Shown here: piece after piece, positions 1 to 44,629 of the stretch
How positions within the stretch are numbered: position 1 is the first letter of the stretch
Layout: the number at the start of each line of letters is the position of its first letter
From: a virus
Reading direction: 5' to 3' (one strand)
Virus record (IMG/VR): IMGVR_UViG_3300030388_001448
Coordinates: 1,143-45,771 of that record
Length of the DNA: 44,629 nt
Notes under the pieces: generated by a model
Seen by the model: only the letters and a program-made list of their open reading frames with translations
Databases searched by the model: none
What the model was told of the DNA's origin: nothing
Position numbers and translations under genes: made by a program

Positions 1-1
1 C

Positions 2-247
2 GTGGATAAGTTTGTATCAAGATCTGATGTTGGCTTTGCTAAATATGGTAGAACATTACACAGTGAAAGAACTGGTAAACATAAAGATCTAGCTGGTTAT
101 CTAAACGATATACAAGAAGAGCTTATGGATGCTATACTATATATTCAAGCTGCACGTGAAGAGTTAACTGATAATTTAGTTAATGAAACTATAGCTGAAG
201 CTAATAAAGCTTCATTTACAAATGGAGATTATGGCACGCCGGTATAG
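2..247 (+). CDS. MazG-like nucleotide pyrophosphohydrolase, C-terminal part (5' truncated by window edge)
   Basis: The reading frame is open to the left edge, so the GTG at position 2 is probably an internal codon. The visible 81 residues contain an EELMD (ExxxD-type) helix followed by ILYIQAAREEL. This is the pattern of the all-alpha MazG/dATP-dGTP pyrophosphohydrolase-like proteins common in phages, preceded by the usual R-x-x-x-G-x-x-KYG-x-x-L segment. Such enzymes hydrolyse (d)NTPs to (d)NMP and pyrophosphate. The second helical metal-binding motif is not clearly visible, so activity is inferred from family resemblance only. The gene overlaps the next one by about 17 nt and leads a nucleotide/DNA metabolism block. 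Confidence 0.55.
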   Translation: MDKFVSRSDVGFAKYGRTLHSERTGKHKDLAGYLNDIQEELMDAILYIQAAREELTDNLVNETIAEANKASFTNGDYGTPV

Positions 248-680
248 TATAAAAAAAGGTCCAGTAAGATCTAAAAAAGTAGAGTATGATGGAATAAAAT
301 TTGCGTCAGGTCTTGAAAAAAATATGTATGTAGCTTTAAAAGAAGCAGATATTAAATCCGAATATGAGGGGCAAACTTACGAGCTTGTCCCTTCTTTTAA
401 CTTTAATCAAGACTCTTACGAAAGACAAGGAAATGGAAAAGGGGAATACAAAAATAGAGGTAATAAAAAAATACTTAACCTCAAGTATACGCCTGATTTT
501 ATCGGAGATGGCTTCATCATTGAATGCAAGGGAAGAGCTAATGAGAGCTTTCCTATACGCTGGAAATTGTTTAAAGCTTACATATCACAGAATCTGCCGG
601 AGATTACGTTATATAAACCACAAAATAAAAAAGAATGCGAAGAAACCGTGAACCTAATTCTTGGGAAAAAAAAGATATAG
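231..680 (+). CDS. T7 endonuclease I-like Holliday junction resolvase
   Basis: A protein of about 149 aa closely following the plan of T7 gp3 endonuclease I, a PD-(D/E)xK nuclease that cuts branched DNA before packaging. Counting from the ATG at 231, the N-terminal SGLEK helix supplies the first acid (about E29). YTPDF gives the second (about D89) and IIECKG gives the E-x-K pair (about E98 and K100). T7 has the same order: SGLE, YTPDF, VETKG. The insert between the first two motifs is longer than in T7, and the C-terminal tail is much shorter. An in-frame ATG at 222 exists, but MARRYS at 231 is the more natural start and has a GGAG 3 nt upstream, which is too close to be a normal ribosome site. 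It overlaps the genes on both sides. Confidence 0.85.
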   Translation: MARRYSIKKGPVRSKKVEYDGIKFASGLEKNMYVALKEADIKSEYEGQTYELVPSFNFNQDSYERQGNGKGEYKNRGNKKILNLKYTPDFIGDGFIIECKGRANESFPIRWKLFKAYISQNLPEITLYKPQNKKECEETVNLILGKKKI

Positions 681-808
681 CAAGAAGAAAATACGCTGAA
701 CGTAAATTACAGAAGTTTATAGACTGGAGTATTGAATCTAAAGGATATATAAAATATAAAGATCTAATGAAATATTCAGATGAATATGGATTACCAAAAA
801 CAACATAA
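635..808 (+). CDS. Small hypothetical protein, 57 aa
   Basis: This ORF fills an otherwise empty gap. It starts inside the end of the resolvase gene (46-nt overlap) and its TAA ends 1 nt before the best start of the next gene. The product is charged, beginning MRRNREPNSWEKK and ending DEYGLPKTT, with a helical basic stretch around ARRKYAERKLQKF. Codon choice and residue composition look like real coding sequence (AGA/CGT Arg, AAA Lys, balanced residues). No family is recognised. A small basic helper of DNA metabolism is possible, but nothing proves it. Confidence 0.6.
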   Translation: MRRNREPNSWEKKDIARRKYAERKLQKFIDWSIESKGYIKYKDLMKYSDEYGLPKTT

Positions 809-809
809 T

Positions 810-1373
810 ATGATATATATTATTGATGATTTTTTACCAAAACCAATTTTAGAAAAACTAAATAAATATTTAATTAATTTTAAAGAGGTAGAAACCACTC
901 ACAAAAAATTCTGGGTAATGGATGTTCCTACTGATTTTAATGATTGGATAATAAACAAGCTAAGTGTAATAGAAGGCAAACAAATAGATAATATTTTTTC
1001 TTTTTTTAGAGTATCAACTGATAAATTAGACACTGACTGGAGAATACACTGTGATTCTATAATAAACAATAAAATACCTGAAAGGGCTTTAATATTATAC
1101 TTTTCTGAACCTGGGTTAAATGAGCTAAATGGAACTGCTCTATGGGAACATAAAGAACTAGGTAGTAGTCTACCCTTGTCAGAACTTAGTAGTGATAAAT
1201 ATAATAATTTAATACTTAATGAATCTAATAAACTGGATAATTGGAAACTAAACACTGTTATAGGTTATAAAAAAAATAGACTAATTTCTTACCCGTCTAA
1301 TTATTTCCACAGTAAATATCCAAATAAATCATGGGAAAAAGGAAGAAAAGTATTCGTAATGTTTTATAAATGA
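810..1373 (+). CDS. 2-oxoglutarate/Fe(II)-dependent oxygenase-like protein
   Basis: 187 aa from the ATG at 810. An upstream ATG at 780 would overlap the 57-aa gene, while 810 lies just after that gene's stop and begins with MIYIIDDFLP, a typical first strand of phage 2OG dioxygenases. The jelly-roll ligands are visible: RIHCD gives an HxD pair (about H80 and D82), YFHSKYP gives the distal histidine (about H167), and GRKVFVMFY gives the arginine that would bind 2-oxoglutarate (about R179). The family hydroxylates proteins, nucleobases or small molecules; the substrate cannot be told here. It sits between a resolvase and a ribonucleotide reductase, so a nucleotide or DNA role is possible but unproven. 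No Shine-Dalgarno sequence. Confidence 0.75.
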   Translation: MIYIIDDFLPKPILEKLNKYLINFKEVETTHKKFWVMDVPTDFNDWIINKLSVIEGKQIDNIFSFFRVSTDKLDTDWRIHCDSIINNKIPERALILYFSEPGLNELNGTALWEHKELGSSLPLSELSSDKYNNLILNESNKLDNWKLNTVIGYKKNRLISYPSNYFHSKYPNKSWEKGRKVFVMFYK

Positions 1374-1585
1374 AAGAACAAACTTTAATAGAAATGCAAA
1401 ACAAAATCAAGTCACTTACTAATGTGTTACAACACATGATGCAAGAACTAGATTATTTAAGAACTGTATCTTTAGGTACATTAGAAACAATAAAGCATAT
1501 GTCAGATTATGACTCAGCTTTAGGTAAAATAAAAAACAAAGTAAAAGAAAACGAAAATGGAGATATCAAACAAAATACTAAGTGA
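1370..1585 (+). CDS. Small coiled-coil hypothetical protein, 71 aa
   Basis: The ATG overlaps the TGA of the oxygenase gene (ATGA), indicating translational coupling. The end overlaps the reductase gene by 29 nt. The sequence is mostly helical with heptad-like leucines (LIEMQNKIKSLTNVLQHMMQELDYL) and a charged Lys/Glu/Asn tail. No family recognised; a homo-oligomer or a partner of a neighbouring enzyme is conceivable. Confidence 0.6.
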   Translation: MKEQTLIEMQNKIKSLTNVLQHMMQELDYLRTVSLGTLETIKHMSDYDSALGKIKNKVKENENGDIKQNTK

Positions 1586-3419
1586 TATAACTGTTTATAT
1601 GAAGTATGCTAAGTTTTTACCTGAGTTAGAACGTAGAGAAGCTTGGGTTGAATTAGTTACTCGTAATATGAACATGCATATAAAAAAATATCCTGAATTA
1701 AAAGATCAAATACAGGAAGCTTATAAATTAGTTTATGAAAAAAAAATCCTGCCTAGCATGCGATCCTTACAATTTGGAGGTAAACCTATTGAGATTAGTC
1801 CTAATCGCGTTTATAATTGTGCTTACTTACCTGTCGATAACATTGATTCGTTTCACGAAACCATGTTTTTGCTACTGGGCGGTACCGGCGTGGGATATTC
1901 TGTACAACAACATCACGTAAAACAATTACAACCAGTTAATAAACCTTATTCTAAAAGAACTAGAAGATTTCTAATTGGTGATAGTATTGAAGGATGGGCA
2001 GACGCAATTAAAGTATTAATGAAATCTTATATGGGAGACACTAGGTCTTCTAGTGTTGTGTTTGATTTTTCTGATATTAGAGCCAAAGGTGCTCAATTAG
2101 TTACGTCAGGTGGTAAAGCACCAGGTCCTCAGCCATTAAAAGAATGTGTACTTAAAATTAAAGGTATACTAGATAGTAAAGAAGATGGATCATCTTTATC
2201 TACTGTAGAAGCTCATGATATAATATGTCATATAGCCGACTCTGTTTTAGCTGGTGGTATTCGTAGAGCTGCTTTAATTAGTTTATTTTCTGCTGAAGAC
2301 AATGATATGATAGGTAGTAAGTCAGGTAGTTGGTGGGAGAAGAATCCACAAAGAGGTAGAGCTAATAATTCAGCTGTTCTTATGAGACATAAAGTAACTA
2401 AAGAATTTTTCATGGATTTATGGAAACGTGTAGAACTTAGTAATTCTGGAGAACCTGGTATATATCTTAATAACGATAAAGACTGGGGTACCAACCCTTG
2501 TTGTGAAATAGCATTAAGACCTTTTCAGTTTTGTAATCTATGTGAGGTAAACGCTAGTGATATAGAATCACAAGATGATTTTAATGAAAGAGTTAAACAC
2601 GCTAGTTTTATAGGTACACTACAAGCTGGTTATACTGATTTTCATTATTTAAGAGATGTATGGAAAGAAACAACAGAGAAAGATGCGTTGATAGGAATAT
2701 CTATGACGGGAATAGGTTCTGGCACAGTATTAAAATATGACATGACGAAAGCCGCTCAAATAGTAAAAAGAGAAAATTCAAGAGTAGCCAAGCTAATTGG
2801 TATAAATCAATCAGCTAGATGTACAACCGTGAAGCCTGCTGGGACGACATCTCTGGCATTAGGAACTTCATCTGGTATTCACGCATGGCATAACGATTAT
2901 TATGTCCGTAGAATTAGAGTTGGTAAAAATGAATCTATGTATAAGCATTTATTTAAACACCATCCTGAATTAGTTGAAGATGAGTTTTTTAGACCTCACG
3001 ATACTGCAGTAATTAGTATACCGCAAAAAGCGCCTGAAGGTTCTATATTAAGAATGGAATCTCCTTTTGATTTACTAGAAAGAATAAAGAAAGTTGCTCA
3101 AGAGTGGGTCAAGCCTGGTCATAGAAAAGGATCTAACACTCACAACGTTTCAGCTACAGTTAGTTTAAAACAAACTGAATGGGACCAAGCTGGAAGATGG
3201 ATGTGGGAAAATAGAGATCACTATAATGGTCTATCAGTATTACCTTATGATGGTGGTACATATACTCAAGCGCCGTTTGAAGATATAAGTAAAGTTAAAT
3301 ATGATACAATGATGACACATCTTAAAGATGTTGACTTAACTAAAATTGTAGAAACAGAAGATGAAACAGATCTAGCTGGTGAACTTGCTTGTGTTGGTGC
3401 TGCTTGTGAAATAACTTAA
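1557..3419 (+). CDS. nrdJ: Adenosylcobalamin-dependent (class II) ribonucleotide reductase
   Basis: This enzyme reduces ribonucleotides to deoxyribonucleotides using a B12-derived radical. The layout matches the monomeric Lactobacillus leichmannii-type RTPR. C88 in VYNCAYLPV is the first redox cysteine. N313-P-C315-C-E317 carries the N/C/E catalytic triad with the thiyl cysteine C315. C326 in QFCNLCEV, eleven residues later, is the second redox cysteine, the same spacing as C408-C419 in RTPR. The C-terminal C612/C617 pair (CVGAAC) has the five-residue spacing of the RTPR shuttle cysteines. SARCTTVKPAGTTSLALGTSSG is the phosphate-binding region. At 620 aa it is about 120 residues shorter than RTPR, as is common for phage versions. 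No gene for a small R2 subunit or activase lies next to it, in line with class II. It should need host cobalamin. Confidence 0.92.
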   Translation: MEISNKILSDITVYMKYAKFLPELERREAWVELVTRNMNMHIKKYPELKDQIQEAYKLVYEKKILPSMRSLQFGGKPIEISPNRVYNCAYLPVDNIDSFHETMFLLLGGTGVGYSVQQHHVKQLQPVNKPYSKRTRRFLIGDSIEGWADAIKVLMKSYMGDTRSSSVVFDFSDIRAKGAQLVTSGGKAPGPQPLKECVLKIKGILDSKEDGSSLSTVEAHDIICHIADSVLAGGIRRAALISLFSAEDNDMIGSKSGSWWEKNPQRGRANNSAVLMRHKVTKEFFMDLWKRVELSNSGEPGIYLNNDKDWGTNPCCEIALRPFQFCNLCEVNASDIESQDDFNERVKHASFIGTLQAGYTDFHYLRDVWKETTEKDALIGISMTGIGSGTVLKYDMTKAAQIVKRENSRVAKLIGINQSARCTTVKPAGTTSLALGTSSGIHAWHNDYYVRRIRVGKNESMYKHLFKHHPELVEDEFFRPHDTAVISIPQKAPEGSILRMESPFDLLERIKKVAQEWVKPGHRKGSNTHNVSATVSLKQTEWDQAGRWMWENRDHYNGLSVLPYDGGTYTQAPFEDISKVKYDTMMTHLKDVDLTKIVETEDETDLAGELACVGAACEIT

Positions 3420-3436
3420 CCTTAAAATAAAATAAT

Positions 3437-3484
3437 ATGATGTGTCCATTATGTTTAGGCGGTATTTGCGAATACTGTAAGTAG
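3437..3484 (+). CDS. Possible 15-aa microprotein with two CxxC motifs
   Basis: A tiny ORF between the reductase stop and the tRNA reads MMCPLCLGGICEYCK. The two CxxC pairs (CPLC and CEYC) would make a minimal zinc-knuckle-like peptide. It is on the same transcript as the reductase and has no Shine-Dalgarno sequence. It may be chance or the remnant of a longer zinc-ribbon protein; size alone makes the call weak. Confidence 0.3.
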   Translation: MMCPLCLGGICEYCK

Positions 3485-3491
3485 TTATGTT

Positions 3492-3565
<74 letters not shown>

Positions 3566-3579
3566 CAGTAAAATAAAAA

Positions 3580-3608
3580 GGGGACCTCGTTATGAGATCC
3601 CCTTTTTT
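3580..3608. terminator. Bidirectional intrinsic terminator at the convergence of the two gene blocks
   Basis: Stem GGGGACCTC / GAGATCCCC (nine pairs with one A-C mismatch), loop GTTAT, followed by six T. On the other strand the stem is followed by CTTTTTATTTT, so it can also stop leftward transcripts. It separates the + strand metabolism genes and tRNA from the end of the - strand late operon. Confidence 0.85.
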
Positions 3609-3614
3609 GGTTAC

Positions 3615-3653
3615 AGGAACTTTGGGTATGGTGCCCAGTATTATTGTGTTCCT
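3615..3653. repeat. Nested inverted repeat in the 3' region of the late transcript
   Basis: AGGAAC at 3615-3620 pairs with GTTCCT at 3648-3653, and TGGG at 3623-3626 pairs with CCCA at 3634-3637 inside it. It lies between the last - strand gene and the terminator. It could be a small RNA fold protecting the 3' end; the stems are short, so this is weak. Confidence 0.25.
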
Positions 3654-3657
3654 ACAG

Positions 3658-3810
3658 TTATTTCTTAGATTTTTTAGATATTTTAACGCAGTTGTTAACC
3701 ATTTTAATTTTACCATTAACCTTTTTTCCACTTGGTGAAGGTTTTTTACCTTGAGCTTTATAGCCTTTCCAGCAAGTATCTTTTTTTCTTTTAGTTTTCT
3801 TAAGTGCCAT
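3658..3810 (-). CDS. Small Lys-rich phage protein, 50 aa
   Basis: An ATG at 3810 follows 2 nt after the stop of the giant ejection gene. The product begins MALKKTKRKKDTCWKGYKA, contains PSPSGKKVNG and ends CVKISKKSKK. The CWKGY...GKK...KMVNNCV arrangement with paired cysteines is a pattern I associate with small conserved virion-region proteins of marine phages; the function is unknown. It is strongly basic, so nucleic-acid contact is possible. It is the last gene of the late operon before the terminator. Confidence 0.65.
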   Translation of the reverse strand: MALKKTKRKKDTCWKGYKAQGKKPSPSGKKVNGKIKMVNNCVKISKKSKK

Positions 3811-3812
3811 AA

Positions 3813-6800
3813 TTATTTATTAAACTTTTCGTTATATTTTCTTAGATTTTCAGCTTTTTTTCTTATTTTTTCAGCTTTTTTATCTTCTTTTGACAAAGGT
3901 TTATCTTCGATTTTAGGATTATAATTTTTGTTTTTACTTTTCTGTAGCTGTAGTATTCTTTTTACTCTACCTTCTTCATTTTTAAGTCTTTTTATTTCCC
4001 AACTCTTTAATCCATATTGTTTTAATATAGACTTTTGTTCCCAAGCGGTATATCCATTAGGATCTTTATATAATTCTTCACGACCTTTATTCCGCTTTTG
4101 CTTAGGTGTTTCTATACTCCACTTAGACCAACCTGCTCCTAAAGCAATTTTTTGCCAAGTTTCTGTATCTTCGTCCATTACTGCAGATAAATTATCTATT
4201 TTTAATAAAACTCTATCCAAAGGCACGTTAGTTGTAGCAGAAACTACTTTAGCGCTAGCTAAAAAAGCTGGGTTATCTAAGCTAAAACCTTTATCTAGCA
4301 TTTCTTGTCTACGTTTTTTACTGTCAAATTGCCAAGCAGCTTGTCTAATTCTTGATATTTTAGAACCTATTGGTGGTGAAAACTGTAGTAATTTAAATAT
4401 AGAGTCTACGTAATCAGGCTTATCTCTTCCAGATCTTTTATATATATCAAATAAAAAGTTTTTAATTACAGAAACAGCTGCTCCACCAATACCAACACCT
4501 CTTAGCATTGAATCTAACATACCATTAGCTATGTCCATTGCTTTTTTGTTTTTAGCTTTAGTATTTGCTGCTTCTAATTCTTCGTCATCTTCATCTCCAA
4601 AACCTAATCCAAAAATAGCTTGTTGTAAAGAATTGAATATTATATTTTGAACAACTCCGTAATATATTATTTTACTTACATTAGTTTTGCTATCTCCTCT
4701 ACCTGCTGCTAAATCTTGAAAAGCCCTTTTTTGTAGTCTTGCATATTGCATAGGTGTATTTGCAAACATTAGTATTAATCTACCGTAGTCACTGGATTGT
4801 TGTTGTGATATTTTATCTGGCCTACTAGATTGTTGATTTTCCTCTGTTAATTCCATGAACTCAATCATTGCTTGCTCCTTTGCTTTAGCCTCTGTCATCC
4901 CGTTTTTAACTAAATCAACTATCCTGTTTCTATAATAAGTAGCTCCTCCACTTGCTATAGCAAAACTATCAGCATACTGAGTAGGTGCGTAACCTTTAGA
5001 TAATATGTAATTCAAAACTCCTTTAGCTTTGTTCTTACTAGTTGCAGCAGCATCAGCAATTTCAGACTCTGCTATATTTATTCTAAGTCCATTACGTCTA
5101 TCTTTTAAAAAATCAGAATTCATCAAATACATAAAATCTTTCCAATATTGAGGTTGATTAGCAAACGCAGCCCCAGCTTTTAATGGGTTATTAAAACTCC
5201 AATTCATAAAGTTAATACTAGATATTGTTTGAAGTATAGCAGATCTAGTGTTAAAAAACATTATAGCAGCATTAGATCCATTAATATAATTAAGTATTTT
5301 ATTACTTAATCTATTACCTTCTTGAAGCCTATTACTACCATTTTTCATACGTGATAATATATTTTTTAAAGCTTCAACGTATTTAGCTCCATAAGCAGCT
5401 TCTAATTTATTTAAGTTTTTCTCACTAAATATTATATCAACATTATCTTGCCATTCTTTAAGATATTCAGGTCTTTTAACTTCTTTTAATCCTCTCATTA
5501 AATCAGTAGTTATATTACCTACTAACCACTCTTTTAAAGGTGCTGGATATGGATCTTTATTTATTGTCAATAATTGATCAGCAAATTCTTTTAAAGTACT
5601 GTTATTCTCTATTATGGATATCATTTCTTTAGTGTCTGATTTTGATAAACCTGGAACTTCTAAACCTTGTTTATTCCATAAATAAACTCTTACCGCTTGC
5701 TCATTTGTAAAGCCATCAACAGCTTCTTTACCTAAGTCTTTAGGCACATTTAAATCTTCTTTTAGCTTTTTAAAATCACCCATTAAATTAACTCTAGCTT
5801 GCTGCAAGTTTATATTGGCTCTAGCAAAAGGATCTATTAAATTATGCTTAAACCAAGCCATTTGTTTATCACCTAAATCTCCTTTAGATAACAATGGATA
5901 TATTAAACCTGTAAAGTCTTCAGCTGAATATGGTATAAAAAATTGAAACTTATCTTTACCACGAACTTGAGCTTTGGCTTTTGAATATTGTTTTTCAGAA
6001 GCTATACCTGTTTTTTGTTCTATTATTTTATTAAAATCAGAATCTATATCTTTAGCCTGTTTGTATTTAGCTTGTTGAACTGTGGATTTAACATCTACAA
6101 TATCTAAAGCACTTCTAACTGCAGAAACGTTTTGTATTGCATCATCGGCAAAATAAAAATCATTATAACCTTCAGCTGCTTTATCTATTATCCAATTAGC
6201 TTTAGCCGCTCCTGTAGATTTACCTAATCCTGTTATATTTTTTAATGGTATTTCTAATCCTTGCGATTTTAAAAATTCATATATAGCAGGTGCTGCTTCA
6301 GAAGCTCTAGCTGTTAAAACAAATAAATCTTCATTACCTCTAGCGTCTCTAATTTGCTTAGCTAAATTAAATAAAGGACCACGACCACCATCAGTCACGT
6401 TGTTAAAGTCATCAAAATTAAAATTATAACCTTTACTTTGTAAGTCAAAACCTTCTGTTGCAAATTGCTCAGCATTTAATTCTGTGACTGTACCGTCTGG
6501 AGAAGTAGCTATAACTATATTGTTGCTAGTGGCTAAAGTGTCATCAAAGTCAAATACTCTAATTTTTCTAATTGGTGCTTTAGGATCTCTAGCTATTCTT
6601 AATGCTTCATCTATTGTTGCAGCTTTATTCAACACGTCCTGCATAGACATATCTTCATTTATATCTAAAACTCCAGTATTTTGTAATAAATCAATATCAA
6701 TATCTTTTGCTTGATTTATAGATCTACTTAGTACTTTAATTTTTTTATCAAGTATTTCTTGTTTAAAGATTTGCTTATAAGCTTTTTCACCATTTAAATA

Positions 6801-9800
6801 ATATATATTATTGCTTATTCCAGTTTGTTTATTTAAGAATTTAGTAAGTCTTAATATTCCTTCTGGGCTTGTTTTAGCAATTTTTTTACCACCTTCTATT
6901 CCTTTAGAATCTATAAGATCCATTATGTAGTTAGGCCCAAAAAACTGAGTATGACCAGATAGTATTTCATTTAAAGAAGCATTTGTTAAAGTACCTTTTA
7001 ACATGCCTTGAAACAACTTTGTCATGGTTATAGTGTTGGGTACTAAATGCTCTCCTTTAATTATTAAATCTACATAAGCAGAAGTACCTGCACCAAAAGC
7101 AGCTTGAACTTTAGCTTCTTCTAAAGTGTATTTTTTCTTACCATTTTTATCAAGTGCGTTTATATTATTTTTTAATCTTAAATCGTATCTACCTTTAAAC
7201 TCTGGAAACTCGTCTATGAATTCTTGAATAGAAGCGTCTTGCTGTTCTGTATTTAACTCAAGAAATTTTTCTTTACTAAGTCTTTTCTTTTTAAAACTCT
7301 CTATGTCTTGGTTACCATCTATTAAATATACATATTCCAACTTACTTAAAGCTCTTAAACCTTTAACAACACCTGTTTGTAATTGAAAAAACTGAAACAA
7401 CTGTAATGGTGTAATTTTTTTACCGTTTTTATATTCTTCTTGTATTTCTAACATTAAGTTTTTAAACAACTCCATATTAGCTACATTTGCATCTTGTATT
7501 GTTTGCTCAGAGTTCTGTAATAAAGAAAGCTTATTAGCTACAGTTCCATCACCAATTAAAGGTTTTAATACTTTACTAAGTAAAGGTAAAGTCTTATTCA
7601 TTGGCATAACATCTGCTGTATTAATATTGTTAGCTTTTTTAAATTTAGATGCTCTTGCTTTTATATACTGGTTGTAATACTCTCCAGCTTTACCAATTGA
7701 TTTTTTTAATTTTGCAGGATCTAAAAGTCTATTGCTAAAACCTACAAATTCTAAAGTCGAATTAAAAGCTTTTATTAAATCTGAGTCTATTATTTTAACA
7801 AGAGTTTGAGCAAAATTATTCATACTCTCTGCAGCAGGCTTGTTTATAGTTCTTACACCTTTATTTTTACTAGTAATTATATGGTTTTTATTGTCTATTT
7901 GTTTTCCAAGCTTTTGCTCTTGATCATTACCCTCTTTTAAATCTTTTTTAATTACTTTAACAAACTCTGCACCTTGTTCTAGCATAGGATCTTCTTCCAA
8001 CAACATATCTATAGCTTTAATTACGTTGTCATCTACACCTTCTATTGCTTCTTGAAACTCAGGTTTGTAATTACCTTCTTCATCTTTATATCCACCATCT
8101 AAAGAATAAGCTAAATCTGTTAATTCATTAGCTTTATCTACAAACTCTGATAATAAATCTGTTGGAATATCTATATCTTTAGCAAGTTTATAATCATTAC
8201 CTCTACCTAATTCCCTAGATATGAACATTATCTCTGCTTCTACTTTGTCTCTACCAAACTTTTCAGCTCTTTCATCAGTTAGTGTTGTTAGCTCGTAGCC
8301 TTCTTCACCTGGTTTTTTACCTAAGTTATCTTCAACTTTAGAATCTAAAACTTGTCTAAGAGCATCTTCTGTAAACTCAATGGCAGCTATTTTAGCTAAG
8401 CTATTACGTTTAGCGTCTGGTCTCTCTATGTCTACAAAAAAGTCAGTTAAGTCTTTAGGTGATAAACCAGGTTTTAAACGTCTTTTTGGATTACCAGCAT
8501 AAGGATCTTTAACTCTTGATCCTTCAGATCTTGACTCTTCCGCTAATGTTCTAGCTTGTTTACCAGTTTTTTCATCTATAATAGGTTCTGTAAGTTTACC
8601 TAATCTTTTGTTTAAAGTTGTTTGTTGAGCCTTACTTAATATAGCGGCTGCGTATTTTTCTATAAAATTTCTATATTTAGCACTTGTTGGTGTACCCATT
8701 AATTTTTTAACGTCAGTTTCTAAATCAGCAATAGCAGCGTTTCTAAGAGCTTTTAAAAATTTACCTGAACTTACATCTCCTAATGTAGTTCCTAACGTTC
8801 TCTTGGTGCTCTCTATGACTTTATTGTAAAAATCTCCGCCTTCTTTAATGTCTAAATCATTACCTAATTCTAAAAAGCTTTGTCTTAGTGATTTTTTTTC
8901 TTCTTTACTAAAATCTTGCTTTGGTTTTGATTGTGTAACTTCATCTGATTGCACACCAAGCATTGGAGCTACTATCTCTATAGCTCTATAAGGATCAAAC
9001 TCTTTAATAGCTTTACCTATAAACTGACCTAAAGTTATAGTATTCCTATAAGACTCTGGTTTGGCTAAATATTTATTTACATAATCTATAACACCTCTCT
9101 TATCTGAAAGTATTTGAAAAACCATATCGTCAACAGTGACAGCACCTTCAGACTGAAACCCAGTTTCTGAATCAATAACTCCAGCTACTTTAGGATTGTC
9201 TTTAACTGGGGTATTACCTATAACAAATTCTCTACCATTAACGTATCTTCTAACATCTTCTTCAAATTGAAAAGCTAATGCCGAAGGAAGACTTTCATTG
9301 TCAATACCCATATTGTCTATGAGTCCTTTTATCTCTATATCTTTAGCTTGTTTTTTACTTTCATTTGCTTTGGCTTTAGATGTGTTTCTTTCTTTATCAA
9401 ACTCTAAACCAGCTACATCTAAATCATCAGATATATTTATACCTTGATTAGCAGCTTTTACTTGAGCTCTTGTTAATCTACCTTTATTTATAGATTTATT
9501 ATAATCACCTATAAAATCTAAAATATCATCAGCATTATTAAACGCTATGTCTTTAGCTCCTGGTAAATTTTGATTTATTCTTCTCCAAGAATCTTTTAAA
9601 GCTCCTCCTAGTTTTTTATCTTTAGCAATTAATCCAAGATCCACAAATTCACTAAATAATGTTATCATTTCTTCGGCTTCTGCTTGAGTATTAACAGTTG
9701 CATCAATTTTGTATTTATTCAAAGTGTTTTTTAACATTTCTAAATTTTCATTAGGTATACCAGTTTTATCACTTTGATCTTGTATAGCTTTTAATCTTTT

Positions 9801-12584
9801 TTTAATGACATCAGCCATTCCAAAAACTTTATCAGGATTTGTTCTTAATGTATTTTTTAAAAATTTATGTAATATTTCATGAGCACCAGCAAAATAACCT
9901 ACACCATTAGATATTTTATCTAAGTTTATGAGTGCAACTTCTTTTCCATCTATATTTGTTTCTACAGCTCTACCACTAGCTGCTGCTTCTATTTCCTCTT
10001 CGGTGTCGTTAGTGTTATCTCTTAAATATTGTTTTAAAGACTCTTCATCTTCAAAAGTTAAAAAATCATCTATAACATCGTCAGACAATTGATCAGCTAC
10101 TTTTTTACTTTTATTAATTATATCTTCAGCTTTAGCTATATTAGATAATCTTTTATTTATTTGAGCTATTCTTAATTTTTCTGGTCCTACTTGTTCAGGT
10201 TCTAAACCGTCTATATCTCTTTCTATTTTAGCTCTTTCAACTAATAAATCTAATGATTCATTCCTAGCTTTTTGACTAAACTTACCGGGAACTCTGAGCC
10301 CAGCGTTTCTTATACTAGATATATCTTCTATTTCTTCTTGGTATGCTTTTTTATTTATTATATTACCATTACCATCTGAATACTTTTCTTTAACTTTTTG
10401 TAAAGCTGTTTTGTAAAATTGTTCTGTTTTTGCTAAATTACTATTAGGTGAAAATTCTTTTGCAAATTTTAAAGCGGCTGTTCTCATTTCTACACGACCT
10501 TGATAACCTACAGCTCCAAACCCAGGTAATACAGTACCTACAGTAACACCAGCTAAAAAGTTTTCCCATGTCTCTTCTCCGTTTAAATACTTAAATACAT
10601 CTCCTTGTTTAGCTCCAGTATTAATTTGTTGTAGTGTAGATTGTCCAGCCTCAGTTAATCCTTCAATAAACGAGTTAGGTGTTTGTTTTATAACACCGTC
10701 TTTCATGTTTTTTAATATAGCTTTAACATCTCCTCTAAATAACGATTTAACGCCTTGCTTATAACCAACATTCATTGATTTGAAAAAAGCTTTTAAAGTT
10801 TTAGTGGCACCAAGTTTTTCTAATCTACTCATTAAAGCTGCTGTAGCTAAATCTTGACCTACATTATCATATTCTCCACTAGCTATAGCTTTGTTTAAAT
10901 CTTCAGGTGTTATACCGTTTGGATATTTATTACCATCAGCCAGCATACCTTCTTTTACTCCTTCCATGTAATTTTCACCATAGAATTGAGCTGTAACTAA
11001 ACTACCACCAATAGTATTTAAAGCAGTCATTATAGGTATACCAACTTGAGGAGCAACAACACTAAGTGCTGTACCAGCAGACACAGCTGCCATCTGAGGT
11101 ATAGAACCACCTAAACCTATCATAGCATCTCTCCAGCTTATACCATCACTAAAATTAGCTTGAGCAGCCATATTTCTATAGTCTTCAAACTCATTTAATT
11201 GTTCTATATTTTCTTCTAAACTTTTACCGCCTTCAGATAGATTTTTTTCAGCTCCTTCTCTTAGTTCTTGTATAGTTCCTTGTATTAAAACTCTATCATC
11301 AGCTATACCTTCTTTTCTTTCTCCTATTCTTATAGAAACCTCATCATTATCATTTTTACCCTGTTGTGTTAATTCACTGAGCTTGTTTAATACTTCTTCA
11401 GAATCTCTAATTCTTTTACCATCAACCTGAGCTCCTATAGTGTTGAACGTATTAGGTCCTAAACTCTGCATGCTAACACCCATGCTCTCTACTCCAGCAA
11501 CTGCATTAGTTAAAGCATTACCTAACCAATTTCCTTTACCATTTCCAAAACGTTCTTGCCATTTATCAGACCAACTATACAACGTGCTTTTAGATCTACC
11601 TATCTCAGTTCTTCTCTCGCCATCAACTTTACCCATTGCTTCACTAATTTTCTTAGACTGACTTAGTATAACTGGGTCGTTCATCATAGATTTATCTACA
11701 ATAGTAGCGTAATATTCATTAACTTTTTGTTGTAATGCATCAACTCCACCTCTAGTATTTAAATCCCATAAATCAGCTTCAACTAATTCATCTCTATACG
11801 CATCTACTTTTGGTGCTAAATTTTTAATATAAAAATCTCTTCTTGAAGAAACTAAAGGATCATTGTTTATACTGTTGTCAAAGAATTCATTATAAATTTC
11901 TTTATCTTCCCCAAAAGTGTTTTGTCTTAGTTTTTCTTTTAAAGCTTCTAATATTTCATTATTATATAAATACTCATTTTCAATATTCTCTGGCTTTTGA
12001 TTCTCATCTTTTTGAACATCAGAATAATTTAAATTAGGCTTAGTAAAAACAGGTACAGGTATTTCATTTATTAATTTTAGCCTTTCATTACCATCTATGT
12101 CAGTTCTATTAGCTATATTATTTATCTTATCATTATAACCTTGTATTTGTTCTTCGTATAATTTACCTGAATTAGACTTTTCAATTGATGTTTTTTCTTT
12201 TTCAGTTAAAGCTTGGTCTTGGTTGTTTTCTGGCGCAAGCAAACCTACATTATTAATAGCTTCAGGCGTGTTTATTGGTTGACCAGTAATAGTGTTTATA
12301 GGTACAAAAGGTTTAGTATCTACAGGACCAAAAGCAAAATCTAATTGTTCTTCTTCTGTTAACAACCTATTGCCTTCAGTTGAATCTACATCAGCTTCAA
12401 CTTCAGATTGTTCAACTACAGTAGCTTCTAATCCAGCTGGACTACCTAAAGGATTGTTAGTTTCACCAACTCTTTTAATAAGATCAGAATTTATTTCTAA
12501 TAATCTTTCAAAAGTTATATTTAACTCTTCTGCTTTTTTTCTTAAAACGTCTTCACTTATTGGGTTGCCATCTATTTCGTACAT
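3813..12584 (-). CDS. Giant multidomain virion/ejection protein (T7 gp16-like position, polyvalent-type), 2923 aa
   Basis: The largest gene of the window and third of an ejection-protein set (231, 609, 2923 aa) that matches the order gp14-gp15-gp16 of T7. Visible parts: a short N-terminal motif (MYEIDGNPISEDVL); hydrophobic stretches at about 489-525 and 675-694; a metallopeptidase motif H902-E-I-L-H906 (HExxH); and a HAD phosphatase domain at about 2005-2170. The HAD domain has motif I D2012-F-D2014-D-T, then VLTAR, the GLGKSTGAAK lysine region and YFADDA. The helical C-terminal third has hydrophobic segments near 2637-2661 and 2693-2712 and a basic tail. AKDI recurs at about 1010, 1080, 1468, 1959 and 2177, the last two bracketing the HAD domain. 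No DxDGD or T7-type polymerase motif was found, so a virion RNA polymerase is unlikely. The likely role is entering the host with the DNA; the enzymatic roles are inferred from motifs only. Confidence 0.8.
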   Translation of the reverse strand: MYEIDGNPISEDVLRKKAEELNITFERLLEINSDLIKRVGETNNPLGSPAGLEATVVEQSEVEADVDSTEGNRLLTEEEQLDFAFGPVDTKPFVPINTITGQPINTPEAINNVGLLAPENNQDQALTEKEKTSIEKSNSGKLYEEQIQGYNDKINNIANRTDIDGNERLKLINEIPVPVFTKPNLNYSDVQKDENQKPENIENEYLYNNEILEALKEKLRQNTFGEDKEIYNEFFDNSINNDPLVSSRRDFYIKNLAPKVDAYRDELVEADLWDLNTRGGVDALQQKVNEYYATIVDKSMMNDPVILSQSKKISEAMGKVDGERRTEIGRSKSTLYSWSDKWQERFGNGKGNWLGNALTNAVAGVESMGVSMQSLGPNTFNTIGAQVDGKRIRDSEEVLNKLSELTQQGKNDNDEVSIRIGERKEGIADDRVLIQGTIQELREGAEKNLSEGGKSLEENIEQLNEFEDYRNMAAQANFSDGISWRDAMIGLGGSIPQMAAVSAGTALSVVAPQVGIPIMTALNTIGGSLVTAQFYGENYMEGVKEGMLADGNKYPNGITPEDLNKAIASGEYDNVGQDLATAALMSRLEKLGATKTLKAFFKSMNVGYKQGVKSLFRGDVKAILKNMKDGVIKQTPNSFIEGLTEAGQSTLQQINTGAKQGDVFKYLNGEETWENFLAGVTVGTVLPGFGAVGYQGRVEMRTAALKFAKEFSPNSNLAKTEQFYKTALQKVKEKYSDGNGNIINKKAYQEEIEDISSIRNAGLRVPGKFSQKARNESLDLLVERAKIERDIDGLEPEQVGPEKLRIAQINKRLSNIAKAEDIINKSKKVADQLSDDVIDDFLTFEDEESLKQYLRDNTNDTEEEIEAAASGRAVETNIDGKEVALINLDKISNGVGYFAGAHEILHKFLKNTLRTNPDKVFGMADVIKKRLKAIQDQSDKTGIPNENLEMLKNTLNKYKIDATVNTQAEAEEMITLFSEFVDLGLIAKDKKLGGALKDSWRRINQNLPGAKDIAFNNADDILDFIGDYNKSINKGRLTRAQVKAANQGINISDDLDVAGLEFDKERNTSKAKANESKKQAKDIEIKGLIDNMGIDNESLPSALAFQFEEDVRRYVNGREFVIGNTPVKDNPKVAGVIDSETGFQSEGAVTVDDMVFQILSDKRGVIDYVNKYLAKPESYRNTITLGQFIGKAIKEFDPYRAIEIVAPMLGVQSDEVTQSKPKQDFSKEEKKSLRQSFLELGNDLDIKEGGDFYNKVIESTKRTLGTTLGDVSSGKFLKALRNAAIADLETDVKKLMGTPTSAKYRNFIEKYAAAILSKAQQTTLNKRLGKLTEPIIDEKTGKQARTLAEESRSEGSRVKDPYAGNPKRRLKPGLSPKDLTDFFVDIERPDAKRNSLAKIAAIEFTEDALRQVLDSKVEDNLGKKPGEEGYELTTLTDERAEKFGRDKVEAEIMFISRELGRGNDYKLAKDIDIPTDLLSEFVDKANELTDLAYSLDGGYKDEEGNYKPEFQEAIEGVDDNVIKAIDMLLEEDPMLEQGAEFVKVIKKDLKEGNDQEQKLGKQIDNKNHIITSKNKGVRTINKPAAESMNNFAQTLVKIIDSDLIKAFNSTLEFVGFSNRLLDPAKLKKSIGKAGEYYNQYIKARASKFKKANNINTADVMPMNKTLPLLSKVLKPLIGDGTVANKLSLLQNSEQTIQDANVANMELFKNLMLEIQEEYKNGKKITPLQLFQFFQLQTGVVKGLRALSKLEYVYLIDGNQDIESFKKKRLSKEKFLELNTEQQDASIQEFIDEFPEFKGRYDLRLKNNINALDKNGKKKYTLEEAKVQAAFGAGTSAYVDLIIKGEHLVPNTITMTKLFQGMLKGTLTNASLNEILSGHTQFFGPNYIMDLIDSKGIEGGKKIAKTSPEGILRLTKFLNKQTGISNNIYYLNGEKAYKQIFKQEILDKKIKVLSRSINQAKDIDIDLLQNTGVLDINEDMSMQDVLNKAATIDEALRIARDPKAPIRKIRVFDFDDTLATSNNIVIATSPDGTVTELNAEQFATEGFDLQSKGYNFNFDDFNNVTDGGRGPLFNLAKQIRDARGNEDLFVLTARASEAAPAIYEFLKSQGLEIPLKNITGLGKSTGAAKANWIIDKAAEGYNDFYFADDAIQNVSAVRSALDIVDVKSTVQQAKYKQAKDIDSDFNKIIEQKTGIASEKQYSKAKAQVRGKDKFQFFIPYSAEDFTGLIYPLLSKGDLGDKQMAWFKHNLIDPFARANINLQQARVNLMGDFKKLKEDLNVPKDLGKEAVDGFTNEQAVRVYLWNKQGLEVPGLSKSDTKEMISIIENNSTLKEFADQLLTINKDPYPAPLKEWLVGNITTDLMRGLKEVKRPEYLKEWQDNVDIIFSEKNLNKLEAAYGAKYVEALKNILSRMKNGSNRLQEGNRLSNKILNYINGSNAAIMFFNTRSAILQTISSINFMNWSFNNPLKAGAAFANQPQYWKDFMYLMNSDFLKDRRNGLRINIAESEIADAAATSKNKAKGVLNYILSKGYAPTQYADSFAIASGGATYYRNRIVDLVKNGMTEAKAKEQAMIEFMELTEENQQSSRPDKISQQQSSDYGRLILMFANTPMQYARLQKRAFQDLAAGRGDSKTNVSKIIYYGVVQNIIFNSLQQAIFGLGFGDEDDEELEAANTKAKNKKAMDIANGMLDSMLRGVGIGGAAVSVIKNFLFDIYKRSGRDKPDYVDSIFKLLQFSPPIGSKISRIRQAAWQFDSKKRRQEMLDKGFSLDNPAFLASAKVVSATTNVPLDRVLLKIDNLSAVMDEDTETWQKIALGAGWSKWSIETPKQKRNKGREELYKDPNGYTAWEQKSILKQYGLKSWEIKRLKNEEGRVKRILQLQKSKNKNYNPKIEDKPLSKEDKKAEKIRKKAENLRKYNEKFNK

Positions 12585-14414
12585 TTACTCTCCTTTTATA
12601 TTAGCAAGGTTTCTTTGTTGTAGTAATCCTTGAAATATCTCAAATTCAATTTCGTTAAATTTTGATTTACTAATATCTCCATTGTCTAGCTGTGTTTTTG
12701 CTATTGCAAGTTCTGGATTTGTTTGCAGTGTTATTAATTCACTAGGTAATAATTGAAAGTTTTTATCTTTGTGTTTTTGATAAGAAGCATCATCTTTAAA
12801 GTCTCCAAAACCTCCATCTTTATTTTTAAAGTAATTAGGATCTTTTGAGATCATATCTAATTTTCTTTTTTCAGCATAAGCAGGATATAATTCTCTAAAA
12901 GACGTAGCTGTTGTTAAGTTGTCTATAGACTTACCGCCTACTCCTCTTTGTATTTGAGCTGCTAATTTAGAAACTGAAACAGGATCTTTTGGATCATAAG
13001 ATCCAATTCTTTGTTGCACTGCTTTTTCACCCTCTTCAGAGCTGACACTATACTCTGTATGAAATAATTCAACAAAGCCAGTGTCTGGATTAACTACAAC
13101 ATTATTAACTGTTTTACCATTAACCTGCATGTTTATCATTAAGTTTTGATTAGCAATTGGAGCATCCATAAAGTCATAAACATCTTCTAAAGTTTTCATA
13201 TAATAAGGCTCACCATTATTAGGGTTATTAGCATTAGGATTGTAAACCTCTGATTTAACTTGCTTTAAAGTACCATCTTCAATAGCGCTTTGATTATAAG
13301 ATTTTCTAGCTAAATAAGTTTTCATTATCTCATTTTGCTCTCCATTAATTCTATCTTTTTCTTCTTTAGGCATGTCTTCAGCAAATTCGTGCCAAGCGTC
13401 TTCGTAAAGACTAGTATCATAACCTAGTTCGTCTGCTATAGAAGCAATGCTGTTAGGTGTTAATTCTCCGTTTTCTTCTATTTCTCCGTCTGGAATTTCA
13501 TCTTGCCAAACTCTTCTCATCATATTTTCATTGTTTATCAATGTAGAAATGCCTGGGCTAGATCTAATAGCTTCTATTGCAGCAGGTTTATTCTTTTCTG
13601 TAATAGTTTTGAAAGTATATGTATAACCTGATTCTAATCCAGCATAAGGCATACCTGTTGCTGGATTTATCTCACCTTTAACAATACCTTCTTTGTACTC
13701 AACATATTCACTATTAAGACTACTAGGATTAATTTGTTTCTCATATATAGCATCTAAAGTTTTATCAACATTAGGCTTTGTTTGGTATAGGCCCTGGTTA
13801 TTAACGCTCATAGCATTAATTTCTTTACCATTAAGCATAGCTGCTTGACTTAATATATTACCATCTTCGTCTTTTTCTTCAGGACTATAATAATAAATAG
13901 TTCCACCTCTTTCTACTATTTGAACATTTCCATTTTGAATTTTATCTAAAATGATTTTGTTTTCAATAGAACCAACGGATGAAACATTGTTTGCTTTAAT
14001 ATCTTTATCAAAATTAACAGATTCTGTTGCTAAATAAGCAACTTGAGATTTGAATTGAGGTACTAGTCCTTGTATTTTAGCTAAAGCTCTATTGCCATCC
14101 TGACGGTTAATCTTACCATCATGCATGGCGTTTTTAATTTGAAAATAATTATCAACTTCATGATTCCAAAAATTTAATATACTTTCATCAACTTCTGCAC
14201 TACCAGTACTCCCAAACTCATTAGATTTAGCATACATACTTTGCATGTTAGTATCTAATTTATCTTGCATTTGGATGTTAAGTTTCTTTTGGTCCATTAT
14301 TGTTTTTCTCATACCAGCAGTAGTTGTAGCTATATTATTAACTAAAGCATTACCACCTTTTATGTATGCATCAAACTCTTTGTTTACTATTCTTTGAGGA
14401 TCTTTAAAGCCCAT
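12585..14414 (-). CDS. Probable internal virion/ejection protein, 609 aa (T7 gp15-like position)
   Basis: Abuts the giant gene with no gap, between the small Ala-rich gene and the giant. It starts MGFKDPQRIVNKEFDAYIKGG, then a predicted helical segment (about 20-70, rich in Q/M/K), followed by a mixed, acidic, soluble-looking body. No signal peptide, membrane segment or catalytic motif is seen. No family is recognised by sequence. The call rests on position and size: second of three ejection-type genes at the end of a podovirus tail operon. Confidence 0.6.
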   Translation of the reverse strand: MGFKDPQRIVNKEFDAYIKGGNALVNNIATTTAGMRKTIMDQKKLNIQMQDKLDTNMQSMYAKSNEFGSTGSAEVDESILNFWNHEVDNYFQIKNAMHDGKINRQDGNRALAKIQGLVPQFKSQVAYLATESVNFDKDIKANNVSSVGSIENKIILDKIQNGNVQIVERGGTIYYYSPEEKDEDGNILSQAAMLNGKEINAMSVNNQGLYQTKPNVDKTLDAIYEKQINPSSLNSEYVEYKEGIVKGEINPATGMPYAGLESGYTYTFKTITEKNKPAAIEAIRSSPGISTLINNENMMRRVWQDEIPDGEIEENGELTPNSIASIADELGYDTSLYEDAWHEFAEDMPKEEKDRINGEQNEIMKTYLARKSYNQSAIEDGTLKQVKSEVYNPNANNPNNGEPYYMKTLEDVYDFMDAPIANQNLMINMQVNGKTVNNVVVNPDTGFVELFHTEYSVSSEEGEKAVQQRIGSYDPKDPVSVSKLAAQIQRGVGGKSIDNLTTATSFRELYPAYAEKRKLDMISKDPNYFKNKDGGFGDFKDDASYQKHKDKNFQLLPSELITLQTNPELAIAKTQLDNGDISKSKFNEIEFEIFQGLLQQRNLANIKGE

Positions 14415-14438
14415 ATGTTTTATTTTTTATAATTAACT

Positions 14439-15134
14439 TCACGGTTTTTTAGTTCCATATCCACCAGCTATCATTCCAGCGCCACTGGCTACTGAATTAC
14501 CTATACCTACTATGGCTGCACTTCTTGCTGACCTAGCATCAGCTGCATTCTGCTTTGCATTGTCTAATAATCCAGCCGTTCTATCCATTTTAGCTTCGTG
14601 AAAGTTTATAGCATCTTGTTGCTCCATTTGATCTCCTTGAGCTCTCATAACGTCTAATTGAGCTGCACCTTCTGCTTTTTTCAATTGAACTTGAGCATCT
14701 CCTTCAGCAGCTAATGATTTGTTTTGAACTTCTTGAGCTTGTATACTAGCTGCAATACCTTTTTTACTTTGTAAAGCCGCTTGAGCAAGAGCAGTAGCTC
14801 CTCCAGCAGCTTGACCTGTTTCCATCATAACGTCTAAGCTATTTGCTAAAGCAACATCAGCTTGTTCTGCTTGAATTTTAAAAGACTCAGTAGCCACAGT
14901 TAAATTAGCATAAGGATTATTTAAATTCTCATATTGATTAGTCATGTTCTCGTAAGGATTTTCAAACGCAGGTCTTGTTTCTGCCATAGCATCTAAAGCT
15001 TGTTGTTGAGTCTGTGCTTCCTCGTCTTGTTGTATACCTTCTTTTTTAGCCTTGTTAGCAGCTATAGCATTAGTTGTGACTCCCGCTACTGTTGCTATAC
15101 TTGCTCCTATTATAATTGCTGTTGCTACTCCCAT
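14439..15134 (-). CDS. Ala/Gln-rich internal virion protein, 231 aa (T7 gp14-like)
   Basis: The N terminus is a hydrophobic helix (ATAIIIGASIATVAGVTTNA) followed by a charged Gln-rich region, a repeated ENPYENM/NNPYANL Asn-Pro-Tyr motif at about 58-79, and a long Ala/Gln coiled coil (GGATALAQAALQSKKG). It ends in a small-residue hydrophobic Gly/Ser/Ala segment with a KKP tail. T7 gp14 has the same build: N-terminal membrane helix, Ala-rich helices, Gly/Ala end. The sequence pattern is familiar from Bacteroidetes phage virion proteins. Likely inserts in the outer membrane during DNA entry; that role is inferred from T7. Confidence 0.65.
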   Translation of the reverse strand: MGVATAIIIGASIATVAGVTTNAIAANKAKKEGIQQDEEAQTQQQALDAMAETRPAFENPYENMTNQYENLNNPYANLTVATESFKIQAEQADVALANSLDVMMETGQAAGGATALAQAALQSKKGIAASIQAQEVQNKSLAAEGDAQVQLKKAEGAAQLDVMRAQGDQMEQQDAINFHEAKMDRTAGLLDNAKQNAADARSARSAAIVGIGNSVASGAGMIAGGYGTKKP

Positions 15135-15135
15135 A

Positions 15136-15543
15136 TTAGTTTATTTTTTTTATTAACTCATAAGACGGTTCGCTATCTACATGCCAACCCATGTTCTTAA
15201 AAGTATTTATTAAGTTCTTATGCTTGCCTATGAATAATATATATTTAAATCCTTCTGATATACATAGTTTTTCAGCATCGCCTATTAAAAGTTCTAAAGC
15301 TTTTTGTCTTTGATCTCTATCCTTATATTCAGGATCTGAAATGATCCATTCAAACCAAACTCCTTTTGAATTTGTTTTATATATAAAACCACACATTAGT
15401 GGTAAACCGTTTAATTCAACCATTAAACCTCCTAATCCATTATCTGGTAACGCATCTCTTGATGGTGTGGTCCATTTAGGCCATTTATCCCACCATATAG
15501 GTAGTATGTCCCAATCTTCTTCTGTAATTCTACGAGTTTTCAT
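15136..15543 (-). CDS. GNAT-like N-acetyltransferase, 135 aa
   Basis: Begins MKTRRITEEDWDILPIWW. The middle has LGGLMVELNGLPLMCGFIY, then WFEWIISDPEYKDRDQRQKALELLIGDAEKL, the strand-then-helix of a GNAT fold. DQRQKA stands where the acetyl-CoA pyrophosphate loop (Q/RxxGxG/A) normally is. GFKYILFIGKHKNLINTFKNMGW matches the last strand/helix (N..L...Y/F...GF) of the family. It lies between tail-nozzle and ejection genes with 1-11 nt gaps, a place where similar acetyltransferases occur in other phages. It may modify a virion or host protein; the substrate is unknown. Confidence 0.65.
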   Translation of the reverse strand: MKTRRITEEDWDILPIWWDKWPKWTTPSRDALPDNGLGGLMVELNGLPLMCGFIYKTNSKGVWFEWIISDPEYKDRDQRQKALELLIGDAEKLCISEGFKYILFIGKHKNLINTFKNMGWHVDSEPSYELIKKIN

Positions 15544-15554
15544 TTTAATTTAAT

Positions 15555-17468
15555 TTACATTGATACTATATTGTAGTTTAGTGATATAGCGTATAATTCT
15601 TTCATTTGACCTGGATCTGTTGTAGTGTCAGTTGTGAATTCTACATCTAAATAATAACCTTTTATTCCTGATATATTAGGTCCAAAACTTATTTCACCTG
15701 GCGCTGCTATAGAAGCATTAACTAGATTAGCCATATATTTATTGTTTTTTCTATCAAAACCAGCTCTAAGTAAAGGATAATTAGCTGGTGAAGCTGAAGT
15801 ACCTGTATTACCAAGACTATCATAAGCTCCGTCTACATAACTTTTAATAACAGCTGCTGCGTCTCTATTAGTTTCCCATCCGCCACTCCAAGCGCCTCCA
15901 GCGTTTCTATCCATTGAAGAACCTGTTATATCAGATGTTAAAACTTTAGCTTCCCATCCACTCATACCTTCGTAATCAATAGTTAAAAAATTCTTTTGTA
16001 CTGACGCTTGAGAATTAGCAACTATTTTTACTGAAGACTTATTATTAACACCATAAAATTGACTATGTGGATTAGCATTTGAATAATGAGAATAAAGACC
16101 AGGTGTTATAGATACTGATTGTAAAGGGTTTGAATAAGGCTGTGTGTTAACTGTATAGAAAGTGCTTTTAAGACTACCTATTGCTAAAGGCATGTAACTA
16201 TAAAAACTAGGCCAACCTTTAACTTGTTCATCAAAACCAAGGGTTGAATAATTAGGATTTGGTATCCTAGGTAAACCGCTGTTTGCTGTGTTAATTATTT
16301 CTGCTTGTGGGTTCTCTTGAATAGACAAAACGTATTGTTTGTTATAAGCGTCATAACCACCATAATTTCTACTTCTGTAATAAGTTTCTATTTTTATTTT
16401 AATAACATTTTTTGTTGCTATTTCAGGTAAACTTTCACTTAATAATAAAAAATTATTTGTACTATTTTTTCTATATCCAACTACAGTAACACCAAGATCA
16501 GTATATACTGTTGAACCACTGTATTGAACAAAAACCCTACCTCCAATAGCTACTAAACCTTGTTTTAAAGGTTCTAGTGCGTTATTTACGTATGCTATAC
16601 AACTTTGATTACCAACTGGAGGGTTACTAGTTCCTGGCTCTGTTATTATTTCTACAGTATTAGTGTAATTGTCATTTAAAGGCGCTAGGCTGTCTCTAAA
16701 GTAATCTCTCATGCCATATTCAGATATTTCAGTTAAACCATCATGAGATAGTCTAAGAACAGCATTTCTATTTCTGTCTGTAAAATACTTTCTAAAAGAA
16801 TAAACCGCAAAACTTTCTGGGTTTTGACTTATACCATATTCTCCAGAATAAGGAACTACTTCTCCAATAACTTGATTTGAAGTAGTTATACTACCTCCTC
16901 CTTCAGCGTTATATATAGCGGCTTTATCTATTAAAGCTCTACTACATTTGTTCTCTTGAAGAACTATTAAATTGTTTTCTTCAGCATAAATCTTTTGTAT
17001 AGATCCATTGTTTGGATTTGCAGCTCTTGTTATGTTAGTTCCAGTTGGAAACTCATTAGTTCTATTTATACCAGTTCTAGAATTAAATATACCAGAGTAT
17101 ATTAAAGCATTAAATCTATGCTGTTGTAAAGGCTCCTCTTCATCTAGGTAAGCTCTAACACCATAGGACATATAAGGATTATTAAACCCACCTCTTATCA
17201 TCATTTCCTCTACATAAAAGTTTTCTTTAACTACAGAATTACTTAATCCAGCTGCTTGCGCAAATGGAGATGGAGGAAAGTTTGTATCAGCAAAAGTTAA
17301 TGGAGGTGCGTAGACATTATTTATAGGCCAAACGTTTTCAGGTGAAGAACCAGTACTACCAGGTACTACAACATTTGCAGTCTGCTCTTGAGCTTGTGGA
17401 GTTAATATTTTCTTGTTTATTATACAGTTAAAATAATCAACTTCAATTATTGGTAAGTTATTGGCCAT
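15555..17468 (-). CDS. Tail nozzle/tubular-type protein, 637 aa
   Basis: Beta-rich protein containing a stretch I recognise as widespread in podovirus tail nozzle proteins (T7 gp12/P22 gp10-like, crAss-like nozzle). Hallmarks are RFNALIYSGIFNSRTGINRTNEF at about 118-140, GSIQKIYAEENNLIVLQE, a SRALIDKAAIYNAEGG segment, YSGEYGISQNPESFAVYSFRKYF and RLSHDGLTEISEYGMRDYF. Such proteins form the lower part of the short tail that docks on the receptor. It directly follows (34-nt gap) the 1573-aa protein and precedes the acetyltransferase. No transmembrane segment. The start at MANNLPIIEVDYFNC leaves an A/T-only leader. Confidence 0.75.
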   Translation of the reverse strand: MANNLPIIEVDYFNCIINKKILTPQAQEQTANVVVPGSTGSSPENVWPINNVYAPPLTFADTNFPPSPFAQAAGLSNSVVKENFYVEEMMIRGGFNNPYMSYGVRAYLDEEEPLQQHRFNALIYSGIFNSRTGINRTNEFPTGTNITRAANPNNGSIQKIYAEENNLIVLQENKCSRALIDKAAIYNAEGGGSITTSNQVIGEVVPYSGEYGISQNPESFAVYSFRKYFTDRNRNAVLRLSHDGLTEISEYGMRDYFRDSLAPLNDNYTNTVEIITEPGTSNPPVGNQSCIAYVNNALEPLKQGLVAIGGRVFVQYSGSTVYTDLGVTVVGYRKNSTNNFLLLSESLPEIATKNVIKIKIETYYRSRNYGGYDAYNKQYVLSIQENPQAEIINTANSGLPRIPNPNYSTLGFDEQVKGWPSFYSYMPLAIGSLKSTFYTVNTQPYSNPLQSVSITPGLYSHYSNANPHSQFYGVNNKSSVKIVANSQASVQKNFLTIDYEGMSGWEAKVLTSDITGSSMDRNAGGAWSGGWETNRDAAAVIKSYVDGAYDSLGNTGTSASPANYPLLRAGFDRKNNKYMANLVNASIAAPGEISFGPNISGIKGYYLDVEFTTDTTTDPGQMKELYAISLNYNIVSM

Positions 17469-17502
17469 ATTTTATAATTACTTATTTATTACTTGTTTTA
17501 CA

Positions 17503-20500
17503 CTAAGTGTTAGCTCTAAAATTAACAGTGTATGAACTAACTACTTCCCTAGCACCTGCTCCTTCACCGTCTGTAGCTACTATTCGTAAAGGAAGATTTT
17601 GCGCAACAAACGCAGAATTACTAGTAGTTTGTAGAACAACTGAACCAGCATCAGCTCCAGTTGGTGTTGTTATAGCTAAACCTAAGCCTGGTATATCCAC
17701 TGCTTTTACGAAGCTATCAGTTCCAGGTAATTTAACTTCAAGATCTAAAGATAATCCATTTGTTCTGGATTTATTTTGAGTATTATTCTCATTACTACCA
17801 TTACTAGACCTTACTAAAGTTCCTTCTGAAGCACCAGCTGAATTATTCCAATTTATGTTGTTTCCAACACTATCTGTAGCAGTTGGATTATTTGTTATTC
17901 CACTTGATTGATTATTAAGATAGTAAACACCACCAGTTGGTGGGGCAACAGTTTGGATAGCTACAGGTACACTATTTTCTATTTCTATCCTAATAGATAC
18001 AGAAGCATTACTAAATATAGTTCCAAGATTGTTAAATTTAAAATTAACATTAAAAAATATAACATTTAAATCAGAATTAGGCCCTGCATTATAAGCTGGA
18101 AATTTATTGTTTATTTTTATAACAAACCGATTACTTGCATCATCCACTGCAAACTTTGTAAATTCTATACATCCGCTTGGTAGTGGATAACCATTAGCAT
18201 ATTGAGGAGTTGATATATTAATATCTTTAACGTTTATTTCTGAAACAGTTGTAGAATAATATTTTAAAGTATCAAAGTTTTGATCTTTTAATATAACTGT
18301 AGCTAAAGTTGGATTACTAGTGAAGTCTAGTGACTCGTTGATTATTATAGGAGCGTTTGTTGAGCCTATTATCGTTGTGGTAAGTGTAGAGTCCACAAAT
18401 GTTAAAGGTACAGATATAGTCTTTCTAATTAAAGTGTTTAAATCTTTAATATTACCAGAAGTACTTGTTTCGTAATATATTTCTAAATTAGTTTCTACAG
18501 GAGTAGTTTCAAAAGCAGCTGGTGTTGTTTCTGCTTGAGACACAGGTAGAGTAGTTTGTGAATCTTCACCAATATTAAATCTATTTTGAATTGTAGCCAC
18601 TGTAGGATCGTTCAAAGCATTGTAAAGACCGTTGTAGCTAGCTCTTGGATATATACTTTCAAAATTACCTAAAGACTGTACTTGCATTTCTTCTTTACTT
18701 GGAAATATAGAGGAAGGAACTTTATCATTAACTAAGAAATAAGGATCACCAGTTGTAGCTTCCCATCTACCATCTTTTGCATATCTAGGTATTAGCTTTA
18801 CTTCACTTGTTGAATAGTTCTGTTGAACAGGACTTGTTTCGTTTAAAGCAGGCGGAACTTTATTAGCATTGTCAGTTAACAATGTTGTTGTATTTAAAAC
18901 TCCAGGACTAGAGGATTTACTAAAAGTAGTTGATTGAACTTTTATATTAGAAGTTACCAATACAAAACTTATTGCAGGATAACCACTTGCACCCCCAGTA
19001 GGTATTAAAGCTGGTATAGTGTAAGATTCTCCATTTTTATAATTAGTACCAACAGCAGTTACTTCAAATTTTAACACCTTTATTGTTTGTCCATCTATTG
19101 TTTCGTTTACTACAGTACCTTTAACTTTACCTAAAGAACCAGGTGAACCTGTCAATGCAACCTCTGCTCCTTGAGTTCCAACATTAAGACTTGATTGATC
19201 TGGCTGTGTAAAAGAGTTGGCCATAGCAGACTCTATACTTAACGAAGCAGGTAGAGCCGTATAATTAGATAAAGCGAGTCCAGATATTTCAAATTGCTTA
19301 TAGTTTAATATGTTATTTATATAATACGTATTAACACCAGCTACAACTTTCATTCCTTCTAATAAAGGAAAAGTTAAATATTCTATATCACCTATAGGAT
19401 CCACCTGTACTAAATTACTACCATTAGTAAATGTACAGTTTAATTCAAAAGGTTTTATAACTGGAGTACCATTTAGTAAACTAGGTAGATAAACATTATA
19501 ATAATCTTGTTGTAATTGTTTAATTACTACTTTGTAAGAATACCAACCTAAAGGTTTACTACTGTAACTAAAAGTACATACGTCGCCCGCGTTTGGGTAA
19601 GCAACAGATCCAGAACCATTTTCATTTAAAAAAAACACAAACTGCCCATTGTTAACAAGTGTCCAAACGTAAGTTTCATAATCAACACCACCGCTTGTCC
19701 ATTCACAAAGCATACCTGGTTTTAAATTAGGTATAAGTCCAGTTTGAGCAAAGCCCGCAGCGTTAAAACTATAAGATATAGTTGCTGTCGCTACTACAAA
19801 TGGGTCTTCATATAAACCTGGATAACCTGCTAATGTAGGTATTTCTTGAGGTATAAGTTGTGAAAATAATAATTTTAAAGAGTCACCTGGCCAATCTACA
19901 ATTCCAGCTCTAGTTACTGGACTGGTTTTTATAGCTGACTCAGCTGTTAAAGGATCTATTACTGAATCTAAATATTTATGAAAAATAGTAGAACCACCAA
20001 AGTTTATTGGGTTATTAAAAAAAGCTCCTGTATCTAAAATGAATTGATCAGTTGTTATAGATGAAAGTATAACGTCTGAAGATCTTCCATATCTGTCTTG
20101 TAATATTAATCCAACTTGATAACTTCTGTTCTGTTTTAAACTAGATTTTGGATATGATACTGTAGAGAATTTATTTGGTAAAAGATCTGAAGGGTAGTCT
20201 AAATTTGAAGTTGTAGGTTTAGAATGCTCTGCCGGTGTAAATTTTCTACCAGCCCCAACGAAATAATTTAAATTATTAGGGGAACTATGTCTATCATAAA
20301 AATTACCTAATATTACTCTATTGCCAGCTGATGATAATGTTTTTGCTCTAACTGGAGCGTTGTCATACACTCTAGTTGTTTCACTAGATTTTAAAGTTTT
20401 AATAGGTTCTTTAGAGTCATATATAAATTCAAAGAATTTAGTAGTGTTAGAAACTATAGAATCATCTTCAACACTTATAGCGTCTATGATTTTTATAGAA

Positions 20501-22224
20501 GCTTGTGTAGATTGTTTGTATAATATTTCTATTTCATCAATTTTTAGATTATCTCTTAATGTGTTAATAGCATACTCACATGGTATTCGCAGCTTTATTT
20601 GTGTTACTTCATTTTCCATGAAATCAACAATAGTGTTTTCTCCTGCAATATTTTCTTGTGGTACGTAATTATTATCTAATGCACCAGTAGAAGCTTGAAC
20701 TCCTACTTTTTTTAAGAAATTACCTTTTTGTTTAGGTATAAAAACTTCTTGAGTAAATGGAGATAATAAAGAATACTGACCATCATCGTATTTAAATCTA
20801 TAAGAAAATCTTATAAATTTATCTTCTAAAAAAGCATCATCTCCTGAGAAGTTTTGATTATAGAAAATATTTGGTTGATGAATAGTTAAAACATCACCTC
20901 TATTTAACACACCATAAAACTCAGTTGGATCAGCCACTAGTGCTCCATTAACTAATTGAGTAAGTCTTGAAACTTTAAAAGAAGGATTATTGCTTGTGCC
21001 GTTAGTAACAGTTGTTACAACATAATATTTTAAAGGATCTAACCTTGGGTGTGTAATTCTGCAATGCCCAACTTTAGCAGATTGAGACTGGGAGTTGTTT
21101 GGAAAATGATTATCAATTCCACGTGGTGTAGTTCCTATGTTATTATAAGGTGACCTTGTTCCAAATTCATATAATGATTGGGCGTATTTATACCTATCAG
21201 TACCAGCAAGAGCATATTCAATATTATCACCTTGTTGTAAATTAACATTGTCAATAGTTAATTTTACAGCATCTTGTCTAAACCAAGGTGAACTAACGTC
21301 TTTAGCGTTTTCATCTATAAATGATAAACTAGAAACAGTACCATTGGTAATGGTAGATCCAGGTGTTTGAGCAGTTGATAAATCTCTGTCTATAAAAACT
21401 AAAGTAACATTTGCAACACCCTGCAACAAGATGGTTGTTTCTTGTACGTAAGCAACTTTAAAATTCCAACTTTCATCTCCAACTTGTAAAAAACCTGTCA
21501 TTCCTATATTATTAACTAAGCTTTTTATAAGCACCGTGTTAGTGCTAGGTATAGCAAAATAAGGATATATAGACAAAGCACCATTACCCCCACCTCCAGG
21601 AAAAGTTAGACTAGTTATATTTTTATTATAAAAAAGACCACTTATTTTGGTCTCTTGATTTAGCTCAATAGTTTTATAAGGGTAATATTTAGCTAAAGAT
21701 AAATGATCTTCACTAAAGTAGTAATCAGGATTTGATTCAGCTGTTTTGACATTGATAACTCTTGGTTGATTCCTGTTATCAGTAAAAAACATTAAGTCTT
21801 CTAAAAATATAGCGTCTAAAACAGGACTGTTCCATGAGAAATTCAAAAACCTACCCTCAACTATTGTAGAGGTTATATTAGCAATAGTATCAACTAAAAC
21901 TATTTTATTAGTTGATCCAATTGGTGTAAAATTACTGATTTGATCTAAAGAATTGTCTTGATAATCTGTTACAAATAAATATATTTTATTAGTGTTTTCG
22001 TTTATTTTCCAACCAATAACCTGTTCTAAAAAAACATTTGCAATTTCTAAATTAGAAATTATTTCATTTCCCAAAATGTTCTCTAATGCACCTACGTCGT
22101 CTGACTCAGCTCTAGAAACAGCTATATTAGTACCCTCTCTATACTCGTCTGGTTGTAGTAGCCTAGCGTCTAAGTCTTGATTCATTTTAGACTTTGTAAA
22201 AGTGTGTTGAAACTTTCTTTGCAT
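17503..22224 (-). CDS. Large tail protein (nozzle/hub type), 1573 aa
   Basis: The N terminus MQRKFQHTFTKSKMNQDLD followed by ARLLQPDEYREGTNIAVSRAE and DDVGALENILGNE is a pattern common to large tail hub/nozzle proteins of podoviruses related to T7 gp12, and to the crAss-like muzzle. The rest is almost entirely beta-strand in character with many Asn/Thr/Ser. Near residue 1260 there is TNLEIYYETSTSGNIKDLN, a motif shared by such proteins. The final 300 residues look like Ig/cadherin-like modules (LRIVATDGEGAGAREVVSSY). Likely builds the body of the tail and perhaps carries receptor-contact domains. It is co-transcribed with the 407-aa connector upstream and the 637-aa protein downstream. Confidence 0.7.
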   Translation of the reverse strand: MQRKFQHTFTKSKMNQDLDARLLQPDEYREGTNIAVSRAESDDVGALENILGNEIISNLEIANVFLEQVIGWKINENTNKIYLFVTDYQDNSLDQISNFTPIGSTNKIVLVDTIANITSTIVEGRFLNFSWNSPVLDAIFLEDLMFFTDNRNQPRVINVKTAESNPDYYFSEDHLSLAKYYPYKTIELNQETKISGLFYNKNITSLTFPGGGGNGALSIYPYFAIPSTNTVLIKSLVNNIGMTGFLQVGDESWNFKVAYVQETTILLQGVANVTLVFIDRDLSTAQTPGSTITNGTVSSLSFIDENAKDVSSPWFRQDAVKLTIDNVNLQQGDNIEYALAGTDRYKYAQSLYEFGTRSPYNNIGTTPRGIDNHFPNNSQSQSAKVGHCRITHPRLDPLKYYVVTTVTNGTSNNPSFKVSRLTQLVNGALVADPTEFYGVLNRGDVLTIHQPNIFYNQNFSGDDAFLEDKFIRFSYRFKYDDGQYSLLSPFTQEVFIPKQKGNFLKKVGVQASTGALDNNYVPQENIAGENTIVDFMENEVTQIKLRIPCEYAINTLRDNLKIDEIEILYKQSTQASIKIIDAISVEDDSIVSNTTKFFEFIYDSKEPIKTLKSSETTRVYDNAPVRAKTLSSAGNRVILGNFYDRHSSPNNLNYFVGAGRKFTPAEHSKPTTSNLDYPSDLLPNKFSTVSYPKSSLKQNRSYQVGLILQDRYGRSSDVILSSITTDQFILDTGAFFNNPINFGGSTIFHKYLDSVIDPLTAESAIKTSPVTRAGIVDWPGDSLKLLFSQLIPQEIPTLAGYPGLYEDPFVVATATISYSFNAAGFAQTGLIPNLKPGMLCEWTSGGVDYETYVWTLVNNGQFVFFLNENGSGSVAYPNAGDVCTFSYSSKPLGWYSYKVVIKQLQQDYYNVYLPSLLNGTPVIKPFELNCTFTNGSNLVQVDPIGDIEYLTFPLLEGMKVVAGVNTYYINNILNYKQFEISGLALSNYTALPASLSIESAMANSFTQPDQSSLNVGTQGAEVALTGSPGSLGKVKGTVVNETIDGQTIKVLKFEVTAVGTNYKNGESYTIPALIPTGGASGYPAISFVLVTSNIKVQSTTFSKSSSPGVLNTTTLLTDNANKVPPALNETSPVQQNYSTSEVKLIPRYAKDGRWEATTGDPYFLVNDKVPSSIFPSKEEMQVQSLGNFESIYPRASYNGLYNALNDPTVATIQNRFNIGEDSQTTLPVSQAETTPAAFETTPVETNLEIYYETSTSGNIKDLNTLIRKTISVPLTFVDSTLTTTIIGSTNAPIIINESLDFTSNPTLATVILKDQNFDTLKYYSTTVSEINVKDINISTPQYANGYPLPSGCIEFTKFAVDDASNRFVIKINNKFPAYNAGPNSDLNVIFFNVNFKFNNLGTIFSNASVSIRIEIENSVPVAIQTVAPPTGGVYYLNNQSSGITNNPTATDSVGNNINWNNSAGASEGTLVRSSNGSNENNTQNKSRTNGLSLDLEVKLPGTDSFVKAVDIPGLGLAITTPTGADAGSVVLQTTSNSAFVAQNLPLRIVATDGEGAGAREVVSSYTVNFRANT

Positions 22225-22228
22225 TTAA

Positions 22229-23452
22229 TTAAGATTTAATCCATTTCGATTGACCTCTAAAAACTTGCACTATTTCATCAAGTTTTAGATTTGATAGTCT
22301 TATTTTTGCATTACGAGTTTTTGCATAAGCATCTCTTTTAAATAACGCTTTAGAATTGCCGTCAACGTTTCTTGACAAATAAGCTATAGATGATAGTATT
22401 TTAGCGTACATAGCTTCTTCTATCATTTTAGGAACTAAAGAGTCTAGATCTACAGCTAATCCATCAGATATGTAATTTATCATTATAACTTTTTGTGATA
22501 AATTACTTGAAAAACTAAAAGATCCTAATCTTTGATTTACACTGAAGTATCCATTGGATTGTGCTAGCTCTGGTTGTAAACCATATCTTTGACCATATGC
22601 TTGTTTCCACCATACTTCATCATATATACCATTACTGTCGTTACTTTGTGAACTACCAGAAATATTAGATTGATTAGTTTTTTCCCATCTGCTTTCAATA
22701 ATTGATTGCGCTGCTTCTAAATTGTTTCCAAAAGAACTTTGAGTAGGAACTCCCTTGCCATCATCTATAGGTAATTCAGTAGGATTACCACTTAAACCAT
22801 TTAAAGGGTATATAGTTCTTAATACTCCCTGAGCATCTGCCCATGATAATCTTACATAATTAACGTAATCTATGGGTAATGGAACTGTTAAAGTAATAGG
22901 TATTGTTGATTCAATAGATTTAGCTGAAGGTAGTATATCATAAGACAATTCTTGCATAGCTCTTCTAGCATGAAATAAAACATCTGTTCTTTTTACTTTT
23001 TGAAGAATCTTGTCATCTCCAATGTAAGCCATTAAAAAATTATTTATTATATCATCTAATGATAAATAGCTATAACTTCCCCAGTTGTTTTCTACCGCAC
23101 GTTCTGTTAACTGAAGGAATATAAATTCCCCAGCCCCAGCAACACCGTTAGCAAGAAAGTTAACTGTGTTATTAGTGGAATCTTCAACGTAAAACTTATC
23201 TGCAGCTACTTTATTAGCTAAGGTAGGTAGAGCTGTTTGATTAGCTAATATATGTATATCAAAATTAGCTGTATCTGTCACGGCTACTAATGCACTATTA
23301 TAATTAGAAATTAATACTGTATTAAGAGGACCACCATCACCTGGATTAAATGTTACTTTAGATTGTCCAGCTGCCAAAGCAAGCTTCATTTGCCCAGCGT
23401 AGTATACTGCGTCGTTTTCTTGAATAGGTATTGTTGCGGATGTTTTAGTCAT
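22229..23452 (-). CDS. Head-tail connector/tail stabilisation (ring) protein, 407 aa
   Basis: The first ~120 residues are a beta-type domain (low charge, many Ala/Thr/Asn). Residues from about 126 (SYLSLDDIINNFLMAYIGDD, KVKRTDVLFHARRAMQELSYD, PIDYVNYVRLSW) form the conserved core I associate with stab/ring proteins of crAss-like and related phages. The C terminus is helical and basic. By position between a 245-aa connector and the big tail protein it should join portal and tail. Gaps to neighbours are 3-4 nt. The fused N-terminal beta domain may protrude from the collar. Confidence 0.65.
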   Translation of the reverse strand: MTKTSATIPIQENDAVYYAGQMKLALAAGQSKVTFNPGDGGPLNTVLISNYNSALVAVTDTANFDIHILANQTALPTLANKVAADKFYVEDSTNNTVNFLANGVAGAGEFIFLQLTERAVENNWGSYSYLSLDDIINNFLMAYIGDDKILQKVKRTDVLFHARRAMQELSYDILPSAKSIESTIPITLTVPLPIDYVNYVRLSWADAQGVLRTIYPLNGLSGNPTELPIDDGKGVPTQSSFGNNLEAAQSIIESRWEKTNQSNISGSSQSNDSNGIYDEVWWKQAYGQRYGLQPELAQSNGYFSVNQRLGSFSFSSNLSQKVIMINYISDGLAVDLDSLVPKMIEEAMYAKILSSIAYLSRNVDGNSKALFKRDAYAKTRNAKIRLSNLKLDEIVQVFRGQSKWIKS

Positions 23453-23455
23453 ATC

Positions 23456-24193
23456 TTATTGTTGTTGTGATTGATCTATCATTGCTGCTGCACCTGCCGC
23501 AGATTGAGTTATTTCAGGATCTCTAACAACAAGACCGGCATATGCTAGTATCCTTAGTATTAACTCAGACTGGTCTAAGTCTGATATTTCAAAATTAGTT
23601 GAGGCACCAGTTGCGTATATATATTGACCTAGTGAACCAATTGTAAAACCCCAAACAGGAGCGTCAGGTTTTTTAATATATTCCAATGTGTAGGATTTTG
23701 TTATTCCAACAACTGCACTAGTTGGTATAGCTGGTAATATTTTTATTGTAGTACCTTCAATAGAACATTGAGGAAATTTAGATGTTGGAGTTGTGAATTG
23801 AGATCTTCTAGCTAACATTAATTCATGACTAGTAACTTTTTCTATTGTTACTGGTAATAATGTTCTGTCAGTGAAATCTACACTACCGAATCTATGAACT
23901 GAAGGCGATAAAGCTGAAAAATCAAAAGTACCAAAACCGTTAACTAAGGCTACTGTTATATCTTTAGATGTTCTAAATTTATCTATTTTTTCTTCTATTG
24001 TTTTTACTCTATCAACGTATTCACTATCATTTTGAGGTATTCTTAATTGCATATTTAAATCTTCAAAATATTTTTCAAATATTTCTAATTGAACTTGAGA
24101 AGCTATTGTGTTAAACTCAAATGGAGTTAAATAACCTCTTTGTTCTTTATTTAATATACTAAGTACAGTTTGGTATACAGTGTTTACGTTCAT
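23456..24193 (-). CDS. Head-tail adaptor/ring protein, 245 aa
   Basis: Starts MNVNTVYQTVLSILNKEQRG then YLTPFEFNTIASQVQLEIFEKYF, an N-terminal helical bundle found in connector proteins of Bacteroidetes podoviruses (family recognised from memory). A beta sandwich-like centre follows, then a helical end rich in Ala/Gln (SAAGAAAMIDQSQQQ). It is the first gene after a strong terminator hairpin, only 11 nt after its U-tract, so it depends on readthrough. It precedes the 407-aa connector by 3 nt. Role: collar ring under the portal, inferred from position and pattern. Confidence 0.6.
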   Translation of the reverse strand: MNVNTVYQTVLSILNKEQRGYLTPFEFNTIASQVQLEIFEKYFEDLNMQLRIPQNDSEYVDRVKTIEEKIDKFRTSKDITVALVNGFGTFDFSALSPSVHRFGSVDFTDRTLLPVTIEKVTSHELMLARRSQFTTPTSKFPQCSIEGTTIKILPAIPTSAVVGITKSYTLEYIKKPDAPVWGFTIGSLGQYIYATGASTNFEISDLDQSELILRILAYAGLVVRDPEITQSAAGAAAMIDQSQQQ

Positions 24194-24204
24194 ATTTTTT
24201 ATTT

Positions 24205-24232
24205 AAAAAAAAAGGGTGGCAGAATACCACCC
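24205..24232 (-). terminator. Intrinsic terminator between head and tail genes
   Basis: On the - strand GGGTGG - TATTCTG - CCACCC forms a six-pair GC stem followed by nine U. It lies 11 nt before the ATG of the 245-aa connector gene and after the 265-aa head gene. No room is left for a promoter between hairpin and start, so it must be partly read through, be countered by an antiterminator, or act as an RNA processing/stability element. Confidence 0.85.
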
Positions 24233-24248
24233 TATTTATAGTCACTTG

Positions 24249-25046
24249 TTATTTTAACTTTTTATCTATTGATCGATAAACCTCAAGCCCTTCATCTGTT
24301 TTAAACCACGCAGCTATAGCCGAGTAAGCGTTTTCATCAAAAGGAATGTTCATTAGTTTACGTCCATTACTTGCCCAAGTAAATGATCTTTGATCTTGAC
24401 TTAAGTTTATTATATTTAATTCCGTTGCTTGTATAGCAAAGTTTCTTAATATAACGTTTTCATCATTAGCTAAGTCTAAGAATAGATCTGGGTTTCTTCT
24501 TGCGAATAGTAACAAATCTCTTTTTAATTCCTTAGAAGTTAATTTAGTTACCTCAGAACCAACCTCAACTCTTAATATAGCTTCTGCATGATCCATATCC
24601 ATTTCGTAAGCTGTGTTTAAAGCGTCTATTTCTACTTCTATTTCTTCAAACTCATTTTCTGCTTTTAAAACTGGATCAAACTCACCAAATATAACATTTC
24701 TATGAGGATGATGTAATAAGAATTCTTGTAAAACTCTTTTTTCTTTAGCAACAACTAATATACCGTCTTCAAAAACAATATGTTGAAGAGTTACATTTCC
24801 TTTCTGATCGTCAACAAATATGCTTTTTTGATTAGTAGCATATCTTATTTCTCTTTCATATCCTAAATTTGGATCAAACCAAACTAAAGGGTATCTTGTA
24901 GAGTGTCTTGAAGGTATAGTATGTGTTAGTGGTTTTTTATTACCAGTTAAATAATATCTTCTTGTTTTATATTCCCAAATATCTTTTTTTATTTGAGGAA
25001 CTGCTGGAGCTTTTGCCACAGGCTTTTTCTTTTCTTTTGTTTCCAT
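24249..25046 (-). CDS. Conserved head-region protein, 265 aa, function unknown
   Basis: Lys-rich N terminus (METKEKKKPVAKAPAVPQIKK), then a beta-type domain with a RYYLTGNKKPLTHTIPSRHS motif, an acidic helical segment (FEEIEVEIDALNTAYEMDMDH) and a strongly patterned C terminus (KLTSKELKRDLLLFARRNP, DENVILRNFAIQATE, RSFTWASNGRKLM, FDENAYSAIAAWFKTDEG). This is a conserved family I know from capsid modules of Bacteroidetes and marine phages, of unknown role. Flanked by terminators on both sides, it forms its own transcription segment after the capsid genes. Its A/T leader is identical to that of the scaffold candidate. Confidence 0.65.
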   Translation of the reverse strand: METKEKKKPVAKAPAVPQIKKDIWEYKTRRYYLTGNKKPLTHTIPSRHSTRYPLVWFDPNLGYEREIRYATNQKSIFVDDQKGNVTLQHIVFEDGILVVAKEKRVLQEFLLHHPHRNVIFGEFDPVLKAENEFEEIEVEIDALNTAYEMDMDHAEAILRVEVGSEVTKLTSKELKRDLLLFARRNPDLFLDLANDENVILRNFAIQATELNIINLSQDQRSFTWASNGRKLMNIPFDENAYSAIAAWFKTDEGLEVYRSIDKKLK

Positions 25047-25070
25047 AATATAATATAATATAATAATTAA
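25047..25070 (-). promoter_or_regulatory. Tandem-repeat A/T leader of the 265-aa head gene
   Basis: Read on the - strand, the bases just before the ATG are repeats of TATAT/TATTA units (period 5) with no Shine-Dalgarno sequence. Together with the start codon it is a 27-nt sequence identical to the one before the 376-aa scaffold candidate (28091-28117). It likely serves as an unstructured translation initiation region; a promoter role is less likely because its far end overlaps a terminator U-tract. Confidence 0.5.
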
Positions 25071-25094
25071 AAAAGACCCCGCCGAAGCGGGATC
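25069..25094 (-). terminator. Intrinsic terminator with UUCG tetraloop
   Basis: On the - strand GATCCCGC-TTCG-GCGGGGTC pairs over eight positions (one G-U), is capped by the very stable UUCG loop, and is followed by six U. It follows the 96-aa gene downstream of the major capsid protein, and its U-tract runs straight into the leader of the next gene, about 22 nt from that ATG. Confidence 0.9.
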
Positions 25095-25106
25095 TTATTA
25101 TTGTTT

Positions 25107-25397
25107 TTATCCAATAGTGACTGATGTAATATCAGACATTACCACTCTGATAGCGGGGCCAGAAGCTCCGTTAGCAGATTCAATAGCATCATTTACTGCA
25201 TCTCTTATTAGAGCGATTTGAGCAGCGCTCTGCGTAGGATAAACCAAAGTAGCTGTATCTACAGCTGTGTTTTCTCCAAACGTTAATACAATACCTGTTG
25301 CAGTTGGCACACTCACGTGCATTACGTCATCTGCAGGTAGTAAGTCAGCTCTACCACCATTGGTAGTTGCTGCTTTGTTGAATTTTATATAACCCAT
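25107..25397 (-). CDS. Small head accessory protein, 96 aa, function unknown
   Basis: Starts MGYIKFNKAATTNGGRADLL; it is beta-type with many Ala/Val/Thr, has a helical middle (AAQIALIRDAVNDAIESANG) and ends in a strand. It follows the major capsid gene by 29 nt and precedes a UUCG terminator, so it is made with the capsid protein at high level. A decoration or capsid accessory role is a reasonable inference; no specific family is recognised. Confidence 0.55.
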   Translation of the reverse strand: MGYIKFNKAATTNGGRADLLPADDVMHVSVPTATGIVLTFGENTAVDTATLVYPTQSAAQIALIRDAVNDAIESANGASGPAIRVVMSDITSVTIG

Positions 25398-25426
25398 TTT
25401 CTTATTTTTTAAATGTTAATAATTAA

Positions 25427-26944
25427 TTATGCTCCTTTGAATAACACGAAGTTATTAGCAGCTTGTGTAACTAAACATCTTTCAGATAAGAAATTGACTC
25501 TCATTGTATCTAAATCAGTAGTATAAGCACCACCAACAGATCCAGTTATCCAAGCTTTGAATCTTCGATCTTCAGTTTCAGAAGCTCTATATCTAACGTG
25601 TAAGAAAGGTCTTCTAATGTTTGATCCTAACATTTGATCATACACTGTAGATGTTCCAGCTGGAATCATCACACCATCTATTTGCTTAGACATACCTCTT
25701 GTAGTAGCATCATTTAAGTATTTCCAATCAGTCTTATAGAAGTCATAAGAACCTCTTCTAAAACCTGAAAATCCAAAATTTAACGCCATTTCTGATTCAT
25801 TATCAAATAAACCATAAGAAGCAGCTGTAGTAGAAGCATATCCACCGTTAGTTGCAGCCAACATATCGTCAAAATCAAGAGCAGTAGCTCTAGATAAGAA
25901 TAACATGTTTTCTTCAATAGCACCTTGCTTATCTAAGTTTTTAAGAATTGCATCAAAATCACCTAACGCACCAGAACCTGGAGCAGCAGCGCCTGCAAAT
26001 CCTTGAAAAACATTACCTCTATTTTCTATAGCGGCAAATAAACCTTCTGTACCTTTGATTTGTTGTCCAGCACCTGGTCCACCAAAAGCAGCTCCACCTG
26101 GAAACTGAGTATTGGCATTCACATTAGCTTGAAGAACACCTTCAACCATTGACATTTCCATGTAATCTTCAAATCTTAATCTAGTTTCAGACTCGGCTTT
26201 TAGATACCATAAGTATCCAGAAGTTCCGTCTTCAGTAGCGACTTCGATCCATCCAATTTGTGCAGCATCTGATCCACTTAACTCATAGTTATCTTTTAAG
26301 ATAATTGGTGAGTTAACAAAAGTAGTAACGCCTGGCTCGATTGCTCCACCCATTCCATTACTTCCTTTTGGAAATTCAGAACCATATACAAATAGCTTAA
26401 CTACGTTACCTGCACCTTTTAAACCAGCAGCTAAAGCAGCTGAAGTAGTTTCATATAGTACAGCTACAATAGTGTAACCATCAGTAGTAGCACCAGAAGT
26501 TCTATCAGTAACTAAAGCTTTAGCAGATAATAAACCTGTTGAAACATCAGTTATTAAGATAGTGTTACCTTCTCTAATAGCAGAAGTAGCTGGGTTATTA
26601 GCACCCGGTGTTATAGTTACAGTTATAGTAGAGTTAGCTCCTGCTGCAACTATTGCATTATCATAAGCTACATGAAGTCTATTTTGTTCTGTCCAAATTA
26701 CTTGATCAGAAGTCATAGGCATTTCAGCTCCTACCATTCTCAAGAAACCAGACAAAGTCCTGTTTCCGTATCTTTCTACTTCTTGCTCATAAAGCTCAGG
26801 TAGATATTGTTGTGCCCATTGATTAAAACCACCAGCAATGTCTTGGAAATTTACATAATTATCCTGTACAGTTACTTGGTTTGGCATGGGAGTTATTGAG
26901 GCTGGGAACGCACCGTTCCCGCCTGGATTTGGTATTAACGCCAT
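25427..26944 (-). CDS. Major capsid protein, 505 aa
   Basis: The building block of the icosahedral head. Order portal, scaffold candidate, then this gene is the standard capsid layout. Recognisable conserved stretches: ERYGNRTLSGFLRMVGAEMP (about 58-77) with MTSDQVIWTEQ, the acidic DFDAILKNLDKQGAIEENML helix at about 328-347, FGFSGFRRGSYDFYKTDWKYL and the C-terminal RRPFLHVRYRASETEDRRFK with SERCLVTQAANNFVLFKG. These match my memory of crAss-like/Bacteroidetes podovirus capsid proteins with the HK97 fold. An insertion domain may lie at about 95-210, where the sequence becomes Ala/Thr-rich. Its leader is a run of AAAT repeats. No cleavage protease is seen nearby. Confidence 0.85.
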   Translation of the reverse strand: MALIPNPGGNGAFPASITPMPNQVTVQDNYVNFQDIAGGFNQWAQQYLPELYEQEVERYGNRTLSGFLRMVGAEMPMTSDQVIWTEQNRLHVAYDNAIVAAGANSTITVTITPGANNPATSAIREGNTILITDVSTGLLSAKALVTDRTSGATTDGYTIVAVLYETTSAALAAGLKGAGNVVKLFVYGSEFPKGSNGMGGAIEPGVTTFVNSPIILKDNYELSGSDAAQIGWIEVATEDGTSGYLWYLKAESETRLRFEDYMEMSMVEGVLQANVNANTQFPGGAAFGGPGAGQQIKGTEGLFAAIENRGNVFQGFAGAAAPGSGALGDFDAILKNLDKQGAIEENMLFLSRATALDFDDMLAATNGGYASTTAASYGLFDNESEMALNFGFSGFRRGSYDFYKTDWKYLNDATTRGMSKQIDGVMIPAGTSTVYDQMLGSNIRRPFLHVRYRASETEDRRFKAWITGSVGGAYTTDLDTMRVNFLSERCLVTQAANNFVLFKGA

Positions 26945-26960
26945 TATTTATTTATTTATT
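26945..26960 (-). promoter_or_regulatory. AAAT-repeat leader of the major capsid gene
   Basis: The 16 bases before the capsid ATG read, on the - strand, as four tandem AAAT/AATA units with no Shine-Dalgarno sequence. The leader is fully unstructured and A-rich at the positions that favour initiation in Bacteroidetes. It parallels the pentamer leaders of two neighbouring head genes. Confidence 0.45.
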
Positions 26961-26962
26961 TT

Positions 26963-28093
26963 TTATGTTCTTTTTTTAATTTTCAACTTAGTCGAATCCG
27001 CTCCTGATATAGCTCTAACTTTCCAACCATTAGGCAATGTTTCACCAGTGTCCATAGGTTTTGGGGTAGAGTTTATATTTTTAGACTTTGCAACAATATC
27101 TTTAGTAGCGTCGGCTTTACCTTGCTCATAAAAATGTTGTGCTAGTTTGTCAGTGTTTCTTGCAGCATACATAGCCTTATGATATCCATCTAAATCTTCA
27201 ATATTTCCGTTTTTGTCCATAAACTTATTTATGAATTTTCCAACATCAGTTTGATTTTGACTTATATCTTCAGGGTTTGATAATTTGTACTTAAACTTTT
27301 TTTCTCCTACATTAAAATTGAAACCTTCAAAATCGTTTTGAAAATGTGTTTTAGTCTTATTAACAAAATCACTACGTCTACTAGCAATGGTTGATTGTTC
27401 TTTGTTGTATTGTTGTAAAAAGTCCATAGCTTTTTTCTGCTCATTAGTAACAGATGGCCTCAACTTGATTTCATCATAGTATTTACCTTTCATTTGCTCT
27501 AAAAAGTTCTTGGCTTTTGCAACTTCTTCTTTGTACGCTAGTTTTTGCTTACGTACAAATCTCTCTTCGTCCACTTCTTCATCATAAGTAAAATTATCTT
27601 TCATTACGAAATTAACTTCCTCTTCGTTAAGATGTGGTCTAGTTTTTTTATAAAATTCTTTAACAAGTAGTTTGTCATCATACTTATTATAGTCTTTATT
27701 TAGTGTAACGTAATCTTCAACAGTACCACCTGTTTCTTTCATAAAAGAAACTAATTTACCTACATTATCAGGTAAACTGTTTTGTTCTTCTACAATTTCT
27801 TTTGCAGGTTCTATGTTTTCAACTACTTTTTCAGTTATAACTTCCGTTACTTCTTCTTTTTCAATAGGTTTATCTACAACTTCTTCTAAAACATTTACTT
27901 TTTTAGTTTCTACTTTAGCTGGTTCCTCACTTTTTAATTGAATTTTAGTAGGTTCTTTATCTTTTTCAATTTGTCTTTTTTCAGCGTGAATATCTATTTT
28001 AGTAATTTCGTTTGTTTTGTTTAGATTTTTTGCTCTTGGTTTCTTTTTTATTTTAAGAGGCTCTTTTGTATCTTTTTCTGATTGTGTTGCCAT
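26963..28093 (-). CDS. Probable scaffolding protein, 376 aa
   Basis: Lies exactly between portal and major capsid genes, the usual place of the scaffold. The first ~110 residues are low-complexity, alternating Lys and Glu with Pro/Thr/Val (ITEKVVENIEPAKEIVEEQN), likely disordered. The middle is helical and highly charged (FVRKQKLAYKEEVAKAKNFL) and the C terminus is basic (STKLKIKKRT), as expected for capsid binding. No enzymatic motif, membrane segment or cysteine cluster. It resembles scaffold candidates in related phages; the assignment is by context. Confidence 0.65.
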   Translation of the reverse strand: MATQSEKDTKEPLKIKKKPRAKNLNKTNEITKIDIHAEKRQIEKDKEPTKIQLKSEEPAKVETKKVNVLEEVVDKPIEKEEVTEVITEKVVENIEPAKEIVEEQNSLPDNVGKLVSFMKETGGTVEDYVTLNKDYNKYDDKLLVKEFYKKTRPHLNEEEVNFVMKDNFTYDEEVDEERFVRKQKLAYKEEVAKAKNFLEQMKGKYYDEIKLRPSVTNEQKKAMDFLQQYNKEQSTIASRRSDFVNKTKTHFQNDFEGFNFNVGEKKFKYKLSNPEDISQNQTDVGKFINKFMDKNGNIEDLDGYHKAMYAARNTDKLAQHFYEQGKADATKDIVAKSKNINSTPKPMDTGETLPNGWKVRAISGADSTKLKIKKRT

Positions 28094-28117
28094 AATATAA
28101 TATAATATAATAATTAA
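28094..28117 (-). promoter_or_regulatory. Tandem-repeat A/T leader of the scaffold candidate gene
   Basis: This is the second copy of the pentamer-repeat leader found before the 265-aa head gene at 25047-25070, identical over 27 nt including the start codon. Here there is no terminator hairpin in front, only a 27-nt gap from the portal stop. That argues that the shared element acts on translation, not termination. Confidence 0.5.
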
Positions 28118-28120
28118 TAA

Positions 28121-30502
28121 TTAAATGCCCATACCACTTTTGTTTTCAAAATTAATTGGTAATAGATCATTTTTCTTTTGGTCGATCATAGCACTTTGCT
28201 GTGTGCCTATGATTTTAGCTCTTTCGTCTTTTCTTTTTTCTATGTCTTGTTCTCTTTCTGCTTCTCTAGCAATTTTTTGTTGCCCTAACTGCATGTTGTA
28301 GTTAAATTCTAAATCCATTAACTCTCTTTTTATGCCAGCTTCAACTCTTAATTTTTCTATTTCAAAAGCATTTTTACCTTTAGCTATTTTTAATTCAGTA
28401 TCAGCAGTAGCTTGTTTTTTCTGAACCTCTGCCATAGCGGAAGCTTCAGATGCTTGAGCATTAGCCTGTCCTTGCGCAGCTATGTTAGCTTCATTAGCTT
28501 GTTGAGCAGCTTCAGCGGCTTTTTTACGCTTTAGCTTAATCATTTGATTAGCTAATTTTAAATTATGTATTTGTCTAATATCTATAGCATCCTCAAGGTT
28601 TATACTACCACTTTGTATAGCCATTTGAATATTTTGTTCTAATTGTTCTTTTTCAACTTCATCAGGAACCATATTAAAATAAATACCATAATCAGCTAAG
28701 TGTATACTTTTTGTATCAGATAATTGACCTACGCTCCAAGTTGATATACTATTATTTAAAGCTTCTTCAGTTAAAGCAAACTCTATAGAATCAGAAGTTC
28801 TTAGTACTATATTCTCACATGTTCTTAGAGTAATGTACAAATAAGAATTTAAAATATGTTTAGTTGCGGTATTAGAAGCGGCTGCAGCTAATTTTTGAAG
28901 ACCTACCAAAGAATCAGAATTTTGACCACTACCATCTCTAGCTTCATTTAATCCTGTTACATCTCTAATCATTTGTAGATAGTACTGGTAAGTAGATATT
29001 AAAGATTGTATTTTACCTTGACCAGAATTAGTACTTAATTCTTGTATTGGTATTCTGCCAGCGTTTTGATCTCCTTCAGTAGTCATAGATCTACCTAATA
29101 TACTACCAGTTTGAAAATACATGTTTAAAGCTTCTTTAGCGTTATAATTAGTTCCATTTCCTAAATCAACTTCAGCTAAGCCATCTACATCTAAAAACAC
29201 ACCATCAGGTATTATTTTAGATATAACTTGTTGTATCTTTAAATGTGTCAATTGAATCATATCTGCAAAGCCCATCATTCTACTAACTAAAGACTCTACT
29301 CTACCTTGATAAATTCTAGGAGCACACATAGAATAATTCATATTAACTTTAACTAGATTAGATTTTGGTCTAGTCATGTTTTCAGCCATTCTCCAGTCTA
29401 GCATCATGTCATAACCTAATACTTTAGCACCAGTATATAAAACCTCTATTGATCTAGAAACTCTTTCAAAGTTGTCATTTTCTTCTGGATTAAACGTGTC
29501 AGGTTTTTCTAAAGCTTTTTCTAAACCCGTAGATGTTCTTTTAATTTTAAAAACTTGCTCACTATAAGTTTTATATTCAAAAAACATTACATAAATAGCA
29601 TTACCGTCTCTTCTTCCATTCCAGTTGTATAAGTGACTGCTATTACCCTGGTACTGCTCTAGTCTCTCTAGTTCGTCAGGGCCTAAGTTAGGAAATAATT
29701 TTTTACACTCAGCTAAGGATATAGGTTTTATTTCTCCAACATACCATAAATCCTCAAAATTAGGATCATCGCTGTATGAGTGTACTAGTCTAGTTGGGTC
29801 AACATATTCTACTGTAACTCCCTCAGATTTATTCCAACTTGTTTTTGAACAACCCATACCTAATACGACTAAATCTTCTATTACTCTTCTTTTAGTTAAT
29901 TGATATTTGTTGTATTCTAAAGTGTTGTTTACAGCTTCTTCACAGGCAATTTCTGTAGCCATTTTATAACTCAACTGCATATGAAGATCTAATTCCTCTT
30001 GATTTTCTGGTAACTCGTCAGGTTTGTTGGTGTTAAATAGATCTAAACCTATAGTGTCTTTTAATTCATTTAAAAACTCTTTAGCTTGCATATCTCTTAA
30101 TATGTCCTCTGCGTATTTAGATCTTTTCCTTCTTGACTCAGGGTCTTGAGCAAATGCTTTTATATCATATAACTTGTTATCCATACCATTGACCACTATA
30201 TCAACAAACTTAGGTATAATAGGTACTGGTTTCCAATCTAAATTCAAATAAGATAAATCACCATTTATAGCTAATTCATCTTTATATTTTTGCACCGGTT
30301 GCTCAGCTCTAGCATATAATCTACGCATTCTAAAATTATTATACTGTGTATTAAACCTGTTTTCAACACCAGATCTAGTACCGCTAAACCAATCTCCTTC
30401 AATAGCTTTACCAACTTGTTCTCCGTAATCGATGCTTTGCTTTATTTCATCAGAGACTACTTGATCAGGAAATGAACTATATGTATTTGAAATTTTCTTC
30501 AT
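28121..30502 (-). CDS. Portal protein, 793 aa
   Basis: Forms the dodecameric DNA entry/exit ring at one capsid vertex. It follows terminase by 3 nt and precedes scaffold and capsid. The N-terminal two thirds have the mixed alpha/beta look of podovirus portals (NRFNTQYNNFRMRRLYARAE near the start; VLGMGCSKTSWNKSEGVTVEYVDP at about 212-235; LVSRMMGFADMIQLTHLKIQ; DVTGLNEARDGSGQNSDSLV, where the last is the conserved G-[L/I]N-x-x-R-x-G region of such portals). The last ~140 residues are a long Ala/Gln/Glu coiled coil (AEAAQQANEANIAAQGQANA, VQKKQATADTELKIAKGKNA), suited to the barrel reaching into the capsid. Size is close to crAss-like portals (about 800). Confidence 0.85.
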   Translation of the reverse strand: MKKISNTYSSFPDQVVSDEIKQSIDYGEQVGKAIEGDWFSGTRSGVENRFNTQYNNFRMRRLYARAEQPVQKYKDELAINGDLSYLNLDWKPVPIIPKFVDIVVNGMDNKLYDIKAFAQDPESRRKRSKYAEDILRDMQAKEFLNELKDTIGLDLFNTNKPDELPENQEELDLHMQLSYKMATEIACEEAVNNTLEYNKYQLTKRRVIEDLVVLGMGCSKTSWNKSEGVTVEYVDPTRLVHSYSDDPNFEDLWYVGEIKPISLAECKKLFPNLGPDELERLEQYQGNSSHLYNWNGRRDGNAIYVMFFEYKTYSEQVFKIKRTSTGLEKALEKPDTFNPEENDNFERVSRSIEVLYTGAKVLGYDMMLDWRMAENMTRPKSNLVKVNMNYSMCAPRIYQGRVESLVSRMMGFADMIQLTHLKIQQVISKIIPDGVFLDVDGLAEVDLGNGTNYNAKEALNMYFQTGSILGRSMTTEGDQNAGRIPIQELSTNSGQGKIQSLISTYQYYLQMIRDVTGLNEARDGSGQNSDSLVGLQKLAAAASNTATKHILNSYLYITLRTCENIVLRTSDSIEFALTEEALNNSISTWSVGQLSDTKSIHLADYGIYFNMVPDEVEKEQLEQNIQMAIQSGSINLEDAIDIRQIHNLKLANQMIKLKRKKAAEAAQQANEANIAAQGQANAQASEASAMAEVQKKQATADTELKIAKGKNAFEIEKLRVEAGIKRELMDLEFNYNMQLGQQKIAREAEREQDIEKRKDERAKIIGTQQSAMIDQKKNDLLPINFENKSGMGI

Positions 30503-30505
30503 GCA

Positions 30506-32731
30506 TTATATTATTTGTGAATTAGATCCTTCGTTATTATATCTACGAATTCCTAAATTAATTTTTTTATTTAAATTTACTTCAGCTATAGGTCTATATT
30601 TGTTTTTGTTACAAGCCATAACAGCTAAACCAGAACTAATAGAAGCATCATGTTTTGTTCTATTATTAATATTGAATTTAGCCCAATCTTCTAACGTTCT
30701 CTGGAAATACATATCACCATGTTCGTTTTCTAATTTACCTACATGTGTTTCTATATAGTATTCTATAGCTGCTGCATGAGCTTGTTTTATATCTTCACTA
30801 GAGTTAGGTATTCCACCTATTTCTTTTTCTGTAATTGACAACCTGTTCCAAACTTTATCAGGTCTGTTCATAGAAAAACCTCTATATCCTCTTCTTTTAA
30901 AATAATATAATAATCTTGGTTTATTATTTTCAGCTAGTATAGGCATACCATAAAAAATACAAGCCATTAAAACATCTTCAAAAAATATTTCAGCTGTATC
31001 AGGTCTAGCTATGTATTCTAAAAAAAATCTATTAGGTGGTACATTTTCCATGCTAAACTTAGTTAGTCCATGAAGCGCTCCTTTAGAACCTTTACCATCA
31101 ACAGTACCGCTGATATCGTAAGAGTCACAGCCAAAAGAACCAATATGTTCATTTCCAGGGTATTTTGTTCCATTTTTAATTATTACGCAATTTTGTAAAC
31201 TATTTTCAGGCACCCAAGAAACTAAAAACCTACCTTTAGGATTAGGCATAAATATAACTTGAGTATCTTTAATGCCTTCTACCCATTGAAAATTTCCAGA
31301 TGTTACAGAGTGCTTGTTTGCTATTTCTTCGTTATGATCAATCTGTTCGTATATTCTAGTTAAATTAAATAAACTTTCCTTTGTTTCGTCTCTAAAAGCG
31401 TGTTTAGTTGTTCTTGGAAATTGTCTATAATATTCATTTAAAGCATCTTGATCAGACTTTAAACCTTCTACTTCGTTTTCCCAGTGTTCAATGACTCCGA
31501 CTGTAATCGTGAGACCGTCGATTCCGATGACTGGATCTGGCGGCGCAACGAATATAGGTGATCCAAAAGTATCCATGAATCCTTCGTAGTTCCATTCCAT
31601 AGGGATGAAAAGAGAATAGAGTCCAGAAGCTGTTTGTCCGTTTTTATTTCTTGTTGTAACGTCTGAATTGTTATAGATTTTTTTAAAGTTTTCTCCACCT
31701 TTATCTAATGCGTTTGAAGTTGAGCCCATCATACACTTGCCTACGACTCTGCTTCCTAATCTTAGTGTAGTTTTTGTAACTCTCCAATTGTTTAATATAT
31801 TGTCTGGTCTTTCCCATTTTCCGCTTTCGTCGTGTGCTAATAATTTTAATTTCTCACCATCGTAGGAGTTGTCTCCTGTGTTTTTCCAATCGATAGTTGT
31901 ATCAAGTCCGTCTAGTTCTTTTAATTGTTCATTGCTATCTAGTTTTCTTCTAGTAAGTTTTGAAGCCGGAACTCTATATGCTAATTCTGTTTTTGGACGA
32001 TCCATACCATCTTGTATGGGTTTAAAGAAAAACGGATAGTTAATGGATATTGGAACAACTTTATCGGTAAACATTTTTTTTGCATCAGCCCCTGTCTTTG
32101 ATAATACACCAAATCTTGAATCGGAACATATTGTTGCTTGATTAACGAGTTCTGCTGACGCCATAAAAGAAAATCCAGATCTTCTGTTTTTGAGGTAGCA
32201 TATACCATATGACCTATGATCTGCTTTGCAGGCTTCCCAAAATATAAAAAATAATCTGTTTGATGCTCTATATTCTGCTTCTCCAACATCGATCTTTGAC
32301 CACTGAAGATACATGTAATGAGAACCAGTAATGTAAGTAGGCTCACCGTTGTTATAAAACCAAAACCCTTCATCTCTTTTTTTAAATTCTTTATCAATGT
32401 AGTCATACCACTTTTCTTTAAAGTCAGTGGGATACTCATCCCAGTCAAACCTTGATTTAATTTTATTTAATTCTTTTGGATATTCTGATCTTTGCCAACT
32501 TTGCTCCGCTTTGATTTTGCTTCGTTTATACGGTTCATTTGCTGTTGGTAAAGCAATCCTGAGATTCTGTATTTCAATGATTTGTCCAATTTGTCCAGTT
32601 TTACTTATTACTACAAAATCATATTCAACATTATATCCATAATCCCATTTTTTATATTTATTTTGTTTCTTTAAAATAGTGGGATTTATAACATCTTTTA
32701 TTTCTTTCCAAAGGGTTTGTTCATTAGTCAT
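30506..32731 (-). CDS. Terminase large subunit (TerL), 741 aa
   Basis: DNA-packaging motor. ATPase half: a deviant Walker A at about 181-188 (KNRRSGFS) where the usual lysine is a phenylalanine; Walker B LKLLAHDES with D301 and E302; coupling motif MMGSTSN at 334-340. Nuclease half (RNase H-like): D536 in GCDSYD, E601 in ILAENN and D695 in KHDASISSG. Length is typical for crAss-like/Bacteroidetes podovirus terminases, longer than the 600 aa of T7. The start overlaps the stop of the 91-aa gene (ATGA), as expected for a TerS-TerL pair. In front of the ATPase lie 170 residues with an FYNNGEPTYITGSHYMYLQW segment typical of this terminase group. Confidence 0.92.
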   Translation of the reverse strand: MTNEQTLWKEIKDVINPTILKKQNKYKKWDYGYNVEYDFVVISKTGQIGQIIEIQNLRIALPTANEPYKRSKIKAEQSWQRSEYPKELNKIKSRFDWDEYPTDFKEKWYDYIDKEFKKRDEGFWFYNNGEPTYITGSHYMYLQWSKIDVGEAEYRASNRLFFIFWEACKADHRSYGICYLKNRRSGFSFMASAELVNQATICSDSRFGVLSKTGADAKKMFTDKVVPISINYPFFFKPIQDGMDRPKTELAYRVPASKLTRRKLDSNEQLKELDGLDTTIDWKNTGDNSYDGEKLKLLAHDESGKWERPDNILNNWRVTKTTLRLGSRVVGKCMMGSTSNALDKGGENFKKIYNNSDVTTRNKNGQTASGLYSLFIPMEWNYEGFMDTFGSPIFVAPPDPVIGIDGLTITVGVIEHWENEVEGLKSDQDALNEYYRQFPRTTKHAFRDETKESLFNLTRIYEQIDHNEEIANKHSVTSGNFQWVEGIKDTQVIFMPNPKGRFLVSWVPENSLQNCVIIKNGTKYPGNEHIGSFGCDSYDISGTVDGKGSKGALHGLTKFSMENVPPNRFFLEYIARPDTAEIFFEDVLMACIFYGMPILAENNKPRLLYYFKRRGYRGFSMNRPDKVWNRLSITEKEIGGIPNSSEDIKQAHAAAIEYYIETHVGKLENEHGDMYFQRTLEDWAKFNINNRTKHDASISSGLAVMACNKNKYRPIAEVNLNKKINLGIRRYNNEGSNSQII

Positions 32732-33003
32732 TTGCTTCTCCCCTCAGCAAAACCTTTAAAAGATTTTTGTTCTTTTATTTCTTTAGGTTTTTCATTTAAA
32801 ATATCTTCTTCTAACTGTATTCTAGTTAATATTTCAAAAGCGTCGAATATTGCTAGTTTTTTTGTTGCGGCAGCATTTTTTAATCTATCAGCGCTTAAAT
32901 CGTCGTCTGAGTCTACAATCTTTTCTTTTGCTACCTTAATTAGCTCCTCAACTGCTTTTTGTCCAGCTTGGATTATTTTCAATTTCGTTTCCTTCGTATT
33001 CAT
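32728..33003 (-). CDS. Candidate terminase small subunit, 91 aa
   Basis: Acidic-then-basic helical protein directly before TerL with an ATGA overlap (the ATG of TerL lies inside the stop). It starts within the last 56 nt of the tandem Cpn10 gene in another frame. The sequence KAVEELIKVAKEKIVDSDDDLSADRLKNAAATKKLAIFDAFEIL is all helix, with an N-terminal basic helix that could bind DNA. TerS proteins are poorly conserved and this one has no diagnostic motif; position and size are the support. Confidence 0.5.
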   Translation of the reverse strand: MNTKETKLKIIQAGQKAVEELIKVAKEKIVDSDDDLSADRLKNAAATKKLAIFDAFEILTRIQLEEDILNEKPKEIKEQKSFKGFAEGRSK

Positions 33004-33541
33004 TTATTAAAGCTATATCATTTGATTTCATACAATAAAGTCGTTCACCATTTATAATAAACTCAAATTCAGAGTTTGGTGTAAACGTAATAAGCTCTTC
33101 AGGTTTAATTCCTATAGCTTCTAACGACTTATCAGCATATTTGACTATACCAACGTTAGGTTGTTCTTTTTTATTGCTTAAATAATCTTTATTTAATATA
33201 GGCTTTATAAAGCAATAATTTAAATGAGGTTTTAGATTATACATGTATATCTGCTCAGGATTAACAAAATACATATCATCTTTAAAAAACTTGCTACTGT
33301 TTCTTGAAACACCTTTCTGATCATACCATCTTCTAAATATGTTATGATGTATATAAACTTCATCTTTAATATTTATAGGAGTTTCAAAAGCAGCTGGTAC
33401 GGCATATACAACTGCTTTTTTACTAACGAACTTATGATCTTTTATATTAGTATTTAAAATGAGAGAATTATTTCCTATTTTTTTTATATTATCATATCTT
33501 TCATTAATCGGCTTGACAATAAATTCATATAAACTTTTCAC
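32948..33541 (-). CDS. Tandem Cpn10 (GroES-like) protein, 197 aa
   Basis: Two GroES-like halves can be read in one chain. Half 1: LILNTNIKDHKFVSKKAVV then YAVP, TPINIKDEVYIHHN and FFKDDMYFVNPEQIYMY, aligning with GGIVL...RGEVLAVG, VKVGDIVIFND and NEEVLIMSESDILAIV of E. coli GroES. Half 2: NYCFIKPI, NVGIVKYADKSLEAIGIKPEELITF, then EFIINGERLYCMKSNDIALI, matching HDRVIVK, GEVLAVG, VKVGDIV and the same last strands. The start is GTG at 33541, overlapping the TAG of the previous gene. Homologues with the same start (MKSLYEFIVKP) and NPSW.KSS end occur in other phages (from memory). It may be a capsid-folding co-chaperonin working with the phage or host GroEL, or a Cpn10 fold reused for another assembly task. 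Confidence 0.7.
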   Translation of the reverse strand: MKSLYEFIVKPINERYDNIKKIGNNSLILNTNIKDHKFVSKKAVVYAVPAAFETPINIKDEVYIHHNIFRRWYDQKGVSRNSSKFFKDDMYFVNPEQIYMYNLKPHLNYCFIKPILNKDYLSNKKEQPNVGIVKYADKSLEAIGIKPEELITFTPNSEFEFIINGERLYCMKSNDIALINEYEGNEIENNPSWTKSS

Positions 33542-33777
33542 TAATATTTTAAATCGTACTCTAAAGAAATAGCCATATTGTGATTAAATTTTTTCCAAGG
33601 TAAAACTTCATTATTTTTAGTTATAAAAATATTATAAGAATTATCTTTTTCATTAAAAATTATATCATCAATAATATGACCACCATATACTTCTTGTCCA
33701 AGAGAATAGTGCATTGCTTCGTTTTTGTAATCAGAACCTATACTAATTTTTCTTATGTTAGACATTTGGAGTTTCAT
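33541..33777 (-). CDS. Conserved hypothetical protein, 78 aa
   Basis: Small beta-rich protein: IRKISIGSDYKN, then EAMHYSLGQEVYGGHIIDDI, then SYNIFITKNNEVLPWKKFNHN. The pattern of a short strand, a GQ-x-V-x-GG turn and a strand with -W-K- is shared with small proteins next to terminase genes in marine phages (recognition from memory; function unknown). It overlaps the 82-aa gene by 20 nt and its TAG overlaps the GTG of the Cpn10-like gene. A start at Met5 (33765) is also possible. Confidence 0.6.
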   Translation of the reverse strand: MKLQMSNIRKISIGSDYKNEAMHYSLGQEVYGGHIIDDIIFNEKDNSYNIFITKNNEVLPWKKFNHNMAISLEYDLKY

Positions 33778-34006
33778 CTATTTTAGTCCAATCACCAGTT
33801 TCAAGATCTATACTAATACTGCCGTATTTACTTTCTAAATCTTTTTTTGTTATTTCTATAGTTTCATTAATACCAGCTACATCATGAAGTAAAGCATGTT
33901 TTCTAGCTTCTACTACACCTATTTCTTGTATTACACTACTTAATTTTGACTGTTGTTCTTTTACTGAATTTAATTCATCATCAGTTAATTTTCCTGTTTT
34001 TTTCAT
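33758..34006 (-). CDS. Small coiled-coil phage protein, 82 aa
   Basis: Begins MKKTGKLTDDELNSVKEQQSK, a helical hairpin with hydrophobic heptads (LSSVIQEIGVVEARKHALLHD), and ends with KKDLESKYGSISIDLETGDW. The C-terminal E-x-KYG-x-x-x-IDL-x-TG motif is widespread among small proteins of tailed phages; no function is established. It comes right after the 177-aa structural candidate with a 26-nt gap. Confidence 0.65.
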   Translation of the reverse strand: MKKTGKLTDDELNSVKEQQSKLSSVIQEIGVVEARKHALLHDVAGINETIEITKKDLESKYGSISIDLETGDWTKIDETPNV

Positions 34007-34032
34007 TTGATTTGATTTTATTATTTTTTATT

Positions 34033-34566
34033 TTAATATATAGCCACACAGTCAACTCCTGTAACTAATTTTTTTGCTAACATAGGAGCTTTATGTCCTA
34101 CAACTGTGCCTGGTTGACAACTTTTAAATTCAACTGTGGTTCCAGCCTCAGTTATTATTGTAATATCTTGTGGTTCTGTAGCTCTACCATTATATACTAC
34201 ACATCCTCTTTCTTGTGTGTTGGGTATATCTATATTAGTAACAGTAAAAGTTGCCGAGTTACCAGTACCACCTGTTAATGCTAGTGTTTGCCCTACTGTG
34301 TAACCAACGCCTAGTAATACAGCTCTTAAACCAAGTATAGCTCCGCCTTCTATAAGTTCTGTTATTACAAAAGTTGCTGCTGTTGTACCAGCTGCTGCAG
34401 CTGCAGTCATTACACCGCCAACATCACCAGCTACAAAACCTGTTCCACCAACAAAAGTAAAGCCATTGTCGAGTTCACTTGTGTTTATAGCTCCTATTGC
34501 TATTGCTTTTGCATCATGCCCATAAACTCTGGGTTGTGCCATTGTATTTCCTTCTAAACCTCTCAT
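34033..34566 (-). CDS. Gly/Ala/Thr-rich probable structural protein, 177 aa
   Basis: Low-charge beta-type protein with GGTGFVAGDVGGVMTAAAAA and GVGYTVGQTLALTGGTGNSATFTV; the latter (G-x-x-Y-x-x-G-x-x-x-x-x-x-G-G-x-x) resembles the small repeat of fibre and appendage proteins, and a similar stretch occurs in the 1573-aa tail protein (TNYKNGESYTIP). The last third is GTTVEFKSCQPGTVVGHKAP. A start at Met9 (34542, MAQPRVYG) is equally good. Probably a virion surface or fibre-tip protein, inferred only. Confidence 0.5.
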   Translation of the reverse strand: MRGLEGNTMAQPRVYGHDAKAIAIGAINTSELDNGFTFVGGTGFVAGDVGGVMTAAAAAGTTAATFVITELIEGGAILGLRAVLLGVGYTVGQTLALTGGTGNSATFTVTNIDIPNTQERGCVVYNGRATEPQDITIITEAGTTVEFKSCQPGTVVGHKAPMLAKKLVTGVDCVAIY

Positions 34567-34568
34567 TT

Positions 34569-35018
34569 TTATTGTTTTATTTTTGTAATTTTTTCTGCGC
34601 CTCGTGAACCAAAGTAAGCTACATAGACTGTTATTAGTAATGTTTTAAGTAATTCTATCCAAGCTGTATCCACTTTGAACTGTAAATTAAAAGAATCTAT
34701 ACACATTATAAGTGTAGATGCAAAGGTTAGAAATATTAAAGCTAGAGGACGGGTATTTTTAGAAAGCCAAGAATCGCTTTTCATGTCGTTGTTCCATCTG
34801 TTAGATACGTTGTTCATTTCAACTATATCTTGTTCTAATAGTTTCATAGCCATTTCTTTATCTTTAGGCTTAATACTATTATCACTTGCTATAATATTTT
34901 TTACTATTCCAAGTCCACCTTTATCAGGTAAAAACTCTCCTATACTCTTTAACAACTTAGGTGCTTTTGATTTTAAGAAAATACCTATCTTAGTTTCGTT
35001 AAATTTTTTATTGCTCAT
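34569..35018 (-). CDS. Holin of the 3TM (GTA-type) family, 149 aa
   Basis: Helical N terminus, then the family signature VSNRWNNDMKSDSWLSKNTR followed by PLALIFLTFASTLIMCIDSF (first clear membrane helix), and ELLKTLLITVYVAYFGSRGAEK (second helix plus the FG-x-R end). This is the pattern of the holin family first described in gene transfer agents, which makes holes in the inner membrane so that endolysin can reach the wall. The ATG overlaps the stop of the 430-aa gene (TAATG). The endolysin-type amidase is about 3 kb upstream in the same operon. Confidence 0.8.
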   Translation of the reverse strand: MSNKKFNETKIGIFLKSKAPKLLKSIGEFLPDKGGLGIVKNIIASDNSIKPKDKEMAMKLLEQDIVEMNNVSNRWNNDMKSDSWLSKNTRPLALIFLTFASTLIMCIDSFNLQFKVDTAWIELLKTLLITVYVAYFGSRGAEKITKIKQ

Positions 35019-36310
35019 TAGGTACCTGCATTACCACTAGTATAAGAAAAAGTATTTGGATGTGAAGCTTGAAAATCTCTTAAAGTAGTATTATTTTGTA
35101 AAAACTGTTGCGTTTTCCAATCTTTTGCATCTCCAAACATTTTTTCTCTAACAGAACTTGGCTGTTGTAGCGATTGTGGATCAGCGCCAGCAGCTCTTCT
35201 TAATGGTGCTAATTTACCTTGACTTGTTAATTTACCATCTTTATCCAAAGTGGAAGATGTATATCGCATAGAGTCTATATTGTCTCTTTGGCTTAAACTA
35301 TTATTATATTGCCAAGTTGGATCTAATGCTAAATCAGTTCTTCCACCTTTTGGACCTGGTACACTAATGTTTTCATACGTACTTCTAGGATTGTCTCTTA
35401 CATAAGAATTATTAGTAAAAAAATCATCTTTCTCTTGATTTACTGTATTCATTAAATTATTAAATCCTCTATTTTCATTTCTTCTAGCGTCATTACCACT
35501 ACTCTCCCTAGCACTATAATTAGGGTATTTTTCTCTATCAATATCTGCATCTAAAGCGTTGCTTTCATTTTTAAATCCACCAACTTCATTTAAATTTGAT
35601 ATTTTTTTATTAAAAGTTCCATCGCGACTTTTATAATTAAAGCCATTCTCCATGCTATAACTCACCTTAGCGCCAGTATAATCATTACCACCTGCATCAG
35701 ACTGATTGTTTAATCCGCTTACTGGAGGATCTTTTTCACCTGGCAATACTTGCGAAGGTCCACCCCATTGTTTAGTAGGAGCGTACATTCCAAACTGCTC
35801 ATTCATTGATATTTTTTCTTTATCAGGAGATCTTTGTTCATTATGTCTTGAACCCATAACTTTAAAAGCTAAAGGTGTTTCATCTCTCATTGATGGTGGT
35901 CCACTTAGTTTATCAGGCTTTGGTCTTAAATCATGTTGAACTTTATTATCGCCAGCTGAATACGCGCCTTTCTCCCATGGTAAATTTTTATCAGATTCAC
36001 TAAAACTATCTCTATTATGTTTTTTAATACCTTTACCATCTATATTTTCATAAACATTTTCTTCATCATAAGATAGTTTATTATCCATCATGTCTTTTAA
36101 ATGCTGTCCTTCGTGAGATATAGCATTGTTGTATAGTTCACTATCTTTAGGTATATCTTTATTTATAATTATAGTTCCATTATCATTAGCTTTAGCTACT
36201 AGAGCTTTTTCAGGTCCATCTCCAAGTGTTTTTTCATTATCTGGAGTAAACGCAACTTCATGAACTGATATTGGATTTATTTTATAAGGTGAATTAAGCT
36301 TAAATGCCAT
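35018..36310 (-). CDS. Hypothetical virion-region protein with HExxH motif, 430 aa
   Basis: The N-terminal ~90 residues look like a small metallopeptidase-like domain: INPISVHEVAFTPDNEKTLG, then NNAISHEGQHLKDMMDNK with H66-E67-G-Q-H70 on a helix. A third zinc ligand is not obvious. The remaining 340 residues are low-complexity and polar (Asn/Asp/Ser/Lys/Arg/Gly), probably disordered. Both ends overlap neighbours (TAATG). No family recognised. It may be a virion-packaged or morphogenesis factor; peptidase activity is only suggested by the motif. Confidence 0.5.
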   Translation of the reverse strand: MAFKLNSPYKINPISVHEVAFTPDNEKTLGDGPEKALVAKANDNGTIIINKDIPKDSELYNNAISHEGQHLKDMMDNKLSYDEENVYENIDGKGIKKHNRDSFSESDKNLPWEKGAYSAGDNKVQHDLRPKPDKLSGPPSMRDETPLAFKVMGSRHNEQRSPDKEKISMNEQFGMYAPTKQWGGPSQVLPGEKDPPVSGLNNQSDAGGNDYTGAKVSYSMENGFNYKSRDGTFNKKISNLNEVGGFKNESNALDADIDREKYPNYSARESSGNDARRNENRGFNNLMNTVNQEKDDFFTNNSYVRDNPRSTYENISVPGPKGGRTDLALDPTWQYNNSLSQRDNIDSMRYTSSTLDKDGKLTSQGKLAPLRRAAGADPQSLQQPSSVREKMFGDAKDWKTQQFLQNNTTLRDFQASHPNTFSYTSGNAGT

Positions 36311-37068
36311 TATGATCTATTTTTTTTTGAATGTCTTGATACTTTATGTCCTGAATGAAAATAACCTTCTCCAGCAGCTACTTCTAATTCTTTTTTCTTT
36401 TCGTAATTACCTTCTGATTTTTTACCACTTTTAAAGTCATGAATAGCATTTCTAGCGTAATCTTGCTCTACTTTACTTTTGCTTTTATTATACATACCAG
36501 GAGCATTGTTATCAACCATACTTGGCGCTGATAAAATACTTTCTTGTAAATGTTGAGGTAACTGATCTTGATCTCCAGTTAAAGCTTTGCTTGGTCCTTT
36601 ACTATTACCGTACGGACCTTGAGGATTATTGCTCTTAAAAGAGTCTATAGATTTATTTGTTTTGTCAAGCTTGTATTTTTTTCTTTCACTTAGAGACATT
36701 TTATCCGTTTTTTGCTCTTCATTTTCTCTCTTCTCTTGATCGTATCCTAATTGCTGAATTCTTAACTTAGTCTTTGACATACCATTTCTAGCGTCTTGAT
36801 ACAAATCAATTTCATTGTTATCACTTGCTTTTTTAGCTTGACTAACGTTTATTCTATCAACATAAGTACTAGATGGTTTTATTTCATTAAGTTTTGGAGC
36901 TATTGGACCTTTTGGTTTTTTAGTTGTAGGTCTTGTAAAACCACCCATATCTACGTTACCACCAACTTTTGTAGTAGCATCCATTTTTAAGTTATTTTTT
37001 TTATAAAAATCACCTCTTTCTTTAGTGTTTAATTTTGGTGCTTTAGACCAGTCTACTTTTTTTGCCAT
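36310..37068 (-). CDS. Basic, polar hypothetical protein, 252 aa
   Basis: Starts MAKKVDWSKAPKLNTKERGD; Lys/Asn/Ser/Gln-rich throughout with few hydrophobic residues, and ends in a His/Lys tail (GYFHSGHKVSRHSKKNRS). Likely disordered and nucleic-acid or protein binding. It overlaps the 430-aa gene (TAATG), and both share this polar composition with the 685-aa protein further upstream, suggesting a set of similar virion-region proteins. Function unknown. Confidence 0.5.
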   Translation of the reverse strand: MAKKVDWSKAPKLNTKERGDFYKKNNLKMDATTKVGGNVDMGGFTRPTTKKPKGPIAPKLNEIKPSSTYVDRINVSQAKKASDNNEIDLYQDARNGMSKTKLRIQQLGYDQEKRENEEQKTDKMSLSERKKYKLDKTNKSIDSFKSNNPQGPYGNSKGPSKALTGDQDQLPQHLQESILSAPSMVDNNAPGMYNKSKSKVEQDYARNAIHDFKSGKKSEGNYEKKKELEVAAGEGYFHSGHKVSRHSKKNRS

Positions 37069-37069
37069 T

Positions 37070-37216
37070 TTACATAATTTTTGGAACTTTAATTCCGTTT
37101 AATAATTCTTTACGTTCTTTACATCCACACCCGCCTGGGATCATGTCTGCTAATTTTTTTATACCTGTGGCTTTAGTGAATTTCTCTACCATATCGCCTA
37201 ACCCAACTGTTTTCAT
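37070..37216 (-). CDS. Small conserved phage protein with GDMVEKFTKATGIKK motif, 48 aa
   Basis: Begins MKTVGLGDMVEKFTKATGIK, has an IPGGCGCKERKELLN segment with a CGC pair and ends KVPKIM. The motif LGD-x-V/I-EK-x-TKATGIKK followed by CGC-x-x-R is one I have seen repeatedly in small proteins of phages of Bacteroidetes and others; function unknown. The ATG overlaps the TGA of the 87-aa gene, and it ends 1 nt before the 252-aa gene. Confidence 0.7.
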   Translation of the reverse strand: MKTVGLGDMVEKFTKATGIKKLADMIPGGCGCKERKELLNGIKVPKIM

Positions 37217-37476
37217 TTTTTTTCTTTATTTGAGTTACAAAACTTTCTAGCTTCTTCAACACTACTAAAACCCCATTTTTTTAAAGCTATAGCTTTTCTA
37301 GTAGGTTCACCATTAGGCTTTTTCATAGAACCTTTCATACCAGCAAACCTACAAGCAAAACTAACTCTAGCTTTAGCTTTACCAGTAGTATGTCTTTTAC
37401 CTAAAGTTCTACCTGTTTCTTTTTTATAATCAGATCGCATTTTACGATTAGACTTTTCATAGCCAGCATTGGTCAT
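37213..37476 (-). CDS. Conserved basic phage protein, DUF6321-like, 87 aa
   Basis: Contains RKMRSDYKKETGRTLGKRHT, KAKARVSFACRFAGMKGSM and KKPNGEPTRKAIALKKWGF, a very well conserved small protein of marine phages that I associate with DUF6321 (recalled, not searched). Strongly basic, likely binds DNA or RNA; no known activity. Overlaps both neighbours by 4 nt (ATGA/TCAT). Confidence 0.75.
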   Translation of the reverse strand: MTNAGYEKSNRKMRSDYKKETGRTLGKRHTTGKAKARVSFACRFAGMKGSMKKPNGEPTRKAIALKKWGFSSVEEARKFCNSNKEKK

Positions 37477-37604
37477 TTAGAACAAGATTTAGACTTTTTG
37501 TGATTATAACCTTTAGCTTTTAAAGAAAGATGTTTTTTCATTGTTTTAGCCATTACTTCTTTACAGTCTTTGTACATCATGTGAGGTTTAAAATCTTTTG
37601 CCAT
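37473..37604 (-). CDS. Small basic phage protein, 43 aa
   Basis: Sequence starts MAKDFKPHMMYKDCKEVMAK and ends HKKSKSCSK. The pattern PH-x-MY-x-x...HL-x-LK-x-KGY-x-H is typical of a small family in phage late operons, of unknown function. Two cysteines and three histidines could bind a metal. Start overlaps the previous stop by one base (TAATG), stop overlaps the next ATG. Confidence 0.65.
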   Translation of the reverse strand: MAKDFKPHMMYKDCKEVMAKTMKKHLSLKAKGYNHKKSKSCSK

Positions 37605-37963
37605 TATCTACGTTTTTTTCCAGATTTCAAAGCTTTAAGTTGTTTTGCTAATTCATCTAATTTACCATCTGTTTTTGTGCCATCTTTAACTAGCGTTGAT
37701 AATACTTTTATTTCTTCAGATAATATACTATTCATCTGATCTATCATATCAACTCTTTCTTTTAAGTCTTCTATATTTATATGATTCCATTTTTCTTTTA
37801 AATCATATTCTAATCTCTTAACTTCAACTGGAGGTAAGTTTTTAGCTTCAGCTATGTCTTCTTGCAGTGAATAATACATGCCAACGAAAGTTGTTGTTAA
37901 CATTATTATACCTATTACTGTTTTTATATCAATTTTAAATTCTGTGTTTTCAGATATTTTCAT
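37604..37963 (-). CDS. Single-pass membrane coiled-coil protein next to endolysin, 119 aa
   Basis: The frame is open further upstream, but those residues overlap the amidase gene and look non-coding; the start at 37963 (MKISENTEFKIDIKTV) overlaps the amidase end by 14 nt. One membrane helix, VIGIIMLTTTFVGMYYSL (about 15-32), is followed by a long charged coiled coil (KRLEYDLKEKWNHINIEDLK, ERVDMIDQMNSILSEEIKV) and a basic tail (SGKKRR). The build fits an i-spanin or a class III-like holin/lysis regulator beside the amidase; not proven. Confidence 0.6.
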   Translation of the reverse strand: MKISENTEFKIDIKTVIGIIMLTTTFVGMYYSLQEDIAEAKNLPPVEVKRLEYDLKEKWNHINIEDLKERVDMIDQMNSILSEEIKVLSTLVKDGTKTDGKLDELAKQLKALKSGKKRR

Positions 37964-38360
37964 ACTCCTTTGTTGCGTCAAAAGATGGGCATGCTTTAGC
38001 AGCAAACTCATTATGTGAATAAATAATTGACTCTGGGTACATTGCCTTAAGCGTTTTAAGCACATGTAAGAGACTTTCTTTCTGTTCTTGTGTTCTTGTA
38101 TCCTTTGGTGTCTTTCCGTCAGCTTCAACGCCTCCGCAATAGCAAACGCCTATTGAATTCCTATTACGCCCTTTACAATGAGCACCCATTTTATCAATGT
38201 CACGACCTTTATGTATCGTTCCATCTAGATCAATATAAAAATGATAACCTATATCATTCCAACCTTTCGCTAAATGCCAGTCTTTTATAGTGTCAACTGA
38301 AACATGTTGTCCTTCTCTAGTAGCGGAGCAATGTATAATTACTTCTTTTACTAATCTCAT
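37950..38360 (-). CDS. N-acetylmuramoyl-L-alanine amidase, T7 lysozyme-type endolysin
   Basis: 136 aa, matching T7 gp3.5 closely in length and motifs. Zinc ligands are H10 (IIHCSAT), H116 (YSHNEFA) and C124 (KACPSFD); catalytic Y39 (IGYHFYI) and K122 are also present. Also conserved: WHLAKGWNDIGYHF and NSIGVCYCGG. It cuts the amide bond between muramic acid and the peptide stem. In T7 the same protein also inhibits the phage RNA polymerase; no such polymerase is seen in this window. Tightly packed between a small TM protein (ATGA overlap) and the coiled-coil membrane protein, so part of a lysis cassette. Confidence 0.93.
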   Translation of the reverse strand: MRLVKEVIIHCSATREGQHVSVDTIKDWHLAKGWNDIGYHFYIDLDGTIHKGRDIDKMGAHCKGRNRNSIGVCYCGGVEADGKTPKDTRTQEQKESLLHVLKTLKAMYPESIIYSHNEFAAKACPSFDATKEYENI

Positions 38361-38512
38361 TTTTTATTTTTTAACTTAATCCATTTATGTGTTGTGTATC
38401 CAATAGTCATAAGTAACAATACTATTTCTAACGCAGGTTCCATCCAATCTAAGCTTGCTATAGTGAATGAAGTTATATTTAAACAATATAACTTTAAGTC
38501 GTCTAAACCCAT
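38357..38512 (-). CDS. Small single-TM protein, holin-like, 51 aa
   Basis: Begins MGLDDLKLYCLNITSFTIAS, has one hydrophobic helix PALEIVLLLMTIGYTTHKW (about 26-44) and a Lys-rich end KLKNKK. This arrangement (short periplasmic part, one TM, basic cytoplasmic tail) is that of small class III-type holins and is a common protein of podoviruses just before the amidase gene. Both ends overlap neighbours (TAATG and ATGA). Together with the 3TM holin there would be two hole-forming candidates. Confidence 0.6.
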   Translation of the reverse strand: MGLDDLKLYCLNITSFTIASLDWMEPALEIVLLLMTIGYTTHKWIKLKNKK

Positions 38513-38682
38513 TATCTTTGAGCTAGTAATGCTGGATTACCTTTATATTGTATATTATCTATTCTTCTTAATGTTGGTGTTATTGTAGAATTATTTGATT
38601 TCATAACTCTAGTACCTACTATAGGTTTACCACATTCTAGTTTAACACCTGCTGGTTTTTGTTTTTCTCCGTAATTTGGCAT
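38512..38682 (-). CDS. Small hypothetical protein, 56 aa
   Basis: Sequence begins MPNYGEKQKPAGVKLECGKP and continues VGTRVMKSNNSTITP...RRIDN, polar and basic, with no membrane segment. It starts the tightly coupled small-gene run that leads to the amidase (TAATG overlap with the next gene). A 65-nt A/T-rich gap separates it from the 685-aa gene. No family recognised. Confidence 0.5.
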   Translation of the reverse strand: MPNYGEKQKPAGVKLECGKPIVGTRVMKSNNSTITPTLRRIDNIQYKGNPALLAQR

Positions 38683-38747
38683 AATTTTCTTTTTAATTGT
38701 TTATAATATCCGTGTACTATATATAATCACGTATAATTTTTTCACTT

Positions 38748-40805
38748 TTACCCTTTTTTAAAACCTCTCATTGTTTTAGCAAGGTTTTTTCTTTGTTTAG
38801 TTCTTTTACTATCTCCAGGTTTTGTTTCTAGTTTGTTTAATGGTATTTTCTCACCATTAGGTACGTTTAACTCTTCTCTTAAAGCTCCTTTTTTTAAACT
38901 ACCAAAATCAATTGATTTAGCAAATGAGCTTCTACTTGCATTCATCTCTAGTCCAGGTTTTGGCATTCCGCTAATAGTTTTAGTCATTGAAGACATATTA
39001 TCATCTATTGCATTGTTTAAATTTTCAGTATCCTCTTTTAAATTTGATTCTATTTGTTTTGGATCAGAAAAAGCAGCAAACATAGGTGTTCCTTGTGTAG
39101 TTTTATTTAACGAAGCATCAGTGTTAGCGTTCATACCAGTTGGTTGTGGTGGTGCATATAACTCACCTGCAGACATTGCTTTATTATTAAATTGTATATC
39201 TCTTTGAATACCTCTTGAAGGTACTGATCCAGCTGATATACCTGGTAAAACATTGTTTGTCATAGTTTTTTGTCCTTTACCAGCTCTGCTAGGCGTGAAT
39301 ATTTGCCCATCTTTACCTATAGTATCTTCACGTCTTATTGGAGGAGGATTTGGTGGTCTATAATTAGTTGGTCTTGGCGAATTAGATTCTGGGGTTTTAA
39401 TGGTTTCTGCGACTGTTCCACCAGTTAATCCATTGCTAGGCATTTGTACTCCAGTATTTCCAGTATTTCCACCACCAGTATACGTTAAACTATTACCACC
39501 AGTAGTACTATCAAGAACTTCAGAAACAGTACCATCACCGCCGCCAGCTACTACACTACCACTACCAAATGCAGAAGTATTATTACCTCCACCAGAAGGA
39601 TTAGTTACACCACTACCGCTTCCATTGCCTCCACCAGAAGGGTTATTTACACCGTCCGCATTAGTAATAGCAGTATTAACTTCTCCATCGCCTGCGCTTA
39701 CAGTGACTCCGCTTCCATTACCTCCGCTTCCATTACCTGTTCCGCCGCCGCCACCACCAGTGCCACCACTAGCATTCCCAGTGCCTGTACCTGTGTTTGT
39801 AACTACTGTACTTCCAGTTCCAACACCTTGATTTCTATTTTGATTAGGATTATTAACAACCACATTTAATGGACTATCTGAAACCATAGGAAATGCAGAA
39901 CCTTTTCTACTTACCATATTAAATGGACCCATACTAGATGCTTTATCAACCCTAGTCCCTCTTCCTAAAGGGTTATTGATAGCATTAAATTTCCTGTCAT
40001 CCATGAAGTTATTCATTTCATTTAAATCATCGTTTTGCTCTTGTTGAGTATATAAATTATCAATTTTATTTTTTGTTGGTTTTTTGTATGGAACTTTACC
40101 TGCGCCACTCGTAACAATTTTTTCACCATTGTCTGTAATCTTCATTCGATCCATTGGAATATTTTCTCTTTCTGATTTATTCATCATGTGGCTAAACTTA
40201 CCTTGCTTGCCCTGATTGTCCATTAGAATCACATTATGAGCTTGATTTAACATATTTTGTGATAATGGTTTTGATTTAGACTCTTTGATTAGTGAATCTT
40301 TGTAGCTTTGGCCCAACTGGTCTTTATAATCTTCTTTATTTATTTTTTCGCGTTTAGCTTCTTTTCTAAAATTTCTCTCGCCTTTCATTTGACCAAAAGC
40401 TTCTTGAGCTTTCTTTTTTTCTTCTGCTGTTTGAAACTTACTGCCCATATTTGCAGCTTGTCTAGTTTCTCGATAAGCTTTGTTAAATTTTTTTCTCTCT
40501 TCTCTAACTTCAGACTTTCTTTGTTTAGCAGCACTTTGTTTTTTTTCAGTATTTTCTTGAGTTCCTTGAATATTTGCTAATACTTCATCTGAAGAACTTT
40601 TTGGCATAAGTCCTGGTGTTTTGCCCTCTTTGTCGCTGCCTGTCTTATTGTCAGTAGACTGGTCTTCAGTAACTGTAGATCCATTTGCCGTTTTATTATA
40701 TATAGAATTTAAATCAGGCATCTTAAAATCTATAGGATTAAAGTTTCTTCTCATCTTTTGTGGATCTCTAAAACTTGCTAATGGACTTTTCTTTTTATAT
40801 GGCAT
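38748..40805 (-). CDS. Gly/Asn/Ser-rich hypothetical virion-region protein, 685 aa
   Basis: Three parts are visible. Residues 1-290 are Lys/Gln-rich and polar, starting MPYKKKSPLASFRDPQKMRR, with charged helices (KKFNKAYRETRQAANMGSKF). Residues about 325-465 are almost entirely Gly/Asn/Thr/Ser/Val (GGTGGGGGGTGNGSGGNGSG), a flexible linker-like tract. Residues 465-685 contain Pro-rich YRPPNPPPIRRED and a basic tail (KTMRGFKKG). No enzyme motif, no membrane helix. Could be a fibrous or disordered virion component; the function is unknown. Its start overlaps the 148-aa gene by 11 nt. Confidence 0.5.
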   Translation of the reverse strand: MPYKKKSPLASFRDPQKMRRNFNPIDFKMPDLNSIYNKTANGSTVTEDQSTDNKTGSDKEGKTPGLMPKSSSDEVLANIQGTQENTEKKQSAAKQRKSEVREERKKFNKAYRETRQAANMGSKFQTAEEKKKAQEAFGQMKGERNFRKEAKREKINKEDYKDQLGQSYKDSLIKESKSKPLSQNMLNQAHNVILMDNQGKQGKFSHMMNKSERENIPMDRMKITDNGEKIVTSGAGKVPYKKPTKNKIDNLYTQQEQNDDLNEMNNFMDDRKFNAINNPLGRGTRVDKASSMGPFNMVSRKGSAFPMVSDSPLNVVVNNPNQNRNQGVGTGSTVVTNTGTGTGNASGGTGGGGGGTGNGSGGNGSGVTVSAGDGEVNTAITNADGVNNPSGGGNGSGSGVTNPSGGGNNTSAFGSGSVVAGGGDGTVSEVLDSTTGGNSLTYTGGGNTGNTGVQMPSNGLTGGTVAETIKTPESNSPRPTNYRPPNPPPIRREDTIGKDGQIFTPSRAGKGQKTMTNNVLPGISAGSVPSRGIQRDIQFNNKAMSAGELYAPPQPTGMNANTDASLNKTTQGTPMFAAFSDPKQIESNLKEDTENLNNAIDDNMSSMTKTISGMPKPGLEMNASRSSFAKSIDFGSLKKGALREELNVPNGEKIPLNKLETKPGDSKRTKQRKNLAKTMRGFKKG

Positions 40806-41241
40806 TTTGTCTTGTTTTATCTCTATTTGTAAAAGCTATAGCTTTTGCCGTAACTTTCCAAGAGTATTTATTATTACTTTCTAATACTTTAGTAGGCATA
40901 TCTTCTTCGCCTAACATTATTCTATATATACGACTTATCAGCTGTTTGCACTTGTATGAAACTTTATATATATGATATTTTTGAGTTGTGTGATTTCTTT
41001 TCCGCCACACTGTAATCCACCCTTGTTTCAATAATCTGTTCCAGCGCCTATTATCCCAGCTGAATGAGTACGTACCTTTTTTAAAATCTTCTTTAGTAAA
41101 CATATCTAAAGCTTCTAAATATATTAAAAGCTCTAGATCTGCATCGTTTAGTTCATAGGTTTTGCATGCCCATTTTCTTATTATCCTGTAATGTTTAAGT
41201 AGGTTTAGTTCTTTTAAATCTTTAGACTTTAGTCTTCTCAT
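40795..41241 (-). CDS. Winged-helix-like putative DNA-binding protein, 148 aa
   Basis: The order of elements suggests a MarR-like winged helix: helical LNLLKHYRIIRKWACKTYEL, then LNDADLELLIYLEALDMFTKEDF (first HTH helices), FSWDNRRWNRLLKQGWITVW (recognition helix), and RKRNHTTQKYHIYKVSYKCK (wing with two strands). The wing and ends are basic. It may regulate late transcription or bind DNA during packaging. Overlaps the S74 gene end by 20 nt and the 685-aa gene start by 11 nt. Confidence 0.55.
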   Translation of the reverse strand: MRRLKSKDLKELNLLKHYRIIRKWACKTYELNDADLELLIYLEALDMFTKEDFKKGTYSFSWDNRRWNRLLKQGWITVWRKRNHTTQKYHIYKVSYKCKQLISRIYRIMLGEEDMPTKVLESNNKYSWKVTAKAIAFTNRDKTRQNAI

Positions 41242-42247
41242 TTATTTTAACTATTTCCATTTCAACATCTGTTAAGCTATAGTCAACCATATAACAACCA
41301 TTATCTTTAGTTATCAAATCACTATAGTATTTGTCAGTTAAGCTTAAACCTATCAAATCTTGAGCCATTAAACCTCTATATCTATGCTCACCGTGATCTT
41401 TGTTTATATAATCAAAATCATACATTTTAAAACCTTCATTAGAATATCCAACAAACATAATGTTTTCTTTAACTCTAATATCACTTCTTCTTCTTTTTCT
41501 CCTAGCTTTTCTGTTTGCTTTTCTGTTTGCTTTTTTATTTTTTCTTTTGTTTTGGCGTATTGCTTTTTTATCTTTTCTATATTCTTTACGAGCGCCTCTT
41601 TTAGCTTGTCTTTTTGCTTTTCCTTTTAATTTTTTAGCTTCTGCTATTTTACCTTTTTTCTCAGCTTTAGCAGTTGCTTTTGCTTCTTTCTTGCCTGCTC
41701 TAATTTCTCTTCTATTACCTCTTTTTTCTCCTCGTCTTTCTTTTCCAGACATACCTTCTTTATAATCATCACCAAAACCAATGTCTTTACCTTGGCTTTT
41801 ATCTTCTCTTTCTCCTTCAGCTATTTCAGCTTCTTCTTTAGCAGCTGCAGCAGCTTCTTCATCTTCTGTGTCTTTCATAGCCTCTAGCTCTTCTTTCTCT
41901 TTAGCTAGTTTAACTCTTTGAAAAAACGCACCAACTTCTTCTCTTGAGTAATCAGTTTCAGTAGGTACAATATCACCACCACCAGCGTTTTCTTGTGCAG
42001 CTCCAGAAGCTCCATTTTCAGCTAATTGACTTTTAGTGTTTTCTTCTGATGTTTTAGCGTTTGCTACGACAGCACCGGCTTTAGCTTTAGCATCGGCAAC
42101 TTTCTTAGCTGCATTGTCTTTAGCTTTTTTAATAGTATCACTCATTTTAGCAAAAGGAGTATCTGATGAAATACCTTTGCTAAAAACCTCAGCGTAATTA
42201 CCCTGGTATTTATTAATTTTTCTTTTTGCCTTACGTAATCTACTCAT
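41222..42247 (-). CDS. Highly basic protein with C-terminal S74-type chaperone domain, 341 aa
   Basis: Residues 1-160 are Ala/Lys/Glu-rich coiled coil with an acidic patch (KEELEAMKDTEDEEAAAAAK). Residues about 160-254 are extremely rich in Lys/Arg (KKANRKANRKARRKRRR). From residue 255 the sequence SDIRVKENIMFVG continues as YRGLMAQDL and NGCYMVDYS, matching the intramolecular chaperone of endosialidases (Peptidase S74): Ser255 and Lys260 occupy the self-cleavage dyad of the S-D-x-R-x-K motif. S74 normally trimerises tail spikes and is then cut off. Here it is only ~87 aa and follows a basic domain instead of a beta-helix, which is odd. Lies right after groES. Confidence 0.65.
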   Translation of the reverse strand: MSRLRKAKRKINKYQGNYAEVFSKGISSDTPFAKMSDTIKKAKDNAAKKVADAKAKAGAVVANAKTSEENTKSQLAENGASGAAQENAGGGDIVPTETDYSREEVGAFFQRVKLAKEKEELEAMKDTEDEEAAAAAKEEAEIAEGEREDKSQGKDIGFGDDYKEGMSGKERRGEKRGNRREIRAGKKEAKATAKAEKKGKIAEAKKLKGKAKRQAKRGARKEYRKDKKAIRQNKRKNKKANRKANRKARRKRRRSDIRVKENIMFVGYSNEGFKMYDFDYINKDHGEHRYRGLMAQDLIGLSLTDKYYSDLITKDNGCYMVDYSLTDVEMEIVKINEKTKV

Positions 42248-42249
42248 AA

Positions 42250-42510
42250 TTATAAAATTATAACAACATCAAACTCTTTAATGATTCTGTATTTTTTATT
42301 TTTTATTTCAATATTAAAACCAGCAACTTTATCATAATATATTTCATCACCTGTTTTTAAAACTAAAACTTCAGAGCCAGGTTTTACAACCTTAGCTCTT
42401 CTGTATCTTATATCTTCTCTTTGCTTTTCAGCTAAGATTAAACCCCCTTGGGTTTTTACATCCTTTTCTTTTATAGGATCTATAACTATATATTTACCTA
42501 TTGCTTTCAT
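42250..42510 (-). CDS. groES: Co-chaperonin GroES (Cpn10), 86 aa
   Basis: Lid of the chaperonin cage. Begins MKAIGKYIVIDPIKEKDVK; the mobile loop TQGGLILAEK corresponds to SAGGIVLT of E. coli GroES, and the beta barrel follows with AKVVKPGSEVLVLKTGDEIY (like RGEVLAVG..VKVGDIV) and KKYRIIKEFDVVIIL (like NEEVLIMSESDILAIVE). An ATG at 42531 would extend it by 7 residues, but MKAIGKY fits the family better. It overlaps the end of groEL by 17 nt, so the pair is co-translated, in the order groEL-groES, the reverse of the usual bacterial operon. Confidence 0.9.
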   Translation of the reverse strand: MKAIGKYIVIDPIKEKDVKTQGGLILAEKQREDIRYRRAKVVKPGSEVLVLKTGDEIYYDKVAGFNIEIKNKKYRIIKEFDVVIIL

Positions 42511-44056
42511 CTCTAATATTATTAATGACACAATCGGTAGACATTATAGTAGTTGCTACTGAAGCAGCGTTGATTAATGCACTTTTAGTAACTAGTAGAG
42601 GATCTATAATCCCTGCTTTCACCATATTAACTGCATTTCCTGTAACCACATCTAATCCTACGCCTTCTTCTTCAATAGAAACGCTTTCACTATCTATACC
42701 AGCGTTTTTAAGTATAATTTCATAAGGTTTTTTTATAGCACTGTAAAGCACTTCTTCACCTATTGAATTTGGTTTTAAAGTTTGTGCAGCGTTTAATAAA
42801 GCTATACCGCCTCCTGGCACTATACCTTCTTTGATTGCAGCTTTTGTAGCACAAATAGCATCTTCTACTCTATCTTTTTTTTCTTTTAATTCAACTTCTG
42901 AATTAGCACCAACTTTAACTACAGCAACTTTAGCTTTTAATCTGGCTAATCTAGTTTCTAACATAGCAACTAAACCTGGTGCTCTAGTGTCTTCTAGTTG
43001 CTTATTTATTAAATTAATAGTATCTTCTACTGCTTTATTGTTAAGCAAGTCAACTTGTATCAAAGTTTCACTATTGTTAGATACAGACTTAATACAATTA
43101 CCTAAATGTTCTGGCTCTATTATGTCCATATCATCTCCTAGGTCTTCGTTAATGAGTGTAGCACCAGTAACAGCACATAGATCACTCAATGTGTCTTTTT
43201 TACTGACTCCATAAACTGGTGCATCTATAATGTTAACCTTTATATTTCCCTTTACTCTATTCATCGCCAACGCGGAAACAACTTGTGGATCAACATCTGC
43301 TATAATTAATAAACTATCTTTAGATTGTATTATATGTTCTAATACCTTTTGAATTTGTCTTATATTTTCAATAGGTGATTCTACTATTAATACTAATGGA
43401 TTATCTAATTCTGAAGTTCCATTTTCTTTGTTAGTTATAAAATGATTACTTTTTAATGGTTGACTATATTGAACACCTTCTATTAATTCAACAGTAGTTG
43501 TAGCTTGATCATTTATTTCCATCATGACTATTCCTGTTTCATCCACCATTTTGAAAGCTTTAGCAATTAAAGATCCTGTTTCCTTATCGTTATTAGCTGA
43601 TATAGTTGCAACTTGATCTATTTTATTGCCTTTAATCTTTTTTGATATTTTATTTAAATAAACAACTACGTTATCAACACCTTTGTTTATTCCTTCTTTT
43701 ATAGATCTAACATCGTCTACCAAAGAATGTTTATTAGCTTCGTCTAATATAGCTTTAGCTAATATAGTAGCTGTGGTTGTGCCATCTCCAGCATCTTTAA
43801 CTGTTCTTTGTGCAGCATGTCTTATTAGTGTTGCTCCTATGTTTTCTATTGGATGTCTTAAGTTTATTGCATTAGCAACAGTAACACCGTCTTTAGTAAT
43901 AACAGGATTTCCAGTATGGTCTTCTAATATTACACATTTACCACTAGCGCCTAACGTTGATGCAACCGCATTTGTTAGTTTTTCTACGCCAGCTAGTATC
44001 TGACCTTTAGCATTTTCGCCAAAGGTCAGTTCTTTTACTAACTTTATTTCTTTCAT
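42494..44056 (-). CDS. groEL: Chaperonin GroEL, 520 aa
   Basis: ATP-driven folding cage, most likely for capsid or other virion proteins. Conserved parts: LGASGKCVILEDHTGNPVIT with KDGVTV at about 35-60, D91-G-T-T-T (nucleotide loop), an apical domain at about 185-370 including hydrophobic peptide-binding segments, D399 in RVEDAICATKAAI (ATPase aspartate, D398 in E. coli), GIVPGGGIALL at 411-421 and the C-terminal NAASVATTIMSTDCV. The Gly-Gly-Met tail of bacterial GroEL is absent (ends IRDESNR), and it is about 28 residues shorter. No Shine-Dalgarno sequence; the leader is A/T only. Confidence 0.96.
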   Translation of the reverse strand: MKEIKLVKELTFGENAKGQILAGVEKLTNAVASTLGASGKCVILEDHTGNPVITKDGVTVANAINLRHPIENIGATLIRHAAQRTVKDAGDGTTTATILAKAILDEANKHSLVDDVRSIKEGINKGVDNVVVYLNKISKKIKGNKIDQVATISANNDKETGSLIAKAFKMVDETGIVMMEINDQATTTVELIEGVQYSQPLKSNHFITNKENGTSELDNPLVLIVESPIENIRQIQKVLEHIIQSKDSLLIIADVDPQVVSALAMNRVKGNIKVNIIDAPVYGVSKKDTLSDLCAVTGATLINEDLGDDMDIIEPEHLGNCIKSVSNNSETLIQVDLLNNKAVEDTINLINKQLEDTRAPGLVAMLETRLARLKAKVAVVKVGANSEVELKEKKDRVEDAICATKAAIKEGIVPGGGIALLNAAQTLKPNSIGEEVLYSAIKKPYEIILKNAGIDSESVSIEEEGVGLDVVTGNAVNMVKAGIIDPLLVTKSALINAASVATTIMSTDCVINNIRDESNR

Positions 44057-44087
44057 TAAATTTAATTATATATGATTTATTTGAATA

Positions 44088-44381
44088 TTACTTAAAGGTT
44101 TTAATTACTTTAGGTCCTTTGATAAACTCTAGTTTCTGTGTATAGTAAGCTATAGAACTATCTATTGCCTGCTCAGCACCTTCTATTGTTTCTCTTCTGG
44201 TAACATCTATCCATATTTCTAGATCATCGATGTCTCTATATTCGGTTTGTAAAAATCCATTAGGCAATTGAACTATTCTCCAGTTTTTCTTCTGTGAAAT
44301 ATGTTTCCATGCTTTTATGGTTGTTTCATTTGGTTGTGGTGTACTACTCCACGTATTGGTACGGGTATATAAAAACGTCAT
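44088..44381 (-). CDS. Conserved hypothetical protein, 97 aa
   Basis: Contains NGFLQTEYRDIDDLEIWIDV, TRRETIEGAEQAIDSSIAYY and EFIKGPKVIKTF. The TRRETIEGAE-x-AIDSSI motif is a conserved signature of a small family I know from marine phages, with no known function. It precedes groEL by 31 nt and may be made with the chaperonin. No membrane segment or known domain. Confidence 0.65.
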   Translation of the reverse strand: MTFLYTRTNTWSSTPQPNETTIKAWKHISQKKNWRIVQLPNGFLQTEYRDIDDLEIWIDVTRRETIEGAEQAIDSSIAYYTQKLEFIKGPKVIKTFK

Positions 44382-44415
44382 TGTTTTTGGTTTAAGTTAA
44401 ACGTTGGTTATTTAT

Positions 44416-44431
44416 ATTATCACTTGATAAT
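44416..44431. promoter_or_regulatory. Perfect 7-bp inverted repeat in front of the chaperonin block
   Basis: ATTATCA-CT-TGATAAT is a perfect palindrome with a 2-nt spacer in the 66-nt gap between the fibre-like gene and the 97-aa gene. The loop is too short for a terminator hairpin and no U-run follows, so an operator-like site is possible; chance in A/T-rich DNA cannot be excluded. Confidence 0.3.
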
Positions 44432-44447
44432 TCGGTTATTTAATATC

Positions 44448-44629
44448 TTATTCTTCGCATTGAGTAGTTTCGCTAACTTGCCCGGCACCGTCTAAAGCGA
44501 ATGAAAATTTATCTTCACCTGATTGATACCTGTAATAACCTTCATTGAATGGAGTATTAGAACCGTCGTTATCTAAATATACGTAATAACTATCTTCAGG
44601 AAGACCTCCAGATGTCGAGTATGCAGTAC
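44448..44629 (-). CDS. C-terminal end of an appendage/fibre-like protein (5' part beyond the window)
   Basis: The frame is open to the right edge and gives 59 residues ending at a TAA. The visible end reads GGLPEDSYYVYLDNDGSNTP then FNEGYYRYQSGEDKFSFALD and SETTQCEE. Rich in Tyr, Gly, Asp, Asn and Ser with strand-like alternation, as in phage fibre or adhesin tips. No domain can be named from this piece. Confidence 0.5.
   Translation of the reverse strand, partial: TAYSTSGGLPEDSYYVYLDNDGSNTPFNEGYYRYQSGEDKFSFALDGAGQVSETTQCEE

What the first reader, a model, noticed from the sequence alone, without database searches (positions are those of the whole stretch)
5900..9900. Recurring AKDI motif splits the 2923-aa ejection protein, two copies bracketing its HAD domain
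A short motif of form [Q/L/G]-A-K-D-I-[D/E/A] occurs at about residues 1010, 1080, 1468, 1959 and 2177. The copies at 1959 (NQAKDIDID) and 2177 (KQAKDIDSD) lie about 50 residues before motif I and just after the last strand of the HAD phosphatase domain, while the copy at 1010 follows the HExxH domain. None was noticed in the other virion proteins. A repeated site at domain edges could mark protease processing sites releasing separate effectors after or during ejection, or conserved linkers of swapped modules. An HExxH motif in the same chain is a candidate protease.
Basis: partly seen in the sequence, partly recalled or inferred. Interest (0 to 1): 0.72.

Follow-up and report, generated by a model that had tools for sequence, protein, structure and literature searches.

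The report
Phage ejection-protein domain-border cleavage-like motif
A giant phage protein, probably injected into the host with the DNA, carries a short tag at the borders between its parts; related phages use different tags but keep the copies within one protein matched to each other, which is what cutting sites read by a single protease would look like.

Summary
The five AKDI copies are real (residues 1010, 1080, 1468, 1959, 2177; 0.12 expected; 1 of 1000 shuffles has any 4-mer five times). AKDI itself is not conserved, but something more telling is. In IMG/VR homologues, four of the positions (1080 after the HExxH domain; 1468; 1959 and 2177 around the HAD domain) carry a lineage-specific short motif (QAKDI, KFSKT, KASKR, LASKNL, NTSEKM...; consensus [VLA]-K-[FA]-[SA]-K-x) that co-varies among the sites of one protein. 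The two sites flanking HAD match each other better than sites of other proteins do (own 17.0, cross 13.3, permutation maximum 14.9, n=70; repeated in 49 independent proteins); control segments show nothing. Shared words use synonymous codons at chance, so the matching is at the protein level. Neighbouring virion proteins lack the motif. The copy at 1010 is a chance match inside the folded HExxH domain. The HExxH domain keeps HExxH/HExxxH plus a Glu in 76 homologues, as in the metallopeptidases of "polyvalent" injected proteins, whose self-processing was predicted without known sites. Best reading: processing sites of a virion polyprotein, perhaps cut by its own zincin. Cleavage, the scissile bond, the timing and the protease are not shown.

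The parts
3813..12584 (-). 2923-aa giant structural/ejection-type protein (polyvalent-protein-like polyprotein candidate)
   Evidence: homologues in IMG/VR
9480..10103 (-). zincin-like domain (aa 828-1035)
   Evidence: A3 alignment of 76 homologues: His, Glu, His and a downstream Glu are the only invariant columns; AlphaFold mean pLDDT 78.5; weak Foldseek hits to metallopeptidases and to phage polyvalent proteins
9867..9881 (-). HEILH motif (aa 902-906)
   Evidence: aligned HExxH in the first 8 homologues; HExxH or HExxxH in 76
9669..9671 (-). invariant Glu972, probable third zinc ligand
   Evidence: invariant column E145 of A3
9546..9557 (-). AKDI copy 1 (aa 1010): chance match inside the folded domain, rejected as a site
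9336..9347 (-). AKDI copy 2 (aa 1080): post-zincin border site
   Evidence: post-zincin segment vs post-HAD site covary: own 15.08, cross 12.40, permutation maximum 13.57; model pLDDT < 50
8172..8183 (-). AKDI copy 3 (aa 1468): border site
   Evidence: own 14.98, cross 12.82, permutation maximum 14.48; model segment 31-72 has pLDDT < 50
6699..6710 (-). AKDI copy 4 (aa 1959): pre-HAD border site
   Evidence: block pLDDT about 65, predicted helix
6075..6584 (-). HAD phosphatase domain (aa 2001-2170), polynucleotide-kinase-phosphatase-like
   Evidence: phrog_415 polynucleotide kinase E 1.6e-4; weak Foldseek matches to several HAD phosphatases; PNK-like kinase inserted in it in some homologues
6045..6056 (-). 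AKDI copy 5 (aa 2177): post-HAD border site, the anchor site of the covariation tests
   Evidence: block pLDDT dips to 59 in a linker helix
4110..6032 (-). most conserved C-terminal region (aa 2185-2825), function unknown

Best explanation
The 2923-aa protein is a virion polyprotein of the polyvalent-protein kind. It is the last gene of the structural block in a podovirus related to Flavobacterium/Cellulophaga phages. Four short linear sites at its domain borders (aa 1080, 1468, 1959, 2177) are recognised by one protease and cut. Cutting would separate an N-terminal and zincin part (about 1080 aa), two middle modules (about 390 and 490 aa), a HAD phosphatase of about 218 aa and a C-terminal part of about 746 aa. 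Shown: the sites exist at homologous borders, vary between lineages, and vary together within a protein, at the protein rather than the DNA level. Inferred: that recognition means cleavage. Less certain: that the protease is the zincin-like domain in the same chain, and that cutting occurs in the head or after ejection. AKDI is this lineage's version of the motif.
For: Words of the post-HAD site recur in their own protein 142 times, against 44 +/- 7.4 for random segments (maximum 76 of 1000; 78 proteins). The pre-HAD and post-HAD sites match within a protein: own 17.0, cross 13.28, maximum of 20,000 permutations 14.90; cross pairs from proteins 70-100% identical at the C-terminus reach only 14.6; three control segments are null. 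Independent replication in 49 other proteins: 16.84 vs 14.28, P <= 1e-4, controls null. Scanning along the protein, own-motif excess is confined to the post-zincin, w1450-1490 and pre-HAD segments. In three of the QAKD-lineage homologues (L014, L016, L228) [AS]K[DN][ILV] occurs exactly four times, at those four sites. Identical site words share codons exactly as codon usage predicts, 89 vs 89.3 expected, so this is convergence and not DNA repeats. Other ORFs in the loci do not carry the lineage motif, 0.068 own vs 0.077 cross per 1000 aa, and the protein between portal and capsid gene does not covary. Sites lie in low-confidence linker stretches of the models. An extra domain sits at the post-HAD site with a site-like motif on each side in L014 and L073. 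Zincin HExxH...E is invariant, and zincin similarity tracks motif similarity best: Spearman 0.23, partial 0.13, P 0.003. Polyvalent-protein zincins were predicted to autoprocess, and phage P1 DdrB is known to be cut (PMC5512222).
Against: No cleavage data exist for this family. L047 has EELFH in place of HExxH yet keeps three KFSK sites. N4 vRNAP, which has a similar domain, is packaged uncut (PMC5512222). Regions next to the zincin also track motif class (partial 0.10-0.11). Some homologues (YSDR lineages such as L055 and L064) show no matched post-HAD site. Sites 1959 and 2177 are modelled as helix at moderate to low confidence. Foldseek gave no significant zincin match. Permutations are not corrected for phylogeny, although close relatives do not reproduce the effect.
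Confidence: 0.68

Rival explanations
1. Sites are cut, but by another protease: a phage prohead-type protease or a host protease acting after injection. The lineage-specific changes would then follow the host or that protease.
For: Giant-phage prohead proteases cut ejection proteins at short motifs (AXE in SPN3US; PMC10052503). L047 keeps sites despite a degenerate HExxH. The site consensus [VLA]-K-[FA]-S-K resembles the (V/I/L)-x-A|S sites of assemblin-type proteases (own knowledge).
Against: No prohead-type protease was recognised among the window ORFs searched. Other virion proteins, including the one between portal and capsid genes, do not carry the lineage motif. Zincin similarity tracks motif class best.
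Confidence: 0.2
2. The motif is a docking site (for a packaging chaperone, the portal, or a partner) repeated once per module, not a cleavage site.
For: Any trans-recognised linear motif would covary in the same way. These phages encode GroEL and GroES-like proteins.
Against: Position strictly at domain borders, including both sides of a compact enzyme domain and of an inserted module, is typical of processing sites; docking sites need not lie at every border.
Confidence: 0.1
3. Ordinary conserved linkers or remnants of module duplication; similarity between sites reflects shared descent or gene conversion.
For: Modules are inserted at these borders in some homologues.
Against: Similarity is limited to about five residues, codons match only at chance (89 vs 89.3), and motifs change together between sister lineages (QAKD vs KFSL/KFSE).
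Confidence: 0.05
4. Chance recurrence of a short lysine-rich word in a lysine-rich protein.
For: The 1010 copy is such a case.
Confidence: 0.02

Closest known systems
Polyvalent proteins of phages and conjugative elements (Iyer et al. 2017, PMC5512222)
   Same: Giant multidomain protein with a zincin-like HExxH or HExxxH ...E domain next to unrelated enzyme domains (HAD, PNK-like kinase); autoproteolytic processing was predicted there
   Different: The section on peptidases names no processing sites; here four candidate sites per protein are located by covariation
Prohead-protease processing of ejection proteins in giant phages (SPN3US gp245 AXE sites, PMC10052503; phiKZ, own knowledge)
   Same: Short linear motif at several places in injected head proteins; related giant phages have similarly cleaved proteins
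   Different: There most sites remove N-terminal propeptides from several proteins and a separate prohead protease cuts; here the sites lie between domains of one protein and are absent from the neighbouring virion proteins tested
Crassvirus cargo proteins and related Bacteroidetes podovirus giant structural proteins (PMC10172136; phi40:1 gp101, elemoA gp21)
   Same: Large protein(s) in the structural block expected to be carried in the virion; the window has a crassvirus-type muzzle domain (PF25729)
   Different: tblastn finds no homologue of this protein in 50,697 phage records; the crassvirus structure paper has no mention of cleavage or protease in its main text
N4 virion RNA polymerase
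   Same: Very large ejected protein with a zincin-like domain (PMC5512222)
   Different: Packaged uncut; no RNA polymerase domain was recognised here

Membership tests
Polyvalent proteins | several unrelated enzymatic domains in one large chain | tested here: met
   HExxH...E domain, HAD/PNK-phosphatase-like domain, AAA_33/PNK-like kinase inserted in homologues
Polyvalent proteins | delivered into the host with the DNA | not testable with these tools
   Only gene position at the end of the structural block, comparable to phi40:1 gp101 and elemoA gp21, which are annotated structural proteins
Zincin-like metallopeptidase of polyvalent proteins | HExxH (or HExxxH) plus Glu on the following helix | tested here: met
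   invariant His, Glu, His and Glu in 76 aligned domains; HExxxH in L048, L066, L082
Zincin-like metallopeptidase of polyvalent proteins | zincin fold | tested here: inconclusive
   no significant Foldseek match; best viral hits are phage giant/polyvalent proteins at E 0.03-0.3
Virion polyprotein with processing sites | recognition motif at homologous inter-domain borders | tested here: met
Virion polyprotein with processing sites | actual cleavage at the motif | not testable with these tools
   needs mass spectrometry or a cleavage assay
Prohead-protease substrates (phiKZ/SPN3US type) | same motif in other head proteins of the phage | tested here: not met
   no excess in other ORFs of the loci; protein between portal and capsid genes does not covary
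HAD phosphatase, PNKP 3'-phosphatase-like | DxDxT motif I and DD motif | tested here: met
   FDFDDT at 2011, LTAR and FADDA downstream; phrog_415 E 1.6e-4

The most novel reading that the evidence does not exclude
The zincin in the chain cuts the polyprotein at its own lineage-specific sites, in the capsid or after ejection, releasing separate effectors (such as a nucleic-acid 3'-phosphatase) into the host. Protease specificity and all sites would coevolve within each phage lineage, possibly to avoid cutting or being cut by co-infecting relatives or by host proteases.
Probability: 0.4. Interest if true: 0.85.

Novelty: new variant of a known kind. Interest (0 to 1): 0.72.

Why it matters
Polyvalent ejected proteins with zincin domains are widespread, and their self-processing was proposed in 2017 without known sites. 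A covariation signature that names the sites, residue by residue, in a large phage family makes the prediction directly testable. It would also show that phages use polyprotein processing to deliver several effectors from one gene, and it offers a general way (within-protein motif covariation) to find such sites in other giant virion proteins.

Tried and rejected
EM motif discovery over all homologues drifted to conserved homologous blocks and was dropped. The idea that the protein between portal and capsid genes is a second substrate (its AKNL/SKNI words) was rejected: those words are conserved in place and do not follow the lineage motif. The idea of duplicated DNA was rejected by codon comparison. 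AKDI at 1010 was rejected as a site. Named cultured relatives (phi40:1, phi19:3, Gundel_1, elemoA) and the MW202828 genome have giant proteins without the HAD landmark or an obvious recurrent motif, and tblastn found no homologue in the phage collection. Partial Mantel tests cannot single out the zincin: it scores highest, but its flanks also score. Foldseek searches were not significant. One script timed out and was rewritten; searches failed on reading frame.

Full report
WHAT IS THERE. The window is part of a 45,771-base virus record. Terminase and portal place it with Bacteroidetes podoviruses: terminase is 63% identical to MW202828 and about 45% to Flavobacterium elemo phages, with weaker matches to Cellulophaga (Pervagoviridae, Pachyviridae) and Tenacibaculum phages. 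The giant ORF at 3813-12584 (-) is the last gene of the structural block, like phi40:1 gp101 (found in virions by MS/MS according to its record) and elemoA gp21. Calling it an ejection protein is therefore inference from position and size.

HOMOLOGUES. tblastn found none in 50,697 phage records, but IMG/VR holds several hundred. Literal AKDI is missing from nearly all of them. At the homologous border just after the HAD domain, however, each lineage has its own short word: QAKDID, KFSKT, KASKR, LASKNL, MNASNKM, NTSEKM, LNESKNL and others. That word recurs elsewhere in the same protein: 142 recurrences against 44 +/- 7.4 for random segments, maximum 76 in 1000 trials.

COVARIATION. The segment 62-22 residues before HAD motif I was compared with the post-HAD site for 70 proteins. 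The best 5-residue match scored 17.0 within a protein and 13.28 between proteins; the largest of 20,000 permutations was 14.90. Pairs of different proteins that are 70-100% identical at the C-terminus reached only 14.6, so relatedness does not explain the effect. Three control segments gave nothing. In 49 further proteins, chosen to be dissimilar to the first set, the result repeated: 16.84 vs 14.28, P <= 1e-4, controls null. Scanning along the protein, the excess is confined to the post-zincin segment (w1045-1090), w1450-1490 and the pre-HAD segment. The segment holding 1010 is marginal (P 0.02 among about 15 tests) and other segments are null or weak. In the six proteins of the AKDI lineage all four sites are AK[DN][ILV]; in L014, L016 and L228 the pattern [AS]K[DN][ILV] occurs four times in about 3000 residues, always at these sites. 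The sister lineage L015/L017 has KFSL/KFSE at the 1468 and 2177 positions. The 1010 copy is not kept and lies inside the folded domain.

PROTEIN LEVEL, NOT DNA. Where the two HAD-flanking sites share an identical word of four or more residues (34 proteins), 89 of 161 codons are identical; codon usage predicts 89.3. The words are matched by selection on the peptide, not by copying DNA.

SPECIFICITY. Other ORFs in the same loci do not carry the lineage word (0.068 own vs 0.077 cross per 1000 aa). The protein between portal and capsid genes has SKNI-like words, but they are conserved in place and do not follow the giant.

THE CANDIDATE PROTEASE. An alignment of 76 HExxH regions leaves only His, Glu, His and a downstream Glu invariant, the arrangement described for metallopeptidases of polyvalent proteins, including the HExxxH variant. 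Zincin similarity is the best of eight regions in predicting motif similarity between proteins (Spearman 0.23, partial 0.13), but its neighbours also predict it (partial 0.10-0.11), so this is suggestive only. One homologue, L047, has EELFH instead of HExxH and still has matched sites. Foldseek is not significant; the better viral hits include a crAss-like phage giant and 'large polyvalent protein-associated domain' proteins.

STRUCTURE. AlphaFold models of aa 1400-2260 and 828-1125 put sites 1080 and 1468 in segments with pLDDT below 50, site 2177 in a dip (block mean 59) of a linker helix, and site 1959 in a moderate-confidence helix (block mean about 65). Copy 1010 is in an ordered block (83). 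This fits accessible borders for two sites and is neutral for two.

MODULES. In L014/L016 and L073 an additional domain is inserted at the post-HAD border with site-like words on both sides; in L088 a related domain sits inside the HAD loop. In L044, L069 and L070 a kinase is inserted into the HAD domain; that of L070 matches AAA_33 and a PNK family. This is consistent with the phrog_415 polynucleotide kinase match and with a nucleic-acid 3'-phosphatase role (inference).

INTERPRETATION. A short linear motif at domain borders whose copies change together within a protein is best explained by recognition by one factor, and in a multidomain injected protein with its own zincin that factor is most likely a protease. 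Shown here: position, variation, covariation, protein-level matching, restriction to the giant among the proteins tested. Inferred: cleavage, fragment set, zincin as enzyme. Unknown: scissile bond, timing. Processing of polyvalent proteins by zincins was predicted by Iyer et al. 2017 (PMC5512222), where P1 DdrB is cited as cut and N4 vRNAP as packaged uncut. The passages and searches read here describe no site motif. Whether one was described in papers not held cannot be excluded.

Noticed in passing
L069, L070, L044 (HAD region of the giant): A P-loop kinase (in L070 AAA_33/zeta-toxin-like, phrog polynucleotide kinase) is inserted inside the HAD domain, giving a kinase-phosphatase fusion in an injected protein; possible RNA or DNA end repair early in infection.
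   Followed up: partly
L047, region aligned to window aa 902: Natural homologue with EELFH in place of HExxH, likely inactive, yet with matched KFSK sites; a useful test case for which protease acts.
   Followed up: partly
L014, L016, L073, L088: A mobile domain (TGTGDSVKVI...RVKLYxTLM...LGW) sits at the post-HAD site in some homologues and inside the HAD loop in another.
   Followed up: partly
window 42494-44056 and 32948-33541: Phage-encoded GroEL and a GroES-like protein, also annotated in the related elemo and MW202828 genomes.
   Followed up: no
window 26963-28093: 376-aa charged protein between portal and capsid genes with C-terminal KSKNI conserved in nearly all relatives; probably scaffold-like.
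   Followed up: partly
L010 741-12320 (MW202828): 3859-aa giant with two HExxH motifs, annotated as reticulocyte binding/rhoptry protein, very probably a misannotation.
   Followed up: no
window 15555-17468: Crassvirus muzzle C-terminal domain (PF25729, E 9.5e-7), linking these podoviruses to the crassvirus tail.
   Followed up: no
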